The notes under the pieces: model-generated
Database searches by the model: none
What the model was told of the DNA's origin: nothing
What the model saw: the letters and a program-made list of their open reading frames with translations, nothing else
From: Bacillota bacterium
Lineage (GTDB): Bacteria > Bacillota > Sulfobacillia > DUSP01 > JBFMCS01
Reading direction: 5' to 3'
DNA: 64,000 bases
Assembly (NCBI GenBank): GCA_040754315.1
Contig: JBFMCS010000047.1
Coordinates: forward strand, 1 to 64,000
Part shown: positions 1 to 64,000 of the stretch, in pieces
Layout of the letters: each line of letters begins with the position of its first letter
Numbering within the stretch: position 1 is the stretch's first letter
Program-made: the position numbers and the translations under genes

Positions 1-37
1 CCCGTTCCGCTTCCAGACGTTCCTCCTCGAAAGACAT
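1..37 (-). CDS. Partial CDS, N-terminus only, unknown product
   Basis: An ATG at 37-35 on the minus strand opens a frame (MSFEEERLEAER...) that runs off the window edge. A purine-rich GGAGAGGG lies about 8 nt upstream, a credible ribosome binding site. The visible residues are acidic and probably helical. Only 12 codons are seen, so no family can be named. The gene would be divergent from lexA. Firmicutes often keep SOS genes such as yneA beside lexA, but nothing here proves that identity. Confidence 0.35.
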   Translation of the reverse strand, partial: MSFEEERLEAER

Positions 38-131
38 AAGCCACCCTCTCCTGGATGTATTATTACCTCCAGAATAGCGCAAAAAATAACAGCAGTAAAT
101 AGTGAATCACATAATTGTCGTGCACCCCTAT

Positions 132-173
132 GCAAACATTTGTTTGCTTCTCCCCCGAGTCACATGCTATAAT
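132..173 (+). promoter_or_regulatory. lexA promoter with a LexA-like operator
   Basis: The 16-nt near-palindrome GCAAACATTTGTTTGC (132-147) overlaps a possible -35 element TTGCTT (144-149), followed 18 nt later by a perfect -10 TATAAT (168-173). It lies about 33 nt upstream of the lexA start. The Gram-positive SOS box is CGAAC-N4-GTTCG. Here the half sites read GCAAAC/GTTTGC, a related but altered version. The position suggests that LexA represses its own gene. The promoter is clear; the operator role is inferred from symmetry and place. Confidence 0.65.
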
Positions 174-205
174 GGCCGTGAATAATCCCAAGAGGAGGGC
201 AGGCC

Positions 206-808
206 TTGAATCAACTCACGCGCAGGCAGCAGCAAGTGCTCGAGTTCATCAGGCTCAGCATCAAGGAGAGGGGGTATCCCCCGTCAGTAAGGGAGATCGG
301 GAGAGCGCTCGGCCTGCGGTCCACATCCACAGTCCATGCCCACTTGAGCAAGCTAAGGTCAGCGGGGTACATCGATTGGGACCCCGACAAGCCTCGGACC
401 ATCTCGCTGGAGGATGAACGCGGTCCGAGGAAGCGTGTTGTCTGCGTTCCCCTCGTCGGGCAGGTGGCGGCCGGCCAACCCCTGTTTGCGGAAGAAAACA
501 TTGAGGACACGCTCCCCCTGCCCGCCGACTTCACCAGCGGGGGTGAGTCGTTCCTCCTGAGGGTTCAGGGAGACAGTATGGTAAATGCCGGCATTCTTCA
601 CGGGGACTACGTGATCGTCAGGAGACAGTCTGACGCGGTGAACCGGGATATCGTGGTCGCCCTGCTGGGCGACGAGGCGACGGTAAAGAGGTTCTACACA
701 GAGGGTGACAGTGTTAGACTGCAGCCGGAGAATGACTATATGGAGCCCATTCTCACTCGGGAGGTCCATGTTCTGGGAAAGGTTGTAGGGCTGTTAAGAC
801 GCCTGTAG
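206..808 (+). CDS. lexA: LexA, SOS repressor
   Basis: This is the transcriptional repressor of the DNA damage response, which cleaves itself when stimulated by RecA filaments. The 200-residue length is normal. Residues 1-65 form the winged-helix DNA-binding domain. The cleavage site lies in VAAGQP (about residue 91), the catalytic serine in GDSMV and the catalytic lysine in ATVKRF, so self-cleavage should be intact. The start is TTG at 206, placed by AGGAGGG at 192-198. A LexA-like palindrome overlaps its promoter. recA is also in this window, at 60.8-61.8 kb. The last 15 nt overlap the end of the convergent ynbB gene. Confidence 0.97.
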   Translation: MNQLTRRQQQVLEFIRLSIKERGYPPSVREIGRALGLRSTSTVHAHLSKLRSAGYIDWDPDKPRTISLEDERGPRKRVVCVPLVGQVAAGQPLFAEENIEDTLPLPADFTSGGESFLLRVQGDSMVNAGILHGDYVIVRRQSDAVNRDIVVALLGDEATVKRFYTEGDSVRLQPENDYMEPILTREVHVLGKVVGLLRRL

Positions 809-2056
809 TGACAGGCGCTGGGCTGCCAGGAGGCATGCCAGGATATTCTGCTCCCGGGCAAGGCCTCCCTGCATATAGACGGCAAAGGGCGGTCTCAAGG
901 GGGCATCGGCCGACAATTCAAGTGTAGCGCCTTGCACAAAGGTGCCTGCTGCCATGACGACCTCGTGTTGATAGCCTGGCATCGCGCCGGGTTGAGGCTT
1001 GGCCATGGAATCCACGGGTGAGGCTTGTTGAACGGCTTCGCAGAAGGCCAAGAGGGCCGCGGGGCTTCCCAGCTTAATTGCCTGTATAATGTCACTGCGA
1101 GGCTCATCCCAGGCGGGGCACACATCAAAACCCAACTCTTGAAAGAATCTCCCCGCGAACACAGCCCCTTGAAGCGCCTCTCTCACGCTCCCCGGCGCCA
1201 GGAACAGACCCTGGAACATCAACCTCAGAAAGCCGAGGGATGGACCAACCGCGGAACCGAGACCAGGTGCGGTTAATCGTACTGCTGCCTTCTCCACTAG
1301 CGAAGACCTGCCTACAACGTAACCGCCCGTGGGAGCTATGCCCCCTCCGGGGTTCTTCATGAGTGATCCAGCTATGAGATCCGCTCCCACATGGAGGGGT
1401 TCCCTTTCCTCAGTGAACTCACCATAGCAGTTGTCCACGAAGTACACGGCCTGGGGAGCCACACGCCTCATGGCTTTTATGGCCTTCTCAAGCCTCTCAA
1501 TGCTAATGCCAGGCCTGAACGTGTAGCCCGCCGATCGCTGGACGAGCACCATCGTGGCACCCCTGATGTCTTCGACGTTCCCCTCTCCCCCATTCTGCCC
1601 ATTCTGCCAAAACAGGTCGACCTCCCGGTAGTGAACGCCCCGGTCGCGCAGGTCCTCGATTACCGGATGGAGCGTGTCGTAGGGTTTTCCCGAGGCGGCC
1701 ACCAGCGTATCGCCAGCCTTCAGCAACCCCGCAAGGCAAAGGCTGATTGCATGGGTACCGCAACAAACCTGCCAGCGCACCAGGGCACTCTCCCCGCCGA
1801 ACACCTCGGCGTAGACCTGTTCCAGGCGGGACCTGCCAGAGTCTCCGTACCCGTACCCAGTGGTTGGAAAGAAGTCCCTCTCAGTAACCTGAGCCCTTTG
1901 AAACGCTCTTAGGACTCGCGCTCGGTTGACGGAGGCAGTGTCTTCCACCAGCCTCCAGCAAGGCTCGACAGCCAGCAACGCGGCCTTAGCTTCATCAATC
2001 CACCGCCCGCTTATGCCGTAGTCCTTCATCCATTGACGCCACAGCGCCTCGTTCAC
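794..2056 (-). CDS. ynbB: PLP-dependent methionine gamma-lyase family protein (YnbB type)
   Basis: A 420-residue protein of the Cys/Met-metabolism-like PLP enzymes often annotated as methionine gamma-lyase family or aluminium resistance protein. The N-terminal part carries FPTTGYGYGDSGR, and a conserved CCGTHAIS segment follows. The probable PLP lysine lies in GSLMKNPGGG. The real substrate of this family is not firmly established. A GTG start at 2056 follows GGGGAGGGG. The start lies 62 nt inside the end of hflX, so the two are probably translationally coupled; hflX-ynbB adjacency is common in Firmicutes. The 3' end overlaps lexA. Confidence 0.85.
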   Translation of the reverse strand: MNEALWRQWMKDYGISGRWIDEAKAALLAVEPCWRLVEDTASVNRARVLRAFQRAQVTERDFFPTTGYGYGDSGRSRLEQVYAEVFGGESALVRWQVCCGTHAISLCLAGLLKAGDTLVAASGKPYDTLHPVIEDLRDRGVHYREVDLFWQNGQNGGEGNVEDIRGATMVLVQRSAGYTFRPGISIERLEKAIKAMRRVAPQAVYFVDNCYGEFTEEREPLHVGADLIAGSLMKNPGGGIAPTGGYVVGRSSLVEKAAVRLTAPGLGSAVGPSLGFLRLMFQGLFLAPGSVREALQGAVFAGRFFQELGFDVCPAWDEPRSDIIQAIKLGSPAALLAFCEAVQQASPVDSMAKPQPGAMPGYQHEVVMAAGTFVQGATLELSADAPLRPPFAVYMQGGLAREQNILACLLAAQRLSLQAS

Positions 2057-3317
2057 ACTGCCCCTCCCCCAATCTCATCTCCATCCTATCAGCCAAGACC
2101 CTGTCTATCTCGGCGAGAATCTCCACGCAATCGTCGTGATACACCTCCTCGTGTACCACGCCGCCTCGCCGGATGGTGCTGAGCACGTCCCCGTTGCCAT
2201 AGGGGATCCGGAGGCGGATCGTGACCCTGCTGGGAGCCAGCAGGCGCTGGAAGGCCTCCAGCAGTCCCTCGAAGCCTTGGCCTGTGAGGGCGGAAACTGC
2301 CACCGCATTAGGGAACTGCCCAATGAGTGCCTCACGCATTATCCCGCCATCCAGGAGGTCGATCTTGTTCAGTGCGGTCACCATTGGTTTACCGTGAACC
2401 CCAAGGCTCTCGAGGATCTCGTTCACGGCGGCAACCTGGCGCTCCAGCCCCTGGTCGGATACATCCACCACGTGAACCAAGAGGTCAGCCTCTATAACCT
2501 CCTCCAGGGTGGCCCGGAAGGCAGCGACCAGGTGGGGCGGGAGGTGCCGTATGAACCCCACGGTATCGGTGAGCAACAACTCCTGCCTGTTCGGTAGCGC
2601 TACCTTTCGTGTAGTGGGGTCCAGCGTGGCGAAGAGCCGGTCCTCAACAACCACCTGTGCGCCTGTCAACGCCCGTAGCAGGCTGGACTTCCCAGCATTA
2701 GTATAACCCACCAGGGCACACACAGGCAGCGGGACACTCCGGCGACTCCTCCTATGGAGTGACCGGTGCCTTCCCACTGCCTCTATCTCAGCATTGAGGT
2801 CTGCAATCCTTCTCCTGATGGTCCTGCGATCGGCCTCGAGCTTTGTCTCCCCGGGCCCCCGGGTACCGATCCCGCCTCCCAGCCTTGACAGGGCAACGCC
2901 CTTTCCGGAAAGCCTCGGCAGAAGGTATAGGAGCTGGGCCAGCTCTACTTGAAGCTTGCCCTCTCTGGTCTGGGCTCGCTGCGCGAAAATGTCCATGATG
3001 AGCTGGGTCCTGTCGATCACCTTGGCTCCCAGGGCCGCCTCAATGTTGCGCGCCTGGGCCGCGCTCAAGTCACAGGCCACGACCACCATCTCAGTCTCTA
3101 AAGCCTCAAGAACACCCGCCAGCTCGTGGATCTTGCCCTTGCCCACCAGGAACCCTGGATCTCTTGACTGCCGGCGCTGGATGGCGGTGTGTACTACCAC
3201 TCCGCCTGCGGACTCCACCAGTCTCTCCATTTCTGCGATGTCCTCTGGCTCGAGCCTGTCGGCGGTAGTCTCTACTGCCAGGACCACCACACGTTCAGGA
3301 TTGCCCTTGGAAATCAA
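1995..3317 (-). CDS. hflX: HflX, ribosome-splitting GTPase
   Basis: A GTPase that binds the 50S subunit and rescues stalled or hibernating ribosomes. An N-terminal HflX domain (about residues 1-180, with the glycine-rich LSRLGGGIGTRGPGET segment) precedes the G domain with GYTNAGKS (P-loop), DTVGF (G3) and NKID (G4). I place the start at TTG 3317, preceded by GGGGTGAG, which gives about 440 residues. The open frame extends upstream to 3440, but that extension has no family-like sequence and would overlap comEC. The gene is co-directional with comEC and ynbB. Confidence 0.92.
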   Translation of the reverse strand: MISKGNPERVVVLAVETTADRLEPEDIAEMERLVESAGGVVVHTAIQRRQSRDPGFLVGKGKIHELAGVLEALETEMVVVACDLSAAQARNIEAALGAKVIDRTQLIMDIFAQRAQTREGKLQVELAQLLYLLPRLSGKGVALSRLGGGIGTRGPGETKLEADRRTIRRRIADLNAEIEAVGRHRSLHRRSRRSVPLPVCALVGYTNAGKSSLLRALTGAQVVVEDRLFATLDPTTRKVALPNRQELLLTDTVGFIRHLPPHLVAAFRATLEEVIEADLLVHVVDVSDQGLERQVAAVNEILESLGVHGKPMVTALNKIDLLDGGIMREALIGQFPNAVAVSALTGQGFEGLLEAFQRLLAPSRVTIRLRIPYGNGDVLSTIRRGGVVHEEVYHDDCVEILAEIDRVLADRMEMRLGEGQCERGAVASMDEGLRHKRAVD

Positions 3318-3382
3318 CAACTCACCCCGTTTCCGCCTGCAATTATACCATACTTGAGCCCCCGCCACGTCACCGCCAGGCC

Positions 3383-5728
3383 CTAGTCCAGCAGCAGTCT
3401 TGCCAGGAGACTCTCTCGCCAGGAAAGACCTCTTCCCCACTGCCCGGTTACCCTGACGCTATATGTCGCTTGTTGCGCGCATACCACGATAGTGGTGGCT
3501 CCTTCCTGGTCTGTGCGGAGCACCTTTACGCCCCGAGAGGTGAGTCTCTCAATGAGGTCGGGGTGGGGATGCCCAGCGGTGTTTTTCCCCGTGGATATGA
3601 TAGCCAGGGACGGCTTTACCGTCTCTAAGAATGCCTCGCTTGAGGCTAGGCGCGACCCATGATGGCTTACCTTCAATATTGCCGCAGGGGGTGGGCCCCT
3701 GGAAAGCAGGGCTCGTTCCCCCTCCCCCTCCACGTCGCCGGTGAGGAGGATGGCTAGGCTGTTCAGCTCGAGCCTGAGCACCATGGAGGATTCGTTTGGA
3801 CTCCACCATTGGGGAACCTGTTCGGGAGGATGGAGGACCGCCAATCTTACCCCATCTCCAAGGCTGATGACGTCGCCCGAGCTCAGCGACGTAACCCTGA
3901 CCCCTCTGGCGGTAGCAGCCCGGACTAGTGCGTCAACTGCCGGGTCTGCCCTGTGGCATGCCGCAACGAAGAGATTCTGGACCCTGATGTTTTGGACCAC
4001 GCTGAACAGCCCGCCTATGTGGTCGTCGTGGGGATGGCTCAGAAACACCGCCTCCACCTGCCCTGCCCGGGCGTTGCGGAGGTATGGAACCACGACTGAG
4101 AGCCCCGTGTCGCTTGCCCCAGCCTGGCCTCCCGCGCCGCCATCGACCAGCACCTGCCTGCCCCCCGGAAGGGTTATGACTATGGCGTCACCGTGGCCTA
4201 CGTCCAGGGCTGTGAGGGTTACATCCCGCTGCAGTGCCCTGGCTAGGCCCGGCAGGCCAAGGAAGACCAGGCAGACAGCCCCCCATAGCCAGGCTTTGCG
4301 GCGACCGGCAGCCCATCGTGACAAGAACACAAGCCATGCAAGCGCGGTGGCCCAGGAAGGCAACGGAAGCCCGCCAGCAACGCCAGTGTCCCACGAACCC
4401 GCGGTCTTGGCTACGGCCTCAAGAAGCCCGGCGGCTGCGAAGCCAGGCCAGCTAACCCACCAAGGCAGGTCCAGCACCAGCCCCAGTGTTGCCAGGGCCA
4501 GCCCGTAAATCACCATGAAACCTGCGGCCGGGAGCACCAGCGGGTTCGTTAAGAGGGAGATAACGGGGACGAAGCCGAAGTGGCGAAGGGTGATCGGCAA
4601 CGCGGCAACCTGGGCACTCATAGTCACAGCTAGGAGGGTTTTGACAGGCACCGGCAAGAGCGGTATCAGCATAGTGAACCGCTTGGAAAGGGCAAGTAGC
4701 CCCCACGTGGCCGTGAAGGAAAGCTGAAACCCCGGGTCAAATAGGCCAAAAGGTCTAAGGGTCAGCACGAGTATTCCAGCCAGGCCCAGGGCATCAAAGG
4801 AGCTGCGAGGGGCAAGACGAGAGGAACGCCCGAGGTGGCAGAGGGCCATGGCGGTAGCCCGGACCACCGAGGGGGACATCCCCACCAGCAGGCAATAGCC
4901 CACGGTCAGGAGCCCCGTGATGAGGGCCTTCCAGGGATCCCCCACCCGCACGCAGCGACACACTGCCAGGCCAAAGGCCACCACAAAACCCACATGCAGC
5001 CCAGACACGGCCAGCAGGTGACCTAATCCCGCCCTGGACATGTCACGCCTTAGGTCTGGCTCCAGAGAGGCTTTATCCCCAAAGACCATCCCAGCATACA
5101 CCGCGTAAGCTTCGGCCGGCAAAGCCCTTTTCAACGAGGCCTTCATGGCCACGCGCGCCCTAGCTACGGCACCCGCAGGGAACCGCGAGGGCGACAGCAC
5201 CTGCATGCCTCCTTCGGAGGGGGTCATGATCCAGCCTATCCCCCTCGAACGCAGGTACATGGCATAGTCGAACTGCCCGGGATTAGTGGCCCCTTTGGGC
5301 CTGCGGATAACACCTTCAACCAAGACTTCGCTACTGGGCTCAACAGTCTGGGGAATGGCACCGCGGACGAGGACTCGAGGGCCCACCCCGGCAACCTTCA
5401 GGATGGCCTCGTTCCATTCACCCCGGTTGGTTACTTCACCCTCCAGCCTTCCTTGGAGGCGCAGCGTATCGCCGCTAAGCCAAAACTCCCTGTCAGCATA
5501 GCGCACCAGTTCACACCGGCCAACCCCAAGGAGAAGGGCAAGGAAAACCATGACTGCTCCCCTTGGGCGTGACCGCCATAACAGCAACGCCCCGCCAGCT
5601 GAAGTAATGGCCAGAAGCAGCCACCCCGTTGCCGCGAGGTCTTCACTGGCCAGGAGTATGCCGGCACCGTAGCCCAGGGCAAGCGCCCCTAAGGAAGCCG
5701 GCAGTCCTTTCCCTTTCCGGTAACTCAC
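3383..5728 (-). CDS. comEC: ComEC/Rec2, DNA uptake channel
   Basis: A 781-residue polytopic membrane protein for DNA import during natural transformation. It has N-terminal membrane segments, a central competence domain (around residues 220-480, including GLGHLLAVSGLHVG), and a C-terminal metallo-beta-lactamase domain with LDVGHGDA, SHPHDDHIGG and SHHGS metal-binding motifs. Length and domain order are typical, so the gene looks intact. The start is GTG at 5728, without a strong ribosome binding site. comEA, which usually accompanies it, is not in the window, so competence itself cannot be concluded. Confidence 0.95.
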   Translation of the reverse strand: MSYRKGKGLPASLGALALGYGAGILLASEDLAATGWLLLAITSAGGALLLWRSRPRGAVMVFLALLLGVGRCELVRYADREFWLSGDTLRLQGRLEGEVTNRGEWNEAILKVAGVGPRVLVRGAIPQTVEPSSEVLVEGVIRRPKGATNPGQFDYAMYLRSRGIGWIMTPSEGGMQVLSPSRFPAGAVARARVAMKASLKRALPAEAYAVYAGMVFGDKASLEPDLRRDMSRAGLGHLLAVSGLHVGFVVAFGLAVCRCVRVGDPWKALITGLLTVGYCLLVGMSPSVVRATAMALCHLGRSSRLAPRSSFDALGLAGILVLTLRPFGLFDPGFQLSFTATWGLLALSKRFTMLIPLLPVPVKTLLAVTMSAQVAALPITLRHFGFVPVISLLTNPLVLPAAGFMVIYGLALATLGLVLDLPWWVSWPGFAAAGLLEAVAKTAGSWDTGVAGGLPLPSWATALAWLVFLSRWAAGRRKAWLWGAVCLVFLGLPGLARALQRDVTLTALDVGHGDAIVITLPGGRQVLVDGGAGGQAGASDTGLSVVVPYLRNARAGQVEAVFLSHPHDDHIGGLFSVVQNIRVQNLFVAACHRADPAVDALVRAATARGVRVTSLSSGDVISLGDGVRLAVLHPPEQVPQWWSPNESSMVLRLELNSLAILLTGDVEGEGERALLSRGPPPAAILKVSHHGSRLASSEAFLETVKPSLAIISTGKNTAGHPHPDLIERLTSRGVKVLRTDQEGATTIVVCAQQATYSVRVTGQWGRGLSWRESLLARLLLD

Positions 5729-5821
5729 TCAAGGGATCTTCGACACCAGCCGCCATCTTCCTGCCAGATTTTGCCACTATTTGCAGGTCCGGCCTGGCCA
5801 CGGGCACGGTACACCAAGGGA

Positions 5822-6676
5822 TCAAGGGCCCTGATCCCGGGATATGCCCCCTTCGCCCGGCGGGGTCGAACGAGCAGCCCGCCTTGCCCTTCCCATGCGG
5901 ATGCCGGATGCCAGCAGGAATACCAGGGTAGCGCAGATAACGATGGTGGCGCCGGAAGCCAGGTCATACCAGTACGAGAGGACAAGGCCAGTAAGGCCGC
6001 TTCCCAAGGCCGAGGCAAGGGCGAGGACCAGTACCATGCGATAGTTGCAGGATAATGCCAGGCCGGTTGCTGCGGGTATGACCAGGAGGGCAGAGGCAAG
6101 GATCACCCCAACCAACCTCACGCTAACAATCACAGTGACAGCCACTGACACCAGAAGCCCCAAGTACAGGGGGGTCACCGGCAGGCCCTGTGCCCTGGCC
6201 ATTTCCTCATCAAAACACAAGGCCAGCAGTTCTTTGAAGAAGTACAGGATGAACCCGGTCACCGCCAGCCCCGCGACACCCAGTGTCCAGAGATCCTCCC
6301 TCCCGATCGCCAGTATGTTGCCGAACAGGTAGCCAAAGATATCGGCCTGGTAGCCACCGGCCAATCCCAGCAACACCACGCCCAGCGCCATGCTCGAGGA
6401 AAAGAACACACCGATAACCGTGTCCTCACTGATCCTGGTCCTGGAACTAACAGTACCGGTGGCCAGGGCCACAAGGGTGGTAAAGACACCCCCTGAGAGC
6501 ACTGGACTAACCCCCAGCAGGATGCCTAAGGCTACACCGCCAAACGCTGCATGGGACAGGCCCACCGTAACGAAGCTCAGCCTCCGCAGGACAACAAAGA
6601 AGCCCACTAGGGAACAAAGACCCCCGAGCAGGATGGCAGCCAGGAACGCCCGTTGCATGAAGGAATAGGTGAGCAT
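5822..6676 (-). CDS. znuB: ZnuB-like ABC-3 family metal permease
   Basis: Membrane subunit of a zinc or manganese importer (ABC-3 family). About eight hydrophobic segments span the protein, with the family-typical LVGFFVVLRRLSFVTVGLSH stretch near the N-terminus and a conserved VGVILASALLVIPAA segment in the second half. The ATG at 6676 places the start right after the znuC stop (6682). A longer frame to 6742 is open but would extend into znuC. It forms an operon with znuC and znuA. Zinc versus manganese cannot be settled from this subunit. Confidence 0.9.
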   Translation of the reverse strand: MLTYSFMQRAFLAAILLGGLCSLVGFFVVLRRLSFVTVGLSHAAFGGVALGILLGVSPVLSGGVFTTLVALATGTVSSRTRISEDTVIGVFFSSSMALGVVLLGLAGGYQADIFGYLFGNILAIGREDLWTLGVAGLAVTGFILYFFKELLALCFDEEMARAQGLPVTPLYLGLLVSVAVTVIVSVRLVGVILASALLVIPAATGLALSCNYRMVLVLALASALGSGLTGLVLSYWYDLASGATIVICATLVFLLASGIRMGRARRAARSTPPGEGGISRDQGP

Positions 6677-6681
6677 GGCGT

Positions 6682-7458
6682 TCAAGTACGCAGTTCCTCC
6701 CTGTCTGCGGAGCAGCTCCACAGCTGGAAGTTGCACCGGCACGACCTGTACAGCTCAGGATTACTGCGGATCTCCGATGTGTTGGCGTGTACATGAAGGG
6801 TCCTGTCCACGCAGATCACCTCATCCGCATAGGCCAGCACGGGAGCTATATCGTGGGACACCACGATGGAAGTCAGGTTCTTCTCCATCTTCAGCCGGGC
6901 AAGGAGGTAGTAGAGCCTGTCCTTGGAGTTTGTGTCAAGAGCAGTACCGGGTTCGTCCAGGAGAAGCACCTCGGGCGCTCTGACCAGTGCCCGGGCCAAG
7001 AGCACCCGCTGCTGTTGCCCCCCGGAAAGCCTGCCTATGGCTGTATGGGCGTAATCGAGCATATCCACATGTTCAAGTGCATTGATTGCGGCGTCGCGAT
7101 CCCCCGAGTTCAGCCGTTGCCCGACACGGCTGGCACTGAGCCTGCCCATCAACACTACATCCAAGACGGATAAGGGAAAGCCCCTGTCGATGGTGGGCGC
7201 CTGGGGCACGTAGCCTACTCTCCCCGCTACCTGCCGCGAGCCATTCGCCTCCATGCCCAGGAGACGCACCTGGCCTGATGAAGGCTTCACCAACCCCATG
7301 ATGGTCTTCAGAAGCGTTGTCTTGCCAGCCCCGTTGGGGCCAAGTAGCCCCACCAGGGTCCCTCGAGTAACCTGGAAGGTCACATGCTCCAGCACAACGC
7401 AGCCGTTGAAGGCAACGGAGAGGTTCCTCACCTCGATCACCGTATCCCCGGCCCTCAC
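6682..7458 (-). CDS. znuC: ZnuC-like ABC transporter ATPase
   Basis: ATP-binding subunit of the metal importer, 258 residues. It has Walker A GPNGAGKTT (about residue 40), signature LSGGQQQRV, Walker B VLLLDEP and a switch histidine in VVSHD. Its start overlaps the znuA stop by 4 nt and its end abuts znuB, a tight three-gene operon. It is the only ABC ATPase gene in the window. The vitamin B12 permease gene 5.5 kb upstream has none of its own, but sharing of this ATPase would be unusual between ABC-3 and FecCD families. Confidence 0.93.
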   Translation of the reverse strand: MRAGDTVIEVRNLSVAFNGCVVLEHVTFQVTRGTLVGLLGPNGAGKTTLLKTIMGLVKPSSGQVRLLGMEANGSRQVAGRVGYVPQAPTIDRGFPLSVLDVVLMGRLSASRVGQRLNSGDRDAAINALEHVDMLDYAHTAIGRLSGGQQQRVLLARALVRAPEVLLLDEPGTALDTNSKDRLYYLLARLKMEKNLTSIVVSHDIAPVLAYADEVICVDRTLHVHANTSEIRSNPELYRSCRCNFQLWSCSADREELRT

Positions 7459-8372
7459 TCCGCTTCCCCCTTCCCCAAGGCACCGGCCAAAACGTTAGCG
7501 TTGTAGCGGACAATCTCCTGGTAGGTATCACGCCCCTCCACGCTGGGCCCACCCAGCGGGTCCAGGATCACCACACTTCCGTTGATTTCCTCGGCAATAA
7601 CCTTGGCAGCCTGTGGGTTAAGCTGGGGTTCGGCCACGACCACCCTGACCCCCTTCGCTGAGCAAGTACTGGCCAAGTCCGCCAGGTACCTAGCGGACGG
7701 CTCCTGACCGGGAAACTGGGCGATGGGTCCCACGTCCTCCAGACCGTACCTGGCGGCGAAGTAGTCCCAGGCCGGGTGGAAAGACACGAACCTGGCGCCC
7801 CTGAATGGCTCCAATACCCGGCCAACCTCCAAGTCAAGGGCATCCATGGACTGGTGAAACGCCTTGAGCCTCTCGTCCATGCGAGCTGAGTCCCCAGGAT
7901 AGACGGTTTCTAGAGCTGACGAGATCCTTGGTGCTATCACGTCTCTCACCATGACCGGATCCAGCCATATGTGAGGATCGCCGTTCCCTTCGGGGTCATG
8001 GGAGTCCTCGTGGTCGTGGGGTTCCCGCGCAGGCTTCAGGGGTACTCCCTCGGTTATTACCACTAAAGGCCCGCCTTGAACGAGGGGCTCAACCAGCCAG
8101 TTGTCAAGGCCAGCGCCCACCGCCACGATGAGGTCCGCTCGATGTGCACGGCTGATCTGCCCCGGGGTCGGTTCGAAGGTGTGAGGGCTAGCGCCAGGGG
8201 GCATTAGACAGATAACTTCAACATCTTCACCCGCGAGCTGGCGGACCACATCCGCGAGGGGATAGATGGAGGTCACCACCAAGGGCCGGGTGGCTTCATC
8301 CGAGACTCCTCTCGCGCACCCGGGCAACGTGATGGAGAAAAGGAGTGCCAGGATCAAAATGGCCCTCTTCAA
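7455..8372 (-). CDS. znuA: ZnuA/TroA-like metal-binding lipoprotein
   Basis: Solute-binding protein of the zinc/manganese importer. A lipoprotein signal ends in ITLPGC, so the mature protein is lipid-anchored outside the membrane. The likely metal ligands lie in SPHTFEP, DPHIWLDP, SFHPAWDY and ILDPLGG. A short histidine/aspartate-rich loop (about residues 125-140 of the longest frame) is more typical of zinc-specific members. I use TTG 8372, preceded by GGGGGTG. The upstream ATG at 8408 overlaps a TATAAT -10 element and would lie at or before the transcription start. Confidence 0.88.
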   Translation of the reverse strand: MKRAILILALLFSITLPGCARGVSDEATRPLVVTSIYPLADVVRQLAGEDVEVICLMPPGASPHTFEPTPGQISRAHRADLIVAVGAGLDNWLVEPLVQGGPLVVITEGVPLKPAREPHDHEDSHDPEGNGDPHIWLDPVMVRDVIAPRISSALETVYPGDSARMDERLKAFHQSMDALDLEVGRVLEPFRGARFVSFHPAWDYFAARYGLEDVGPIAQFPGQEPSARYLADLASTCSAKGVRVVVAEPQLNPQAAKVIAEEINGSVVILDPLGGPSVEGRDTYQEIVRYNANVLAGALGKGEAE

Positions 8373-8406
8373 GACAGACACCCCCACAGGGCGACTGACT
8401 GGTACC

Positions 8407-8435
8407 ATTATACCCCAAAGCCAGACTGCACATAA
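8407..8435 (-). promoter_or_regulatory. Probable promoter of the znuACB operon
   Basis: On the minus strand a perfect TATAAT (8407-8412) is preceded by a weak TTATGT -35 (8430-8435) at 17 nt spacing, in the 48-nt gap between cobQ and znuA. Transcription would start near 8400, about 28 nt before the TTG start chosen for znuA. This suggests the metal transporter can be expressed independently of the riboswitch-controlled cobalamin genes upstream. I see no clear Zur or MntR operator. Confidence 0.55.
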
Positions 8436-8456
8436 ACCCCGCAGGGCAGCGACGCC

Positions 8457-9986
8457 CTAGCGGCCTGGTTCAAGCCCTAACAGATTGTAGATTGCCTCGA
8501 TATCCAGGTGCCTTCTCAATGCGGCTCCCAGCGCATCGAAGCGCTCCCCAGCGTCCTGACCCGTCTTCACCGATCCCGGCGGTTCCAAGCCCCGCTGGGC
8601 TCTAATAGCCTTAACAAAGCCCTGGCGGAAGCTGGGGTCATCAAAGAGGCCGTGGACATAGGTGCCGGCAACATTCCCTCCAGGGTTCACTGCCCCGTCG
8701 AAGTCCTCCACTGGCCGCCCGGCCCGCTGGCTTATCCTGAGAAAGGGATCACAGGCCCCCCTTTCTGTTCTCCCCATGTGTATCTCATACCCGCTCACGC
8801 GGCACCCCTCCAGAGAGAAGATGCCGCGGTTTGTGACGACCCTGCCGCAGACCCTTACCGTCACCTTCTCGGGAGCAAAGTGCGTCACCGTATCCAGCAG
8901 CCCTAGTCCTGCCACGGCCTTCTGGTCAGATTCCACACCGTCTTCGTCGTAGATCCACTGGCCCAGCATCTGGTATCCCCCGCATACCCCCAGGACTACC
9001 GTGCCCTCCTTGGCAATGGCCAGGATCTGCCGGTGATAGCCGTAGGTCCTCAGGTACTCAAGGTCAGAGACAGTAGCCTTTGTCCCTGGTATGATCAGGA
9101 CATCGCAGGCCCCTATGGGCTCTCCGTCTTTCACGTAACGCACCAGGACACCAGGCTCACGCTCAAGAGGGTCAAAATCGGTGAAGTTCGAGATCAGGGG
9201 AAGTTGAAGCACTGCAACGCGCAGTTCATTACCAGCCGCTTTGACCTGGGACCGTTCCACCAGGGCGACTGAGTCCTCAGCGTCGATCCCGTGCCCCGGC
9301 AGGTAGGGCACAACCCCAAGGCAGGGCACTCCGGTACGGTGCTCCAGGAACCTGATCCCTGGCTCAAGAAGGCTCAGGTCTCCCCGGAACTTGTTAAGGA
9401 CAAATCCCTTAACCCTCTGGCGCTCCCAGGGCTGCAAGAGCTCCAGCGTGCCAACGATGGACGCCAGTGCACCCCCTCGATCCACATCCCCCACCAGGAT
9501 CACTGGAGCCTCCGCCAGCCTTGCCACCTCCATGTTGGCAATATCACGGTCCCTGAGGTTAACCTCAGCGGGGCTGCCGGCCCCCTCGATAACCAGGATA
9601 TCGTAGTGGGAGCGCAGGCGGGCCAGGGCCTCCCTTACGATCCCCAGTGCCTTTGGCACATACTCCTCCCGGTACCTCATGGCCCCCATGTGGCCGATGG
9701 GCTTCCCCATCACCACCACCTGGGCCTTCTGCCCTGAGCTGGGTTTTAGGAGAATGGGGTTCATGTCGGCCGTGGCCTCCACACCGCTGGCCTCTGCCTG
9801 GATCCCCTGAGCCCTCCCTATCTCCAGCCCATCCCTGGTAACGTAGGAGTTCAGGGACATGTTCTGGGACTTGAAGGGGGCAACCTTGAAGCCATCCTGC
9901 ATAAAGAGGCGGCACAGTCCTGTGCAAAGAAGACTCTTTCCCACATTGGATGAGGTTCCCTGTACCATCAGGCTCCGGCATTCCAT
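8457..9986 (-). CDS. cobQ: Cobyric acid synthase (CobQ/CbiP)
   Basis: An ATP-dependent glutamine amidotransferase that amidates four side chains of adenosylcobyrinic acid diamide to give adenosylcobyric acid. An N-terminal dethiobiotin-synthetase-like P-loop domain (VQGTSSNVGKS) is followed by a class-I glutaminase domain with the nucleophile in VLGVCGGYQML and the C-terminal histidine near TYVHGLFDD. The 509-residue length is normal. The start overlaps cobD by 19 nt; a second ATG at 9968 would reduce this. It is the last cobalamin gene of the riboswitch-led operon. Confidence 0.96.
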   Translation of the reverse strand: MECRSLMVQGTSSNVGKSLLCTGLCRLFMQDGFKVAPFKSQNMSLNSYVTRDGLEIGRAQGIQAEASGVEATADMNPILLKPSSGQKAQVVVMGKPIGHMGAMRYREEYVPKALGIVREALARLRSHYDILVIEGAGSPAEVNLRDRDIANMEVARLAEAPVILVGDVDRGGALASIVGTLELLQPWERQRVKGFVLNKFRGDLSLLEPGIRFLEHRTGVPCLGVVPYLPGHGIDAEDSVALVERSQVKAAGNELRVAVLQLPLISNFTDFDPLEREPGVLVRYVKDGEPIGACDVLIIPGTKATVSDLEYLRTYGYHRQILAIAKEGTVVLGVCGGYQMLGQWIYDEDGVESDQKAVAGLGLLDTVTHFAPEKVTVRVCGRVVTNRGIFSLEGCRVSGYEIHMGRTERGACDPFLRISQRAGRPVEDFDGAVNPGGNVAGTYVHGLFDDPSFRQGFVKAIRAQRGLEPPGSVKTGQDAGERFDALGAALRRHLDIEAIYNLLGLEPGR

Positions 9987-11077
9987 GGTTTCTTGGCCAC
10001 TCCCTTCGAGGCAAGGCCCTCCATGACCTCGGCCAGCTCAGCTGCCAGCACCCCGTTCATCTCAGGGGTTAGCACTGCAACCCTGAAGTATCCTTCCCCG
10101 AGCCCGGGGAAGGTGGAGGCATCCCTCACAAGTATCCTCCGGGCTGCCATGGCCCTTACGATGTCCGCCGACCCTATTCCTCCCCGGGTGATCTCGCACA
10201 AGAGGAAGTTAGCAAGGGACGGCCAAACCCTGATCCCATCTATCCCTTCCAGGCGCCGCCCCAGGTCCTCCCTGGCTCTATGGATGTAGCGAGCCACGTG
10301 GTCAGAGTAGGATGCATCCTCAAGGCAGGCAAGCCCGGCAACCTGGGCAAGGCTGTTGACGCTCCACGGATCCCTTCTTTTCTCCATCATCCCTATAAGA
10401 CCCGGGGGGCCTATGCCCCATCCCAGGCGAAGCCCGGGTATGGAGAACATCTTGGTGAAGGAGCGGAGAAGAAACACGTTCCCGGGCACCCGCTCCATTG
10501 GCCCCAGTAGACCCTGGCGCATCTCAGGCACCACGAAATCCATGAAGGCCTCATCCAGCACCAGCCAGGTATCCCTGTCCTGCAAGGCGCTGGCGAGCCA
10601 GCGGACGGAATCCCCGGCTATGAGGGCACCGGTGGGGTTGTTTGGGTTACACAGGCACACCGCCTTTATCCCCTGGGATGCCTTTGCCACATCGCGAAGA
10701 TCCGCTGGAAATGCGCGATTTTTTGAGATATAACTCAGGGGGGTACCCCCTGACGCCGAACATGCCCTGGCGTATTCGCTGAAGGTCGGGTTCACCACAA
10801 GGCCGAGAGCCGGCCCTACTACACCAAAAAAGAGGAACAGCAGCTCGGAAGACCCGTTCCCCACGATAACCCTACCGGGTTCCACCCCGTGGATCTGGGC
10901 GATCCTCGCCCTCAGTGCACTCGCGTTAGGTTCGGGGTAGTACTTCACCACCCCGAGGTGAGACTGCAGGGCCTCCATGACATGACCCGGAGGTCCCAGG
11001 GGGTTGATGCTTGCGCTGAAGTCCAAGAGGCCCTCCTGGATCCTACCGGAGCGCCACAGGTTACCCCCGTGATCCAT
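9968..11077 (-). CDS. cobD: L-threonine-O-3-phosphate decarboxylase (CobD)
   Basis: A PLP enzyme of the aminotransferase class I/II fold that makes (R)-1-amino-2-propanol phosphate, the linker of the cobalamin nucleotide loop. Visible features are NPLGPP near residue 27, the substrate and PLP segments NPNNPTG and LDEAFMDF, and the PLP lysine in RSFTKMFSIPGLRLG. Histidinol-phosphate aminotransferases look similar, but the setting between a PduX-like kinase and cobQ favours CobD. The ATG follows GGGGAGG. It overlaps its neighbours on both sides, which indicates translational coupling. Confidence 0.92.
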   Translation of the reverse strand: MDHGGNLWRSGRIQEGLLDFSASINPLGPPGHVMEALQSHLGVVKYYPEPNASALRARIAQIHGVEPGRVIVGNGSSELLFLFFGVVGPALGLVVNPTFSEYARACSASGGTPLSYISKNRAFPADLRDVAKASQGIKAVCLCNPNNPTGALIAGDSVRWLASALQDRDTWLVLDEAFMDFVVPEMRQGLLGPMERVPGNVFLLRSFTKMFSIPGLRLGWGIGPPGLIGMMEKRRDPWSVNSLAQVAGLACLEDASYSDHVARYIHRAREDLGRRLEGIDGIRVWPSLANFLLCEITRGGIGSADIVRAMAARRILVRDASTFPGLGEGYFRVAVLTPEMNGVLAAELAEVMEGLASKGVAKKPWNAGA

Positions 11078-12008
11078 CCCTCACCCCTCCCCCTACCAGG
11101 TTATACACCCCCAGTGGTTTGCCGGCGCCCACCCTCTCTACGGTCCTGGCCAAGGCCTCAACGGGACCGTCACATGGAAGCAGCACCCCTATGACACTGC
11201 CACTATGAGCTACGCTGACACCCAGGGCGCCCACAGGCGCCGTTGCGGCCACCAGCTCCTCTAGCAGTCGCTTCTCCAGGACCGCCTGGTGGGCCATGGC
11301 ACTTGCGGTGGCCCCCCAGGCCACTAGGGCTGGGTGAGACTGCAAAACCCCGCGGACAACGGCGGTGAGGGCGAGCCCGACCCAGTGCTCCTTGGCGGCG
11401 TTAAGGCGGCCCAGGTCCTCACGGGCGTTGAAGTGCAAGGTATCTACCTCTCCCCCCGTTTCCACCACCAGCGCCCTCATGGGCGGGGGTTGCCCCAGGC
11501 TGTGAACGCACCTGCCCCGCCTGTGATCGAAGATAACGCAGCCTTGGAACATAACCCCGTCAGTGGGCTCGATAGACAGCGCAACCCTGGCCACCTGCCA
11601 GGGTGTGATGGGGACCCCCAGGGCCAGGGCGGTTGCCCAGCTGGCGGCTGAGATGTCAGCGCTGCTGCTAGCCATCCCCTTGGACACAGGAATGGGCGAA
11701 TCCACTTCCACCCACACCTCACCGGCAGTAAAGCCCAGGAACTCAAGGGTCCGTGCCACCGCCAGTCGGGTCTTCCAGCCCTCCCCAGGCACGCCCCACC
11801 GCACATCAATGCACGGGTCTGGGTAGCTGGAGCCCAGAGCCCTGGCGGTAAGGCCTCGCAGCTCTACCCGGGCCGTGGAATAGAGGTTTACCGGGCAGGT
11901 TACCAGGAAGTCCTGGCTACCGATGCGACCCTGCACCAGCTCCCCACACGTGCCAGGAGCCCGCGCCTCCCCGAAAGCCGAAACTCCCCTTGAGCATGTC
12001 AATCCCAT
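11061..12008 (-). CDS. pduX: PduX-like L-threonine kinase (GHMP family)
   Basis: A GHMP-superfamily kinase that should phosphorylate L-threonine, supplying the substrate of CobD. The N-terminus has the PduX signature APGTCGELVQG, and the ATP-binding GHMP motif appears as PVSKGMASSSADISAA (about residues 100-115). A 315-residue length fits. It lies directly upstream of cobD and downstream of cbiB, so the three enzymes of the aminopropanol branch are consecutive. The kinase class is clear; the threonine specificity rests on the motif and this gene order. Confidence 0.9.
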   Translation of the reverse strand: MGLTCSRGVSAFGEARAPGTCGELVQGRIGSQDFLVTCPVNLYSTARVELRGLTARALGSSYPDPCIDVRWGVPGEGWKTRLAVARTLEFLGFTAGEVWVEVDSPIPVSKGMASSSADISAASWATALALGVPITPWQVARVALSIEPTDGVMFQGCVIFDHRRGRCVHSLGQPPPMRALVVETGGEVDTLHFNAREDLGRLNAAKEHWVGLALTAVVRGVLQSHPALVAWGATASAMAHQAVLEKRLLEELVAATAPVGALGVSVAHSGSVIGVLLPCDGPVEALARTVERVGAGKPLGVYNLVGGGVRDGSRG

Positions 12009-12020
12009 CCTGCGAGCCCC

Positions 12021-12965
12021 CTAAAGACTCCTGGTGATTATGGCCAGGAGCACCGCCGCCAGGCTAGCCCGTCTCATAGCTCTCACCGCCCTAGACACAT
12101 CCCCCGCCCGGGCGACAGCGCCCTCCAGGCGGATTCCGGGTCTTTCCGAAGGAACGCCCCTGTAGTGGTTCACCCCACCTAGCCGGACGTCCAGAAGGCC
12201 GGCCATGGCTGCCTCCGGGTAGCCACTGTTGGGGCTAGGATGTCTTGAGCCGTCCCTGAACATCGTTGCCAGCGCCCTGCGGCCTTCTGCCGGGGTCGTA
12301 GACCCTGCCAGGGCCAGCAGGAATGCGGTAACCCTTGCGGGCACGTAGTTCGCCACATCGTCCAAACGGGCTGCCACCCGCCCGAAGTAGAGGTATGTAG
12401 AGTCCTTATGTCCTATCATTGAGTCCAGGGTGTTCACGGCCTTGTAGGCCATGGCCAAGGCCGGCCCTCCAAGTGCTGCGTAGAACAAGGGAGCCACCAC
12501 ACCGTCGGAGAGGCTCTCGGCAACGGCCTCAACGGCTGCTCTGGACACCCCCGGCTCATCCAGGCAGGCAGTGTCCCGGCCTACGATGTGAGACACCTCA
12601 AGCCTAGCCCCTTCAAGGTCGCCCCGCCTAAGACTTGCCAGTACCCGGTTGGCGTGATCCGCCAGATCCCTTGTGGACATAACAAGCCACAAGAGAACCG
12701 TGTTTGCGGCAAATCCCACGGCAGGCTCCCCACCACGCACGGCCCACAGGCTGGCAGCCAGGGTAAGGCCGTAGCTTAGGCCTATCACGACAAGGGAAAC
12801 CAAGCCCCCCGCCACAACCTGCGCGGGCCGCGTAAGACTCGGCCTGAGATGTCGCTCGGCCTTCTTCACAAGCCATCCCATGCCCCGGACCGGGTGGGGA
12901 AACCACCGGGGGTCCCCCACAACGCAATCCAGAAGATAGGCCGCGGCGATCTCCAGGGCCAGCAC
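12021..12965 (-). CDS. cbiB: Adenosylcobinamide-phosphate synthase (CbiB)
   Basis: A polytopic membrane enzyme that joins aminopropanol phosphate to adenosylcobyric acid. The family N-terminal motif DCVVGDPRWFPHPVRGMG is present (about residues 13-30), then several membrane segments, a VNTLDSMIGHKDSTY segment and a C-terminal SPNSGYPEAAMAG. Length (314) is typical. The start is GTG at 12965. With PduX, CobD and CobQ it covers late corrin-ring decoration and the attachment of the linker. cobU, cobS and cobT for the final nucleotide-loop steps are not in the window. Confidence 0.96.
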   Translation of the reverse strand: MLALEIAAAYLLDCVVGDPRWFPHPVRGMGWLVKKAERHLRPSLTRPAQVVAGGLVSLVVIGLSYGLTLAASLWAVRGGEPAVGFAANTVLLWLVMSTRDLADHANRVLASLRRGDLEGARLEVSHIVGRDTACLDEPGVSRAAVEAVAESLSDGVVAPLFYAALGGPALAMAYKAVNTLDSMIGHKDSTYLYFGRVAARLDDVANYVPARVTAFLLALAGSTTPAEGRRALATMFRDGSRHPSPNSGYPEAAMAGLLDVRLGGVNHYRGVPSERPGIRLEGAVARAGDVSRAVRAMRRASLAAVLLAIITRSL

Positions 12966-13015
12966 GCTAGTGTCTCACCTGCCCTGTAAGGTGGGCCTCC
13001 CAGGCTAATCCTGCC

Positions 13016-14113
13016 CTATTCCCCACCTGGGCTCCCGAAGTACGCCAAGTTTTTCCTTCTCCTCAGGAGGTAGATGAAGAAGGGGCCTCCAAACATGGAT
13101 GTCAGGATGCCCACCGGGAGTTCTGTTGGCGCTATGACCGTCCTGGCCATGGCGTCCGCCGTAACCAGGAAGGCGGCTCCGGCCAGGGCGGAAGCGGGAA
13201 TAAGCACCCTGTGGTCAGGCCCGGCCACAAGCCTTATAACATGGGGCACTATCAGGCCAACGAAGCCGATGAGCCCGCTGGTAGCCACCGCGGTGGCTGT
13301 CAACAGGGATGCAGCTCCAAGAAGTGCCCTCTTGACCCACTCCGTATCGACGCCCAGGTGCACCGCAGTATCCTCCCCCAGTACCATAGCATTCAGATCC
13401 CGCGCATAGACCAGGCAGGCAGCGCACCCTACTGCTACGTAGGGCACCGCGAGTCTCACGTATTGCCACGTGGCGCCGCTGAACCCGCCCATCAGCCAGA
13501 ACACCACCTGGTGGATCTGCTGGTTTGAGAAGTACACAGCTAGGGAAACCAGGGCAGACAGGAAGGAGCCCACGGCAATACCTGCAAGAAGCATGGTTAG
13601 CACCGGAAGGCGGCCCTGCACCCGGGATATGCTGTACACCAGCAGGATTGATCCGAGAGCGCCGGTGAAGGCCATCAGAGGTACCGCCCCCAGCCCCAGG
13701 AACCCAGCCTGAAGACCCAGGACGATGGCGAGCACCGCCCCGAGGGAGGCACCGGAAGAAACCCCTATGACGAAGGGGTCTGCCATGGGGTTTCGGAAGA
13801 TGCCCTGGAAGGTGGCCCCCGCCACTGCCAGTGAGGCTCCCACCAGTCCAGACAGTACCACCCGGGGCAAGCGTATCTGCAGGATTATGGAGGCCTTTAA
13901 GCCCTCGGGCTCTCGGAAGACGTGGCTAGGCCCCACCCCTATGCCTAGGATATCTCTTGCGAGTATGCCTAGGACCTCTGCCACGGACACCCGCACAGCA
14001 CCAATGGTCACACCAAGGAACACACTAACCAGCAGTGCAAGGGCTGCAGCGATGATAACCTGGGTGCCCCCGAACCTCCCCTTGGGCACGTCGCGTCTAA
14101 GACGAGTCTTCAT
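13016..14113 (-). CDS. btuC: FecCD-family ABC permease, probably cobalamin import (BtuC type)
   Basis: Membrane permease of the FecCD family with about ten hydrophobic segments in 365 residues. Conserved pieces include LRLPRVVLSGLVGASLAVAG, NPMADPFVIGVSSGASLGA and GFVGLIVPHVIRL. It lies 19 nt after btuF and upstream of cbiB, under a cobalamin riboswitch, so cobalamin or cobinamide is the likely cargo rather than ferric siderophores. The usual btuD ATPase does not follow: the next gene is cbiB, 50 nt downstream. Confidence 0.88.
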   Translation of the reverse strand: MKTRLRRDVPKGRFGGTQVIIAAALALLVSVFLGVTIGAVRVSVAEVLGILARDILGIGVGPSHVFREPEGLKASIILQIRLPRVVLSGLVGASLAVAGATFQGIFRNPMADPFVIGVSSGASLGAVLAIVLGLQAGFLGLGAVPLMAFTGALGSILLVYSISRVQGRLPVLTMLLAGIAVGSFLSALVSLAVYFSNQQIHQVVFWLMGGFSGATWQYVRLAVPYVAVGCAACLVYARDLNAMVLGEDTAVHLGVDTEWVKRALLGAASLLTATAVATSGLIGFVGLIVPHVIRLVAGPDHRVLIPASALAGAAFLVTADAMARTVIAPTELPVGILTSMFGGPFFIYLLRRRKNLAYFGSPGGE

Positions 14114-14132
14114 CTATGCCTCCCCTGAGAGG

Positions 14133-15077
14133 TCACTGGAAGAGTTCCGGGTGTAGCATCGTTGCCAGGATCTCCACAGCCTCGGCTATACGAGGACCTG
14201 GCCGCGAGATGATATTCGCATCTATGCTATGATACCTGCGGTTCTTCAGGGCGCCGATTTCCTGCCAACCTGGCCGTGCCAGGAGCTGTTCCTCCGTGAG
14301 GGCGTCTGTACCGTGGTAGGCCGGGAAGATGATGACGTCGGGATTCCTGTCAATCACTGCCTCGGCACTGTACTGAGGGTAGTCAGTGTCGGCATCACCA
14401 GCCATGTTTATGCCTCCACCGGCCTGTATGAGCTGGTGAATGAGGGTGCCCGGGCCAGCGCTCATAAGAGGGTCTGAGAACACCTCATAGTAAACCAGGG
14501 GCCTCGCCTCCACCGTCTCAAGGCGCTCAGTGACAGCCTCGATCCGGCCCCTGGTGGTCTCCACCAGGGCCTGGGCCTGTTGTTCGCCTCCAATGGCCTC
14601 GCCCACCATGCGTATGCTGCGAAGGACATCATCTATATCCTTGGGGAAAAGCACCATCACCTTAACCCCCAGGCTATCCAGCTGCTCGACCTGCTGCTGG
14701 TGCATACTCGTAGCCAGCACCAGGTCCGGCTGGAGGGACACTATGACCTCAACCGATGGGTCAGCGAACCCTCCCACCTTATCGATGCCCTGCACCTCCC
14801 CGGGGAAGTCGCAGTAGTCTGTGACACCTACAACGCGGTCTCCCGCACCCAAAGCAAAGAGTATCTCGGTATTACTGGGGGCCAGGGAGACGATGCGCTG
14901 GGGCATGCTGGGAAGCACCGTCTCCCTTCCCATGTCGTCTACAATCCTCAGCGGGTAGCCCTCCAGCTCCTCCCCCGGTGTGGCCGCAGGAGTCTCCGCG
15001 CGCCTTCCTCCTATCCAGATCGCCGCCGTGAACACTGCAATGGCCGCCAGGAGCACAATGGCAATGCTTCTCATCAT
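14133..15077 (-). CDS. btuF: Cobalamin/cobinamide-binding protein of an ABC importer (BtuF type)
   Basis: Periplasmic-binding-protein-like receptor of the helical-backbone class. An N-terminal hydrophobic segment (about residues 2-20) has no lipobox cysteine, so it acts as a membrane anchor or signal peptide. Then come PQRIVSLAPSNTEILFALGAG, typical of BtuF/FepB-like proteins, and YCDFPGEVQGIDKVGGF, which is common in B12 receptors. It is the first gene after the cobalamin riboswitch and has a strong AAGGAGG site. The riboswitch supports a corrinoid ligand. Confidence 0.9.
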   Translation of the reverse strand: MMRSIAIVLLAAIAVFTAAIWIGGRRAETPAATPGEELEGYPLRIVDDMGRETVLPSMPQRIVSLAPSNTEILFALGAGDRVVGVTDYCDFPGEVQGIDKVGGFADPSVEVIVSLQPDLVLATSMHQQQVEQLDSLGVKVMVLFPKDIDDVLRSIRMVGEAIGGEQQAQALVETTRGRIEAVTERLETVEARPLVYYEVFSDPLMSAGPGTLIHQLIQAGGGINMAGDADTDYPQYSAEAVIDRNPDVIIFPAYHGTDALTEEQLLARPGWQEIGALKNRRYHSIDANIISRPGPRIAEAVEILATMLHPELFQ

Positions 15078-15100
15078 GACAGAATCCTCCTTAGAAAATC

Positions 15101-15122
15101 TGAACCCGGCCGGTAGGCCGGG
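15101..15122 (-). terminator. Hairpin of the riboswitch expression platform
   Basis: On the minus strand CCCGGCC-TACC-GGCCGGG (15105-15122) is followed by TTCAGATTTTC, just before the btuF ribosome binding site. Its place between aptamer and first gene fits an intrinsic terminator. The U-run is interrupted, so folding that affects ribosome access remains possible. An alternative pairing of GCGTAC with GTACGC lies between aptamer and hairpin (about 15167-15203) and could take part in switching. Confidence 0.6.
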
Positions 15123-15204
15123 CTTCTCTCACACGACGCTGGTGAATGCTCTCATTCCCTCGCCATGCGTACCTCCCCTCTACCTCGAAGGTTCAAGTAC
15201 GCGA

Positions 15205-15358
15205 CCACCAGTAAGGTTTCCTGGCTCCCAGTCATCGCCCATCCCGGCACCTTCCCGCTCCGGGGGAGCAGTGGTACTAAGCCGTGGGCTCGTGGATACA
15301 GTGGCGGGACCGCTCAGGCATCTTACCTGATTCCCTTGCGCCTCGAAGGCGCCTGGCC
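15205..15358 (-). promoter_or_regulatory. Cobalamin riboswitch
   Basis: The minus strand carries the diagnostic parts of the B12 aptamer: a GGGAATCAGGT-like start near 15335-15325, the core GAGCGGTCCCGCCACTGT (about 15316-15299) and the B12 box AGCCAGGAAACC (15225-15214). Order and spacing fit the family. It leads btuF, btuC, cbiB, pduX, cobD and cobQ, so bound adenosylcobalamin should lower expression of uptake and nucleotide-loop genes. Aptamer ends are approximate because I could not run a covariance model. Confidence 0.93.
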
Positions 15359-15381
15359 GTGCATATTGACTTGTCCTTTAC

Positions 15382-15410
15382 ATTATAGCATCCAGGTGGA
15401 CCAGTGTATA
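15382..15410 (-). promoter_or_regulatory. Promoter of the cobalamin operon
   Basis: On the minus strand a perfect TATAAT (15382-15387) is preceded at 17 nt by TATACA (15405-15410). Transcription would begin near 15375, about 20 nt before the aptamer. This is the expected promoter for the riboswitch-led operon. A tetranucleotide repeat abuts the upstream edge of the -35 element. Confidence 0.72.
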
Positions 15411-15440
15411 CACGCACGCACGCACGCACGTACGTACACG
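15411..15440. repeat. Short tandem CACG repeat
   Basis: Five consecutive CACG units (15411-15430) are followed by the degenerate units TACG and TACA and a trailing CG. The array touches the -35 element of the cobalamin operon promoter and lies in the divergent region before yedE. Such tetranucleotide tracts can change length by slippage. No function is shown by the sequence. The rest of the gap to 15660 holds no open frame I would support. Confidence 0.6.
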
Positions 15441-15674
15441 CAATCACCCACCCAGAGGCCCCAATCCCTTGGTTTTTTGTTAGGGCTGGGCATTACCAGG
15501 TTTTTCAGGAGGGTCTCAGGGCTGGCCCCCTCGGAGCCCCGTAACCGCGCCTAGCCGTTCCCGACAGGCTTGCCTGTGTTCTTCATAACCATGTGTCATA
15601 GTTTGCATGAAGGAACTTGGGTTTTCGTGTGGAAACCACTTATCGGATATTCGCTTCCAAAGGAGGTGTAATCG

Positions 15675-16766
15675 CTGGGTACTTCGACTAGGTCGCTGGT
15701 ATTAGTGGGTGCAGCCACCGGTGCCTTGGCAATCCTGCTGCAACGCCTGGGCAATCCTGGGAACATGGGGATCTGTGTTGCCTGCATGCTCAGGGACATT
15801 TCCGGCGCCCTGGGGCTCCACAGGGCACCAATGGTACAGTACCTGAGGCCGGAGATTATCGGTTTCGTGCTGGGTTCTACGGCCAGCTCTCTTATGGGAA
15901 GGGAGTTTCGCGCCCGGGGAGGCTCGGCGCCCTTGGTCCGTTTCTTCCTGGGGTTCTTTGCCATGGTGGGCGCCCTAGTGTTCCTGGGTTGTCCCTGGAG
16001 AGCGCTGCTTCGCCTTTCCGCCGGGGATGCCAATGCGATTCTTGGTCTATTGGGTCTGGGTGCCGGGGTTTGGGTAGGTGTGGCGTTCCTCAAGTCCGGA
16101 TTCACCCTGGGGCGCGCCCAGAGGAATGACCCGCGCACAGCCTGGATGATGCCTGCCCTCATGGCTATATTGCTGGTCCTGCTCATCGCGTCACCCCAGT
16201 TTGGGAGGGTGGACGGAAAGCCCGCTGGCCCCATCTTTGCAAGCCTGCAGGGACCCGGCTCCCAGCACGCACCCATCGTGGCTTCTCTCATCGCAGGACT
16301 ATCTGTCGGGGCACTCGCTCAGCGAAGCCGGTTCTGCACGGTTGGGGCGCTGCGGGACATCATTTTGGTGAAGGACTTCCACCTTCTGGGCGGCGTAATT
16401 GCCATGGTGGTGACTGCGTTCGTCCTTAACCTTCTGTTTGGACAGTTCAGGTGGGGCTTTGAAGGCCAGCCCATAGCCCATACATCCCACCTGTGGAACT
16501 TCCTGGGCATGCTCCTGGCGGGGCTCGCCTTCACCCTGGCGGGCGGTTGCCCAGGCAGGCAGCTGGTCCTGTCCGGGGAGGGGGACGCCGACGCCTCGCT
16601 ATTCGTCCTGGGCATGCTGGTGGGAGCGGGCTTTGCCCACAACATGTCCCTGGCCAGCTCCGCTGCTGGAACTGGCCCCTACGGGCCGGCTGCAGTGATT
16701 ATTGGCCTGGCATTCTGCATTATCGTGGGGTACTTCCTCAGGCGAACTGACGTGGGGGTGATCTGA
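15675..16766 (+). CDS. yedE: YedE-type membrane transporter, putative selenium importer
   Basis: A polytopic membrane protein of the YeeE/YedE (sulphur-transport) family, with about ten hydrophobic segments and the repeated motifs NMGICVACMLRD and SRFCTVGALRDI. The YedE subgroup co-occurs with selenium-use genes and is predicted to import a selenium compound. Its neighbours (TusA/YedF-like, DUF3343, cysteine desulfurase, LysR) fit. The strong AGGAGG at 15661-15666 points to a CTG start at 15675, since the frame has a stop at 15669 and the next usual start, GTG at 15705, is too far from it. The CTG start adds ten residues to the first membrane segment. Confidence 0.85.
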   Translation: MGTSTRSLVLVGAATGALAILLQRLGNPGNMGICVACMLRDISGALGLHRAPMVQYLRPEIIGFVLGSTASSLMGREFRARGGSAPLVRFFLGFFAMVGALVFLGCPWRALLRLSAGDANAILGLLGLGAGVWVGVAFLKSGFTLGRAQRNDPRTAWMMPALMAILLVLLIASPQFGRVDGKPAGPIFASLQGPGSQHAPIVASLIAGLSVGALAQRSRFCTVGALRDIILVKDFHLLGGVIAMVVTAFVLNLLFGQFRWGFEGQPIAHTSHLWNFLGMLLAGLAFTLAGGCPGRQLVLSGEGDADASLFVLGMLVGAGFAHNMSLASSAAGTGPYGPAAVIIGLAFCIIVGYFLRRTDVGVI

Positions 16767-16767
16767 A

Positions 16768-17031
16768 CTGGACGCAATCAGGATTAACGCCAGGGGACTT
16801 TCCTGCCCACAACCGGTACTCCTTACTATGGACGCGTTAAGAAAGAGCCAGGGTAAGCCCGTATCGGTTTGGGTCGATACGGAGGTCGCCAGGGACAACG
16901 TTATCCGGGTGGCCACCCGGAAGGGCTTCAAGGTTGAGACCCGGCCTGAGGGGGACGCCTACGTCATTGAGATTGAGGGAAATGACTATCAATCTTGTCC
17001 AGGGAGTCTTCCCCCTGGGCAGGGCCTGTAG
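16768..17031 (+). CDS. TusA/YedF-like sulphur (selenium) carrier protein
   Basis: A small protein of the TusA/SirA fold, about 87 residues. The motif ARGLSCPQPVLLT near the N-terminus contains the conserved CPxP cysteine that carries persulfide (or selenium) in this family. That motif lies upstream of the first ATG (16828), so the ATG cannot be the start. The frame upstream contains only TCT, GAA and then CTG at 16768 before a stop, so CTG is the likely start, 2 nt after the yedE stop and behind GTGGGGGTG. Its place after yedE suggests it receives or shuttles selenium. Confidence 0.82.
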   Translation: MDAIRINARGLSCPQPVLLTMDALRKSQGKPVSVWVDTEVARDNVIRVATRKGFKVETRPEGDAYVIEIEGNDYQSCPGSLPPGQGL

Positions 17032-17171
17032 TTGTACTTACATGACAATTTACAGTCCTACCTGGGTGAGTCTCTTTACCGGTTTAGCCGGAGTGGTCGC
17101 AACTGCCCATTTGCTGTCGGCCTGCATAACCGGCACAATTGTAGCCGTCTTGAGGGGTGAAACCCCTGCCC

Positions 17172-17200
17172 TTGCCTGGACAGGGGAGTTGATGCATAAT
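17172..17200 (+). promoter_or_regulatory. Promoter for the LysR-DUF3343-desulfurase genes
   Basis: TTGCCT (17172-17177) and CATAAT (17195-17200) are spaced by exactly 17 nt, about 48 nt upstream of the LysR start. The 216-nt gap before the LysR gene also holds a small AGGGGTGAAACCCCT hairpin near 17152-17166, without a U-run. This promoter would separate the regulator and downstream genes from yedE. I see no obvious LysR-type T-N11-A operator that stands out. Confidence 0.55.
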
Positions 17201-17247
17201 TATAGGCGACCCGCTTACCCTGCAACCTGGAGGGGAGGTGCGAGGAC

Positions 17248-18156
17248 TTGCTGGAGAAGTTCAAGACCCTTGTTGCGGTGGTTCAGCTTAGGAGCTTCTC
17301 CCGCGCCGCCGGGATCCTCAACCTCTCCCAGCCCGCTGTCAGCAAGCAAATCGCCTCCCTGCAGTCCCAGTACGGGATGCAGTTGTTCCAGCAGCCAGTG
17401 AGGCAGTGCGTCCTGACGCCGGCCGGAGAGGTGCTCTTCCGGCATGCCCTGTCCGTTCTGGAGGCCTACCGCAACCTGCAAGAGGCCATGGGAGCCATAG
17501 AGCATGCCACTCCTCGGACCCTTATGGTGGGAGCCAGCACCGTCCCGGGCCAGTACATTCTCCCCCTCCTGGTGGGCCCCTTCATGTCTCGCCATCCTAA
17601 CGTGCTTGTGAACATAACGATCCACGACACCCGGGAAGTGGGATCTAGGCTCTTGCACGGCGAGGTCGACCTCGCACTCACCGGCATCCCCCTAAACCTC
17701 CCTGGAGTTGCCACTCACGCGCTCTTCGATGATGAGCTTGTACTCATCGCACCCCTTTGCCATGCCCTCAGCACCAGGGAGCAAGTCTGCCTCCAAGACA
17801 TTGAGGGGGAGGTATTCATCTGGAGGGAACAGGGCTCCGCGACCCGGCAGGTCCTTGAGGATGCGCTTGGATCTGCGGTGTCAAGGCTCCGGAGAACATT
17901 GGAACTGGGCAACACCCAGGCCGTAGTGGCCGCTGTGGAGGCCGGGGCGGGCCTCGCCTTCGTCTCCCGCTGGGCGGCCAACCGCGCGAAGCGGGCGGCC
18001 ACCCTGGCCGTCCTGCCCCTGGACGGGCTCAGGGTTCGGCGCAAGATCTACGGTTCTTACCTCGGATTCTCCGCCTCAGGCACCCTGGAAGAGTTCCTCA
18101 ACTTCCTGCTGGAGGCCGGGGCCAGGCTAGACCCCGACCAGGAGACTGGCCAATGA
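17248..18156 (+). CDS. LysR-family regulator of the selenium cluster
   Basis: A 302-residue LysR-type regulator. The N-terminal winged helix-turn-helix contains FKTLVAVVQLRSFSRAA and LSQPAVSKQIASLQ; the remainder is the periplasmic-binding-like effector domain. TTG at 17248 is placed by GGAGGTG. Its gene overlaps the DUF3343 gene by 4 nt, which ties it to that gene and the desulfurase. LysR regulators are recurrent partners of YedE and DUF3343 genes in selenium-using bacteria. A role in sensing selenium or sulphur status is inferred from context. Confidence 0.9.
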   Translation: MLEKFKTLVAVVQLRSFSRAAGILNLSQPAVSKQIASLQSQYGMQLFQQPVRQCVLTPAGEVLFRHALSVLEAYRNLQEAMGAIEHATPRTLMVGASTVPGQYILPLLVGPFMSRHPNVLVNITIHDTREVGSRLLHGEVDLALTGIPLNLPGVATHALFDDELVLIAPLCHALSTREQVCLQDIEGEVFIWREQGSATRQVLEDALGSAVSRLRRTLELGNTQAVVAAVEAGAGLAFVSRWAANRAKRAATLAVLPLDGLRVRRKIYGSYLGFSASGTLEEFLNFLLEAGARLDPDQETGQ

Positions 18157-18413
18157 CCCAGGATCTGGCCTATGTCACCTTCCCTTCGACCTATTGGGCT
18201 CTTAGGGCTGAAAGGCTTCTGAAGGAGTACGGGATTCCCGTGACCCTTAGGCCGGTACCTCGCACCATGAGTTCCAGCTGCGGCATTTGCCTGGAGGTAG
18301 AGGCTTCGTCAGTGCAAGATGTGGTGGCAGCCTCCACGCGACTCGGACTAGAACTGGAAGGGATCTGCACGAAGAACGGTCATTCCCTATTGGAACAAGA
18401 AGAACCTCACTGA
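18153..18413 (+). CDS. DUF3343 protein, putative selenium-handling small protein
   Basis: An 86-residue protein of the DUF3343 family. The N-terminal half has YVTFPSTYWALRAERLLK, and the conserved cysteine pair is in SSSCGICLEV (about residues 42-51). Members typically sit beside yedE, yedF and cysteine desulfurases, and a thiol-based role in selenium or sulphur transfer is suspected but not proven. It is coupled to the LysR gene by a 4-nt overlap and followed after 60 nt by the desulfurase gene. Biochemical function is unknown. Confidence 0.85.
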   Translation: MTQDLAYVTFPSTYWALRAERLLKEYGIPVTLRPVPRTMSSSCGICLEVEASSVQDVVAASTRLGLELEGICTKNGHSLLEQEEPH

Positions 18414-18473
18414 GATCAGGCGCTACCGGCAAGAGCGCGGCCCTGAGGCTTTCTCACTCCAGGAGGGTACTCG

Positions 18474-19631
18474 TTGACGATATACCTGGACAATGCTGCT
18501 ACTTCCTGGCCAAAACCCGCGGCTGTCTACCGGGCGGTAGACTCGTGCCTCCGCCATGTGGGAGCCAATCCTGGGCGCTCCGGTCACACCATGTCTCTGG
18601 AGGCTGCCCGCACGGTGGAGAACACCCGTGGTCTCCTGGCGCGTCTCCTGGGGTCAGAGGACCCCGCGCGCCTCGCATTCACGCTAAACGCCACCGACGC
18701 CCTGAACATGGCCATCAAGGGGGTGACCAGGCTTGGTGACCATGTGGTTTTATCCCAGATGGATCACAACTCGGTCCTGAGACCCCTTTCGGCACTGGCC
18801 CAGAGGGGCATAGTGTCCCTGGACGTCGCCCACGCAACACCCGCCGGCCTGGTTACCGCCAGCAGCGTGCGGGCATGTCTCAGGCCCAGTACGCGCCTGG
18901 TCACCCTAACCCACGCCTCCAACGTGGCCGGTACCATCAACCCGGTGGAGGAAATCGGGGAGATGCTTCAGGATAAAGGCATCCTGTTCCTCCTGGATGC
19001 CGCGCAGACGGCTGGGGTCCTCCCCATTGACGTGTCCAGGATGCCTGTGGATCTGGTGGCATTCAGCGGCCACAAGGGGCTCCTGGGGCCACAGGGCACA
19101 GGCGCCCTGTACGCTAGACCTGGGCTCGACCTTGAGCCATGGCGGGAGGGAGGCACTGGAAGCCAGTCTGACCAGCCATTCCAGCCGTACGGGATGCCGG
19201 AGCGCCTGGAGGCCGGAACCCCCAATACTCCTGGACTTGCCGGCCTCGGCGCCGGGCTCGAGTACCTTTTGGAGGCAGGCGTAGCCCGGCTGAGGGAAGG
19301 GGAGATTGAACTCACGGGGCTCCTCGTGGAACACCTGAGAGGCATCCCCGGTCTCCGGGTCCTGGGGACGGGAAGGGCTCAGGATAGCGTCGGTGTGGTC
19401 TCGTTTGTTGTCGATGCGGTGGACCCGGCAGACCTCGGCTACATCCTTGACCAGCACTACTCCATCATGGCCAGGCCCGGGCTCCACTGTGCCCCCTGGG
19501 CCCACGAGGCCCTAGGCACATTCCCCCAAGGCGCCCTCAGGCTCAGTCTAGGCCCCTTCAATACGGCTGAAGAACTCAAGGCCACGCGGGATGCCATAGC
19601 CGAGGCAGTCAAGGATGCCAGGGGTTTTTGA
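18474..19631 (+). CDS. Class-V aminotransferase, cysteine desulfurase/selenocysteine lyase type
   Basis: A PLP enzyme of 385 residues that should release sulphur from cysteine or selenium from selenocysteine as a protein-bound per(seleno)sulfide. Features are IYLDNAATSWPKP at the N-terminus, the PLP lysine in FSGHKGLLGPQGTG, and the catalytic cysteine in RPGLHCAPWAHE. TTG at 18474 follows AGGAGGG. This subfamily is distinct from IscS/NifS and often lies near YedE, YedF and SelD. It may generate selenide for SelD, whose gene is not in this window. Confidence 0.88.
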   Translation: MTIYLDNAATSWPKPAAVYRAVDSCLRHVGANPGRSGHTMSLEAARTVENTRGLLARLLGSEDPARLAFTLNATDALNMAIKGVTRLGDHVVLSQMDHNSVLRPLSALAQRGIVSLDVAHATPAGLVTASSVRACLRPSTRLVTLTHASNVAGTINPVEEIGEMLQDKGILFLLDAAQTAGVLPIDVSRMPVDLVAFSGHKGLLGPQGTGALYARPGLDLEPWREGGTGSQSDQPFQPYGMPERLEAGTPNTPGLAGLGAGLEYLLEAGVARLREGEIELTGLLVEHLRGIPGLRVLGTGRAQDSVGVVSFVVDAVDPADLGYILDQHYSIMARPGLHCAPWAHEALGTFPQGALRLSLGPFNTAEELKATRDAIAEAVKDARGF

Positions 19632-19642
19632 AAACTGTACCC

Positions 19643-20221
19643 CTACAGGATCTGCCGCCGCCCCTCGGCGTAGGCCTTGACGTCAGGAAGGTGCTTCCAG
19701 AAGACCAGAACCCCTGCGGCCAGCCCTGATAGCAGTGCCAGGACATCCCTGCCCTGGGAGAGCCAGGCTATCACAGGCAGGCTGGCTGCGGTCAAAGCCG
19801 CGCCCATCCCCGCATCCTTGAGAGTCATTGTCCACACCGCCATGGCCACCAGGGCGGGCGGGAGAGCCCCGGGCATGAGGACGAGCATTGCCCCGGCCAG
19901 GGCGGCCAGGCCCTTGCCGCCTTTGAAGGCCAGCCAGGGTATCCAGTTGTGTCCGGCGATAACGAGGGGCATGCAGGCGAAGGGCACCCATGGCGCCCCT
20001 GCCAGCTGCCTTGCCAGGTACAGCGCCAAGGCTCCCTTGCCAGTGTCCACCAGGACTGTGAGGATGCCTGCAGCCAAACCCACGTTGCGCAGGACATTGG
20101 TTCCCCCCACATTCCCGGAGCCGACCCGGCGGACGTCCCTGCCCGCGGCCTTGGACAGAAAGTAGGCCGTGGGGATGGTCCCCAGGAGATATGCTAGTGC
20201 CAGTGACAGGACATCTCTCAT
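19643..20221 (-). CDS. plsY: Glycerol-3-phosphate acyltransferase PlsY
   Basis: A membrane enzyme that transfers acyl groups from acyl phosphate to glycerol 3-phosphate, the first step of phospholipid synthesis. The 192-residue protein has the family motifs LLGTIPTAY, GSGNVGGTNVLR and the glycine-rich WIPWLAFKGGKGLA. It is convergent with the desulfurase (11-nt gap) and lies 40 nt downstream of dapB on the same strand. The pairing of plsY and dapB is not a known functional pair, and the two may simply be co-transcribed. Confidence 0.95.
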   Translation of the reverse strand: MRDVLSLALAYLLGTIPTAYFLSKAAGRDVRRVGSGNVGGTNVLRNVGLAAGILTVLVDTGKGALALYLARQLAGAPWVPFACMPLVIAGHNWIPWLAFKGGKGLAALAGAMLVLMPGALPPALVAMAVWTMTLKDAGMGAALTAASLPVIAWLSQGRDVLALLSGLAAGVLVFWKHLPDVKAYAEGRRQIL

Positions 20222-20260
20222 GCTTTGCCTCCCTGCGGGAAATGGACACCGTGGCCGCCT

Positions 20261-20992
20261 TTACAAGAGTTCCTCCATGTCCCGCTTCACGCCAGTGACC
20301 TCCAGTATTCGCCTCACCGCCAGGAACAGCCCGGGCAGGAAGGCATCCCGGCTCATGGTGTCGTGCCTCAGGGAGAGGGTCTGTCCCAGGGCCCCGAACA
20401 ACACCTCATGGTGGGCCACCAGCCCGGGCAGCCGCACACTGTGGATGGGCACCTCCTGGCCCGTACAGGTCGTAATATGCCTGGAGATGCTGATGGCCGT
20501 CCCCGAGGGAGCGTCCAGTTTCTGGTCATGATGCATCTCAATGACCTCTGCCCGGGGAAGCAAGGGAGCCACCTGTCTGGCGCACCGTTTCAATGCAAGG
20601 ATTCCCAAGGAGAAGTTGGGTATGAAGGCCGCCGCCAGGTCGCGCCTCCCGCACTCCTCCTGCACTTGGGCTATTTCCTCCTCCGGTATCCCTGTGGTCC
20701 CCACCACCGGCCTCACCGAGAGCTTCACAGCCTCAAGGGCATTCTTGCCCCCCACGTCTGGGCGAGTGAAGTCGATGAGAACCTGAGCCTTGCTCTGGCC
20801 CAGGACCTCCGCGATGTTCCCGGCAACCTCCAGTGACACCCCCTTCATAACACTGCTGCCAGCGAAATCCGGGTCTATCGCGGCTACGAGAGTCAATCCC
20901 TTTTCGGCCAGAAGGCCTTTGATGATGGTTTGCCCCATCTTGCCCATGGCACCGCTCACCGCCACGCGAACCGGTTCATTCAAGAGTGACAC
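20261..20992 (-). CDS. dapB: 4-hydroxy-tetrahydrodipicolinate reductase DapB
   Basis: An NAD(P)H-dependent enzyme of the lysine and diaminopimelate pathway, needed for peptidoglycan and, in sporeformers, dipicolinic acid. The dinucleotide site VAVSGAMGKMGQ is at the N-terminus, GTTGIPEE in the middle, and the catalytic motif EMHHDQKLDAPSGTA follows. Its length (243 residues) is slightly short but complete. It begins at ATG 20992. Other dap genes are not nearby. Confidence 0.95.
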   Translation of the reverse strand: MSLLNEPVRVAVSGAMGKMGQTIIKGLLAEKGLTLVAAIDPDFAGSSVMKGVSLEVAGNIAEVLGQSKAQVLIDFTRPDVGGKNALEAVKLSVRPVVGTTGIPEEEIAQVQEECGRRDLAAAFIPNFSLGILALKRCARQVAPLLPRAEVIEMHHDQKLDAPSGTAISISRHITTCTGQEVPIHSVRLPGLVAHHEVLFGALGQTLSLRHDTMSRDAFLPGLFLAVRRILEVTGVKRDMEELL

Positions 20993-21084
20993 CCCCCGTG
21001 AGACTGCCTAGAAGTATTCTATGCGCTAGGGCACCAAGACTATGGTAGTTACGTTCCACTCTGGTCCCCCCACTCCTGCCTGGA

Positions 21085-21104
21085 GGGGCCGGGATCCCGG
21101 CCCC
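21085..21104. repeat. GC-rich perfect hairpin downstream of the permease remnant
   Basis: A perfect inverted repeat GGGGCCGGGATCCCGGCCCC lies between dapB and the permease remnant. On the plus strand it is followed by a pyrimidine stretch (CCTTCTCTT), on the minus strand by no U-run. It could weakly end transcription of the minus-strand remnant before dapB, but terminator function is not clear. Confidence 0.4.
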
Positions 21105-21189
21105 CCTTCTCTTACTCCTGCCTTGGCCTGGTCATGGCTGGCACCGCCCTGTCACCTGAAGCAGGTGCCCGGCCGGCTAGAGCTGGCTG

Positions 21190-21543
21190 TCAACCCTTGG
21201 CGGCTAGTCCCCGCTCCTCATCGGTGCCAGGGATCAGGTTATCTAGCATAAGGCCGAGAATGGCTGCTATGGCCATCCCAGTAGAACCTATGGTGTTTAC
21301 TATGTCCGCCACCCACTTGGGCTCGAAGCTTACAGGAGTAGCCTGGAAGTACGCTGGCACGCTTAGGCCCATGAACAGGCAGAAACCTATGATCATCAGG
21401 TTTCTCTGGGAGGTGAGGTCAACCTTGGCGGCATTGGACAGTCCCACTGAAGCGATGAGGCTGAATAGCGTGCAGTAGAGGCCTCCTACGATGGGACCGG
21501 GAATGGTGGCCACCACAGCCCCAAACTTGCATAAGGCCCCTTA
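21190..21543 (-). pseudogene. Truncated NCS2 (xanthine/uracil) permease, C-terminal remnant
   Basis: The frame encodes only the last 110-115 residues of an NCS2 nucleobase:cation symporter: CKFGAVVATIPGPIVGG, two to three hydrophobic segments, and the family-typical end NLIPGTDEERGL. Complete proteins have over 400 residues. A stop codon (TAA, about 21544) lies just upstream of the first family-like residues, and no further permease sequence is visible between it and rnfD. No start with a ribosome binding site fits. It is best read as the residue of a deletion next to the rnfCD genes. Confidence 0.8.
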
Positions 21544-21599
21544 TGGCGCTAAACAGGGGGGTGAAGTTAGGTTAGATTTTTACGTGAGGCAACACGGAG

Positions 21600-21644
21600 G
21601 GCCGCATTCCTCCCAGGGTCAAAAACCCTAGGAGGAATGCGGCC
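21600..21644. repeat. Long near-perfect inverted repeat
   Basis: Two 20-nt arms (21600-21619 and 21625-21644) pair almost perfectly around a 5-nt loop; the outer arm sequence includes GGCCGCATTCCTCC. The stem is far longer than a normal terminator and has no U-run on either side. It lies between the truncated permease and rnfD, where a deletion is suspected. It could be a mobile-element trace or a strong bidirectional block. Confidence 0.7.
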
Positions 21645-21666
21645 GTATCCGTGAATTCCCTATTCG

Positions 21667-21693
21667 GAGGGGGGCCGGGTACCGACCCCCCTC
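21667..21693 (-). terminator. Hairpin after rnfD
   Basis: GAGGGGGG and CCCCCCTC arms (21667-21674 and 21686-21693) enclose a GC-rich loop that extends the stem, 11 nt after the rnfD stop. The 3' flank on the minus strand lacks a clear U-run. By position it is the likely end of the formate dehydrogenase-rnfCD transcript, perhaps together with the adjacent long inverted repeat. Confidence 0.45.
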
Positions 21694-21703
21694 AAAACTT
21701 CCC

Positions 21704-22690
21704 TTAGCCCCACATCACCCTGGCTCGTTCAGCCAAGTTCGCATTCTCCATGGTTTCTCCAAACCTCAGCCTGTGAGTGGCCTTGTCAATCATGGGCACG
21801 AAGAAGTTCATGATGAGGATGGAGAAGGCAACACCCTCAACGGGGCCCATGTAGAGGCGGAACACCGTGATGAGGATGCCTATGCAAACCCCGTAGATGA
21901 GCTTGCCCTTATGCGTGACAGGACTGGTGACCCAGTCAGTAGCCATGAAGATGGCGCCAAGAAGGAGACCTCCCGCCAGCACGTGGAGCAAGGGATTCCT
22001 TCCGAATATGGCGGTAAGGACGAACACCGTCCCCACCGTGGAAACGGGGATCCTCCAGCAGATGTGGCCCCTGTGGTAGAGGTACAGCCCGCCCAGGATC
22101 AGGGCCAGGGCGGATGTCTCCCCCAGGGAGCCGCCGGGATTGGCGAAGAACAGCGCGCCGTAGGGAATGGGCAGCCCTTGCTTGAGCAGCGCCATGGGTG
22201 TGGCGCCGCTGACGGCATCCACCATGGGGAGCCGCACCGCCCATCCCGCAAAGGGGTTGATGAGCACGAACACAGACCCCAGCACTATCACCGCCACCCT
22301 GCCGAAGAGTGCCGGGTTGAAGCGGTTCCACCCGAGGCCGCCCATGAGTTCCTTGGCAATCCCCACACCGATGAAGCTGGCCAGTATCGCCAGCCACCAG
22401 GAGGTTGTCGGTGAGAAGCACAGCGCCACGAACAAGCCGGTGAGCAGGGCGCTCCCGTCTCTAAGGCTATGTTTCTTGCCCAGGGCAGCCCTGACGATGA
22501 CGTCACTCAGTGCCGCCGTGACCATGCACACCAGTATCAGAAGGAGCGCATTCAGCCTGTAGAAGTACAGGGAGGTGATCGTAACGAGACTCAGGGCGGT
22601 GAACACGTCCCACATGGCACGCTGCACGGTCCCCTTCGCCTTTATGTGTGGAGGGGGAGTTACGATGAACTTCTCCGGGATCATGAGCAT
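21704..22690 (-). CDS. rnfD: RnfD, FMN-binding membrane subunit of an Rnf-type complex
   Basis: A polytopic membrane protein of the NqrB/RnfD family, 328 residues. The covalent FMN site is visible as DAVSGATPMA, where the threonine carries the flavin in characterised members; GGLGWNRFNPALFGR is another family signature. In Rnf, RnfD takes electrons from RnfG and passes them to RnfC, linked to ion transport. ATG 22690 or the better-spaced ATG 22684 follows AAGGAGG. It is 7 nt from rnfC. No rnfG, rnfE, rnfA or rnfB follows: the next sequence is a broken permease. Confidence 0.93.
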   Translation of the reverse strand: MLMIPEKFIVTPPPHIKAKGTVQRAMWDVFTALSLVTITSLYFYRLNALLLILVCMVTAALSDVIVRAALGKKHSLRDGSALLTGLFVALCFSPTTSWWLAILASFIGVGIAKELMGGLGWNRFNPALFGRVAVIVLGSVFVLINPFAGWAVRLPMVDAVSGATPMALLKQGLPIPYGALFFANPGGSLGETSALALILGGLYLYHRGHICWRIPVSTVGTVFVLTAIFGRNPLLHVLAGGLLLGAIFMATDWVTSPVTHKGKLIYGVCIGILITVFRLYMGPVEGVAFSILIMNFFVPMIDKATHRLRFGETMENANLAERARVMWG

Positions 22691-22697
22691 CGCCTCC

Positions 22698-24014
22698 TTA
22701 TTGCTTCCGCCGCCTGGCCAGGATATCGGCCTTGGCGAACCTGACGAATTGTATTAGGGGCCGTTTTGAAGGACAGACGTAAGCACACACTCCACACTCA
22801 AAGCAGTCCATGGCTCCCCAGTCTTCCGCCTGGGCGTACCTGCCCGCTTCAGCGAAGGTACCGATGAAGTTCGGGTATAGGAACATCGGGCAGTGATCAA
22901 CGCACTTGCCGCACCTTACACAAGCCAGCCAGCCCTCAGGATCTACCATCTCCGGGGGAATGGCCAGGATCCCGCTGGTACCCTTCACCACCGGCACATC
23001 AAGGCTCGATTGAGCCCATCCGGTCATCGGGCCGCCCAGCACTACCTTGGCGGCACCCTTAATGCCACCGCACTGCTCAAGGACATGCCGGACAGGGGTT
23101 CCTATCTTCACCCTGACATTCTTCGGTTCGGCCACCGCAGGGCCACTCACCGTCAAGGCTCTCTCGATTAAGGGTTTGCCCTGTGTGACCGCCTGGAACA
23201 CCGCTATGGTGGTGCCGACATTCTGCACAAGGGCCCCCACCTCCATGGGGAGTTTGCCGGGTGGCACCTCCCTGTCAAGAACAGCCTTGATCAGCTGCTT
23301 CTCAGCCCCCTGCGGGTACTTGCACTCCAGCGGGACAACCTCCATACCCTCCATGCCCGCAACCTTCTCACTGATGAGGGCGATGGCATCGGGTTTGTTG
23401 CCCTCTATCCCGAAGTAGCAGCGAGAGGCGCCCACCGCCTTCAGGAGCAGGCGGGCCCCTTGCACCATCTCCTCCGCCATCTCCAGCATGTTCCTGTGGT
23501 CACACGTAAGGAATGGCTCGCACTCGCCACCATTGATGATGACGGACTCAATGGGCTTGTCCGCGGGCGGGCTCAGCTTGACCGCTGTCGGGAAGGCCGC
23601 GCCCCCCATGCCCACGATGCCAGCCTCCCTGACTGCCTTCTTGATGTCGTCGGGAGTGGCTTCCTCAACGCTCTTGCCCGGCGGCAGGTCCGCTGTGTTC
23701 TGTTCCTCGGCCACAGCGATGACCACGCTGTTCACCTGGGTCCCTGTGAAGTAGGGCCGCGGTTCCACGGCCTTTACCGTGCCAGCGACACTGGCGTGAA
23801 CAGGGGCGCTCACGAAGGCCCCGGTATCACCGACCTTCTGGCCGGCCAGGACAGTGTCACCCACCTTGACCAAGGGGTCACAGGGCGCGCCGGTATGTTG
23901 ATGAAGGGGGATCACTACCTCCTCCGGCAAGGCAATCTCCTGGATTTCCTTGCCGCCGCTAGCTTCCTTGCACGTAGGAGGGTGGATCCCTGCCTGGAAG
24001 GTCTTTGCGCTCAC
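22698..24014 (-). CDS. rnfC: RnfC, NADH-binding iron-sulfur subunit of an Rnf-type complex
   Basis: A complete 438-residue RnfC. The N-terminal barrel-sandwich region contains GIHPPTCKE; the flavin/NADH-binding Nqo1-like domain has GMGGAAFPTAVKL and NGGECEPFLTCDHR; an SLBB-like part follows. Two [4Fe-4S] motifs lie near the end: CVRCGKCVDHCP and CFECGVCAYVCP. In Rnf complexes RnfC exchanges electrons with NAD+/NADH on the cytoplasmic face. It lies 69 nt after fdhB and 7 nt before rnfD, in one apparent operon with the formate dehydrogenase genes. Confidence 0.95.
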   Translation of the reverse strand: MSAKTFQAGIHPPTCKEASGGKEIQEIALPEEVVIPLHQHTGAPCDPLVKVGDTVLAGQKVGDTGAFVSAPVHASVAGTVKAVEPRPYFTGTQVNSVVIAVAEEQNTADLPPGKSVEEATPDDIKKAVREAGIVGMGGAAFPTAVKLSPPADKPIESVIINGGECEPFLTCDHRNMLEMAEEMVQGARLLLKAVGASRCYFGIEGNKPDAIALISEKVAGMEGMEVVPLECKYPQGAEKQLIKAVLDREVPPGKLPMEVGALVQNVGTTIAVFQAVTQGKPLIERALTVSGPAVAEPKNVRVKIGTPVRHVLEQCGGIKGAAKVVLGGPMTGWAQSSLDVPVVKGTSGILAIPPEMVDPEGWLACVRCGKCVDHCPMFLYPNFIGTFAEAGRYAQAEDWGAMDCFECGVCAYVCPSKRPLIQFVRFAKADILARRRKQ

Positions 24015-24083
24015 CTAGATCCCTCCAACTCCTTTATGGTTTCTCGGCTGTGTCATTGGCCCTCTGGGGGATCCCCCACGGGG

Positions 24084-24851
24084 CTACTCCTTGGAGAAGT
24101 CCTTCACCTTGATCCTGTTGGCCAGGAGTCCCAGGGCCAAGCCAGCTACAGCCAGGGCTCTTAACGGGCCAAACAGAACGTTCCAGACCCGGGAGAAAAC
24201 TGGGATCTCCGGTTCATCCGGCAAACCGTACTTCGACGGCAGGTCTGTGAGGACATACACCGTCCCGGTGCCACCCACGATATCGGGTCCGTATACCCGG
24301 GCGCCGCTGATGCCCTTGGCCTTCAGACCATCTACGATAGCGTAGGCCTTGGCCACCATTTCCACCCTGTCCCCATACCATATGGCCCCAGTGGGGCATG
24401 TCTTGACACACATTGGTGTCAGGCCGTTTGTTATCCGGTCGTAACAGAAGGTGCACTTGCGCATGACACCCTTTATGGTGTCCAGCTGCGCCACCCCAAA
24501 GGGGCACGCTCCCACACAGTAGTTGCACCCAATGCACTTCTTCGGATCCACCAGGACTGTGCCCTCAGGCGTGTGATGCAGGGCCCCAGTGGGGCACACC
24601 ATCACGCAGGAGGCATTGGCGCAGTGAAGGCACTGCAGTTTTCCGAAGAGCCACTGTATAGACCCGTCTTCCCTCTCGTACTCCCTCATGGTGACCCGGG
24701 TCCACGTGGTGGGCGTGTACCTTGGAGGGTTCTCGTAGTACCCGGTGAACTTGGTATTCTCAGCTGGGAGCCCGTTCCAGTTCTTGCAGGCCGCCTGGCA
24801 GCCACGGCAGGCTATGCACCGGGTGGTGTCCACCAGCATTGTAGCCCTCAT
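24084..24851 (-). CDS. fdhB: Formate dehydrogenase iron-sulfur (beta) subunit, FdnH/HybA-like
   Basis: A 255-residue electron-transfer subunit with four cysteine clusters for [4Fe-4S] centres: CIACRGCQAACKNW, CANASCVMVCP, CIGCNYCVGACP and CTFCYD...CVKTCP. A single hydrophobic segment near residues 225-245 (LRALAVAGLALGLLANRI) resembles the membrane anchor that docks FdnH on the cytochrome b subunit FdnI. No such cytochrome gene is present; rnfC follows. It begins 1 nt after the fdhA stop. It probably travels with FdhA through the Tat system, since it has no signal of its own. Confidence 0.94.
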   Translation of the reverse strand: MRATMLVDTTRCIACRGCQAACKNWNGLPAENTKFTGYYENPPRYTPTTWTRVTMREYEREDGSIQWLFGKLQCLHCANASCVMVCPTGALHHTPEGTVLVDPKKCIGCNYCVGACPFGVAQLDTIKGVMRKCTFCYDRITNGLTPMCVKTCPTGAIWYGDRVEMVAKAYAIVDGLKAKGISGARVYGPDIVGGTGTVYVLTDLPSKYGLPDEPEIPVFSRVWNVLFGPLRALAVAGLALGLLANRIKVKDFSKE

Positions 24852-24852
24852 G

Positions 24853-27800
24853 CTAACTCACCCTCCTTACGTTGCACAAGAACGCCTTGTACTCGGGGAT
24901 GGTAGTATTGGCGTCTCCCACGTACGGTGTGAGGTCATTGGCTATGGCTCCGTTGGACATGCCGGCGTAACCCCAATGCCAGGGCAGTCCTACGATCTCA
25001 ACTTCCCTGCCTGCCACCATCAAGGGCTTCATGCGAGGCGTGACGCAGGCCACGGCCTTTATCTCCCCGCGCTTGGTGGAGATGATAACCTCGTCTCCGT
25101 TGCCGGCGCCCACCTGGGCCGCTAAACCAAGGCTTATCTCCACGAACATGTTAGGCATCATTTCGTTAAGCCACGGGCAGTTCCGGGTCATGATGCCAGA
25201 CTGCCAGTGCTCCGTGACCCTGTAGGTTGTGCCGACGTGCGGGTACTCGGCACTGCCTACCTCAGCCATCTCCTCTGGTCTCCAGATGACTATGGCCGGG
25301 TTGATCTGGGTCTTGGAAAGCGCGTTCCTATAGGGGCTTTCCACCGGCTCGTAGTGCTCGGGGAAGGGACCCTCAGCCAGCCGGTTCGAGAACAGGAGCC
25401 CCTGGAGCTCAGGCAGCATGATGAAGGGCCGCTGCGCCGATTCCTCTGGGGTCACGTGGGTGCCATCCGCGGTCCTCCAAGCGAAGTCGGGCACGTCCGG
25501 GGTAACCCACTTTTCCCCGTTCCACCAAATGACGGGCGCCCTGGGATCCCACGGCTTCCCGCTGGCATCCGACGAACACCTGTTGTAGAGGATCCTGCGG
25601 TTAAGAGGCCAGGCGAAGGACCATCCCGGGTGGAGCCCTATGCCTTCCTTCTCCCGCACCCTTGATTTGCACGCAGGTTTCTCTGTGTTGTTGTAGTAGC
25701 CCGAGTATATCCAGCAGCCACAGGCTGTGGACCCGTCGGCAGCCAGCTGTGTGAAATTGAGCAGCGGTTGCTTGGTCGCCCAGTTCATACCGTTGATTTC
25801 CAGGGCTACCTTCTGGATGTCAGGCTCCTCCCAGTCTCCCCCGCCGTAGTCCCAGTTCATCTTGAGGATGGGGTCAGGGAACGCGCCGTTCTCTGCCTGG
25901 TAGAGATTGCGTATCGTCTTGAAGATCTTGTCCGCGATCCACAGATCGGACCTGGCCTCCCCTGGCGGTTCCAGTGCCTTGTAGCGCCACTGTATCCAGC
26001 GGCCGCTGTTGGAGATGCTCCCTTCCTTCTCGTAGGAGATGGCAGCGGGGAGTAAGAACACCTCGGTATCTATTGTCGACGAGTCCACGTCCGGGTCCTT
26101 GTACCAGAAGGACGCGCTCTCCGTCTCCACGATGTCTATGGCCACCATCCAGTCCAGCTTCGCCAGGGCCTTGCGCTCCGCCACGGCATTGGGCCCTCCC
26201 ACAGCCGGGTTCTGGCCCCACATGAAGAAGCCCTTGATCTCGCCATCCTCCATCTGCTCGAAGATAGCTATGTGGGAGTGATTCCGGTCATCCAGCTTCG
26301 GGAGGTAGTCATAGCAAAAATCATTGGCTGCCGTGGCAGCGTCACCCCAGAAAGCCTTGAGCTGGCTGGTGAGGAACTTGGGCTTGTTGGACCAGTAGCC
26401 AGTCTTCGGCGTCTCCTTCTCGTTATAGTCCTTGAGAGCCGGGTGCGCCGAGGCCTTGGGCATCCCGAGGTAACCTGGGAGAAGGTGGAACAGCATGGCC
26501 ATGTCCGTTGAGCCCTGCACGTTGGATTCACCGCGCTGCGCGTTTACGCCGCCTCCGGCCAACCCGATGTTACCCAGGATCATCTGGAGTATGGCGATGG
26601 CCCGGACGTTCTGGGACCCATGGGTATGCTGGGTGATCCCCATCGCGTAGAGGATGGTTCCAACCTTGCCCCTGCGCCCGGTGCCACAGTAGGTCTGAGC
26701 TACCTTGAGGTAGGCATCCTCAGGGCAACCCGTTATCGAGCACACGGTCTTTACATCATAGCGGGAAAAGTGCTTCTTCATGAGCTGCCACGCGCAGTTC
26801 GGGTCCTGCATCGTGGGATCCTTGAGCACGTTGCCCTCTTCATCCTTCTGGTAGGACCAGGTGGACTTGTCGTACTTGACCTTGTCAGGCCCGGGTCCCA
26901 CTGCTCCGGAGAACATGCCGTCCTGGAATGAGAAGTCCGGGTTGATAAGATACGTAGCGTTGGTGAAGTTCGAGACATATTCCTCGTCATAGAGGCCGTT
27001 TTCCAGGGCGTAGAATATAAGGCCCCCCAGGAATGCGATGTCCGTGCCAGGCCTCAGTGGGGCGTAGATATCGGCCACCGCCGAAGTCCTGGTGAACCTG
27101 GGGTCAATGTTTATAAACTTGCCGCCCTTGTCACGGCTGGCGCTCACCCAGTGCATGGAGATGGGGTGGTTCTCCGCGGTGTTGGCCCCGATGGCCATTA
27201 TGACATCGGCGTTGCGGTAGTCCACCCAGTGGTTTGTCATGGCTCCTCTACCGAATGTCGCGGCCAGACCGGCCACGGTGGAGGAGTGTCACAGGCGGGC
27301 GTGGTGATCCAAGTTCACCACGCCGAGGGCTCTCATTATCTTGTGCATGAGGTAGTTCTCTTCGTTGTCGATGGCAGCGCTTCCCAGGTGCCCAATGCCG
27401 AAGGTCCTGTTGACGGTCACGCCGTTGGAATCCTTGGTCTCGAAGGTGGCATCACGGGTTGCCTTTACCCTCTTGGCGACCTCCTCCAAGGCCCACTCCC
27501 AGCTCTTCTCCTCCCACCTGTCACTCTTGGGCGCCCGGTAAAGGACATGGGTCGCCCTCTCCGGGTTAAGAACCCTGTTTCCATGGCGGTCATACACGTT
27601 CCTCAGGTTCACCATGGAGTTGGCCTTCGAACAAAGGCCCCCCTCGTTAACCGGGTGGTCAGGATAGCCCTCCAAGCCCACAAGCTCCCCGTCCTTGACA
27701 TGGACGATGATGCCACAGCCGCCTGAACAGAACGCGCAGTTGGTCAGGTACTCCCTGGCATAGTGGATCTTCATGGGCTGAGCAGCGTGAGCCCGAGTGC

Positions 27801-27879
27801 TGAAGCCAACGTTCGCCAGGCTGGCAGCAGCCACTGTGGCGCCCGAGAGCTTCAGGAAATCTCGGCGGGACAGTTTCAT
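24853..27879 (-). CDS. fdhA: Selenocysteine formate dehydrogenase, catalytic subunit (exported, FdnG type)
   Basis: A Mo/W-bis-pterin enzyme that oxidises formate to CO2. The gene is read through an in-frame UGA at 27291-27289, decoded as selenocysteine at residue 197 in the context HHARL-U-HSSTVAG, which aligns with the active site of E. coli FdnG. Total length is about 1008 residues. The N-terminus has a twin-arginine signal (SRRDFLKLSG) and an AHA cleavage site, so the enzyme acts outside the membrane. The [4Fe-4S] site is CAFCSGGCGI...LCSK. A SECIS hairpin follows the UGA, and selB lies in the same run. Its start overlaps fdhE by 4 nt. Confidence 0.95.
27241..27291 (-). promoter_or_regulatory. 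Bacterial SECIS element with the UGA selenocysteine codon
   Basis: Directly after the UGA (27291-27289) the mRNA can form a two-part hairpin. The lower stem is CTCCTC (27286-27281) with GAGGAG (27248-27243). The upper stem is GTGGCC (27276-27271) with GGCCGC (27265-27260). The apical loop is GGTCT (27270-27266), the same loop sequence bound by SelB in E. coli fdhF and fdnG. This structure tells the ribosome to insert selenocysteine rather than stop. Confidence 0.92.
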
Positions 27880-28811
27880 CCATTCTCACCTCTCTCGGTT
27901 GTTTCCTCTGCTTCCTCCATCTCCCCTATTTCAGGCACCAGCACAAGGCTGGAACCCGGTAGGTAACCCTCTTCCCTTGCCACCGCATCGTGCCCGAGGG
28001 TGGCTAGGTGCTGGACCGATAAGACCACCTCCCTGTCAAGTACGCGAGCGTCGAAGACCTTAAGATACCTCTTGCACGAGTCACAAACCTGTACCCTGCA
28101 ACCCTCATCCCCCTCAAGGTGGAAGAAACCCAGCGTCTCCTGGTCCTCGTTCCCGCAGAACGGGCAGCGGATCCTTGGGTACTCCCACTGAGCTGCGCAC
28201 AGCCAGCACTCCATAACCCTGAGCCCGTCGCTCTCCCGGAGCTGGGCCATGTGGGGCTTGGCGGCACACACGGGACATGTGCTCCCGGACCACAGGTGAG
28301 TGTCCCGGTCCCCTATCATGGACCGGGCGGCCCCACGGAAGAAAGGATGCATGACAGCCCAGAGCAAAAACTGGGCGACATCCGGGGATAGGCCCGTCGA
28401 CTCGCGGAGGCGTTTTGCCCAAACCCGAGGAGCCCCAGCAAGACCATCCACGAGCTGGTCAACGTGGGCCTGGAAGAACTCCAAAACAAGTTCCGGGGCA
28501 GGCACGACCTGGGCTCCGGTGGAATCTAACAGATTCACTAAGGCCTCGACATGCCTGGCAAAGACCTCTAAGTCAGGACAAAGATCCCCGAGCAGGGCTG
28601 TCCCCTGCCTCAGAGACTGCTTCAGGTCTTCGTCTTCGGGACGGAGGCTCCCCTTCATCCTCACCTCTTCCTGCAAGGTGAAGATCCTGAGTACCAGATC
28701 CTCAACCTTCTTGAACTCCGGTCTTTCCTTGGCACACTGCCGGACCTCAGCTGTGATCTCATCCAGCGAGGCCCAACTTGGTATTGGACGCTTCATCTTC
28801 ACGAAACCCAC
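27876..28811 (-). CDS. fdhE: FdhE, formate dehydrogenase accessory/maturation protein
   Basis: A cytoplasmic protein needed for assembly of exported respiratory formate dehydrogenases. It has 311 residues, with rubredoxin-like CxxC pairs: CPVCAAKP, CWLCAAQW, CPFCGNE and CDSCKRY. In E. coli FdhE binds iron through such cysteines and interacts with the catalytic subunit. It overlaps the start of fdhA by 4 nt, consistent with coupled synthesis of the chaperone and its client. The start is GTG 28811, with ATG 28796 as an alternative. Confidence 0.92.
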   Translation of the reverse strand: MGFVKMKRPIPSWASLDEITAEVRQCAKERPEFKKVEDLVLRIFTLQEEVRMKGSLRPEDEDLKQSLRQGTALLGDLCPDLEVFARHVEALVNLLDSTGAQVVPAPELVLEFFQAHVDQLVDGLAGAPRVWAKRLRESTGLSPDVAQFLLWAVMHPFFRGAARSMIGDRDTHLWSGSTCPVCAAKPHMAQLRESDGLRVMECWLCAAQWEYPRIRCPFCGNEDQETLGFFHLEGDEGCRVQVCDSCKRYLKVFDARVLDREVVLSVQHLATLGHDAVAREEGYLPGSSLVLVPEIGEMEEAEETTERGENG

Positions 28812-28928
28812 ATATCCCCTTCCCTGGCTGGAGGTAAGCAGGCGGCCTCAAACCTCAGGCGAAGACCGCTTAACACACCCACACCCTGTACACCTGTTCT
28901 ACCCCCAGCCCATGTTTCCTTCAAGTTG

Positions 28929-29666
28929 TCATGAGCTTTTTTCAACTTCCATTTCTGCCTTGCTGCTCCGTCTCCTAACCATCATGGAAGCCAGGACAAT
29001 GCTGATCTCGTACAGTCCTAGCATGGGCAAAGCCATGAGCACCTGGGAGACTACATCCGGGGGAGTGAGCACCGCCGCCACGATGAATATCACCAGGATG
29101 GCAAGTCTCCTCTGCCTCCTCAGCCCCGCTGGTGTCACAATGCCTACCTGCGCCAGGAAGAGCACAACCAGGGGCAGCTGGAACACTAGGCCAAATAGGA
29201 TGGTCAAGGTACCGATGAATGAGACATACTTGTCATAGGAGAACATCGCGGTCAATCCAGGCCCGGCAAAGCTCTGGAAGAACGCTATGGTGAAAGGAAG
29301 CACCACTAGGTAGGCAAAGGCAGCGCCCAGCAGGAAGAGAGTCAGGGACATGAGAACGACTAGGGCAAGGTACCTCCTCTCGTGCCTGTACAAGGCAGGC
29401 GAGACAAAGCCCCACACCTGGTAGAGAATGAAAGGCAGAGCCACGAAGAGACCAGCTATCAAAGAGATCTTCATGTTTGTGACCAGGGCCTCCGCCGGGT
29501 TTATGTAGACCAGTTCAAGGTCGCCGCCCAGCGCCCTAAGAAATGCGCTTATCCAGCCGGCGAAGCTAAAGCACGCCGTCACCGCGACGAAGTAGACGCC
29601 GCCTGCCCAGAGGAGTCTCTTCCTTAGCTCCTTGAGGTGTTCAAGCACTGAAGTCTTCTCGTTCAT
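28929..29666 (-). CDS. tatC: TatC, twin-arginine translocase receptor
   Basis: The multi-spanning Tat subunit that recognises twin-arginine signals. Six hydrophobic segments are present. The N-terminal MNEKTSVLEHLKELRKRLLW and the FILYQVWGFVSPALYRHERR region are typical. I place the start at ATG 29666; the upstream frame to 29726 lies inside tatA and lacks TatC-like sequence. The clustering of tatC, two tatA genes, fdhE and fdhA points to export of the folded, cofactor-loaded formate dehydrogenase as a main task. It overlaps tatA by 26 nt. Confidence 0.95.
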   Translation of the reverse strand: MNEKTSVLEHLKELRKRLLWAGGVYFVAVTACFSFAGWISAFLRALGGDLELVYINPAEALVTNMKISLIAGLFVALPFILYQVWGFVSPALYRHERRYLALVVLMSLTLFLLGAAFAYLVVLPFTIAFFQSFAGPGLTAMFSYDKYVSFIGTLTILFGLVFQLPLVVLFLAQVGIVTPAGLRRQRRLAILVIFIVAAVLTPPDVVSQVLMALPMLGLYEISIVLASMMVRRRSSKAEMEVEKSS

Positions 29667-29970
29667 CCTGACCCTCTCCCGCACTGACGTAGGCTTCCCC
29701 GCCAGCAGGCTGTGCCCCTGCCCCATTACGGCCTATCTCTTTCTCGGGTTCATCCAGGAGCTGGTCCAGGCGGGGAACATTTACCTGGGCTGCCCGGGTG
29801 ACCTCCTTCATACCCTCGTTCATCTCCCGCTGGATATCCTCGAAGGTCTTGTTAAACCGGGCCAGGGCCCTGCCAGCCGACCTGGCAAGGTCCGGAAGCC
29901 TCTCCGGGCCAAAAACCAGGAGGGCTACCAGAAGCACTATGAAGAGTTCTCCCATTCCTATACCCAGCAT
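29641..29970 (-). CDS. tatA: TatA/TatB-family protein (longer copy)
   Basis: A single-spanning Tat subunit of 109 residues: an N-terminal membrane helix (GELFIVLLVALLVFG), the FGPERLPDLARSAG hinge and an amphipathic helix, then a long charged tail with FNKTFEDIQREMNEGMKE. The longer tail and second helical region resemble TatB more than TatA, though Firmicutes mostly use TatA-type proteins for both roles. A second, shorter copy lies at 32006-32179. It is located between selB and tatC. Confidence 0.9.
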   Translation of the reverse strand: MLGIGMGELFIVLLVALLVFGPERLPDLARSAGRALARFNKTFEDIQREMNEGMKEVTRAAQVNVPRLDQLLDEPEKEIGRNGAGAQPAGGEAYVSAGEGQDEREDFSA

Positions 29971-29987
29971 TGCAAAGCCCCCAGTAG

Positions 29988-31892
29988 CTAGGACCCGTGG
30001 AGCGTCCTAGAGTCTCCTTCCCGTCTTGTAAACCTCACCCTGTCTAGGTATCCCAGGAGGGGTAAGGCATACCTTCTTGAGGTGCCTAAGAGATCGCGGA
30101 AGTCCGCCACCGTCATGGGACCCTGTTCTTGTATGAAGCGCCGCACGCGGTTCTTTGCCTCCTCAACCACATCGGCGTGGAACACCATGTCATCCTCAAC
30201 ACGGATGAGACGCTTCTCCTCCAGGAGGAGCCGTACCACGTCCCCGGCACGCCCGCTCACGGCTGCCTGGGCCACCACCTCTGCCACTGGTGGGGGGTTG
30301 AAGCCGCCTGCCCTGAACTGCTCCTCCAGGTCCTCCTTGATCTGGCGGCCCTCCACATCCATGGATGCGGACTGGCCAGGAAGCGCCAGGACCTCCTTGT
30401 TCACCACTAGGAGGCCATCCTGTTCCATGGCGGCGGCCAGGGCAGTGAATTGCCTCTGGTCCCACCCCCTGGTGGCTTGCCCCCTCACCTCTTCCCTGGG
30501 GGCCCCGCGCCTCATGGGGTGCCTAGCGTGATACTCACCCAGAAAACACCGGATCTTCCCGGCCATTGCCTGGTATACCTCGGGATGAACCACAAGGCCG
30601 CAGTCCTTCCAAAAAAGCGCCTTACCTCGCGCGGCCAGGTGCTCCACCATCGCGGTTACCCGCTCGGGGTTCTCCGCTATGAGAAACCCCAGTGTCTGAA
30701 GACTCACAGGGCTGTTCTGGATCCGGAGCTCCACCAGCGCGGCACCGGATCCCTCAGCCTGGTCAATGAGCCTCAGCAGCTCATGGTCCATGTGGTTAAG
30801 GCGGCGGAAACGTCCCCTGGAGGTTATCACCCTCCCCCCCCCGATGGTGAGGGCAGGCGAGTAGCTCCGGACGATGAAGCGGTCTCCCTTGCTCACCGCC
30901 ATGGGTTCCTCAGCCTTGAACCGCACCAAGCCTTCATCCCCGGGATCTAGCGAATCCCCCTCAAGGCTCACCAGGCGTCCCAGGACCTCCGAGGTTCCCA
31001 CGTGGAGCCTTACCCTGGTGGAGCTGGCCAGTGGCCTCAAGGCCCGGGAAAGCAGGCGGAAGGTGCCCGCAAACCCCCAGGTTGGAGCCAGAGTCCCGGG
31101 CTCGGAGAGCACAGAACCCCGTCGCACCTCACCTCGCTCGACCTTGGCCAGGTTCAGGGCGACGCGCTGGCCCGCCAGGGCCCCGGGCACCCTTTTGCCG
31201 TGTACCTCTAGCTGCCTCACCTTGACGGTGAAGCCCTGGGGCATGACGTCCAGTCGCTGGCCATCCACAATCTCCCCGGAAACCAGGGTACCTGTAACCA
31301 CTGTTCCAAAGCCCGGCATGGTGAATACCCTGTCAACGGGGAGGCGCGCCACCCCCTCAGACGTCCTGGCCAGGGCTTCCGAGACCACCTTACCTATGGC
31401 CTTCCTCAGTTCTTCAAGGCCCTCCCCGGTCACCGCCGATACCTGTATCACCGGTGAGCCCTCCAGGGTGGTACCCGCCAGGAGGTTATGGATCTCGTCC
31501 ATTACAATGCAAGCCCACTCATCGTCCACGAGGTCTCGCTTCGTCACGGCAACGATGCCCCGGCTAACCCCAAGGAGATCCAGGATGTCCAGGTGTTCCC
31601 TGGTCTGGGGCATGGGGCCCTCGTCCGCAGCCACCACCAGGAGGGCCAGGTCGATCCCGCTCACGCCAGCCAGCATGTTCTTGATGAACCGTTCATGGCC
31701 AGGCACATCCACTATAGCCACGGGGACGCCGTCTATGTCCATGTGGGCAAAGCCCAGGTCAATGGATATCCCGCGCTCTTTCTCCTGGGGCAGGCGGTCC
31801 GTTTCCTGCCCGGTCAAGGCATTGACCAGGGCAGTCTTGCCGTGGTCGATGTGGCCTGCGGTTCCCACTACGAAGTGGCGTCCTGAGTCCAA
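29988..31892 (-). CDS. selB: SelB, selenocysteine-specific elongation factor
   Basis: A GTPase that carries selenocysteyl-tRNA to UGA codons followed by a SECIS hairpin. The EF-Tu-like part has GTAGHIDHGKT (P-loop), DVPGHERF (G3) and TKRD (G4), then beta-barrel domains, then C-terminal winged-helix domains (about residues 370-634) that bind the SECIS. TTG 31892 is used because GGGAGGAG precedes it and the GTPase domain begins there; the frame is open to 31970. Its client fdhA is 2 kb downstream on the same strand. selA, selC and selD are not in the window. Confidence 0.96.
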   Translation of the reverse strand: MDSGRHFVVGTAGHIDHGKTALVNALTGQETDRLPQEKERGISIDLGFAHMDIDGVPVAIVDVPGHERFIKNMLAGVSGIDLALLVVAADEGPMPQTREHLDILDLLGVSRGIVAVTKRDLVDDEWACIVMDEIHNLLAGTTLEGSPVIQVSAVTGEGLEELRKAIGKVVSEALARTSEGVARLPVDRVFTMPGFGTVVTGTLVSGEIVDGQRLDVMPQGFTVKVRQLEVHGKRVPGALAGQRVALNLAKVERGEVRRGSVLSEPGTLAPTWGFAGTFRLLSRALRPLASSTRVRLHVGTSEVLGRLVSLEGDSLDPGDEGLVRFKAEEPMAVSKGDRFIVRSYSPALTIGGGRVITSRGRFRRLNHMDHELLRLIDQAEGSGAALVELRIQNSPVSLQTLGFLIAENPERVTAMVEHLAARGKALFWKDCGLVVHPEVYQAMAGKIRCFLGEYHARHPMRRGAPREEVRGQATRGWDQRQFTALAAAMEQDGLLVVNKEVLALPGQSASMDVEGRQIKEDLEEQFRAGGFNPPPVAEVVAQAAVSGRAGDVVRLLLEEKRLIRVEDDMVFHADVVEEAKNRVRRFIQEQGPMTVADFRDLLGTSRRYALPLLGYLDRVRFTRREGDSRTLHGS

Positions 31893-32005
31893 CGTGTCTC
31901 CTCCCCGCCCGGTCCACCCATAGAACAGCCCACAGCCCTTGGCTGCAGGCCGCGGTTTAAGGCCCCGCATCTAACGGAAGGAACGACATGATCCGGGCCA
32001 GAACC

Positions 32006-32179
32006 TCAAGCGTCCTTCTCGGCGGGCTTAGACTCCTCCTTATCGGAAGTACCCTTCTTGAACTCGCCGATGGCCTTCCCCAGAGCCTTCCCAACATCGG
32101 GGAGCTTGCCTGGTCCGAAGACTATCAAGGCAATAACCAGGATTATCACCAATTCCGTCCAACCGAACCTGCCAAGCAC
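32006..32179 (-). CDS. tatA: Small TatA-family protein (57 residues)
   Basis: GTG at 32179, preceded by GGAGGTG, opens a 57-residue frame. It has the TatA layout: a short N-terminal part with WTELVIILVIALIVFGPGKLP (membrane helix plus FGPGKLPDVGKALG hinge), an amphipathic helix and a lysine/glutamate-rich tail. It is typical of minimal Firmicute TatA, which forms the translocation pore. It is the first gene of the tatA-selB-tatA-tatC-fdhE-fdhAB run; the 113-nt gap to selB contains no recognisable tRNA. Confidence 0.93.
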   Translation of the reverse strand: MLGRFGWTELVIILVIALIVFGPGKLPDVGKALGKAIGEFKKGTSDKEESKPAEKDA

Positions 32180-32427
32180 GTCTTTACACCTCCGAGATAT
32201 TCAAGATGGTCGCTGGCGCCTCGAATTCAAACGCCCAAGTACCCAAAGGTTCCTTTACCGCACTGCCAGCCACTATGACCGGCGCCATTCTTGTCAACAT
32301 AAGCATAACACTACTGGGACCGGGTGTAAACAAGCCCGGACACTAAGGCAGAATGTTCCCAAAATGGGCATCCACGGGCACCTCTCCCCTCGAGACACAC
32401 GACCCCAGGCAATGATGCCCCACAGCA

Positions 32428-32456
32428 AGCCCGGGCCCCTCTAGGCCCGGGCTTTT
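32428..32456 (+). terminator. Strong hairpin with U-run on the plus strand
   Basis: AGCCCGGGCC (32428-32437) and GGCCCGGGCT (32444-32453) form a 10-bp stem with a 6-nt loop, and the plus strand continues with TTTT. Flanking genes (hfq and tatA) are both on the minus strand, so no plus-strand gene explains the orientation. The 298-nt gap (32180-32477) otherwise shows only a TTGACA hexamer on the minus strand (32292-32297) without a good -10. The hairpin may still serve hfq on the minus strand. Confidence 0.6.
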
Positions 32457-32477
32457 ACTCGAATCCCTTGCCCGCCA

Positions 32478-32735
32478 TCAAGCCTCTCCCTCTGTCTCCG
32501 CTTCCTTCCTCGCGATTTCCACAATGTTCCCTATGACCCGGCTGGGAGTGACGGTGGAGATGGCGTGCTTGTAGACAAGCATGTGCTTTCCTTCGCTCTC
32601 CATTACCACTGTGAAGTTGTCAAAACCACGTACCTGGCCCTTGAGCTGGAACCCGTTCACCAGGTACAGGGTGGTGGGAACGTTCTCCTTTCGAATGTGA
32701 TTCAAGAAGGAATCCTGCAGGTTCAAGACCTTAGC
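32478..32735 (-). CDS. hfq: Hfq, RNA chaperone
   Basis: An Sm-like hexameric RNA-binding protein of 85 residues. Sm1 is seen in [21 protein letters not shown] and Sm2 in [11 protein letters not shown]. The start is ATG 32735 after GGAGGGCG, with a family-typical [13 protein letters not shown]; the frame extends upstream without homology. It sits after miaA, as in many bacteria, in the row mutS-mutL-miaA-hfq. Confidence 0.97.
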
Positions 32736-32778
32736 CATCCGGCATCGCCCTCCAGCCCGTTTCTGTGTTGGTTCCATT

Positions 32779-33723
32779 CTACGTGTTCCAAGGAAGTCCT
32801 TCCACCATATTAACAATATCTGCCACTACGGCGCCTTCGTCTCTATCTTCTCCCATTTCTATCCACTGTATTCGCTTGTCCGGCCGGAACCACGTAATCT
32901 GGCGCTTCGCGAAGTGCCGGGTATTCCTCTTGAGGAGCCTCACCGCCTCCTCCAGGCCGATACCGCCCAGGAGGTACAGGGTCATTTCCTTGTACCCCAG
33001 GGATCTCATGGGATAGAGGCCAGGCCCGTAGCCCCTCTCAAGAAGCCTCCTTACCTCGTCCTTGAACCCCAGGGCCATCATCCTATCCACCCGGGAGTCG
33101 ATCCGGCTGTACAGGTGTTCCCTTTCCATGGTGAGACCGATCATGAGGAGGTCAAAGCCCTCGTCATCCCGCCTGGCCGCCTGGTGCCTGGAGATGGGCC
33201 TCCCAGTTGCCCGGTACACCTCCAGCGCCCTTATCACGCGCCGGGCGTCATTGGGGTGAATGCGCCGGGCGCCCTCGGGGTCTACCGCCTGGAGCTCCCG
33301 GTACAGCCCTTCAATCCCTTCCTGCCTGGCTCGCCCCTGGAGCTCCCGCCGGGTCGGGCCGTCCCGCTCCATGGCCTCGAAGAGATAGAGATCCGTCACC
33401 GCCTTGATGTAAAGGCCCGTTCCCCCCACCAGCAAGGGAATGCGGCCGCGAGCATGTATTGACCTGATGCACTCCAAGGCCATGGCCTGGTAGTCAGCAA
33501 CGCTGAAGGGTGTGGCGGGGTCGACCACGTCTATGAGGTGATGAGGCACCCTGGCCCTGTCCTCAGGAGAGGGCTTGGCAGTCCCCACATCCATCCACCG
33601 GTAGACCTGCATGGAATCGGCGGACACGATTTCCCCGCCCAGCCTCTCACCCACCTCCAGGGCCACCTCGGACTTCCCCACGGCTGTGGGGCCCAGCAAC
33701 ACCAAGAGTGGCCTTCCACTCAT
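32779..33723 (-). CDS. miaA: tRNA dimethylallyltransferase MiaA
   Basis: Adds the dimethylallyl group to A37 of tRNAs that read UNN codons. The 314-residue protein has the P-loop [11 protein letters not shown], the [18 protein letters not shown] motif that binds tRNA and prenyl substrate, and a [10 protein letters not shown] motif. MiaB, which methylthiolates the product, is encoded 4.3 kb upstream in the same run. It is separated from mutL by 12 nt. Confidence 0.97.
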
Positions 33724-33735
33724 CCAGCTCGCCCC

Positions 33736-35418
33736 CTAGCGGCGGCCAAACCGCCTCTCGAGTTCTTCCCAGGTGAGCCTCACCATCACAGGCCTGCCGT
33801 GGGGGCAAGCCCCTGGAAAACCCATTCCTCCCACTTGCTGTAGCAGGCAGGCCATCTCCTCGTCTCGGAGACTCTCCCCTGCCCTCACCGAGGCGTGGCA
33901 TGCGGCCAGGGCCAGCAGCGCCTCTTGCCGGGGAGGAAGGTCCCCAGGGGCCCTGGTACCTAAGAGCCTCTCCGTGAACTCAGCCAAGAGGGAAGGGCTC
34001 ACGCTCCCTTCCAGGGGCTGGGGTACCGCCCTTACGGTGATGGTATCCCCTCCCAGGTGGTCGAAGTGTATCCCCATCTCCTCAAGGTAATCCCTGTTGC
34101 CCAGCCATGCCGCAGCCTCGCCTGGGCCCAGGTGCGCTGTGACGGGCATCATCAGCTCCTGGCAGGTCCTGCCCCCCTTCAGGGCTTCCTCCAGATTCCT
34201 GAATGTGACCATCTCGTGGGCGGCGTGCTGGTCAACCAGGTAGATACCGTCGTTGCCCTCTGCCACGATATAGGTGTTTCCCGCCTGCCCCAGGACCCTG
34301 AGGGCTGGACGCCAACCCTCTTTTGCGTCACTCCATTCACCGAAGAGGTCCCCCTGCCCTGCCTCCATGTAGGAGGGCGCTGCCTCAGCAATGGCGGCCC
34401 ATCCTGGGGAGGGCTCCAGGTCACGGGTGTCCCTTGCGTATGCCTGCCTCACCGCCTGGGACACCAGGAGGAACACCCCGCGCTCATCCTTAAAGCGCAC
34501 CTCGCACTTCCCCGGGTGGACGTTGGCGTCCACCAGTCCTGGCTCCGCCTCAACGAGAAGTAGCAGGAAGGGATAGGAACCGCAAGGCAAGGAGCCCCTA
34601 GTGCCTTCCTCTGAAGCCCGTCTTAGCACGGCAGAGGATATGGACCTGTTATTCACGAAGTAAAACTGCCTCCGGCGGCTCGGCCGGCATGTCTCCCGGT
34701 CTCCTGCCAGGGCCTTCACCCTCAGGCCGTTCCTTTCGACAGGGCCGGTGGGCAAAAGCCTCTCAGCCAGGTCCTTGCCGAACAGTTCCGCCACTATAAG
34801 CAGCGAATCCCCCTGGCCAGTGGTGACCAGGGTCTCCCGGCCCTCCTGCACTAGGCGGAAGGCTACCTGGGGCCAGGATAGAGCAAGCCGGGTGACCACG
34901 TCGGTGATGGCAGCGTTCTCTCCCCGCTGGGAGCCCAGGAACTCCTTCCGGGCTGGGGTGTTGTAGAACAAGGACCTCACGCTGATCCTGGTGCCGGGGG
35001 CAGACCCCGCCTCACCCACGGAGGATACCTTCCCCCCCTCAACACACACCCTTGATCCAGCGGCACTCCCTGCTACCCGGGTAACCATCTCCACCTTGGA
35101 CACTGAGGCGATGCTCGGGAGTGCCTCCCCTCTGAACCCAAGGGTGCGTACCGTCACCAGGTCCCGGGCACTCCTCACCTTGCTGGTGGCGTGGCGCGAG
35201 AAGGCAAGGAGGGCATCCTCTCGCTCCATGCCGGTGCCATCATCGGTCACCGTTACAAGTCCCGCCCCTCCCCCCCGGGTCTCCACGCTTATCCTGGATG
35301 CCTGGGCATCCAGGGAATTCTCCACCAGTTCCTTCACAACGGAGGAGGGCCTCTCCACCACTTCCCCCGCAGCGATCTGGCTGGCCGTCATCTCGTCCAG
35401 GACGGCTATGAGGCCCAT
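33736..35418 (-). CDS. mutL: DNA mismatch repair protein MutL
   Basis: Mismatch-repair ATPase and endonuclease, 560 residues. The N-terminal GHKL ATPase has ASQIAAGEVVERP, NSLDAQAS, TDDGTGM and FRGEALPSIASV. The C-terminal domain has DQHAAHE, which is the metal-binding DQHAxxE-type endonuclease motif, plus ACHASVRAGE and a final CPHGRP motif. These indicate an active nicking MutL, as expected without MutH. It is shorter than B. subtilis MutL mainly in the linker. It starts 3 nt after the mutS stop. Confidence 0.97.
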   Translation of the reverse strand: MGLIAVLDEMTASQIAAGEVVERPSSVVKELVENSLDAQASRISVETRGGGAGLVTVTDDGTGMEREDALLAFSRHATSKVRSARDLVTVRTLGFRGEALPSIASVSKVEMVTRVAGSAAGSRVCVEGGKVSSVGEAGSAPGTRISVRSLFYNTPARKEFLGSQRGENAAITDVVTRLALSWPQVAFRLVQEGRETLVTTGQGDSLLIVAELFGKDLAERLLPTGPVERNGLRVKALAGDRETCRPSRRRQFYFVNNRSISSAVLRRASEEGTRGSLPCGSYPFLLLLVEAEPGLVDANVHPGKCEVRFKDERGVFLLVSQAVRQAYARDTRDLEPSPGWAAIAEAAPSYMEAGQGDLFGEWSDAKEGWRPALRVLGQAGNTYIVAEGNDGIYLVDQHAAHEMVTFRNLEEALKGGRTCQELMMPVTAHLGPGEAAAWLGNRDYLEEMGIHFDHLGGDTITVRAVPQPLEGSVSPSLLAEFTERLLGTRAPGDLPPRQEALLALAACHASVRAGESLRDEEMACLLQQVGGMGFPGACPHGRPVMVRLTWEELERRFGRR

Positions 35419-35420
35419 GT

Positions 35421-38015
35421 CTAGCTCCCCTTCCTTGCCTTGCCCTGCAGGCGATAGAGTTCCTGGAGGGCCTCGATGGGCGTCATCTCCAGCACCTTCA
35501 TGTTGCGAAGCTCCTCAAGAACCGGGTGCTCCCCTGGCTCCAGGAAGCTAATCTGGGTGTAGGCCGGGGGATCCAGTGTGGCGCTGACCCTTCCAGACGC
35601 CTCCTCCAGTCCCCTGAGGATCTGGCGAGCCCTCTCCGTCACGTCCCTGGGCAGGCCCGCCAGGCGGGCCACATCGATACCGTAGCTGCCGTCGGAGCCC
35701 CCCCGGACCAGCCTGCGGAGGAACACCATGTCGTCCCCCCGCCTCTTGATGGCAACGGAGAAGTTCCGGGCCCCATCCAGGCCCTCCTCCATCTGGACCA
35801 TCTCCCGGTAGTGGGTGGCGAAGAGGGTCTTGGCACCGATCCTCTCCCTGTCCAGGATGTACTCGGACACCGCCCAGGCTATGCTGAGGCCGTCATAGGT
35901 GCTGGTGCCCCTGCCTATCTCGTCCAGGATGATCAGGCTCCTCTCCGTGGCGTTATGAAGGATGTGGGCCACCTCGGTCATCTCCACCATAAAGGTGCTT
36001 TGTCCCATTACTAGGTCATCCCAGGCGCCTACCCGGGTGAAGAGCTTGTCTATCACACCTATCCTGGCACGGGAGGCCGGCACGAACCCACCCATCTGAG
36101 CCATGAGGCATATGAGCGCCACCTGGCGAAGATAGGTGGACTTGCCAGCCATGTTGGGCCCGGTGATGACAAGAAACCGGTTTTCCTGGGTGTCTAGGTG
36201 AGAGTCGTTGGGCACGAAGGCCCCCGCGTCAAGCACCTTCTCAAGTACGGGGTGCCTCCCGTCGGTGATCTCCACCACGGTGGACTGGTCAACCAGGGGG
36301 CGCACGTACCCCTCCCTGGCGGCAACCTCGGCCAGGGCCGCAAGGACGTCAGCCTGGGCCACAACCCTGGCAGCCCGCTGGATCTGGGCGGTCCTGGCCA
36401 GGACCGCATCCCTGAGCTCCATGAACACCTCGTACTCCAGGGCCTGCATCCTCTCCTCAGACCCCAGGATAGCCTCTTCCTTGGCCTTCAGCTCCTCAGT
36501 GACGAAGCGTTCAGCGTTGGCCAGGGTCTGCCTGCGCTGGTAGTCTGAGGGCACCTGGGAGAGGTTTGCCCGGGTGACCTCTACATAGTAGCCGAACACC
36601 CGGTTGTAGCCCACCTTGAGCGACTTGATACCTGTCCTTTGCCGCTCGGAGGATTCGAACTGGCTGATCCAGCTCCTGCCTCCCCTGGCAAGTTCCCTCA
36701 GCTGGTCTATCTCCTGGCGGTACCCTGTCTTCACGAAGCCCCCCTCCCTGGCAAGGAGAGGCGGGTCATCCTCCACCGCCTCTTCAAGAAGCCTGGTAAG
36801 GTCCCCGAGGTCCGGCATCTCCCTAGGGAGATGGGCGAGGCTTCCCCGGGCTCCCTCCAGGTGCCTGGGGAGGGCCGACGCCGCCTCCAGGGAGGCCCTC
36901 AATGCCACCAGGTCCCTGGGGCCAGCGCTCCCGTAGGCGATGCGGGCCATGAGGCGTTCCAGATCCCTGATCCCCTTGAGGGAACCCCGCAGGGAGGCCC
37001 TTTGGAGCCCCGCCTTCACCAGGAACTCCACGGAATCCAGCCTCTCCTCTATGGCCTTCACACAAACGAGCGGGTGGGTGATCCAGTTCCTGAGGAGTCT
37101 TTGCCCCAGGCTGGTGACGGCTGCATCCAGGACCCAAAGGAGTGAACCCTTAGACTTCTGGCCTGCCAGGGTCTGGGTGAGTTCCAGGTTCCTCCTGGTC
37201 TGGGAATCCAGGGCCATGTAGTTACTACTGCTATAATGCGAGATAGCGGTCATGTGGGCCAGGGCTGTACGGTGGGTCTCCTGGAGGTACCCCAGGAGGG
37301 CGCCAGCTGCGGCGATTGCCGCGTGCTCATCCTCCAGCCCGAACCCCCTGAGAGACAGGATTCCGAAGTGGCCCGTGAGGACCCGGTAGGCAGTTTCGTG
37401 ATCATAGGCTAATTCGTCACCCTGGGTAAGCACGCACCTCAGTCTCTGGCCAAAAAAGCGGTTCCAGGAGGCCTCTTCACGGACACCCGGGCCCACCAGG
37501 CACTCTGACGGGGCGGTGCGAAGGAGTTCCTCCTGGGCCCTTCCAGCCGCATCGTCCCCTCGGAACTCGGTGGCCCGGAACTCACCTGTTGATGCGTCCG
37601 CCACCGCCAGGCCAATCCCTCCCCCGCCCAGGCTCAGGCTGGCCAGGTAGTTGTTCTGGGGGGTCCTCAGGTCCACGCAGGTACCAGGGGTCACTATCCG
37701 GGTGATCTCCCGGCGCACGAGTGCCTTGCCCTGGCCTGGATCCTCCACCTGATCACATATGGCTACCTTGTAGCCCCGGCTCACCAGGCGCTCCAGGTAC
37801 GAGTCCACCGCGTGATAGGGCACGCCTGCCATGGGGATCTTCCCGTCCTTCCCCGCGGGCCGGGCCGTCAGGGTGATGTCCAGTTCCCGGGATGCCACCT
37901 CGGCATCCTCGTAGAACATCTCGTAGAAGTCCCCCAGGCGGAACATGAGTATCTTATCGGGGTGCTCATACTTGGCCCTTTTATACTGCTGTATCATGGG
38001 GGTGGAGGCACTCAA
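35421..38015 (-). CDS. mutS: DNA mismatch recognition protein MutS
   Basis: Mismatch-binding ATPase, 864 residues. The N-terminal mismatch-contacting motif is GDFYEMF (phenylalanine and glutamate that probe the mismatch). The C-terminal ATPase has GPNMAGKSTYLRQ, a Walker B region ending IILDEIGRGTSTYDG, and a helix-turn-helix end. It overlaps miaB by 4 nt at its start and abuts mutL, giving an operon miaB-mutS-mutL-miaA-hfq. Confidence 0.98.
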   Translation of the reverse strand: MSASTPMIQQYKRAKYEHPDKILMFRLGDFYEMFYEDAEVASRELDITLTARPAGKDGKIPMAGVPYHAVDSYLERLVSRGYKVAICDQVEDPGQGKALVRREITRIVTPGTCVDLRTPQNNYLASLSLGGGGIGLAVADASTGEFRATEFRGDDAAGRAQEELLRTAPSECLVGPGVREEASWNRFFGQRLRCVLTQGDELAYDHETAYRVLTGHFGILSLRGFGLEDEHAAIAAAGALLGYLQETHRTALAHMTAISHYSSSNYMALDSQTRRNLELTQTLAGQKSKGSLLWVLDAAVTSLGQRLLRNWITHPLVCVKAIEERLDSVEFLVKAGLQRASLRGSLKGIRDLERLMARIAYGSAGPRDLVALRASLEAASALPRHLEGARGSLAHLPREMPDLGDLTRLLEEAVEDDPPLLAREGGFVKTGYRQEIDQLRELARGGRSWISQFESSERQRTGIKSLKVGYNRVFGYYVEVTRANLSQVPSDYQRRQTLANAERFVTEELKAKEEAILGSEERMQALEYEVFMELRDAVLARTAQIQRAARVVAQADVLAALAEVAAREGYVRPLVDQSTVVEITDGRHPVLEKVLDAGAFVPNDSHLDTQENRFLVITGPNMAGKSTYLRQVALICLMAQMGGFVPASRARIGVIDKLFTRVGAWDDLVMGQSTFMVEMTEVAHILHNATERSLIILDEIGRGTSTYDGLSIAWAVSEYILDRERIGAKTLFATHYREMVQMEEGLDGARNFSVAIKRRGDDMVFLRRLVRGGSDGSYGIDVARLAGLPRDVTERARQILRGLEEASGRVSATLDPPAYTQISFLEPGEHPVLEELRNMKVLEMTPIEALQELYRLQGKARKGS

Positions 38016-39328
38016 GGCTGCTTCTCGCTCCTTTCACCGTCTAGGCTCCAGAGCCCTGCGCGGGTGATGACAACACCCACAAGGCTCCCCTTCCATGAGG
38101 GGGGGCCCAGGAAGTGAACGTACCTCCCTGTCCTTGTCCTTCCCTGAAGCCGCTCCGGCTCCTTCTTGCTGGGGCCCTCCACCAGGACCTCCACCTTCTT
38201 GCCTACCAGGGCCAGGTTTCTTTCAAGCGTGATGGCCTTCTGCATCTCAATCAACCGGGACAGCCTGGATTTCCTGGTCTCCAGGGGTACCTGGCCCTCC
38301 ATGGTAGCCGCGGGGGTCCCGGATCTCGGGGAGAACATGAAGGTAAAGGCAGAGTCGAAACCAACCCTCTTCACGAGGTCCAGGGTATCCTCGAAGTCTT
38401 CCTGGGTCTCCCCGGGAAAGCCCACGATGATATCAGTGGTGATGGAGGCCCCGGGGATCCGTTCCCGGATGGCAGCGGCCAGGTCAAGATAGCGTTCCCT
38501 GGTGTAGCCCCGGTTCATCAAGGTCAGGACCCTGTCACTCCCTGACTGCACGGGCAGGTGGAAGTGCTCGCACACTGCCCGGGAGGCCGCCACGGCCTTC
38601 ACCATGTCCAGGTCGAAGTCCCTAGGGTGCGATGTTGTGTAGCGGATCCGCCAGAGTCCCTCTATCGCGTCAAGCCGCCCCAGGAGGCGTGAGAACCCTT
38701 CACCCCCTGGCAGATCGTGGCCATAGGCGTTCACGTTCTGCCCAAGGAGGGTAATCTCCCGGCAGCCCCCGGCCACCAGGCTCCTCACTTCTGCCTCTAT
38801 GACCTCCGAGGGACGACTGCGGGGTCTTCCCCGGACGTAGGGGACAATGCAGTAAGAGCAGTAGTTGTCGCACCCATGCATGATGGGCACCCAGGCTAGG
38901 AGATCCTCCTGGCGAAGGGGGTTTCTGAAAGCGGGTCTCTCCTGGTCCTCCAGGACCTCCACGGTTCTTCCTGCCCGGGCCTCCTCCACCAGCCTTGCCA
39001 CATCGTGGAGGTTGTGCGTCCCAAACACCAGGTCTACGTGCTTGTGACGCCCCATGATCTCCCTGGCGCCGCCCTCTCGCTGAGGCATACAGCCGCCAAC
39101 CCCTATGATCATGCCAGGCCTCCGGGCCTTCAGCGCCTTCAACGCCCCCAGCCTGCCGTGAACCCGGGATTCTGCGCTCTCCCTGACTGAGCAGGTAAGA
39201 ACGATTACAACATCGGCATCCTCTACATGGGGTGCCTTATCATACCCTGCACCCGCCAGGAGACCAGAGACAACCTCCGAGTCGCTGGCGTTCATCTGGC
39301 AGCCAAAGGTCATGACGTAAAACCTCAA
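38012..39328 (-). CDS. miaB: tRNA-2-methylthio-N6-dimethylallyladenosine synthase MiaB
   Basis: A radical-SAM methylthiotransferase acting on i6A37 of tRNA. The N-terminal domain has the three auxiliary-cluster cysteines in GCQMNASDSE, GGCMPQ and LTCSVRE. The radical SAM site is CDNYCSYCIVPYVRG. A C-terminal TRAM domain (about residues 365-430) binds RNA. Length 438 is typical. It is the first gene of the mismatch repair/tRNA modification run. The 172-nt gap upstream has no gene I can support. Confidence 0.97.
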   Translation of the reverse strand: MRFYVMTFGCQMNASDSEVVSGLLAGAGYDKAPHVEDADVVIVLTCSVRESAESRVHGRLGALKALKARRPGMIIGVGGCMPQREGGAREIMGRHKHVDLVFGTHNLHDVARLVEEARAGRTVEVLEDQERPAFRNPLRQEDLLAWVPIMHGCDNYCSYCIVPYVRGRPRSRPSEVIEAEVRSLVAGGCREITLLGQNVNAYGHDLPGGEGFSRLLGRLDAIEGLWRIRYTTSHPRDFDLDMVKAVAASRAVCEHFHLPVQSGSDRVLTLMNRGYTRERYLDLAAAIRERIPGASITTDIIVGFPGETQEDFEDTLDLVKRVGFDSAFTFMFSPRSGTPAATMEGQVPLETRKSRLSRLIEMQKAITLERNLALVGKKVEVLVEGPSKKEPERLQGRTRTGRYVHFLGPPSWKGSLVGVVITRAGLWSLDGERSEKQP

Positions 39329-39500
39329 GTTCTGGCCTCCCCCAGGCGCTGTCTAGGTATCCAGGTGCCCGTGATAACCCAAGTTTATGCCAGATCCTCA
39401 AAGAGGGCAACTGGAGCAAGGTAGGCGGGGTTCCGGGCCAGGGGTTGTGCGGGAGGATCAAGGCACTTGTGCAAGCGTCTGATGGTCTGCACTGGTGTGG

Positions 39501-40838
39501 TTATTCACGGATATAGAGGTTCCAGTGCCTCTTTTGCCTAAGGGCCCGGGGCCTCCCGCGCCGTGCCGGGATTGAAGGCCTCCAGCCTGAGGTGGTTAAA
39601 GGCGCATATCTCCTCACCAGTACCCGCCTCAGCCTCCTCCTGCGTCTCCCCCAGCGATAGATGCCCGCCAGGGCGCCTCCCGCCAGGAGGATCAAGCCAC
39701 CCTGTTTCCACAGGGCAACTCCAGCGCCGGCCGCTGGCACCGGTACTATAGAGACCAGTGGACTAGACCCAACCATACGATCGCCCTCGAAAACCTCAAG
39801 GTATCCCACAACATCCCCTTGACCTATGGGTAGTTCCAGGCGGTTGATGGCTAGGCCCACCCTGGAGCCTGCGGCGAAGGCCCCGCCAACTGGCCTCACG
39901 GTGCGCACGGGCAGCTGTGTCTCTGCCAACAGGCCTGGCATTCCCGTCTCCAGTGCAAGGTCAAACCGGGCCCCGGCACTCACAGTCTCAACCGCCTCGA
40001 ATTCGTCCAGGCCATAGGAAATGAGCGAGCTCATGTCCCTCCACAGCTGATCCCGGTCCTCGGCCCCCAGGACTACCCCGACCACCTCCCGGCCTCCCCT
40101 GGCAGCCGAACCCACCAGGCAGTGCCCGGACAAGTCAGTCCAGCCGGTCTTCATGCCGGTGGCCCCGGGGTAGGACACAAGAAAGTAGTTATGGCTGTTG
40201 ATCTCTCTCACCGAATCCTTAACGGGCCAGGGTATGGTGGCTTGGGTAGCCGAGGAAAACCGGCGGAACAGGGGGTTCTTCAGCGCCAGTGCCCCCAGGC
40301 GGGCGACGTCCGTTGCCGTGCCCAGGTGCCCCTCCTGGTCCAGGCCATGGGGGTTCTTAAACCATAATCCCTCCAGGCCAAGCTCCCGGGCTCTCTGGTT
40401 CATGAGGGCTGAAAACGCCTCAACGCTGCCTGATATGTGGTGCGCCAGGGCCACCGCAGCGTCATTGGCGCTGGCGATCATCATTGCGTAGAGGAGTTCC
40501 TCAACTCTATAGGTCTCGCCGGGTTCAAGGTATATGCGGCTGCCGTGGACCAAGGCAGCTTCAGCGGGCACGGTGACGATCTCCGCCAGCGAGCACCTCT
40601 CCACGACAATCAGGCCGGTCATGATCTTGGTGGTGCTGGCTATGGAAAGTTGCCTGTCCCCGCCATTCTGGGAGAGCACCTGGCCGGTGTCCACGTCCAC
40701 CAGGGCATAGGAAAGCCCACGCACTCGCAGCGGTCGAGATGCCTGCGTGGGCAGTGGCGCGCCGGTGAAGGCCAATGCCAGGACAAGGGCTATTCCCAAG
40801 AGAACTAGCCTTCTAGACCTACGGATCCAGGGTCTCAT
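39501..40838 (-). CDS. dacF: D-alanyl-D-alanine carboxypeptidase (DacF/PBP5 type)
   Basis: An exported peptidase (S11) that trims peptidoglycan stem peptides. A signal peptide spans about residues 1-33. The active-site motifs are ASTTKIM (SxxK), SANDAAVA (SxN) and MKTGWT (KTG). After the C-terminal PBP5-like domain a membrane segment (LILLAGGALAGIYRWG) and an arginine-rich tail anchor the protein. DacF-type enzymes often act in sporulation or vegetative cell wall growth; which applies here cannot be told from sequence. Confidence 0.93.
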   Translation of the reverse strand: MRPWIRRSRRLVLLGIALVLALAFTGAPLPTQASRPLRVRGLSYALVDVDTGQVLSQNGGDRQLSIASTTKIMTGLIVVERCSLAEIVTVPAEAALVHGSRIYLEPGETYRVEELLYAMMIASANDAAVALAHHISGSVEAFSALMNQRARELGLEGLWFKNPHGLDQEGHLGTATDVARLGALALKNPLFRRFSSATQATIPWPVKDSVREINSHNYFLVSYPGATGMKTGWTDLSGHCLVGSAARGGREVVGVVLGAEDRDQLWRDMSSLISYGLDEFEAVETVSAGARFDLALETGMPGLLAETQLPVRTVRPVGGAFAAGSRVGLAINRLELPIGQGDVVGYLEVFEGDRMVGSSPLVSIVPVPAAGAGVALWKQGGLILLAGGALAGIYRWGRRRRRLRRVLVRRYAPLTTSGWRPSIPARRGRPRALRQKRHWNLYIRE

Positions 40839-40862
40839 GACTCAACTCCGCATGTAGTGTTT

Positions 40863-41143
40863 GACATACTCCCACGAATGAATTCGTGTGATTCGGGTTC
40901 ATGGAAGGACGCCCGCCGAAGCAGGTCCTACTCCTTCTCCCCAAGGGTTATCTCCGGTGCAAGGCGATCAAGTGGTTGTAGATGCTCCCCGCGATGTTGA
41001 GGGCCTTGTGGAGCCTCTTATTGCGTTTCGACTGGTACAGCTTGAAGCAGTAGGTTTTCACTTGTTTTTCTGCTCCTCGATATACTTACGAACCGTTTCT
41101 TCGGCCGCCTTTCATCCCACCCTTAAAAGGGTGGGCTTTCCCA
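40863..41143 (-). mobile_element. Internally deleted IS200/IS605 element
   Basis: Read on the minus strand, a terminal hairpin CCCACCCTT-AA-AAGGGTGGG (41116-41135) is followed by the last 15 codons of a Y1 transposase TnpA (AEETVRKYIEEQKNK, stop at 41060-41058), then the first 37 codons of TnpB, then after a deletion the other end with a CACGAA-TGAA-TTCGTG hairpin (40874-40889). Both genes have lost their catalytic parts. Hairpin ends and gene order are typical of IS605. The element cannot move by itself but could be mobilised by a related transposase. Confidence 0.82.
40948..41061 (-). pseudogene. TnpB (OrfB) N-terminal remnant
   Basis: A GTG at 41061 overlaps the tnpA stop, as in intact IS605 elements, and encodes 37 residues (VKTYCFKLYQSKRNKRL..., ending at TAA 40950-40948) that match the N-terminus of TnpB/OrfB proteins. 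The RuvC nuclease and zinc-finger parts are absent, so no RNA-guided nuclease activity remains. Confidence 0.8.
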
Positions 41144-41218
41144 GCGGCGGATCGTAAACCCCCGAATAGGGGGAGACTCCGGGCATCAGACACTTGCCGC
41201 CTGCCGGGCACCATGGCA

Positions 41219-41740
41219 TCAGCCGCCGCCGAAGAGGCGGCTCCAGAACCCGCGGCGTCTCTCCCTGCGGGTGCCTCCCCTGAGCTCATAGCGCAGCATC
41301 CTCACCTCTTGCTGGATCCGCATCATGGCAGTCAGCATAAGGTCCCGGTCCTCCAGGCGCTTGGATTCGGATTGCCCGATGGCCTTGACAAGGCGCTCGA
41401 GGCGTTCGGGAAGGCTCTGCTCCATCAGGGCCCTCTCACGATGGCTGGGAACCCGGGCCAGGAGGCGCTCGGAGGTCTGGGAAGACCGGGGTGGCGCCTG
41501 CGAAGGCATGGTCTCCTCCAGGAGACGACCTATCTCCTCGGGGCCAAGCCCCGAGCTCCTCCACTCCACTATGCGCTCGAGGGTTTCGACGCGCTCTTCA
41601 GGGAGCCCCTGGTCTTCTTCAGCGGATAAGCCCAGTACCTCCCGGTACTCGTCCACCATGTTCCGGAAGGTCTTGGGGCCAAGCCCCAGCCTTTCACAGG
41701 CTTCCCCAAGGGAAACGTGCCTTCGAGCAGGTTCACCCAT
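41219..41740 (-). CDS. MerR-like HTH protein, unknown role
   Basis: A 173-residue protein with an N-terminal MerR-type helix-turn-helix: VSLGEACERLGLGPKTFRNMVDEY, then VETLERIVEWRSSGLGPEEIGRLLEE. The middle is proline/serine-rich, a helical charged segment follows (about residues 105-155), and the tail is very basic (TRRERRRGFWSRLFGGG). There is no metal- or ligand-binding domain of classical MerR proteins. The arginine-rich and tryptophan-containing tail might contact membrane or nucleic acid. Target genes are unknown; the upstream neighbour is fhs on the same strand. Confidence 0.7.
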   Translation of the reverse strand: MGEPARRHVSLGEACERLGLGPKTFRNMVDEYREVLGLSAEEDQGLPEERVETLERIVEWRSSGLGPEEIGRLLEETMPSQAPPRSSQTSERLLARVPSHRERALMEQSLPERLERLVKAIGQSESKRLEDRDLMLTAMMRIQQEVRMLRYELRGGTRRERRRGFWSRLFGGG

Positions 41741-41841
41741 GAGACCTAAAGACCCCCTTAGCGTCCTTTCCTTCCCCTAGGGTTTCTACGGCTGGGTCCC
41801 ATTTCCTCCCCGGCGGTTTTCTTCATGGAGGCCTGGAAAAG

Positions 41842-41879
41842 ACCTGGCCCCGCCCCAGGAAAATGGGGCGGGGCCAGGT
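41842..41879 (-). terminator. Intrinsic terminator of fhs
   Basis: On the minus strand a 15-bp perfect stem (ACCTGGCCCCGCCCC paired with its complement) with an 8-nt loop is followed by CTTTTCC, starting 14 nt after the fhs stop. It should end the fhs transcript before the MerR-like gene. Confidence 0.9.
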
Positions 41880-41892
41880 GAGTCCCTGCGCA

Positions 41893-43656
41893 CTAGAACA
41901 ATCCCTTTACCTTGCCGGTCTCCGTGTCCACGTCCACGCGCCGGTAGGCCGGATCGGAGGAAGTACCTGGCATGAGGCTTATGGCCCCCGCCACGGGCAC
42001 CACAAAGCCTGCGCCACTATAGGTAAGGATGTCCCTGACGCTGAGCCTCCAGCCCTTGGGCACACCCTTTAGGGCCGGGTTGTCCGTGAGAGAAAGGTGG
42101 GTCTTCACCATGCAGGTACCGAGTTTCTGGATCTCAGGATCCTGCTCCATCTTCTTGGCCTTCTCCAAGGCCAAGGGGGAGTAGTCCACCCCATCTGCAC
42201 CGTAGACCTCCCTGGCTATGAGCTCGATGCGCTGGCGAAGGGGCACATCCAGCTCGTACAAGAACCGGAAGTCGTTGGGCTCATTGCAGGCGTCGATGAC
42301 GGCATCCGCCAGGTCCACAGCGCCATCCCCACCCTTGAGCCAGTGGCTGGAAACAGCGACCCGGGCGCCCGCAGCCTCGGCTGCAGCCTTAACGGTCTTG
42401 ATCTCGTTGGCAGTGTCAGTGTGGAAGGAATTGATGCATACCACCGGGTTGATGCCAGCCTTCTTGATGATGTTGATGCAGTGGACAAGGTTCTCGCACC
42501 CCTTGTCGACCCACTCCACGTTCTCTTCAGTGTAGGCCTTGTCAAGGGGCTTGCCCGGCACAGGAAGGGGTGCCCCGCCGTGGGCCTTCAGGGCCCTCAC
42601 GGTGGCTACCAGGACAGCAGCATGGGGCTTCAGTCCAGACATGCGGCACTTGAGGTTCCAGAACTTCTCAAACCCGATGTCCGCCGCAAAGCCGGACTCC
42701 GTCACATGGTAGTCAGAGAGCTTCAGGGCCACACGGTCCGCCACTATGGACGACTGGCCAATGGCTATGTTGGCAAAGGGTCCTGCGTGCACGAAGACGG
42801 GCTGGCCCTCCAGGGTCTGCAAGAGGTTGGGATTCAGGGCCTCGACCATCCACGCAGTCATGGCCCCGTCAACCTCCAGATCAGCTGTTGTCACAGGCTT
42901 CCCGGACTTGTCATAGGCCACGACTATCCGGCCCATGCGTTCCCTCATGTCCTTGAGGTCCTTGGACACGGAGAGAATGGCCATCACCTCTGAGGACACA
43001 GCGATGGCGAACCCCGACTGCATCATGAAGCCGTCCATCTTGCCGCCCAAGCCAACAACGATGTTCCTCAGCGCCTGGGCGCAGAAGTCGATTATCCACC
43101 GCATCTCCACGTTGTGAGGGTCGATGTTGAGCCTCTTCAGGCCCCTGCCCTCCAGGAACTTGTCCCCGTAGTTGAACTCATGCTGCATCCGGGAAGTGAG
43201 TGCCACCATTGCAAGGTTGTGGGAGTTCATGATGGCGTTGATGTCGCCAGTGAGCCCCAGGGAGAAGGGAGTCAGGGGGATACACTGGGACAGCCCGCCG
43301 CCCGCCGCCGAACCCTTGATATTCATGGTGGGACCGCCTGACGGCTGCCGGATGGCCGCGGTCACTCTCTTGCCCCGCTTGCCAAGACCCTGGGTAAGCC
43401 CCATTGTGGAGGTGGACTTGCCCTCACCCAGGGGTGTGGGTGTAATGGCGGTAACGTCAATGTACTTGCCGTCAGGCCTGCCGGCCAACCGGGCCAGGAT
43501 CTTCTTGAAGTCCACCTTGGCCACGTGATGACCGTAGGGCAGGAGCTCCTCCTTCTCCAGCCCCAGTTCTTCGCCGAGCTGGTACACGCTCTTCATCCTG
43601 GTCTCTGCTTCTTCAGCGATCTGCCAATCTGCGTACTTGGTGGGATCCAGTGCCAT
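41893..43656 (-). CDS. fhs: Formate-tetrahydrofolate ligase
   Basis: Joins formate to tetrahydrofolate with ATP, the second step of the methyl branch of the Wood-Ljungdahl pathway and a general one-carbon entry. The ATP-binding loop [16 protein letters not shown] is present (about residues 73-88), as are [12 protein letters not shown] and the folate-site segment around [11 protein letters not shown]. The 587 residues exceed the common 556, mainly through the N-terminal extension. The strong ribosome binding site AAGGAGG supports ATG 43656. With fdhA in the same window, formate is likely a central metabolite. Confidence 0.97.
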
Positions 43657-44119
43657 CCTTCGTCCTCCTTACCCTTTTGTCTAAACTTGTCCTGAACCCG
43701 TCCGGCCAGAACACCGTGCCAAGCCAGCCGCCCGGGTCCGGCGGAACGCCAGCCCAAGGCCTTGCCACACAATCTGGCCAAGGGCCATCTACCCTAAGCC
43801 CCCTCGCTTTGCCTGGGGATGAGCCGTGGGTACACGCGGGGGACCGCCCCGGCCAGGATGCATCGCCAGGGTGTCAATTAGCCCGAGCCCCTTGTTCGCC
43901 CGTTAACTTTCTCCACAGTCTCCCCCAATTCCTGCTACTTGGCGGCACCGGGCCAACAGGCGGAAAAATCCGAAATCGCGTTTTCTATAACCGCGTCCTG
44001 GGCATTCAGGTCCCAGGCATCAATGAAGCGCGCCCGAGTTGTCCCAGCCGGCGTGATATGATAGATTCTAGCTGATAACTGCTGGATCGTTTATACCTTC
44101 TTCTAAAGGTGGTCGCACC
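43657..44119. other. Divergent intergenic region between fhs and the acyl-CoA synthetase gene
   Basis: This 463-nt gap contains no credible open frame. The fhs side (43690-43800) is GC-rich and hairpin-prone (for example CCGCC-CGGGTCC-GGCGG near 43728-43744) and might be a structured leader, but I could not match it to a known tetrahydrofolate or other riboswitch. A TTGACA on the minus strand (43872-43877) has no convincing -10. The plus-strand promoter for the synthetase is annotated separately. Confidence 0.5.
44039..44067 (+). promoter_or_regulatory. Probable promoter of the acyl-CoA synthetase gene
   Basis: TTGTCC (44039-44044) and TAGATT (44062-44067) are 17 nt apart, about 52 nt upstream of the ATG at 44120, in an AT-richer patch of an otherwise GC-rich gap. 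Confidence 0.5.
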
Positions 44120-46222
44120 ATGCCGGACCTAGAGACGTTGTTCAACCCTGCAGGCACAGTGGTGGTTGGTGCCTCCCGCAGCCCGGGCAAGATAGGCCAC
44201 GCTCTCATCAGGAACATCCTCTCCAGCGGGTACCAGGGAAAGACGTATGCCGTGAACCCTACGGAGAAAGAGATCTTGGGAGTGCCGTGTTTCCCCTCGG
44301 TCAAGTCCATTGGAAAACCCCTGGACCTCGCTGTGCTAGCCGTTCCACCCGCAGCGATCCTGGAGGTGGTCAAGGAGTGCGGGGACGCTGGAGTAAAGAA
44401 CCTCGTGGTGATCACCGCCGGGTTCAAGGAGATTGGTAAAGAGGGCCTCGAGATGGAGAAGAACCTTGTGGATGCCGTGAGGGGAATGGGGATGAGAATG
44501 GTCGGGCCCAACTGCCTGGGCATAATCGATACCCACACCCCAATAAACGCTACCTTCGCCAAGGATTATCCCCTGAAGGGAAACATAGCCTTCATATCCC
44601 AGTCTGGCGCCATGTGCGTGGCCATCCTTGACTGGAGCCTGGAGCGAGGCATAGGCTTCAGCAAGTTCATCAGCCTGGGCAACAAGGGCCACCTCAATGA
44701 GGCCGACTTCATCGCCGATGCCGCCGGCGACCCTAACACCAGGGTGATCCTGTGCTATCTTGAGGACGTCGCCAATGGGCCGCAGTTCCTTGAGGTGACC
44801 AGGAAGGCCTGCCTGAAAAAACCTGTCATTGTCTTGAAGGCTGGCCGCACCCAGGCGGGAGCCAAGGCAGCCTCATCCCACACCGGGGCCCTAGCCGGAA
44901 GCGACCTTGCCTATGAAGTGGCTTTCAGGCAGTCCGGTGTGCTCAGGGCTGACACCGTGGAGCAACTGTTCGCATGGGCCGTGGCCTTTGCATCCCAGCC
45001 GGTGCCCCATGGCGAGAACCTCGTCATCGTGACCAATTCGGGCGGGCCCGGCATCATTGCCACGGACTCCACGGAGAGACGCGGCCTGAAGATGGCTCAC
45101 CTCGCCAAGGAGACGATCGACAGCCTCAGGGAGGCGCTGCCCCGTACGGCGAACGTGTACAACCCCGTGGATGTGATAGGGGACGCCGGCGCCGCGCGAT
45201 ACCGGCTGGCCCTGGAGAAGACCCTGGGGGATCCCGGCGTTGATGTGGGCCTGGTGATACTGTCCCCCACCGCCGTCCTGGACGCGACCCAGGCGGCCCA
45301 GGTGGTGCTCGAGGCACGCCAGGCCCACCCGGATAAGCCCATTCTGGCCTCCTTCATGGGCGGGCAGGCGGTTGAGGAGGCATCGGCGCTCCTCTTTAAG
45401 CAGGGGGTTCCCTGCTACCCGTTTCCCGAACCTGCGGTGGAGGCCATCCAGGGGCTGGTGAAGTATGGGAAGCGCCTGAAGAACCCGCCCTGCACGGAAT
45501 CCCCTCAGTTTGGCGGTGTTAATACCGGGGCCGTCAAGGAGATCCTTCGGGACATCAGGAAGGAGGGCCGCCTGATCCTCCTGGGACCCGAGGCCATCAG
45601 GGTGGCGCGGGCGTATGGCATCCCCTGCGCACCTTCACTTCTGGCCACGCGGGCTGATGAGGCTGCGTACATGGCGGACCTCTTAGGCTTCCCGGTGATC
45701 CTCAAGGTGGCTTCCCCAAAGATCTTCCACAAGACCGACGTGGGGGGCGTAAAGCCCAATCTCAAGGGCCCCGAGGAGGTCCGCCAAGCCTTCTTGGACA
45801 TCACTGAGAGCGTCCAGCGGTACCTCCCAGGGATCACGCCCCACGGCATAGAGGTCCAGAGGATGGCACCCAAGGGCGTGGAACTGATAGTGGGGATGAC
45901 CAGGGACGTCCAGTTCGGACCCCTCATCGCATTCGGCCTAGGAGGAATATACGTTAACCTCCTCAAGGATGTAGCGTTTCGCCTAGCCGATGGCCTGTCG
46001 GAGGCTGAGGCGAGGCTGATGATGGAAGAGACCAAGGCCTTCACCCTTATCCGCGGCTTCCGGGGGGAGAAGCCCAAGGACTGCGCCGCTATCGCCCAGA
46101 TGATCCAGCGCGTGGCCCAGCTTGCCCTGGACTTCCCGGAGATAACGGAGATGGACATCAACCCGGTAATGGCCTACGATCAGGGTGCCCTGGCCTTAGA
46201 CGTCAAAATCACTATATCGTGA
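44120..46222 (+). CDS. ADP-forming acyl-CoA (acetyl-CoA) synthetase, fused alpha-beta
   Basis: Converts acyl-CoA, ADP and phosphate to the free acid, CoA and ATP (or the reverse), an ATP-yielding step in anaerobes. Residues 1-450 match the alpha subunit: a CoA-binding Rossmann domain (VVVGASRSPGKIG), the succinyl-CoA ligase-like part and the phosphohistidine in ASSHTGALAGS. Residues 470-700 are the ATP-grasp beta part (PVILKVASPKIFHKTDVGGV). AAAGGTGG supports ATG 44120. The substrate could be acetyl-CoA or longer/branched acyl-CoAs; the beta-oxidation-like genes at 48-54 kb make the latter possible. Confidence 0.92.
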   Translation: MPDLETLFNPAGTVVVGASRSPGKIGHALIRNILSSGYQGKTYAVNPTEKEILGVPCFPSVKSIGKPLDLAVLAVPPAAILEVVKECGDAGVKNLVVITAGFKEIGKEGLEMEKNLVDAVRGMGMRMVGPNCLGIIDTHTPINATFAKDYPLKGNIAFISQSGAMCVAILDWSLERGIGFSKFISLGNKGHLNEADFIADAAGDPNTRVILCYLEDVANGPQFLEVTRKACLKKPVIVLKAGRTQAGAKAASSHTGALAGSDLAYEVAFRQSGVLRADTVEQLFAWAVAFASQPVPHGENLVIVTNSGGPGIIATDSTERRGLKMAHLAKETIDSLREALPRTANVYNPVDVIGDAGAARYRLALEKTLGDPGVDVGLVILSPTAVLDATQAAQVVLEARQAHPDKPILASFMGGQAVEEASALLFKQGVPCYPFPEPAVEAIQGLVKYGKRLKNPPCTESPQFGGVNTGAVKEILRDIRKEGRLILLGPEAIRVARAYGIPCAPSLLATRADEAAYMADLLGFPVILKVASPKIFHKTDVGGVKPNLKGPEEVRQAFLDITESVQRYLPGITPHGIEVQRMAPKGVELIVGMTRDVQFGPLIAFGLGGIYVNLLKDVAFRLADGLSEAEARLMMEETKAFTLIRGFRGEKPKDCAAIAQMIQRVAQLALDFPEITEMDINPVMAYDQGALALDVKITIS

Positions 46223-46233
46223 GGTGTGAAGGC

Positions 46234-47289
46234 ATGAGGAGTTTCCTGGTGGCTGGCAGATACGGGAGCGGCAAGACCGCCATATGCCTGGGCCTAGCCC
46301 TGAGGCTACAGCAAGAGGGCTTCAAGGTAGGCTACTTCAAGCCCATCGGGGCTGTGGAGGCCGCTCGTGGAACGGCCGATGAGGACGCGGTGCTCATGAA
46401 GCACGTGCTCAAGATGGAGGAACCGCTGGAGCAACTGGTCCACATCCAGGCGTCCTCCACTTACCTCACCAGGTACAGCCGGGGTGAGAACCTTCTTCAC
46501 CAGATAACCCAGGCCTTCCGGGACCTCGCCTCCACGTACCAGGTGGTTGTAGTGGAAGGCACGACGTCCCCCTACGTCATGGCCGGGCTTAGCCTTGATG
46601 CGGGCTCCCTGGCGAAGACCCTGGACATCCCGGCCCTCCTGGTAACGCGGCCGGACAATGACTTCATAGTGGACAGGATCATCATGTACAACGACTGCTT
46701 CCAATGCAAGGGGGTACCCCTCCTAGGCAACATATTTAACGACGTCACAAGGCCCCTCCTGGACAAGACCAGGGGGGTGTACAAGCCACTCCTCGAGGCC
46801 AGGGGCCTGCCGGTCCTGGGTGTGGTGCCCAGGAGAATGGAGGTGTCCGCCCCCAAGGTCAGGCAGTACCTGGACGTCCTGGGCGGTGAGTTGCTAGCCG
46901 GGGAGGATGGCCTTGAGAAGGTTGTGGAGGAGGTCCTCATAGGAGCCATGACTTCGGAGGGGGCCCTCCAGTATCTCCGCCGCGTTCCCAATAAGCTCTT
47001 GATCACAGGCGGTGACAGGGCCGACCTGTGCCTCGCTGCCCTGGAGACAAGCACAGCCGGGTTAGTCCTGACGGGTGGAATGTACCCGGACGTGGGTGTC
47101 CTGGCCAGGGCAGACGAAAAGCAGATCCCGGTCATCCTTGTCCACTACCTGACCTACGATGCCGTGGAGAGGTGCCACCAGGTATCCAGGAAGATAACCC
47201 CGTCTGACCTGAAGGGGATAAGGATAGCCAAGGAGAACGTGGATAAACACTGCGATTGGCCGGCGATCCTGGGACTTCCCCAGGGCTGA
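46234..47289 (+). CDS. P-loop (BioD-like) and DRTGG-domain protein
   Basis: Two domains. The N-terminal half is a dethiobiotin-synthetase-like P-loop domain with GRYGSGKTAICLGLALRL (about residues 8-25) and VVVEGTTSP. The C-terminal half (from about residue 215) is a DRTGG domain with TGGDRADLCLAALETS. Such proteins are often labelled phosphotransacetylase because Pta enzymes carry the same two domains at their N-terminus, but the catalytic PTA domain is absent here. It is coupled to the acyl-CoA synthetase (the stop at 46220-46222 overlaps a possible GTG start at 46219). ATG 46234 is better spaced from GAGGTG. A sensory role in acyl-CoA metabolism is inferred. Confidence 0.8.
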   Translation: MRSFLVAGRYGSGKTAICLGLALRLQQEGFKVGYFKPIGAVEAARGTADEDAVLMKHVLKMEEPLEQLVHIQASSTYLTRYSRGENLLHQITQAFRDLASTYQVVVVEGTTSPYVMAGLSLDAGSLAKTLDIPALLVTRPDNDFIVDRIIMYNDCFQCKGVPLLGNIFNDVTRPLLDKTRGVYKPLLEARGLPVLGVVPRRMEVSAPKVRQYLDVLGGELLAGEDGLEKVVEEVLIGAMTSEGALQYLRRVPNKLLITGGDRADLCLAALETSTAGLVLTGGMYPDVGVLARADEKQIPVILVHYLTYDAVERCHQVSRKITPSDLKGIRIAKENVDKHCDWPAILGLPQG

Positions 47290-47297
47290 TGACGCCC

Positions 47298-47564
47298 CTA
47301 GCGGCGGCCGTCGCTTGAGGCTGGGTTTTCCATGCCCATGAGCCGTATGTTCTGCTCGAGCATGCGCTGGGCATACCTCCGGTTGTCCCGCCGGAGGCGT
47401 TTGTTCTTTCTCTCCAGGTCCCTGATGCGCCCTTCGTGGCTCCTTTCCCTCTCCGCCATGAGGTTCATGAGCACTCGGCGGCTCACCCGGAGACTCCTCA
47501 CGGTGTCCTCCAGGGTCTTCACCCTGGCCATCAGGTGGGCAACCTCATGGATCTCATTCAGCAC
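47298..47564 (-). CDS. Small coiled-coil protein, unknown function
   Basis: An 88-residue, strongly charged and heptad-like protein with HLMARVKTLEDTVRSLRVSRRVLM and RIRDLERKNKRLRRDNRRYAQR. The sequence is almost wholly predicted coiled coil with no membrane segment. Codon use resembles neighbouring genes. The start is GTG 47564 with a weak ribosome binding site. A TATAAT-like -10 lies about 125 nt upstream (47688-47693) without a clear -35. I recognise no named family. Confidence 0.6.
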   Translation of the reverse strand: MLNEIHEVAHLMARVKTLEDTVRSLRVSRRVLMNLMAERERSHEGRIRDLERKNKRLRRDNRRYAQRMLEQNIRLMGMENPASSDGRR

Positions 47565-47745
47565 AGCACGTGGCCGGCCCTGTCTAGCCGGCTGCCTCCC
47601 TTCCTAGGCTGCACCGGCATGGCACACCTGGTCATCCCGGGGCACCATGTCACGCTTCTCCTGATTTGGGGCCTCATTCCCAGGATTATTATATCTTTGG
47701 CCCCCAGGCACTATGCGCGCATCGCCAAGGGGCAGGCAGGGCGGT

Positions 47746-48567
47746 TTAGACCTGGGCTGCCAGGCGCCGGGACGCCTCCTTGACCCGCTCTACAAGGTCG
47801 TAGGGCACCCTTATAGTTCCCAGGGCCACCCTCCCGGAGCCTGGGCCATGGCTGTCCGAGCCGCCTGTAACCAGGAGGCCCTTCTCACTGCACAGCGTTG
47901 AATAGCGCATCACATCGGCGTGGGAGTGAGAGGGATGGAACACCTCAATCCCCATTAGCCCAGACCTAAGCAGGCCCGGCAACAGGCCACCCGCGCCGGT
48001 GAGCCCAGGGTGAGCCAGCACCGGGACGCCCCCGTTATCTAGGATGAGCCTAACAGCCTGCTCGGGGCTGGGCCTGGTCCTTCCCACATACCCTGGCCTG
48101 CCCGCTGCCAGGTACTTGCTAAAAGCCTCCTCCGTGTCCCGGACATAGCCCATTTCCTCCATGACCCTGGCAAGATGAGGGCGGCCTGGGGCAGAGTCCC
48201 CCGCTAGGTCAAGCACCCTCTCCAGGGGCAGGCGAAATCCTAGACGTCCCAGATTGCTCACCATTTCCTCCATCCTGTCCACCCGGGCGCCCCGCAACAC
48301 CAGTAGGGCGTCCTCCAGGCTGTGCCACGGGTAGTAGGCAAGTATGTGCACCTCTGCCCCCTCGAGGTCAGCGTTGATCTCCGCCGCGGGGATAACCTCG
48401 ACGCCCAGGCGGCAGCCGGCAGCCTGGGCTTCCTCGATCCCGGACATCGTATCGTGGTCCGCGATCCCCACGGCCCTAAGGCCAAGCCGCTTGGTCTCGG
48501 CCACTAGGTCCTCCGGGCTTAGCGTGCCATCGGAGCGTGTGGTGTGCACATGCATGTCAGCGTACAA
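47746..48567 (-). CDS. PHP-domain phosphoesterase (TrpH/YciV type)
   Basis: A metal-dependent phosphoesterase of the polymerase-and-histidinol-phosphatase fold. Metal ligands are visible in DMHVHTTRSDG, GIADHDT, VIPAAEI, VLAHPGL and a final SDSHGPG. Relatives act as 3',5'-nucleoside bisphosphate phosphatases or 5'-3' exoribonucleases (RNase AM). TTG 48567, preceded by GGGGGA, gives the canonical N-terminus; the frame is open to 48612 without homology. The convergent or downstream context gives no hint of substrate. Confidence 0.87.
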   Translation of the reverse strand: MYADMHVHTTRSDGTLSPEDLVAETKRLGLRAVGIADHDTMSGIEEAQAAGCRLGVEVIPAAEINADLEGAEVHILAYYPWHSLEDALLVLRGARVDRMEEMVSNLGRLGFRLPLERVLDLAGDSAPGRPHLARVMEEMGYVRDTEEAFSKYLAAGRPGYVGRTRPSPEQAVRLILDNGGVPVLAHPGLTGAGGLLPGLLRSGLMGIEVFHPSHSHADVMRYSTLCSEKGLLVTGGSDSHGPGSGRVALGTIRVPYDLVERVKEASRRLAAQV

Positions 48568-48637
48568 GCGCGGTCCCCCTAGACCAGGGCGGGGGTAGGC
48601 CCCCCGCCCCACCGCTTTGCAACGACCCTGATCCCGG

Positions 48638-49417
48638 CTAGGACCCCTTGAACTCTGGCTTCCTCTTCTCCAGGAAGGCCCGGACGCCCTCGGCCTTGTC
48701 TTCGGTGGCGCACGAGAGCGCGTGGAGGTAGGACTCGTGGGCCAGGCCGTCCGCGAGGCTCACGTCCAGGGCCCTGGCCACTGCATCCTTGGCATACTGG
48801 ATGGCCAGGGGCGCCTTCCCCGCGATCTTGCCAGCCAGGGCCATAGCCTCTTCCATGAGAGCCTCCTGCGAAGTCACCTTGTTGACCAGTCCCATGCGGT
48901 AGGCTTCGTGAGCATCGATTATATCCCCAGTAAGCACCAGGAACATGGCGTTCCCCAGTCCCACAACCCTGGGCAGGCGTTGCGTGGCGCCGTCCCCTGG
49001 TATTATTCCCAGGTTGACCTCGGGAGACCCGAAGCGGGCGTTCTCCGAGGCCACCCGGAGCGTGCAAGCGAGGCACAGCTCCAGGCCCGCCCCAAGAGCG
49101 AACCCGTTCACCGCAGCTATCACGGGGATGGGTAGCTCCCAGATACGCCCGAACACCTCCTGGCGGCGCCGGGTCTGGTTCCGCCCCAGGCGGAAGTCCC
49201 GCTTTTCCAGTTCCCGGATATCAGCGCCCGCCATGAATGCCTTATCGCCAGCCCCGGTGATTATTAGGGCCCTGAGCCCCTCGTCCTTCTGAACCTCGGC
49301 TATGGCCTGGTCCATTTCCTCGACCATGGCGTTGGAGAGGGCGTTCCTCACGTCCGGCCTGTTAATGGTAAGCACCCCTGTGGTGTCCTCTTTGCGGTAC
49401 TCCAGGAGTTCGTACAT
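48638..49417 (-). CDS. Enoyl-CoA hydratase (crotonase family)
   Basis: Hydrates trans-2-enoyl-CoA to 3-hydroxyacyl-CoA. A 259-residue crotonase with the oxyanion-hole segments [14 protein letters not shown] and [15 protein letters not shown], and the glutamates in [19 protein letters not shown] that act in catalysis. ATG 49417 follows AAGGAGG; upstream frame to 49573 is not used. It is the last gene of the catabolic run, 16 nt after the acyl-CoA dehydrogenase gene. Confidence 0.94.
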
Positions 49418-49433
49418 GCGTCGTGCCTCCTTA

Positions 49434-50588
49434 TCAGGCGAAGGCGCCAATTCCCAGCTCGAAGTTGCCGATGATGAGCTGCTGGATCTGGGAGGTTCCC
49501 TCGTACAGGGTGTTGATTCGAGCGTCGCGATAGAGCCTTTCCACGGGATACTCGGCGCTGAAGCCATAGCCACCGTGGATCTGTATGGCCTTGTAGGTGA
49601 CCCGGTTCACCATCTCACTGCAGAAATACTTGGCCACGCACACCTCCCTGGTGCTGCGAAGGCCCTTGTTCTTCACGTCGCCGGCGCGATAGGTGAGCAG
49701 GCGCCCGATCTCAACATCCACCGCCATGTCAGCGATCAGCTGCTGCACCAGCTGGTGGCCCCCGATGGGCTTGCCGAACTGCTCCCTGTTCTTGGAATAG
49801 GCCTTGGATACCTCCAGGGCATAGTCCGCCGTGCCAACGCACCCTGCTGCAACGGTGTAGCGCCCGTTGTCCAGGGCGGACATGGCCACAGTGAACCCCT
49901 TGCCCACATCTCCAAGGACCTGCGACTTGGGCACCCTCACGTCTTCCAGTATTATCTCCGAAGTGTTGGAGGCCCTGAGCCCCAGCTTCTCATGGATGTC
50001 CTTGGTGGAGTAGCCAGGGGTCCCCCTCTCCACCAAGAAGGCCGTGATGCCCTTGGCGCCCGCCGCCTTGTCGGTCTTGGCAAAGACGATGGCGAGGTCT
50101 GCCACTCCGGCATTGGTAATCCACATCTTGTTGCCGTTCAGGATGTAGTCGTCCCCGTCTTCCACCGCGCTTGCACTCATGCTGGCAGGGTCTGAGCCCG
50201 AATCGGGCTCCGTCAGGCCGTAGCACCCCAGCATCTCACCAGATACCAGGCGCGGAATGTACTTCTGTTTCTGCTCCTCCGTGCCCCACTTGAGTACGGT
50301 CAGGGTTACCAGGGAAATCTGTACTGAGTACAGGCCGCGCACGGAGGAGCAAGCCCTCCCCAGCTCCTCTGCGACTATGGCGTGGCTGATGTAGTCGAAT
50401 CCCGCCCCGGAGTACTCCTCGGGTATCACGGTGCCGAAGATGCCAAGCTCCCCCATCTTGGGCACCAGGTCCGCCGGGAACTTCTCTTCCTTGTCCCACT
50501 GGGCAGCGTAGGGCATTATTTCCTTCTCCGCAAACTCCCGGACGGTGCTGCGGATCATGTTCTGCTCCTCGGTGAGGGCAAAATCCAC
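49434..50588 (-). CDS. Acyl-CoA dehydrogenase
   Basis: An FAD enzyme that oxidises acyl-CoA to 2-enoyl-CoA and passes electrons to an electron-transfer flavoprotein. The 384 residues show [28 protein letters not shown], and the catalytic glutamate in [10 protein letters not shown]. The profile is that of short-chain (butyryl-type) dehydrogenases. No etfAB genes are in the window. It sits between the 3-hydroxyacyl-CoA dehydrogenase and enoyl-CoA hydratase genes. Confidence 0.95.
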
Positions 50589-50621
50589 CTTCTGTCACCT
50601 CCACAGGTTGTGGCACCCTTC

Positions 50622-51503
50622 CTACAGCTTCACCGGCACCGGCGGTTCCTTGCTGTAGTCGTAGAACCCCTTGCCCGACTTCCTTCCGAGATAGCCTGCA
50701 GTCACCATCTTCTCCAGGAGGAAGCACGGCCTGTAACGGGGATCCCCTAGCTTGGAGTAGAGGGTGCGAGTCTTGGCCAGGTGCACGTCTATCCCGATGA
50801 GATCGATGAGCTCCAGGGGTCCCATTGGCAGGTTCGCCCCCAGCTTCATGGCAGTGTCGATGGCATCCACCGAGGCTATGCCCTCTTCCAGAACCCATAC
50901 GGCCTCATTCAGCTGGGCCGCCAGGACGCGGCTGGCAATTCCCGCAGGACCCTCACGCTCGGTGACCACGGTAACCTTGCCTAGGAACTCAGCAAAATCC
51001 TTGGCTTTTTGCACGGTTTCCCCAGACGTGGCTAGGCCTGGCATGATCTCTACCAGCTTCATCACGACCGCTGGGTTGAAGAAGTGCATGCCAAGAACCC
51101 TCTCCGGCTTCGAGGTGGCCGCGGCGATCTCCGTGATGCTGCAGGCGGTGGTATTCGTGGCCAGGATGCAATCGCCGGGGACAAGCCCGTCCAGCTCGCG
51201 GAAGACCTCCCGTTTCACCTTTACGTCCTCGAGGATGGCCTCGATGCAGAAGTCGGCATCCTTGGCGCCTTCAAGGCCCACGGAAGGGATAACCCGGGAG
51301 ACTATGGAATCTGCCTCCTCCTGCGAAACCTTACCCTTCTCCACCCGTTTCTGAAGGCCTGACTTGATCCTGCCGACGCTCCTGTTGACGATGGCCTCGT
51401 TCACGTCGGACAGCACTGCGTCCAGGCCTGCCTGCGCGGCCACCTGGGCAATACCTGTCCCCATGATCCCTGAACCCAGGATAAAAACCCTCTTTACATC
51501 CAC
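50622..51503 (-). CDS. hbd: 3-hydroxybutyryl-CoA dehydrogenase
   Basis: An NAD(P)-dependent enzyme linking 3-hydroxyacyl-CoA and 3-ketoacyl-CoA. The Rossmann motif [19 protein letters not shown] opens the 293-residue protein, the catalytic histidine is in GMHFFNPA, and the C-terminal domain has [12 protein letters not shown]. It lies 20 nt after the thiolase gene. Direction (oxidation versus butyrate-type synthesis) cannot be decided from sequence. Confidence 0.95.
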
Positions 51504-51523
51504 CCTGGTCTCACCTCACTCCA

Positions 51524-52705
51524 TCAGTCTAGGCGCTCAACAACCACGGCCACGCCCTGGCCACCTCCCACGCAAAGGCTGGCCAAGCCAAGGCGCTTGT
51601 CGTGGGTCCTGAGGGCGTAAAGCAGCGTGGTCAGGATCTTGGCTCCGGTGGCCCCTACCGGGTGGCCCAGGGCGATGGCGCCACCGTGCACATTCACCCG
51701 GGACCTGTCCCACTTCACTTCCCGCTCCACAGCAATGACCTGTGCAGCGAAGGCCTCGTTCAGTTCGATGAGGTCGATATCCCCCAGCTTCAGGCCTGCC
51801 CTGGCCAGGGCCAGGGGAATGGCTTCCACAGGCCCAATCCCCATCACCGTGGGCTCGACTCCGGTGTAGCTATAGGACCTGATAGCAGCCATTGGGTTAA
51901 TCCCCAGTGCCCTTGCCTTCTGGGCGCTCATGATCACAACAGCGGAGGCCGCATCTGACATGGCGCAGCTGTTGCCTGCGGTCACGGTGCCTTCCTTCTT
52001 GAACACCGGTGCCAGGCTCCCCAGGACCTCCAGGCTCGTGTCCTTCCGCGGTATCTCCTCGTCGCCGAAGATGGTGGTCTTCTTGCCAGCCCGGACCTCA
52101 AGCGGGAGTGTCTCATCCTTGAAGTAGCCCTTCTCAACAGCGGCTACCGCCTTCTGGTGGCTCTCCAGGGCGAACTGGTCTTGTTCTTGCCGTGATATCT
52201 GGTACTTGTCCACCAGCACTTCAGCAGTGGCCCCCATGAGCATCCCCGCTAGGGGGCACATGAAACCATCCTTGTGCAGGACGTCCACGACGGTCTTATC
52301 CCCCATGCGCTGCCCCCACCGGGCCTCCGGCAGAACGTACGGGACATTGCTGGTGGACTCGGTTCCGCCGGCCACCACAACCTCAGCATCCCCTGACTTC
52401 ACAGCCTGGGCTGCCAGGGCAACCGCCCGCAGGCTGGACGCGCACCGGATGTTTACGGTGAACGCTGGGACCTTCACAGGGAGTCCTGACTTGACGGTCA
52501 CAACCCGAGCCACATTGGCGCCGATCCCTGCCTGCCAGCCGCAGCCGAAAATGACCTCGTCCACCTCGTCTCCGCTCAGGCTGGCCCTGGACAGGGCCTC
52601 CTTGACTACAGCTGCACCCATCTCGGGTGCCGTCATTCCCAAAAGCGATCCACCGAAACGGCCTCCCGCAGTCCTGACAGCGCTGACGATAACAGGCTGA
52701 TTCAC
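51524..52705 (-). CDS. Acetyl-CoA acetyltransferase (thiolase)
   Basis: Cleaves 3-ketoacyl-CoA or condenses two acetyl-CoA. The 393-residue protein has the acyl-enzyme cysteine in NIRCASSLRAVALA, the catalytic histidine in GGAIALGHPVGATG and the second cysteine in LCVGGGQGVA. It belongs to a run with 3-hydroxybutyryl-CoA dehydrogenase, acyl-CoA dehydrogenase and enoyl-CoA hydratase, a full beta-oxidation-like set. A 60-nt gap with a strong hairpin separates it from the aminotransferase gene upstream. Confidence 0.95.
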   Translation of the reverse strand: MNQPVIVSAVRTAGGRFGGSLLGMTAPEMGAAVVKEALSRASLSGDEVDEVIFGCGWQAGIGANVARVVTVKSGLPVKVPAFTVNIRCASSLRAVALAAQAVKSGDAEVVVAGGTESTSNVPYVLPEARWGQRMGDKTVVDVLHKDGFMCPLAGMLMGATAEVLVDKYQISRQEQDQFALESHQKAVAAVEKGYFKDETLPLEVRAGKKTTIFGDEEIPRKDTSLEVLGSLAPVFKKEGTVTAGNSCAMSDAASAVVIMSAQKARALGINPMAAIRSYSYTGVEPTVMGIGPVEAIPLALARAGLKLGDIDLIELNEAFAAQVIAVEREVKWDRSRVNVHGGAIALGHPVGATGAKILTTLLYALRTHDKRLGLASLCVGGGQGVAVVVERLD

Positions 52706-52729
52706 GGGTACCCTCCCCCCTTCGGACTG

Positions 52730-52757
52730 GTCCCCAGGGCCGCCAGGCCCCGGGGAC
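52730..52757. repeat. GC-rich hairpin between aminotransferase and thiolase genes
   Basis: GTCCCC (52730-52735) pairs with GGGGAC (52752-52757), and inner bases GGGCC/GGCCC extend the stem. There is no U-run on the minus strand. It may reduce read-through or protect transcript ends between the aor-aminotransferase pair and the beta-oxidation genes. Confidence 0.5.
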
Positions 52758-52765
52758 TGTCTCGC

Positions 52766-54094
52766 TTACTTGACTGCGCCCATGACCGCCTTCTCGAAGA
52801 TGTCCAAGCCCTCGTCAAGCAGGGACTCCTCGATGGTAAGGGGCGGCAGGAAGCGCACCACGTTGTCGAGGATGCCGGCCTTCATCACAATGAGCCCGGC
52901 AGCGGTACAGTTGGCGATGACCGACGCAGAGGTCTCCTTCGCGGGCTCCTTCGTGACCGGATCCTTTACGAACTCCACGGCCCACATGGCTCCCATTCCC
53001 CGGACGTCTCCCATGACCGGGAACCGGTCCTTCAAGGCATGGAGCCTATCCCCTATTCTCGAACCCATGGCTGCCGCCCTAGACACTAGGTCCTGCTCCC
53101 TGATCATCCCAAGCACTGCCATAGCGGCGGCGCACGCCAGCGGGTTCCCGCCGTAGGTGCCGCCTATGCCGCCAGCGTGCACTGCGTCCATGTACTCGGC
53201 CTTGGAGACCACCGCGGATAGCGGCAGCCCCGCAGCTATGCTCTTAGCCATTGTCACCATGTCTGGCACCACTTTGTAGTTCTCAATAGCCAGCATCTTC
53301 CCGGTCCTGCCGAAACCTGACTGGATCTCGTCATCCACGTAGATGATGCCATACCTGTCGCAAATCTCCCTGAGTCCCTGTATGAACTCGGCAGGCGGGA
53401 TGATAAAGCCTCCCTCTCCCTGCACGGGCTCGGCGATCATGCACGCAACGTTCTCCGTCCCGATGTCCACGTTGAGGGCCTTATCGATGTAACTCAGGCA
53501 CTCCATGTTACAGCCTGGGTAGGAGTGACCGAAGTGGCAGCGGTAGCAGTAGGCGTAGGGAACCCGGTACACCTCAGGGGCGAAGGGACCAAAGCCCCAC
53601 TTGTAGGGTTTCACCTTGCTGGTGAGAGCCATAGCCAGGAGGGTGCGCCCGTGAAAGGCGTTCTCAAAGGTGACTACTGCCTGGCGCTGCCTGGCCTTGC
53701 GGGCTATCTTGATGGCGTTCTCAACCGCCTCGGCTCCGCTGTTGGCCAGCATGGCCTTCTTGGGGAAATCACCAGGGCAGATGCCGGTGACCTCCCTGGC
53801 GACATTAACGTATCCCTCGTACATTACCACGTGGAAGCAGGTGTGAAGGAACTTCTCTGCCTGGTCCTTTACCGCCTTGACCACCGGGGGCGGGCAGCTG
53901 CCAACGTTGAGCACGCCAATGCCCCCGGCGAAGTCGATGAATTCATTCCCGTCCACATCCGTAAGGAGGGCACCCGACGCCTTCTCGGCAAAGAGCGGCG
54001 TCACGTTGAACACGCCATCGGGAACGTACTTCCTCCGCTCCTCCATCAGCCTCTGGCTCTTGGGCCCTGGAACGTTTCCTTTGACCCTGCTCAC
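52766..54094 (-). CDS. Class III aminotransferase (4-aminobutyrate aminotransferase-like)
   Basis: A PLP-dependent omega-aminotransferase, 442 residues. Family features are NSGAEAVENAIKIAR, AFHGRT, DDEIQSGFGRTG and the PLP lysine in VTMAKSIAAGLPL. A cysteine-rich insertion YCYRCHFGHSYPGCNMEC (about residues 185-202) is seen in a clostridial/archaeal subgroup. Its product would be an aldehyde, which the downstream aldehyde:ferredoxin oxidoreductase partner could oxidise; the two genes overlap by 4 nt. Substrate could be 4-aminobutyrate, 5-aminovalerate or another terminal amine. Confidence 0.88.
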   Translation of the reverse strand: MSRVKGNVPGPKSQRLMEERRKYVPDGVFNVTPLFAEKASGALLTDVDGNEFIDFAGGIGVLNVGSCPPPVVKAVKDQAEKFLHTCFHVVMYEGYVNVAREVTGICPGDFPKKAMLANSGAEAVENAIKIARKARQRQAVVTFENAFHGRTLLAMALTSKVKPYKWGFGPFAPEVYRVPYAYCYRCHFGHSYPGCNMECLSYIDKALNVDIGTENVACMIAEPVQGEGGFIIPPAEFIQGLREICDRYGIIYVDDEIQSGFGRTGKMLAIENYKVVPDMVTMAKSIAAGLPLSAVVSKAEYMDAVHAGGIGGTYGGNPLACAAAMAVLGMIREQDLVSRAAAMGSRIGDRLHALKDRFPVMGDVRGMGAMWAVEFVKDPVTKEPAKETSASVIANCTAAGLIVMKAGILDNVVRFLPPLTIEESLLDEGLDIFEKAVMGAVK

Positions 54095-55938
54095 TGCACA
54101 TCTCCTCCTGTGAGTAGTCCTAGTTCCGACAGCTTCTCGCGGGTGGGCACCCCATCCTCACTCCAATTTCGCGCCTCATAGTACTGGGAGAGCATCTCTC
54201 CCAGGTGAGGCAGGCACTGGGCGGCCCCGCCGGTCCCCCTGCGATGCGTGAGGATCCTGGGGGGCAGGGTGTCATCCTTCCGCGTGATTCCCAAGGACAC
54301 GTTGTAGGCCCGTTTCAGGTTATAGAGCCGCTCACCGGTGCCGAGGATCTCAGGCACATCCGTATCCCAGCCGGTCACGGCATTCAGCCAGCGGCAGATG
54401 TGGCCGGGTTTCACCCCGCCGTAAAGGAGGAACTTGCAGATCTTCAACGAGTCCATGACGCTCATGAGGTCCTGAGCCTTGGCGACCAGGGCTCCCTTGC
54501 CCTCGCTGGAGAACCGGTCCATGACAGCGTCAACCCCAATATCGGGCATGACCACGGACTTCTCGAAGGCGTAGCTGAAACCCTGGAGGTGGCAGGCACC
54601 CCTGTTGGCCGTAGCATATCCCGGAGCCAGGCTTACGAAGGCCCTGGGGTCATGGGCCGGGAGGTCCATCCCCTTGACATGGATGGCGAACTCCTCACCT
54701 CCCACGCTCTTTGCGGCCTCCACTATGCCCATGGAGAGTACGGCACCGAAACCCCGGCCCAGGGCGATGTCCTCCACCAAGCGCACCAGGGCCTGGCCGT
54801 CCCCCCACCTGACGTCGTACCCGATTTCCTCCCGTGTTACAAGCCCCTTTTCAAAGGCCTCCATTGTGAAGGCTACCAGGCTCCCTGTGGAGATGGTATC
54901 TATGCCGTAGCGGTTGGCCAGGTCATTGGCCTTGCAGATGGCATGGAGGTCATCCACCAGGCAGTTGGCTCCCATCATCCCGAGGGTCTCGTACTCGGGT
55001 CCTGCGGCGTCCACCGGGGCGTAGGGGCCTTCGGAGATCCTCACCTTCCGGCCACATCCGATGATGCATGAGCCACAGTAGTAGCGTCCCGTGAGGATTG
55101 TGGCGGCCATCCTCTCCCCGGATATCTTGCCGGCGCCCTCGGGCCAGCTCCCCTGGGCCCAGTTCTTGATGGGGAGGTCCCCTATGGCCTCGGTTGGCAC
55201 CACGATGCCAGCGGTTCCCAGGTCATGCAGGCGTTTGGTGCTCTCCCTGATGCCCTTGGCCATCTCTTTGATGGATTCGGAAAGCGCGCCAGGGTCGGCC
55301 ACGGGTACGTTTCTAGCACCCACCACCGCAATGGCCTTGAGCCGCTTGGAGCCCATGACTGCACCTAGGCCCCCCCTGGCTGCCACCCTGGCCTCCTTGC
55401 CGTCATGGAAGACACCGGCTACTCGAATCATCCTTTCACCCGAGGGGCCGATGACAGCAGCTACCGAGCCCGGGTGTTCCCTCTCCAGCTCGTGGTGGGC
55501 CTCAAAGGTGTCCAGGCCCCACAGCCCCTTGGCGTCCCTGATCTCGGCGCCACCAGCGGTCACTGCAAGGTAGACAGGGCGCTCAGAGGCGCCCGTGACC
55601 AGGATCCCGTCATAGCCGGCCTTTTTCAGCGCGGCACCCCAGGTGCCCCCCGCATCAGACTCACCCCAGATCCCGGTAAGGGGCGATTTCGAAGCCACGC
55701 AGTGCCTCCCAGAGCAGGGCACCTTGGTTCCCACCAAGGGGCCCGTTGTGAAGGCCAGCAGGTTGGAGGGACCGAGGGGGTCTGTCCCTGGCCCCGTCTC
55801 AGCTGTGAGGAAGTGGGCGGCAAGCCCGGACCCCCCAAGGTACTTCCTGGTGGTCTCCGGTGAGACGGGTTCATCACTGACCCTTCCCTCCGTGAGGTCT
55901 ACCCTGAGAACCCTTCCCCAGAATCCGTAGTTTGACAT
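54091..55938 (-). CDS. aor: Aldehyde:ferredoxin oxidoreductase (tungsten/molybdenum)
   Basis: Oxidises aldehydes to acids with ferredoxin as acceptor, using a bis-pterin tungsten or molybdenum cofactor. The N-terminal pterin-binding domain has GFWGRVLRVDL and KYLGGSGLAA; the [4Fe-4S] ligands lie in CGSCIIGCGRK, with a later cysteine in MMGANCLVDD. About 615 residues is typical. ATG 55938 is best spaced from GGGAGAG. It is coupled to the aminotransferase, suggesting an amine-to-aldehyde-to-acid route with reduced ferredoxin as a product. Confidence 0.94.
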   Translation of the reverse strand: MSNYGFWGRVLRVDLTEGRVSDEPVSPETTRKYLGGSGLAAHFLTAETGPGTDPLGPSNLLAFTTGPLVGTKVPCSGRHCVASKSPLTGIWGESDAGGTWGAALKKAGYDGILVTGASERPVYLAVTAGGAEIRDAKGLWGLDTFEAHHELEREHPGSVAAVIGPSGERMIRVAGVFHDGKEARVAARGGLGAVMGSKRLKAIAVVGARNVPVADPGALSESIKEMAKGIRESTKRLHDLGTAGIVVPTEAIGDLPIKNWAQGSWPEGAGKISGERMAATILTGRYYCGSCIIGCGRKVRISEGPYAPVDAAGPEYETLGMMGANCLVDDLHAICKANDLANRYGIDTISTGSLVAFTMEAFEKGLVTREEIGYDVRWGDGQALVRLVEDIALGRGFGAVLSMGIVEAAKSVGGEEFAIHVKGMDLPAHDPRAFVSLAPGYATANRGACHLQGFSYAFEKSVVMPDIGVDAVMDRFSSEGKGALVAKAQDLMSVMDSLKICKFLLYGGVKPGHICRWLNAVTGWDTDVPEILGTGERLYNLKRAYNVSLGITRKDDTLPPRILTHRRGTGGAAQCLPHLGEMLSQYYEARNWSEDGVPTREKLSELGLLTGGDVQ

Positions 55939-55988
55939 AGACATCACTCTCCCATCGTTGTCCTCGCAGGTCCGCCTGGCGCGGGGCG

Positions 55989-56531
55989 CTAGAACAGGAA
56001 TGAAGGCGGCGTGACAACCGTCAGCACCACCGCTTTAGTCTTGCCCGGGTTGATCCACCCGTGAGGAACTGAACTGGAGTGGCTTATGCTGTCCCCCTCT
56101 TCCAGGAGGTACTCATCGCCTCCCAGGATGTACAGGAGCTGCCCCTCCAGGATGTAGTTGAACTCCTCACCATGGTGGGTGTAGAGGGCGCCGCTTTGAC
56201 TCTTGGGGTGATGGATTGCCACGATAGGTTCCAGGACCCCATTGTCCTTGCCCATGAGAAGCTGGAGTTCGACTCCTTGGGCGTTGATCTTGACGCCCTG
56301 GCCCTTGCGGATGACGGGGTTCTCCAGCTCCTCCCTGTCCTCGAAGAGGCTGACCAGTTGGACTCCGTAGAAGTTGGCGAGTCTCCGGAGGTGACCCATG
56401 GTTATGTTGCTGAGGTCTCTCTCGACCTTGCTCAAAAAGGCCACGGAGAGTCCTGTGGCCTGGGAGACTTCTTGAAGACTCAGCCCGCGGGCCTGCCGCA
56501 GGTTTCTCAGGGACTTGCCAATCTCGACCAC
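55989..56531 (-). CDS. XRE-cupin transcriptional regulator
   Basis: A 180-residue regulator with an N-terminal XRE helix-turn-helix (LRQARGLSLQEVSQATGLSVAFLSKVERDLSN) and a C-terminal cupin sensor domain (about residues 105-180; HHGEEFNYILEGQ and EGDSISHSSSVPHGW, with metal-type histidines and glutamate). Such PuuR/ClgR-like proteins control amine or amino acid catabolism. It lies 50 nt upstream of aor on the same strand and probably governs the aor-aminotransferase genes. The 226-nt gap upstream (56532-56757) shows no gene or clear promoter. Confidence 0.9.
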   Translation of the reverse strand: MVEIGKSLRNLRQARGLSLQEVSQATGLSVAFLSKVERDLSNITMGHLRRLANFYGVQLVSLFEDREELENPVIRKGQGVKINAQGVELQLLMGKDNGVLEPIVAIHHPKSQSGALYTHHGEEFNYILEGQLLYILGGDEYLLEEGDSISHSSSVPHGWINPGKTKAVVLTVVTPPSFLF

Positions 56532-56757
56532 GTGGGAACCCCCGGGGTTTAATAAGTGGAAACCTACCTGTCATCTTCGCCGTGGGCGCCTGGATTCCTT
56601 TCTCCCTGGGAAAAATGAAAAGCCCAGATTTTCCTCTCGGCTAAAACTCGCACCCCGGATCCTGCGGGGGATAGCGCCCCTCGGTCCTGGCGCCAGACGA
56701 CAGGGCCCGCCCCTTCCCAGAAGCAGGCAGGCCCGAGGCTTGGCGGCATGGGTAGCG

Positions 56758-57018
56758 CTACCTTGGCTCAACTATGAACTTGATGGCGGTGCGCTCCTCT
56801 CCATCTATTTCGATATCGGTGAAGGCGGGAATACAGATGAGATCCATCCCGGCTGGCGCTACGAAGCCTCTGGCAATAGCCACTGCCTTCACTGCCTGGT
56901 TTACCGCCCCCGCTCCGATGGCCTGGACTTCGGCTCCTCCCTTCTCCCTAATGGCTCCGGCAAGGGCCCCTGCTACGGCATTGGGATTGGACTTGGATGA
57001 AACCTTTAGCATGTCCAA
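56758..57018 (-). CDS. spoVS: Stage V sporulation protein S
   Basis: An Alba-like small protein required for spore coat assembly and septation events in sporulating Bacillus and Clostridia. The 86 residues include the near-invariant AIGAGAVNQAVKAVAIARGFVAP and CIPAFTDIEIDGEERTAIKF (seen in two parts). TTG 57018 gives an N-terminus (MDMLKVSSKSNPN) that aligns with the 86-residue B. subtilis protein, so I prefer it to ATG 57012. Its presence suggests a sporeformer but is not proof, since some non-sporulating bacteria carry it. Confidence 0.95.
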   Translation of the reverse strand: MDMLKVSSKSNPNAVAGALAGAIREKGGAEVQAIGAGAVNQAVKAVAIARGFVAPAGMDLICIPAFTDIEIDGEERTAIKFIVEPR

Positions 57019-57127
57019 GTGTAACGACCCCCCGAGGGCAAAGACTTTGTCTAGTGCACAATTACATTGTACTGTTCTATCCCTCGATTGACAAGAATTA
57101 ATTGCCTAGTCTGACAAGTATCACCAG

Positions 57128-57916
57128 TCACGCATGCTCCCTGAAGGAAATCCTCCGGATGCCCCTGGCCATTCCACCAGATTCATCCACGTCCACCACA
57201 ACGGCGTTCAGCTGGCAAGGCCCGCGGGCCACCTCGAACTTCACAGGCATCTGGGACAGGAACTTCTCGAGCACCAGCTCGGGCCTCACGCCAATAACCG
57301 AGATCCACGGCCCTGTCATCCCCAGGTCAGTTATGAAGGCGGTGCCGCCGGGAAGTACCATCTCATCAGCGGTCTGCACGTGGGTATGGGTTCCCAGTAC
57401 TGCGCTGACCTTGCCATCCAGGTAGTGCCCCATGGCGATCTTCTCCGAGGTGGCCTCCGCGTGGAAGTCCAGCAGGACGATAGGGGTCACCTGCCTGAGG
57501 CGCCTGGCCTCCCCGGCCGCCCAGCGGAAGGGACACGCGAAGTGTATCCCGGTGAAGACGCGGCCGCTGGCGTTCATCACACCTACCTGCTGCCCTGTCC
57601 TGGCGGTGAACACGCCAGACCCTGAGCCCGGGGGCTCGCCGGGGTAGTTGGCTGGCCTGAGCAGTCTTGGCTCCTCATCTATGAACTGGAATACCTCTTT
57701 CTTGTCCCAGATGTGGTTCCCGCTGGTGATGACGTCCACGCCCATGCTGAGAAGCTCCTGGCACACCTCACGGGTGATGCCAACGCCTCCTGAGGCATTC
57801 TCCCCGTTGGCCACAACAAAATCAATGCCCTCGTTTTGCATGAGGGCATCCAGGTGGCGCCTGAGAAATGACCTCCCGGGGCGCCCTATTACGTCTCCTA
57901 CGGCCAGTATTCTCAT
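57128..57916 (-). CDS. ymdB: YmdB, metallophosphoesterase (cyclic nucleotide phosphodiesterase)
   Basis: A calcineurin-like phosphoesterase that hydrolyses 2',3'-cyclic nucleotides and affects biofilm and nanotube formation in Bacillus. The metal-binding motifs are AVGDVIGRPGR, VANGENASGG, SGNHIWDKKE, DFHAEATSEK and GTHTHVQTADE. Length 262 is typical. The rny-ymdB-spoVS order is conserved in Firmicutes; here an unknown gene is inserted between rny and ymdB. Confidence 0.95.
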   Translation of the reverse strand: MRILAVGDVIGRPGRSFLRRHLDALMQNEGIDFVVANGENASGGVGITREVCQELLSMGVDVITSGNHIWDKKEVFQFIDEEPRLLRPANYPGEPPGSGSGVFTARTGQQVGVMNASGRVFTGIHFACPFRWAAGEARRLRQVTPIVLLDFHAEATSEKIAMGHYLDGKVSAVLGTHTHVQTADEMVLPGGTAFITDLGMTGPWISVIGVRPELVLEKFLSQMPVKFEVARGPCQLNAVVVDVDESGGMARGIRRISFREHA

Positions 57917-57929
57917 GACAGTCCCCTTC

Positions 57930-58445
57930 CTACTTGTTGAAGACCAGCACCCGGCCTCCCTCCCGGAAGGCTATGAGGTTCTTCTCCTGGACTGTGTCCC
58001 TCAGGTCCTCCAGCATCTCCCCGATAATCTGTTCCTGCATGAGGAGGTCCTCCTCCAGGAGGGACTCATTGAAGTCAGCCACCAGGTGCCTTTTGAATCT
58101 GGAGCGGAGGATCTCAATCAGCAGGGATATCTCCTCCTGGGAAAGACTCTGCACGTCCCGGGTGACGGTGAGGACAGTTAGGTCGTCGTAGCTCTCCCTG
58201 GCGACATCTGCAGTTTCGATAGGCTTGTCCATCAAGTAGGTGTAGGCGTCCAGGGCCGAGCGGATGTGATCCTTCAGGCTGGTGAAGTCCTCCTCCTCCA
58301 GGAGGCGTGTTACCAGGAAGGTGAATTTCAGCGTCTGGCAGGCCGGGTCCAGCCTGACAGTCCCTAGCTCGGGGTAACGCACCAGCATGGAAATGAGCAA
58401 CCCCACACTCCTTGACATGCGGGCGTGTTCGTAGGGTTTATCCAC
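57930..58445 (-). CDS. Conserved-looking protein of unknown function between rny and ymdB
   Basis: A 171-residue soluble, mostly helical protein with alternating acidic and hydrophobic residues (for example LSQEEISLLIEILRSRFKRHL and EEDLLMQEQIIGEMLEDLRDTVQEKN). There is no signal peptide or membrane segment and no recognisable catalytic motif. It is co-directional with rny, 14 nt upstream of ymdB, so probably coupled to it. The rny terminator lies between it and rny. I do not recognise the family; a role in RNA metabolism or cell-envelope signalling would be only guilt by association. Confidence 0.75.
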   Translation of the reverse strand: MDKPYEHARMSRSVGLLISMLVRYPELGTVRLDPACQTLKFTFLVTRLLEEEDFTSLKDHIRSALDAYTYLMDKPIETADVARESYDDLTVLTVTRDVQSLSQEEISLLIEILRSRFKRHLVADFNESLLEEDLLMQEQIIGEMLEDLRDTVQEKNLIAFREGGRVLVFNK

Positions 58446-58522
58446 GTAGATTCACCTTCCCCTGGCATCGTTGAAGTGTCTATTCGCCGCTACTAGGTTG
58501 AATCCTCCTGATATGCTGGGAA

Positions 58523-58558
58523 AGGCCGCCGGCGGCCCTGAGGGCCCCACGGCGGCCT
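58523..58558 (-). terminator. Terminator of rny
   Basis: On the minus strand AGGCCGCCG (58558-58550) pairs with CGGCGGCCT (58531-58523), followed by TTTCCC. It starts 5 nt after the rny stop. The loop also contains GGGCCC repeats that could extend the fold. Confidence 0.75.
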
Positions 58559-58563
58559 AGCCA

Positions 58564-60171
58564 CTACTTCGCGTAGTCCACGGAACGGGTCTCCCGTATC
58601 ACTGTCACCTTGATCTGCCCTGGGTACTCTAGTTCATCCTCGACCTTCTTCACTATGTCCCTGGTAAGCCTTATGGCTTGCAGGTCATCGACCCTCTCAG
58701 GCTTCACCATGATGCGGATCTCGCGCCCCGCCTGGATGGCATAGGCCTTGTCCACCCCATCGAAGGAGTCGGCGATCTCCTCCAGCTTCTCCAGGCGCTT
58801 GATGTAGGCTTCCAGGGTTTCCCTGCGAGCCCCAGGTCTTGCAGCGGACACGGCATCGGCGGCCCCCACCAGGACAGCCTCCACGCTGTGCGCATCCACA
58901 TCCCCGTGATGGGCCTCCATGGCCCATATGATCTCCTTGGCTTCCCGGTACTTCTTCAGGAGCGTCACTCCGATGCTCACATGGGAGCCTTCCACCTCGT
59001 GATCCACGGCCTTCCCAATGTCGTGAAGCAAGCCGGCGCGTTTCGCTATAGTCGCGTCTAGGCCAAGCTCCGCTGCCATGGTTCCTGCCAGGTGGGCCAC
59101 CTCCACGGAGTGCTTGAGGACATTCTGCCCGTAACTTGAGCGGTACCGCAGCCTTCCCAGGAGCTTGATGATCTCGGGGTGCAGGTTGTGTACACCCACC
59201 TCGAAGGCAGCGTGCTCGCCCTCCTCCCGGATGCGCGCATCCACGTCCTTCTGGGCCTTTTCCACCATTTCCTCAATGCGGGCCGGGTGGATCCGGCCGT
59301 CCGCCACCAGCTTCTCCAGTGCCAACCGGGCCACTTCGCGCCTGACCGGGTCGAAACCGGAGAGTATGACTGCCTCCGGCGTGTCGTCTATGATGAGGTC
59401 GATGCCGGTAAGGGTCTCCAGGGCCCGGATGTTACGGCCCTCGCGGCCGATTATCCGGCCCTTCATCTCGTCATTGGGCAATTCCACTACCGACACTGTG
59501 GATTCAGCCACATGGTCCGCAGCACACCTCTGGATGGCCAGGGAGATGATCTCTCTCGCCCGCTTTTCCGCTTCCTCCCGGGCCTCAGCCTCGATGTCCC
59601 TGATCATGGCTGCGGCTTCAAGCCTGATCTCCTCTTCCACCTGGCCCAGGAGCAACCTGCGGGCATCCTCTGTGGTCATGCCAGATACCCTCTCCAGTTC
59701 CTGGAGCTGGCGTACCTTCAGGCCCTCAAGTTCCTCGCGGACCCGGTCCAGCTCCCTGTCCTTCCGGTTTACCGTCTCCTCTTTTCTTTCAATTGTCTCC
59801 GTCTTGCGGTCAAGAGTCTCTTCCTTCTGCACCAGGCGGCGTTCGAGCCTCTGGAGCTCAGATCTTCTCTCCCTGTTCTCACGCTCAACATCAGCCCTGA
59901 GCCGGTGAACCTCATCCTTTGCCTCCAGAACCGCCTCGCGCTTCTTCGCCTCGGCTTCCTTCTTGGCCTCTTCAATTATTCTCCGCGAGGCCTCCTCAGC
60001 CGAGGCGATCTTGGCCTCCCCCACGAACTTGCGGGAAAGATAGCCGGCCAGGATTCCTATTAAAAAAGCAATCAATGCAGTTAAGAAAGGAAAATCCGTG
60101 ATGGTCTTCACCCCCTTCTGAAGCAATCGAAAAAGGTCGAGCCGGAACGGACTCGACCTGCTCTTAGCCAC
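58564..60171 (-). CDS. rny: Ribonuclease Y
   Basis: The main membrane-anchored endoribonuclease initiating mRNA decay in Firmicutes. A membrane segment ([19 protein letters not shown]) lies at residues 28-46, then a long coiled coil (about 50-210), a KH RNA-binding domain ([15 protein letters not shown]), and an HD nuclease domain with [12 protein letters not shown]. The 535 residues are slightly long because of about 20 N-terminal residues before the membrane segment; GTG 60111 is a shorter alternative start. It has its own consensus promoter and terminator. Confidence 0.96.
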
Positions 60172-60298
60172 TTCACCTTATCTAGCCAATGCCAAGCAGG
60201 GCACCATGGGCAAACCCGCCAAGGCCAAGCTGAGAAACTGGCTGTCATCTATGATAACTGAAGTGGTAAGCTGCAGCACAATGTCCTTTCCCCTGTTC

Positions 60299-60327
60299 AT
60301 GATAGAGCTTTTGGTTTTCACTGTCAA
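60299..60327 (-). promoter_or_regulatory. Consensus promoter of rny
   Basis: On the minus strand a perfect TTGACA (60327-60322) is followed at exactly 17 nt by TATCAT (60304-60299), about 130 nt upstream of rny and just after recX. The 5' leader (60290-60172) has no open frame. This is one of the best sigma-A promoters in the window. Confidence 0.85.
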
Positions 60328-60337
60328 GGAAACCGCT

Positions 60338-60817
60338 TTAGTGGAGGTCCTCTCCCAGTACCTCCTCGAGGGCCCGGGCCACGCTCCCGGCGTCAAATCC
60401 CCTCCGCCCCAGGGCATCACCCAGCCGGCGCCGCGCCCTGTCCGGGGAAAGTCCATGGTACCTCCGGGCAAGCCCCCTGGCCGCCTCAAGGGCCAGGGCC
60501 CCATCATCGTCACCTAGCTCCTGGCACAGTGCCTCCTGGATAGTCTCGCCGGGTACCCCCTTGTCCCTGAGCTCCTGCGCCAGCCTTCCCCTTCCCAGAG
60601 GCTTGAAGTGGAGGCGCTCCCGGATCCACCATAGCGCAAAGGCCCGGTCATCCAGGCATCCACCCATGGTGAGGACGGCCAAGGCACCCTCCGCCTCCCC
60701 AGGGCCATACTTCTTTGTGAGATGTACCCGTATCTCCTGGGTGGAGCGTGGCCTCACCGCCAGGAGGCCCCTGGCGCACTCCAGCGGGTCCTGGCCCTTA
60801 CTCCTCGCCTTCGTCAC
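60338..60817 (-). CDS. recX: RecX, RecA modulator
   Basis: A 159-residue helical-repeat protein that binds and modulates RecA filaments. The sequence [23 protein letters not shown] and the paired helix repeats ([54 protein letters not shown]) are family-like. The gene overlaps the end of recA by 20 nt, so the modulator is translationally coupled to its target. Confidence 0.9.
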
Positions 60818-61832
60818 TGTCCTGGTCTCCTGGCGATGCCGGGGCGGCCACCCCGGCCTTGCCCCGGACTTGCCCCTCTATTGCCTGGGCAATCTCGGCG
60901 TTCTCCGACAGGAATTCCTTGGCGTTCTCCCTCCCCTGGCCAAGCCGGGTATCATTATAGGAGTACCATGTGCCCAGTTTCGAGATGATGCCCAGATCCA
61001 GCGCCAGGTCTACCAGGCACCCCTCCCGGGAGATGCCCTTGCCGTAGACGATGTCAAACTCCGCCTGGCGGAAGGGCGGCGCCAGCTTGTTCTTCACTAC
61101 CTTAACCTTGGTGCGAGTACCGATGGTCTCAGAGCCTACCTTCAGTGCCTCTGCCTTCCGGACCTCCAACCTGACTGATGCGTAGAACTTCAAGGCGCGC
61201 CCGCCCGGGGTCACCTCGGGGTTCCCAAACATTACCCCTACCTTCTCCCGGATCTGGTTGATGAAGATGGCGGTGGTCTTTGACTTGCTGATGGCCCCCG
61301 TGAGCTTCCGCAGGGCCTGGGACATCAGCCGGGCCTGAAGGCCAACGTGGGAGTCCCCCATCTCCCCCTCCATTTCCGCTCGCGGGACCAGGGCCGCGAC
61401 GGAATCCACGACTATGACGTCCACCACGGCGCTTCTCACCAGTGCCTCGGCGATCTCCAGGGCCTGCTCGCCCGTATCAGGCTGGGATATCAAGAGCTCG
61501 TCGGTGTCAACACCCACCGCCCCAGCGTAGGCCGGATCCAGGGCGTGTTCCGCATCGATGAACGCCGCGATCCCCCCGGCCTTCTGAGCCTCAGATATGA
61601 TGTGCAGCGCCACGGTGGTCTTCCCAGATGCCTCAGGACCATATATCTCCACAACGCGCCCCCGTGGCACGCCCCCCACGCCCAGCGCCACATCGAGGGA
61701 GAGCGCCCCAGTGGGGATAACCTGGACATCATGGCCCCGGCTGGCACCCATCTTCATTATGGAGCCCTTGCCAAACTGCTTTTCTATATGGGCTAGGGTC
61801 GCTTCCAGGGTCTTTTCTTTGCTATCGCTCAC
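60798..61832 (-). CDS. recA: Recombinase RecA
   Basis: The strand-exchange recombinase and co-protease for LexA. The 344 residues include the conserved [12 protein letters not shown], Walker [10 protein letters not shown], Walker [15 protein letters not shown], the L2 loop [13 protein letters not shown] and an acidic tail (DSDEGEE). It overlaps thpR by 4 nt and recX by 20 nt. No LexA-like box is evident directly upstream, because the gene lies inside the cinA-thpR-recA run; regulation may act upstream of cinA. Confidence 0.98.
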
Positions 61833-62443
61833 TCGACTACCTCCCTGGTTTGCTCCTTGGGACCATCCTCTCCTCCAGGCGCCAAGGCCACTTGGCCCAG
61901 CCTCCGGTAGACAGGGCCTCCGGGGCCAAGTATGCTCCGGAATAGGGTGACGCCCTCCACCTTCACCAGCGGGAACCTAAGAGTCTCCCGCTCCCTCAAT
62001 GCCCTCTCCAGCTCGGGCCCGGCGGGCCCGGGCTGTCGCCTCCCCAGGGTTAGGTGAGGGGAGAAGGGCCTGTCCTCCCTGGCAAAACCCAGCGGCGCCA
62101 CGGCGGCGTCAATCCTCGTGGCCAAGCGTACCAGGTCCTCCCTACCCTGATCCACACCAATCCACAACACCCTGGGCCGCCCGAGGCTGGGAAAGGCCCC
62201 CACTCCCTTTAGCCCTAAGCAAAAGGCCCGGGTCTCCCTGGCCGCCCCCTCCAGCGCCTCCAGCACCGAACCGCTCCTTTGTTCCTCAACGTCCCCCAGG
62301 AACTTGAGGGTTAGGTGAAGATTCTCCGGTTTGACCCAGCGGGTATCCCAGCCCAGGGGGCCGAGCGTCTCCAGGATGGCCTCCAGAGCCCGGCGGGTCT
62401 CCTGGGATATCTCCACTGCAGCGAAACACCTCACGTGGCCCAT
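61829..62443 (-). CDS. thpR: RNA 2',3'-cyclic phosphodiesterase (ThpR/LigT family)
   Basis: A two-histidine (2H) phosphoesterase acting on RNA with 2',3'-cyclic phosphate ends. The two catalytic motifs are HLTLKFLG and HLTLGRR. About 204 residues. ATG 62443 is used; GTG 62434 would give the most family-like N-terminus ([10 protein letters not shown]) but with a poorer ribosome binding site. The cinA-thpR-recA order is common in Clostridia. Confidence 0.92.
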
Positions 62444-62495
62444 AGCCCGTGAAAACACCTCTCCCTGTCAATGTCACCAGGATTTCGACACACCT

Positions 62496-63746
62496 TCAGT
62501 CATCTCCTGCCCCCATTACCAGGCGCCGCAGGGCAGCCAGGGCGTCCTGGGCTGCCAGGTGTCGCACCTCAGAACGGGTGCCGGGAAAGCGCGAGCGCCT
62601 GATGAGTGCCTGGCTTCCCATGTCCACCGCAAGATATACCGTTCCCACAGGGTGCCCCGGGTCTTGGGCATCCGGGCCTGCCGTCCCTGTTACCCCCACG
62701 CCCACGTCAGCCCCCAGGGTCACCCGCGCCCCCTTTGCCATGTCCATGGCACACTGCCAGCTCACCACCCCGTGCTGGACAATGGTCTCCCTTGGCACCA
62801 TAGCCAGGGATTCCTTGGCCTCGTGAGAGTAGGCAACTATGCCGCCCCTGAAGAACCCCGATGCACCCGCCACGTTCACCACCCTGGCGCTGATGATGCC
62901 CCCTGTGAGAGACTCCGCCACTGCCAGGGTCAGCCGCCTGGCCTGGAGAGCCCGGGCCGCTGCGTGCTCCAGCTCCTCGTGATCCGAGCCGAAGACGTAC
63001 CTGCCCAGGCGTGACCGGATCTCCTCCTCCACAGGACAGACCATGCACATGGCGGCCTCAGTGGTGGGGGCCTTGGCGGTGATCCTGAGGTGCACCTCTG
63101 CCCCGGATACGTATGGCGCAACGGTGGGATTGGTGCCATGCACCAGATCCCTTATCGCGGCCTCCACATCAGGTTCACCCATTCCATGTACCTTCAGGAG
63201 ACGGGACCCGATGACCTCGCCCAGGGGAAACACCTGGGAAAGAAGGGGTTCGACCCCATCCTCCCATATGGGCACCATCTCCTTGGGAGGGCCTGGCAGC
63301 AGCACCACGGCCTTGCCCTGCAGGTCCCGGATGAAGAGCCCCGGAGCTGTGCCTTTGGGGTTTTCCAGGGCCACGGCGCCCTCCGGCACAAGTCCCTGCG
63401 CCCGGGAAGCCGCAGGCATTGGGCGGCCCCTCCTCTGGAAGAAAGCCTCTACCCACCTGAGAGCTCTCGGGTCCTCCCGGAGCTCCAGTCCCATTTCACC
63501 GGCAACGGCCTGGCGGGTGAGGTCATCCTCGGTGGGACCGAGGCCACCCGTGACCACCACCAGGTCCGCCCTTCCCCTGCTCCAGCGCAGGGCCTCCCGG
63601 ATCCTGCAGTAGTTGTCCCCCACTGTGGTCTCGAAGAACACATCAAACCCCAGGGCCGCCAGGCGGCCGCTGAGATAACGGGCATTCTCGTTTACCACCT
63701 GCCCTAGGAGCAGCTCCGTGCCCACCGTGAGGATCTCTGCCTTCAC
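62496..63746 (-). CDS. cinA: CinA, competence/damage-inducible protein
   Basis: A 416-residue protein with an N-terminal molybdopterin-binding-like domain (AEILTVGTELLLGQVVNENA and VVTGGLGPTEDD) and a C-terminal nicotinamide-mononucleotide amidohydrolase domain (AVAESLTGGIISARV, GVTGTAGP). It helps recycle pyridine nucleotides and is named for competence induction with recA. comEC is also in this window. pgsA, often upstream in Firmicutes, is not seen here: the preceding 164 nt contain a terminator and the end of another gene. Confidence 0.95.
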   Translation of the reverse strand: MKAEILTVGTELLLGQVVNENARYLSGRLAALGFDVFFETTVGDNYCRIREALRWSRGRADLVVVTGGLGPTEDDLTRQAVAGEMGLELREDPRALRWVEAFFQRRGRPMPAASRAQGLVPEGAVALENPKGTAPGLFIRDLQGKAVVLLPGPPKEMVPIWEDGVEPLLSQVFPLGEVIGSRLLKVHGMGEPDVEAAIRDLVHGTNPTVAPYVSGAEVHLRITAKAPTTEAAMCMVCPVEEEIRSRLGRYVFGSDHEELEHAAARALQARRLTLAVAESLTGGIISARVVNVAGASGFFRGGIVAYSHEAKESLAMVPRETIVQHGVVSWQCAMDMAKGARVTLGADVGVGVTGTAGPDAQDPGHPVGTVYLAVDMGSQALIRRSRFPGTRSEVRHLAAQDALAALRRLVMGAGDD

Positions 63747-63866
63747 ACCTTCGCGGCCCGGCCACCCTGGCGCTTCGCCGGGCCCCGCTCCCTCCCTCGT
63801 TCTCCGGATGGTCCCTTACTTCCACACCGGCCGGGGTATACCTTCAGGGCCCAGTGCCCCGTAATC

Positions 63867-63897
63867 AAAGGGAGGACGTGCTAGACGCCCTCCCTTA
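63867..63897 (-). terminator. Terminator upstream of cinA
   Basis: AAGGGAGG arms around a 10-15 nt loop (63867-63874 with 63890-63897) form a hairpin, followed on the minus strand by TTTGATTAC. It lies just after the stop of the partial upstream gene and before cinA, so it probably ends that gene. The stem also ends in a short T-run on the plus strand. Confidence 0.65.
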
Positions 63898-63910
63898 TCC
63901 TCAGTGTTTT

Positions 63911-64000
63911 CTAGCTGGCCTCCCTGTACAGCCTGTGGAGCGGTGGGAGTTCCTCCGGGGCTTCGGACTCCCTAGAATCCTTTTCACCTCGCACTGCCTG
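63911..64000 (-). CDS. Partial CDS, C-terminal end only, unknown product
   Basis: A minus-strand frame enters from the right edge and ends at TAG 63913-63911. The visible 29 residues are charged and proline-rich, ending PPLHRLYREAS. Codon use is normal and a terminator follows directly, both supporting a real gene end. The fragment is too short to identify. Confidence 0.5.
   Translation of the reverse strand, partial: QAVRGEKDSRESEAPEELPPLHRLYREAS

Follow-up and report, generated by a model that had tools for sequence, protein, structure and literature searches.

We analysed a 64,000-nucleotide stretch of DNA from a Bacillota bacterium (the window) and found a formate dehydrogenase (FDH) operon on its minus strand. 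The run of four genes considered here opens with fdhA (24853..27879, −), encoding a Tat-exported molybdopterin alpha subunit of FDH-N type with selenocysteine (Sec) at codon 197, followed by fdhB (24084..24851, −), encoding an FdnH-like ferredoxin subunit with 16 cluster Cys and one C-terminal transmembrane helix. The next gene, rnfC2 (22698..24014, −), encodes an RnfC paralogue in which the NAD/FMN motif (GMGGAAFPT) is intact and the two CxxCxxCxxxCP cluster motifs are both present, and the last, rnfD2 (21704..22690, −), an RnfD paralogue in which T164 is the Thr for covalent FMN and N125 and D252 are the riboflavin residues. The single minus-strand run given for these genes in the preliminary description, with gaps of 1, 69 and 7 nt, was exact to the base. 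It was also correct that the operon holds neither rnfA, rnfB, rnfE or rnfG nor a cytochrome b gene, and that a broken permease follows rnfD2, which we identified as a 108-aa C-terminal fragment (PF00860). The fdhA start is overlapped by the accessory protein gene fdhE (27876..28811, −), which lies upstream of fdhA in many relatives too. Beyond it are open reading frames for tatC-like (28929..29726, −) and tatA-like (29641..29970, −) genes of the Tat translocase and for a selB-like selenocysteine elongation factor (29988..31970, −), the latter identified by sequence. With the two tat-like genes as references for relatives, tatC was found beside the operon there, and selB homologues adjoin the operon in Actinomycetota loci.

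The reading frame of fdhA crosses one TGA, at codon 197 (27289–27291). Because Cys stands at this position in three relatives (L027, L030 and L037), the TGA was taken as a Sec codon. A SECIS-like hairpin 3′ of the TGA folded only slightly better than shuffled sequences (z −1.6), and the assignment is based on the Cys homologues, not on the hairpin. FdhA has a TAT signal (Pfam) and scored 1178 bits against the NCBIfam formate dehydrogenase-N alpha model (cut-off 814). The nearest solved chain to FdhB was 1kqf_B, FdnH of Escherichia coli, and its score against TIGR01582 was 212, under the cut-off of 335. FdhB has no export signal of its own, and its C-terminus contains a hydrophobic 19-mer (mean 1.98), indicative of a membrane helix.

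RnfC2 scored 531 against TIGR01945 (cut-off 246) and RnfD2 scored 241 against TIGR01946 (cut-off 207), and they matched solved chains at E values of 1e-125 and 3e-64, respectively. T164 of RnfD2 corresponds to T156 of Acetobacterium woodii, and N125 and D252 to N123 and D249. Across 75 RnfD2 sequences the riboflavin N and D were invariant, and the FMN position was Thr in 73/75 and Ser in 2/75. The NAD/FMN motif was kept in 61/61 non-fused RnfC2 proteins and both cluster motifs in 63/63. RnfD2, whose only Pfam domain is PF03116, formed a clade separate from canonical RnfD (SH-aLRT 99) with a clean score gap (518–562 bits versus at most 334); an RnfD-like gene upstream of canonical rnf at L034 was a long-branch outlier and was left out. 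Two candidate structural marks were rejected. The length of the RnfC C-terminal tail, considered as a mark of RnfB binding, overlapped between C1 and C2, and a longer loop before the FMN Thr of RnfD2, considered as a docking insert, was exceeded in length by canonical RnfD of Azotobacter vinelandii.

We found that the fdhAB-rnfCD synteny is strongly conserved in relatives, with fdhA adjoining the pair at 42 of the 74 RnfD2-clade loci. The operon spans Bacillota and Actinomycetota and keeps short gaps while its internal order varies; it is carried by a cultured isolate, Anoxynatronum buryatiense (L046). In relatives of the same class that have no pair, the gene after homologous fdhAB codes for an FdnI-type cytochrome b or for a subunit of HybB/HmcC/QrcD type. 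The partners of the pair are exchanged at both ends. At the outer end, a PhsA/PsrA-like enzyme or an [NiFe] hydrogenase takes the place of FDH. At the inner end, RnfC is fused to an [FeFe] hydrogenase in two species, one of them represented by the cultured isolate Natronincola peptidivorans (L108), and the fused protein has lost the NAD motif and kept the clusters.

As judged from the sequences, the products of fdhA, fdhB, rnfC2 and rnfD2 probably form one membrane-spanning complex, a formate:NAD+ oxidoreductase. It had been asked at the outset whether an rnf operon elsewhere might lack its own rnfC and rnfD. Family searches of the genome revealed another Rnf encoded apart from this operon: contig C33 carries rnfC-D-E-A-B and apbE, and contig C36 an unlinked rnfG. 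As this Rnf comes with C and D subunits, the rnfC2-rnfD2 pair is extra. The preliminary description had also raised the question whether rnfA, rnfB, rnfE and rnfG are absent from genomes with fdhAB-rnfCD: canonical Rnf was over the RnfA/E cut-off in 48/50 genomes with the pair, and in 9/9 within the class. The other two, both small 1.7-Mb drafts and one of them with a fragment at a contig end, are too few to prove that the pair is independent of canonical Rnf, and the genomes compared include MAGs, which can be incomplete. RnfC2-RnfD2 might therefore share subunits with the other Rnf, assembling with its RnfA, B, E and G into a hybrid pump that electrons could also enter through FdhAB on the outer side. 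The near-constant co-occurrence is consistent with such a pump, as is the rnfG that adjoins the pair at one locus of the 74 (Dethiobacter, L112). We nevertheless consider it improbable, given that the canonical Rnf of this genome is already supplied with C and D, that rnfA, rnfB or rnfE lies beside the pair at 0/74 loci, and that FdhB and RnfG would need the same face of RnfD. Furthermore, the [FeFe] hydrogenase–RnfC fusion requires no ferredoxin entry, and the near-complete genome of 'Ca. Syntrophonatronum acetioxidans' was reported with RnfC, D and G only (PMC6295475).

Contact between FdhAB and RnfC2-RnfD2 is predicted from comparative genomics, and in L051 and L052 the pair sits between fdhA and fdhB and so parts them. 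Both points fit a reading in which the genes are simply co-regulated, RnfC2-RnfD2 being a separate NADH-linked flavoprotein and FdhAB feeding another acceptor. This is very unlikely in our view, because the pair and cytochrome b or HybB-type gamma subunits replace each other at one operon position, tight short-gap linkage survives several changes of order, and the pair recurs beside three outer enzymes, unrelated to one another, each of which depends on an electron acceptor in the membrane. We give the least credence to a standard FDH-N that reduces quinone through a gamma subunit encoded elsewhere or too diverged to be recognised, a reading that is scarcely plausible even though FdhA and FdhB are both unremarkable as subunits of FDH-N type and FdhB retains its anchor helix. 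In E. coli the anchor helix of FdnH meets FdnI. A cytochrome b gene elsewhere for this dehydrogenase was sought with PF01292, which had no match in the genome, nor in 31/34 genomes with the pair. Menaquinone synthesis was not found in the genome by either tested pathway, and menD was over the cut-off in 0/34 and 0/21 genomes. The futalosine pathway was present in 8/12 relatives with a cytochrome b or HybB-type subunit versus 0/9 with the pair (Fisher p 0.005), a contrast that is imperfect, since both menaquinone markers are missing in 4/12 of the relatives with a quinone-type subunit.

We therefore return to the single complex as the preferred reading. From the gene content, the conserved operon, the cofactor residues, the replacement relationships and the missing cytochrome b and menaquinone synthesis, we infer a physical association and a route from FdhB through RnfD and RnfC to NAD+, without RnfA/B/E/G or cytochrome b. 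This route, first put forward in the preliminary description, is supported at the sequence level by the synteny, by the complete C and D of the other Rnf and by the PF01292 result, and the swaps at both ends agree with it. FdhA, as a Tat-exported selenoenzyme, would interconvert formate and CO2 at the outer face. Electrons would run through the [4Fe-4S] clusters of FdhB, anchored by its C-terminal helix, and may then be taken up by the covalent FMN on the outer side of RnfD2, in place of cytochrome b and quinone. RnfD2 would move them across the membrane from FMN to riboflavin, and from RnfC2 they would reach NAD+ by way of FMN and a pair of [4Fe-4S] clusters. RnfB, A, E and G would be dispensable, since all they do in the canonical complex is to supply the outer side with electrons from ferredoxin. 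Because electrons would cross the membrane, the reaction would be electrogenic and hence reversible. At high formate, NADH and membrane potential would be made; at low formate, as in syntrophy, the membrane potential would drive NADH electrons outward and formate would be made outside the cell. The electrogenic character initially suggested would thus follow simply from electron transfer across the membrane, and the accompanying suggestion of ion pumping by RnfD is not supported. Older NqrB work reportedly disagrees with a role restricted to electron carriage. In the cryo-EM analysis of A. woodii Rnf, RnfD carries electrons only (PMC11889175).

Many quinone-free anaerobes appear to have such a direct route from exported FDH to NADH via two Rnf-derived proteins. 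With somewhat less confidence, we favour the broader idea that RnfC-RnfD serves these organisms as a generic transmembrane wire into which different enzymes plug, and whose outer dock would accept FDH, PhsA/PsrA-like reductases or [NiFe] hydrogenase and whose inner dock would accept NAD(H) or a fused [FeFe] hydrogenase. If so, cells could run a redox half-loop that needs neither quinones nor cytochromes, and could in this way also produce formate from NADH outside the cell, driven by membrane potential, during syntrophy. How NADH and formate are coupled across the membrane in quinone-free acetogens and syntrophs is the bioenergetic question at stake; a direct link would give exported FDHs an acceptor and would let the membrane potential drive the export of electrons in the form of formate. 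One half of Rnf would then be a separable module, bearing on the evolution of Rnf and NQR, and 'incomplete' rnf sets reported in genomes could be explained. The alkaliphilic syntrophic acetate oxidisers 'Ca. Contubernalis alkaliaceticus' (PMC10608574) and 'Ca. Syntrophonatronum acetioxidans' (PMC6295475) were described with exported FDHs, with no acceptor named and no formate transporter reported; in the latter, RnfC, D and G were listed as Rnf subunits and a link to FDH was not proposed. We found no description of an fdhAB-rnfCD unit in the open-access literature on RnfCD, partial Rnf, RnfC fusions and FDH, and a subscription paper could exist.

The FDHs described in these two organisms resemble the present one in the Tat-exported alpha subunit and, for 'Ca. 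Contubernalis alkaliaceticus', in the membrane-anchored beta subunit. NQR/RNF-like two-subunit systems likewise rely on a lone RnfD homologue, through which electrons cross the membrane one way between NAD(P)H in the cytosol and the exterior. That RnfD carries a fused NAD-binding domain of NqrF type, has no Thr for flavinylation and passes electrons to a protein that binds FMN (Meheust et al. 2021, eLife 66878; 2024 mSystems, PMC11334425). RnfD2 falls outside that definition, since it works with RnfC as a protein of its own, retains the Thr and has an FeS/Mo or NiFe enzyme as its partner on the outside. Compared with Rnf (RnfCDGEAB) of A. woodii and Clostridium tetanomorphum, RnfC2 and RnfD2 are genuine homologues of the corresponding subunits and retain their cofactor residues, namely the NAD/FMN site and two 4Fe-4S clusters of RnfC and the covalent-FMN Thr and riboflavin pocket of RnfD, and would share the second half of the electron path, from the outer face to NAD+. 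The present operon differs from Rnf in having no RnfB ferredoxin input, RnfA/E pump or RnfG, its outer donor being an exported dehydrogenase. Finally, FdnGHI of E. coli (1kqf) and its clostridial relatives, for example in Thermacetogenium phaeum (PMC6895022), are alike in catalytic and FeS subunits, Tat export, Sec, FdhE and outward orientation. FdhA corresponds to the Tat-exported Mo/W-bisPGD alpha subunit of FDH-N with Sec or Cys, and FdhB to its FdnH-type beta subunit with a C-terminal membrane helix, whereas the cytochrome b gamma subunit and the quinone pool would be replaced here by RnfC-RnfD and NAD(H).

On the minus strand of the window the genes were ordered selB, tatA, tatC, fdhE, fdhA, fdhB, rnfC, rnfD, and the coordinates (fdhA to rnfD, 21704-27879) and intergenic gaps in the preliminary description proved exact, with a fragment of the broken permease it had reported as the sole gene content downstream. 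FdhA carried a Tat signal and scored as an FDH-N alpha subunit; its gene is read through a single in-frame TGA, at which relatives (L027, L030 and L037) have Cys. FdhB had E. coli FdnH as its nearest match among solved chains, 16 cluster cysteines by inspection and a hydrophobic C-terminal helix, and RnfC and RnfD both exceeded the curated family cut-offs. Between rnfD and the permease remnant lay a perfect 14-bp inverted repeat (21600-21644; GGCCGCATTCCTCC) with no clear T-run. Near the selB/FDH cluster, a cysteine desulfurase-like gene preceded by a small DUF3343-like ORF (18153-19631, plus strand) could have a role in selenium delivery.

A profile of this RnfD type (RnfD2), run against 154 Sulfobacillia genomes, scored 518-562 bits in nine versus at most 334 for canonical RnfD, a clean gap, and all nine also encoded canonical RnfD. 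RnfD2 formed a clade apart from canonical RnfD in the tree (support 99). A species-level GTDB scan returned 340 encoded relatives; among the best 79 of these 340 loci, 74 were of the RnfD2 type, by name mostly Bacillota and Actinomycetota. The Bacillota comprised many MAGs, some named Syntrophomonadaceae or Dethiobacter, as well as isolates (Anoxynatronum buryatiense and Natronincola peptidivorans). A few MAGs named Desulfovibrio, Thioalkalivibrio, Hydrogenedentota or Bradymonadales may be binning errors.

The conservation of fdhAB-rnfCD was borne out in these relatives: fdhA accompanied the rnfC2-rnfD2 pair in 42 of the 74 loci, in gene orders that included A-B-C-D, C-D-A-B and A-B-D-C and with most gaps below 60 nt, and rnfA, rnfB and rnfE in none. 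The pair stood with a PhsA/PsrA-like molybdoenzyme, or with the FeS subunit of one, in 12/74. In 2/74 (L061:7533-13688 and L066:7594-13689) it was followed by the gene for a Tat-exported FeS protein and then by those for the small and the large subunit of a [NiFe] hydrogenase, with no HybB/cytochrome b gene between; the rest ended at contig edges or had an FeS gene alone or, once, rnfG. The molybdoenzyme partner switched several times on the tree, indicating that the pair swaps its outer partners. The rnfG case, a Dethiobacter MAG (L112:6899-10005), has rnfG immediately 5′ of the pair with no A, B or E, possibly a three-subunit intermediate form. In L030:3-3491 and L067, fdhA and fdhB share a single open frame, either a natural fusion or a stop codon lost in assembly. 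L082, L085 and L096 showed rnfC2-rnfD2-fdhB with no catalytic gene visible alongside, the contig running on in L082 and L096.

The inner end also varied. Natronincola peptidivorans (L108:5881-8961, where domains were scanned) and a Clostridiaceae MAG (L107:4553-7588) encode [FeFe] hydrogenase-RnfC fusions of 1012-1027 aa, in operons with a PhsA/PsrA-like enzyme, an FeS subunit and rnfD. Their RnfC portion kept both 4Fe-4S cluster motifs and lost the NAD/FMN motif, which was kept in 61/61 unfused RnfC2. With H2 in place of NADH, the NAD site would decay and the clusters stay, as expected if RnfC supplies RnfD with electrons from a redox site in the cytosol.

Of the 154 Sulfobacillia genomes, 20 had homologues of the window fdhA (at least 47% identity), adjoining the pair in eight. 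In readable loci of the 12 pair-less genomes, the gene following fdhB encoded an FdnI-type cytochrome b, except in one family, where it encoded a membrane protein of the HybB/HmcC/QrcD type; the pair thus takes the place of the quinone-reducing subunit. Futalosine-route menaquinone synthesis was found in 8/12 pair-less genomes versus 0/9 with the pair (Fisher p = 0.005, uncorrected for relatedness of the genomes), and classical menD exceeded the cut-off in none of either group. Of 34 pair-bearing genomes, the source genome among them, 31 had no PF01292 cytochrome b and 33 no futalosine markers. The quinone contrast was strong, not perfect, because four pair-less relatives had cytochrome b but neither menaquinone marker.

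In the A. woodii structure, RnfD is an electron carrier only, and electrons pass from outer RnfG to FMN on RnfD T156, riboflavin (N123, D249), the RnfC clusters, FMN and NAD+ (PMC11889175). In the window RnfD2 the aligned residues are T164, N125 and D252, which are conserved in the type (T164 is Ser in 2/75), and the flavin transferase gene apbE was in the operon neighbourhood of three Actinomycetota loci. In the best reading, electrons would pass between formate/CO2 at FdhA outside and NAD(H) inside by way of the FdhB clusters, RnfD2 FMN, riboflavin, the RnfC2 clusters and FMN. Standard potentials of about -430 mV for formate/CO2 and -320 mV for NAD(H) (PMC8805022) differ by about 110 mV per electron. 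This is similar to a membrane potential, and the reaction should therefore be able to proceed in both directions: inward electron flow would build membrane potential, and driven backwards NADH would yield formate outside the cell. The reverse direction fits acetogens and syntrophs; the Wood-Ljungdahl marker CdhC/AcsB was present in the source genome and in 24 of 46 genomes tested, controls without the pair included. Direction and stoichiometry are what we infer here.

The source genome (2.92 Mb, 65 contigs) encodes a second RnfD in an rnfC-D-E-A-B run followed by apbE (contig C33, L003:4366-8815), with rnfG unlinked on C36 (L041:5871-6446). The pair might have served another Rnf lacking C and D; the C33 Rnf has its own, and hence the window pair does not complete it. 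Canonical rnf operons arranged C-D-E-A(-B), lacking rnfG between D and E, were seen in C33, L009, L016, L017, L018 and L020. A second apbE adjoins a small FMN-bind protein on C60 (L040:4124-5550), near moeA-, mobA- and fdhD-like genes, and may mark a further flavinylated system outside the cytosol. Because the pair nearly always co-occurs with canonical Rnf, hybrid assembly of the two remains a rival. A functional cause of co-occurrence is as likely, in that an NAD-linked FDH needs Rnf for NADH-ferredoxin trade and both need ApbE. Operon linkage and replacement support the core of the proposed route from formate dehydrogenase through RnfD and RnfC to NAD+, and point to a physical association of FdhAB with RnfC2D2.

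These data suggest a reusable, quinone-free RnfC-RnfD wire that merits experimental attention. We found no description of the fdhAB-rnfCD unit in the open-access literature; its parts are already known and the combination is new. Among the closest described are two-subunit NQR/RNF-like systems (Meheust et al. 2021 eLife 66878; PMC11334425), the exported FDHs of alkaliphilic syntrophs, whose acceptor is not stated (PMC10608574, PMC6295475), the 'RnfC, D and two G' set of 'Ca. Syntrophonatronum acetioxidans' (PMC6295475), and the FDH of Thermacetogenium, which faces outward but is quinone-linked (PMC6895022).
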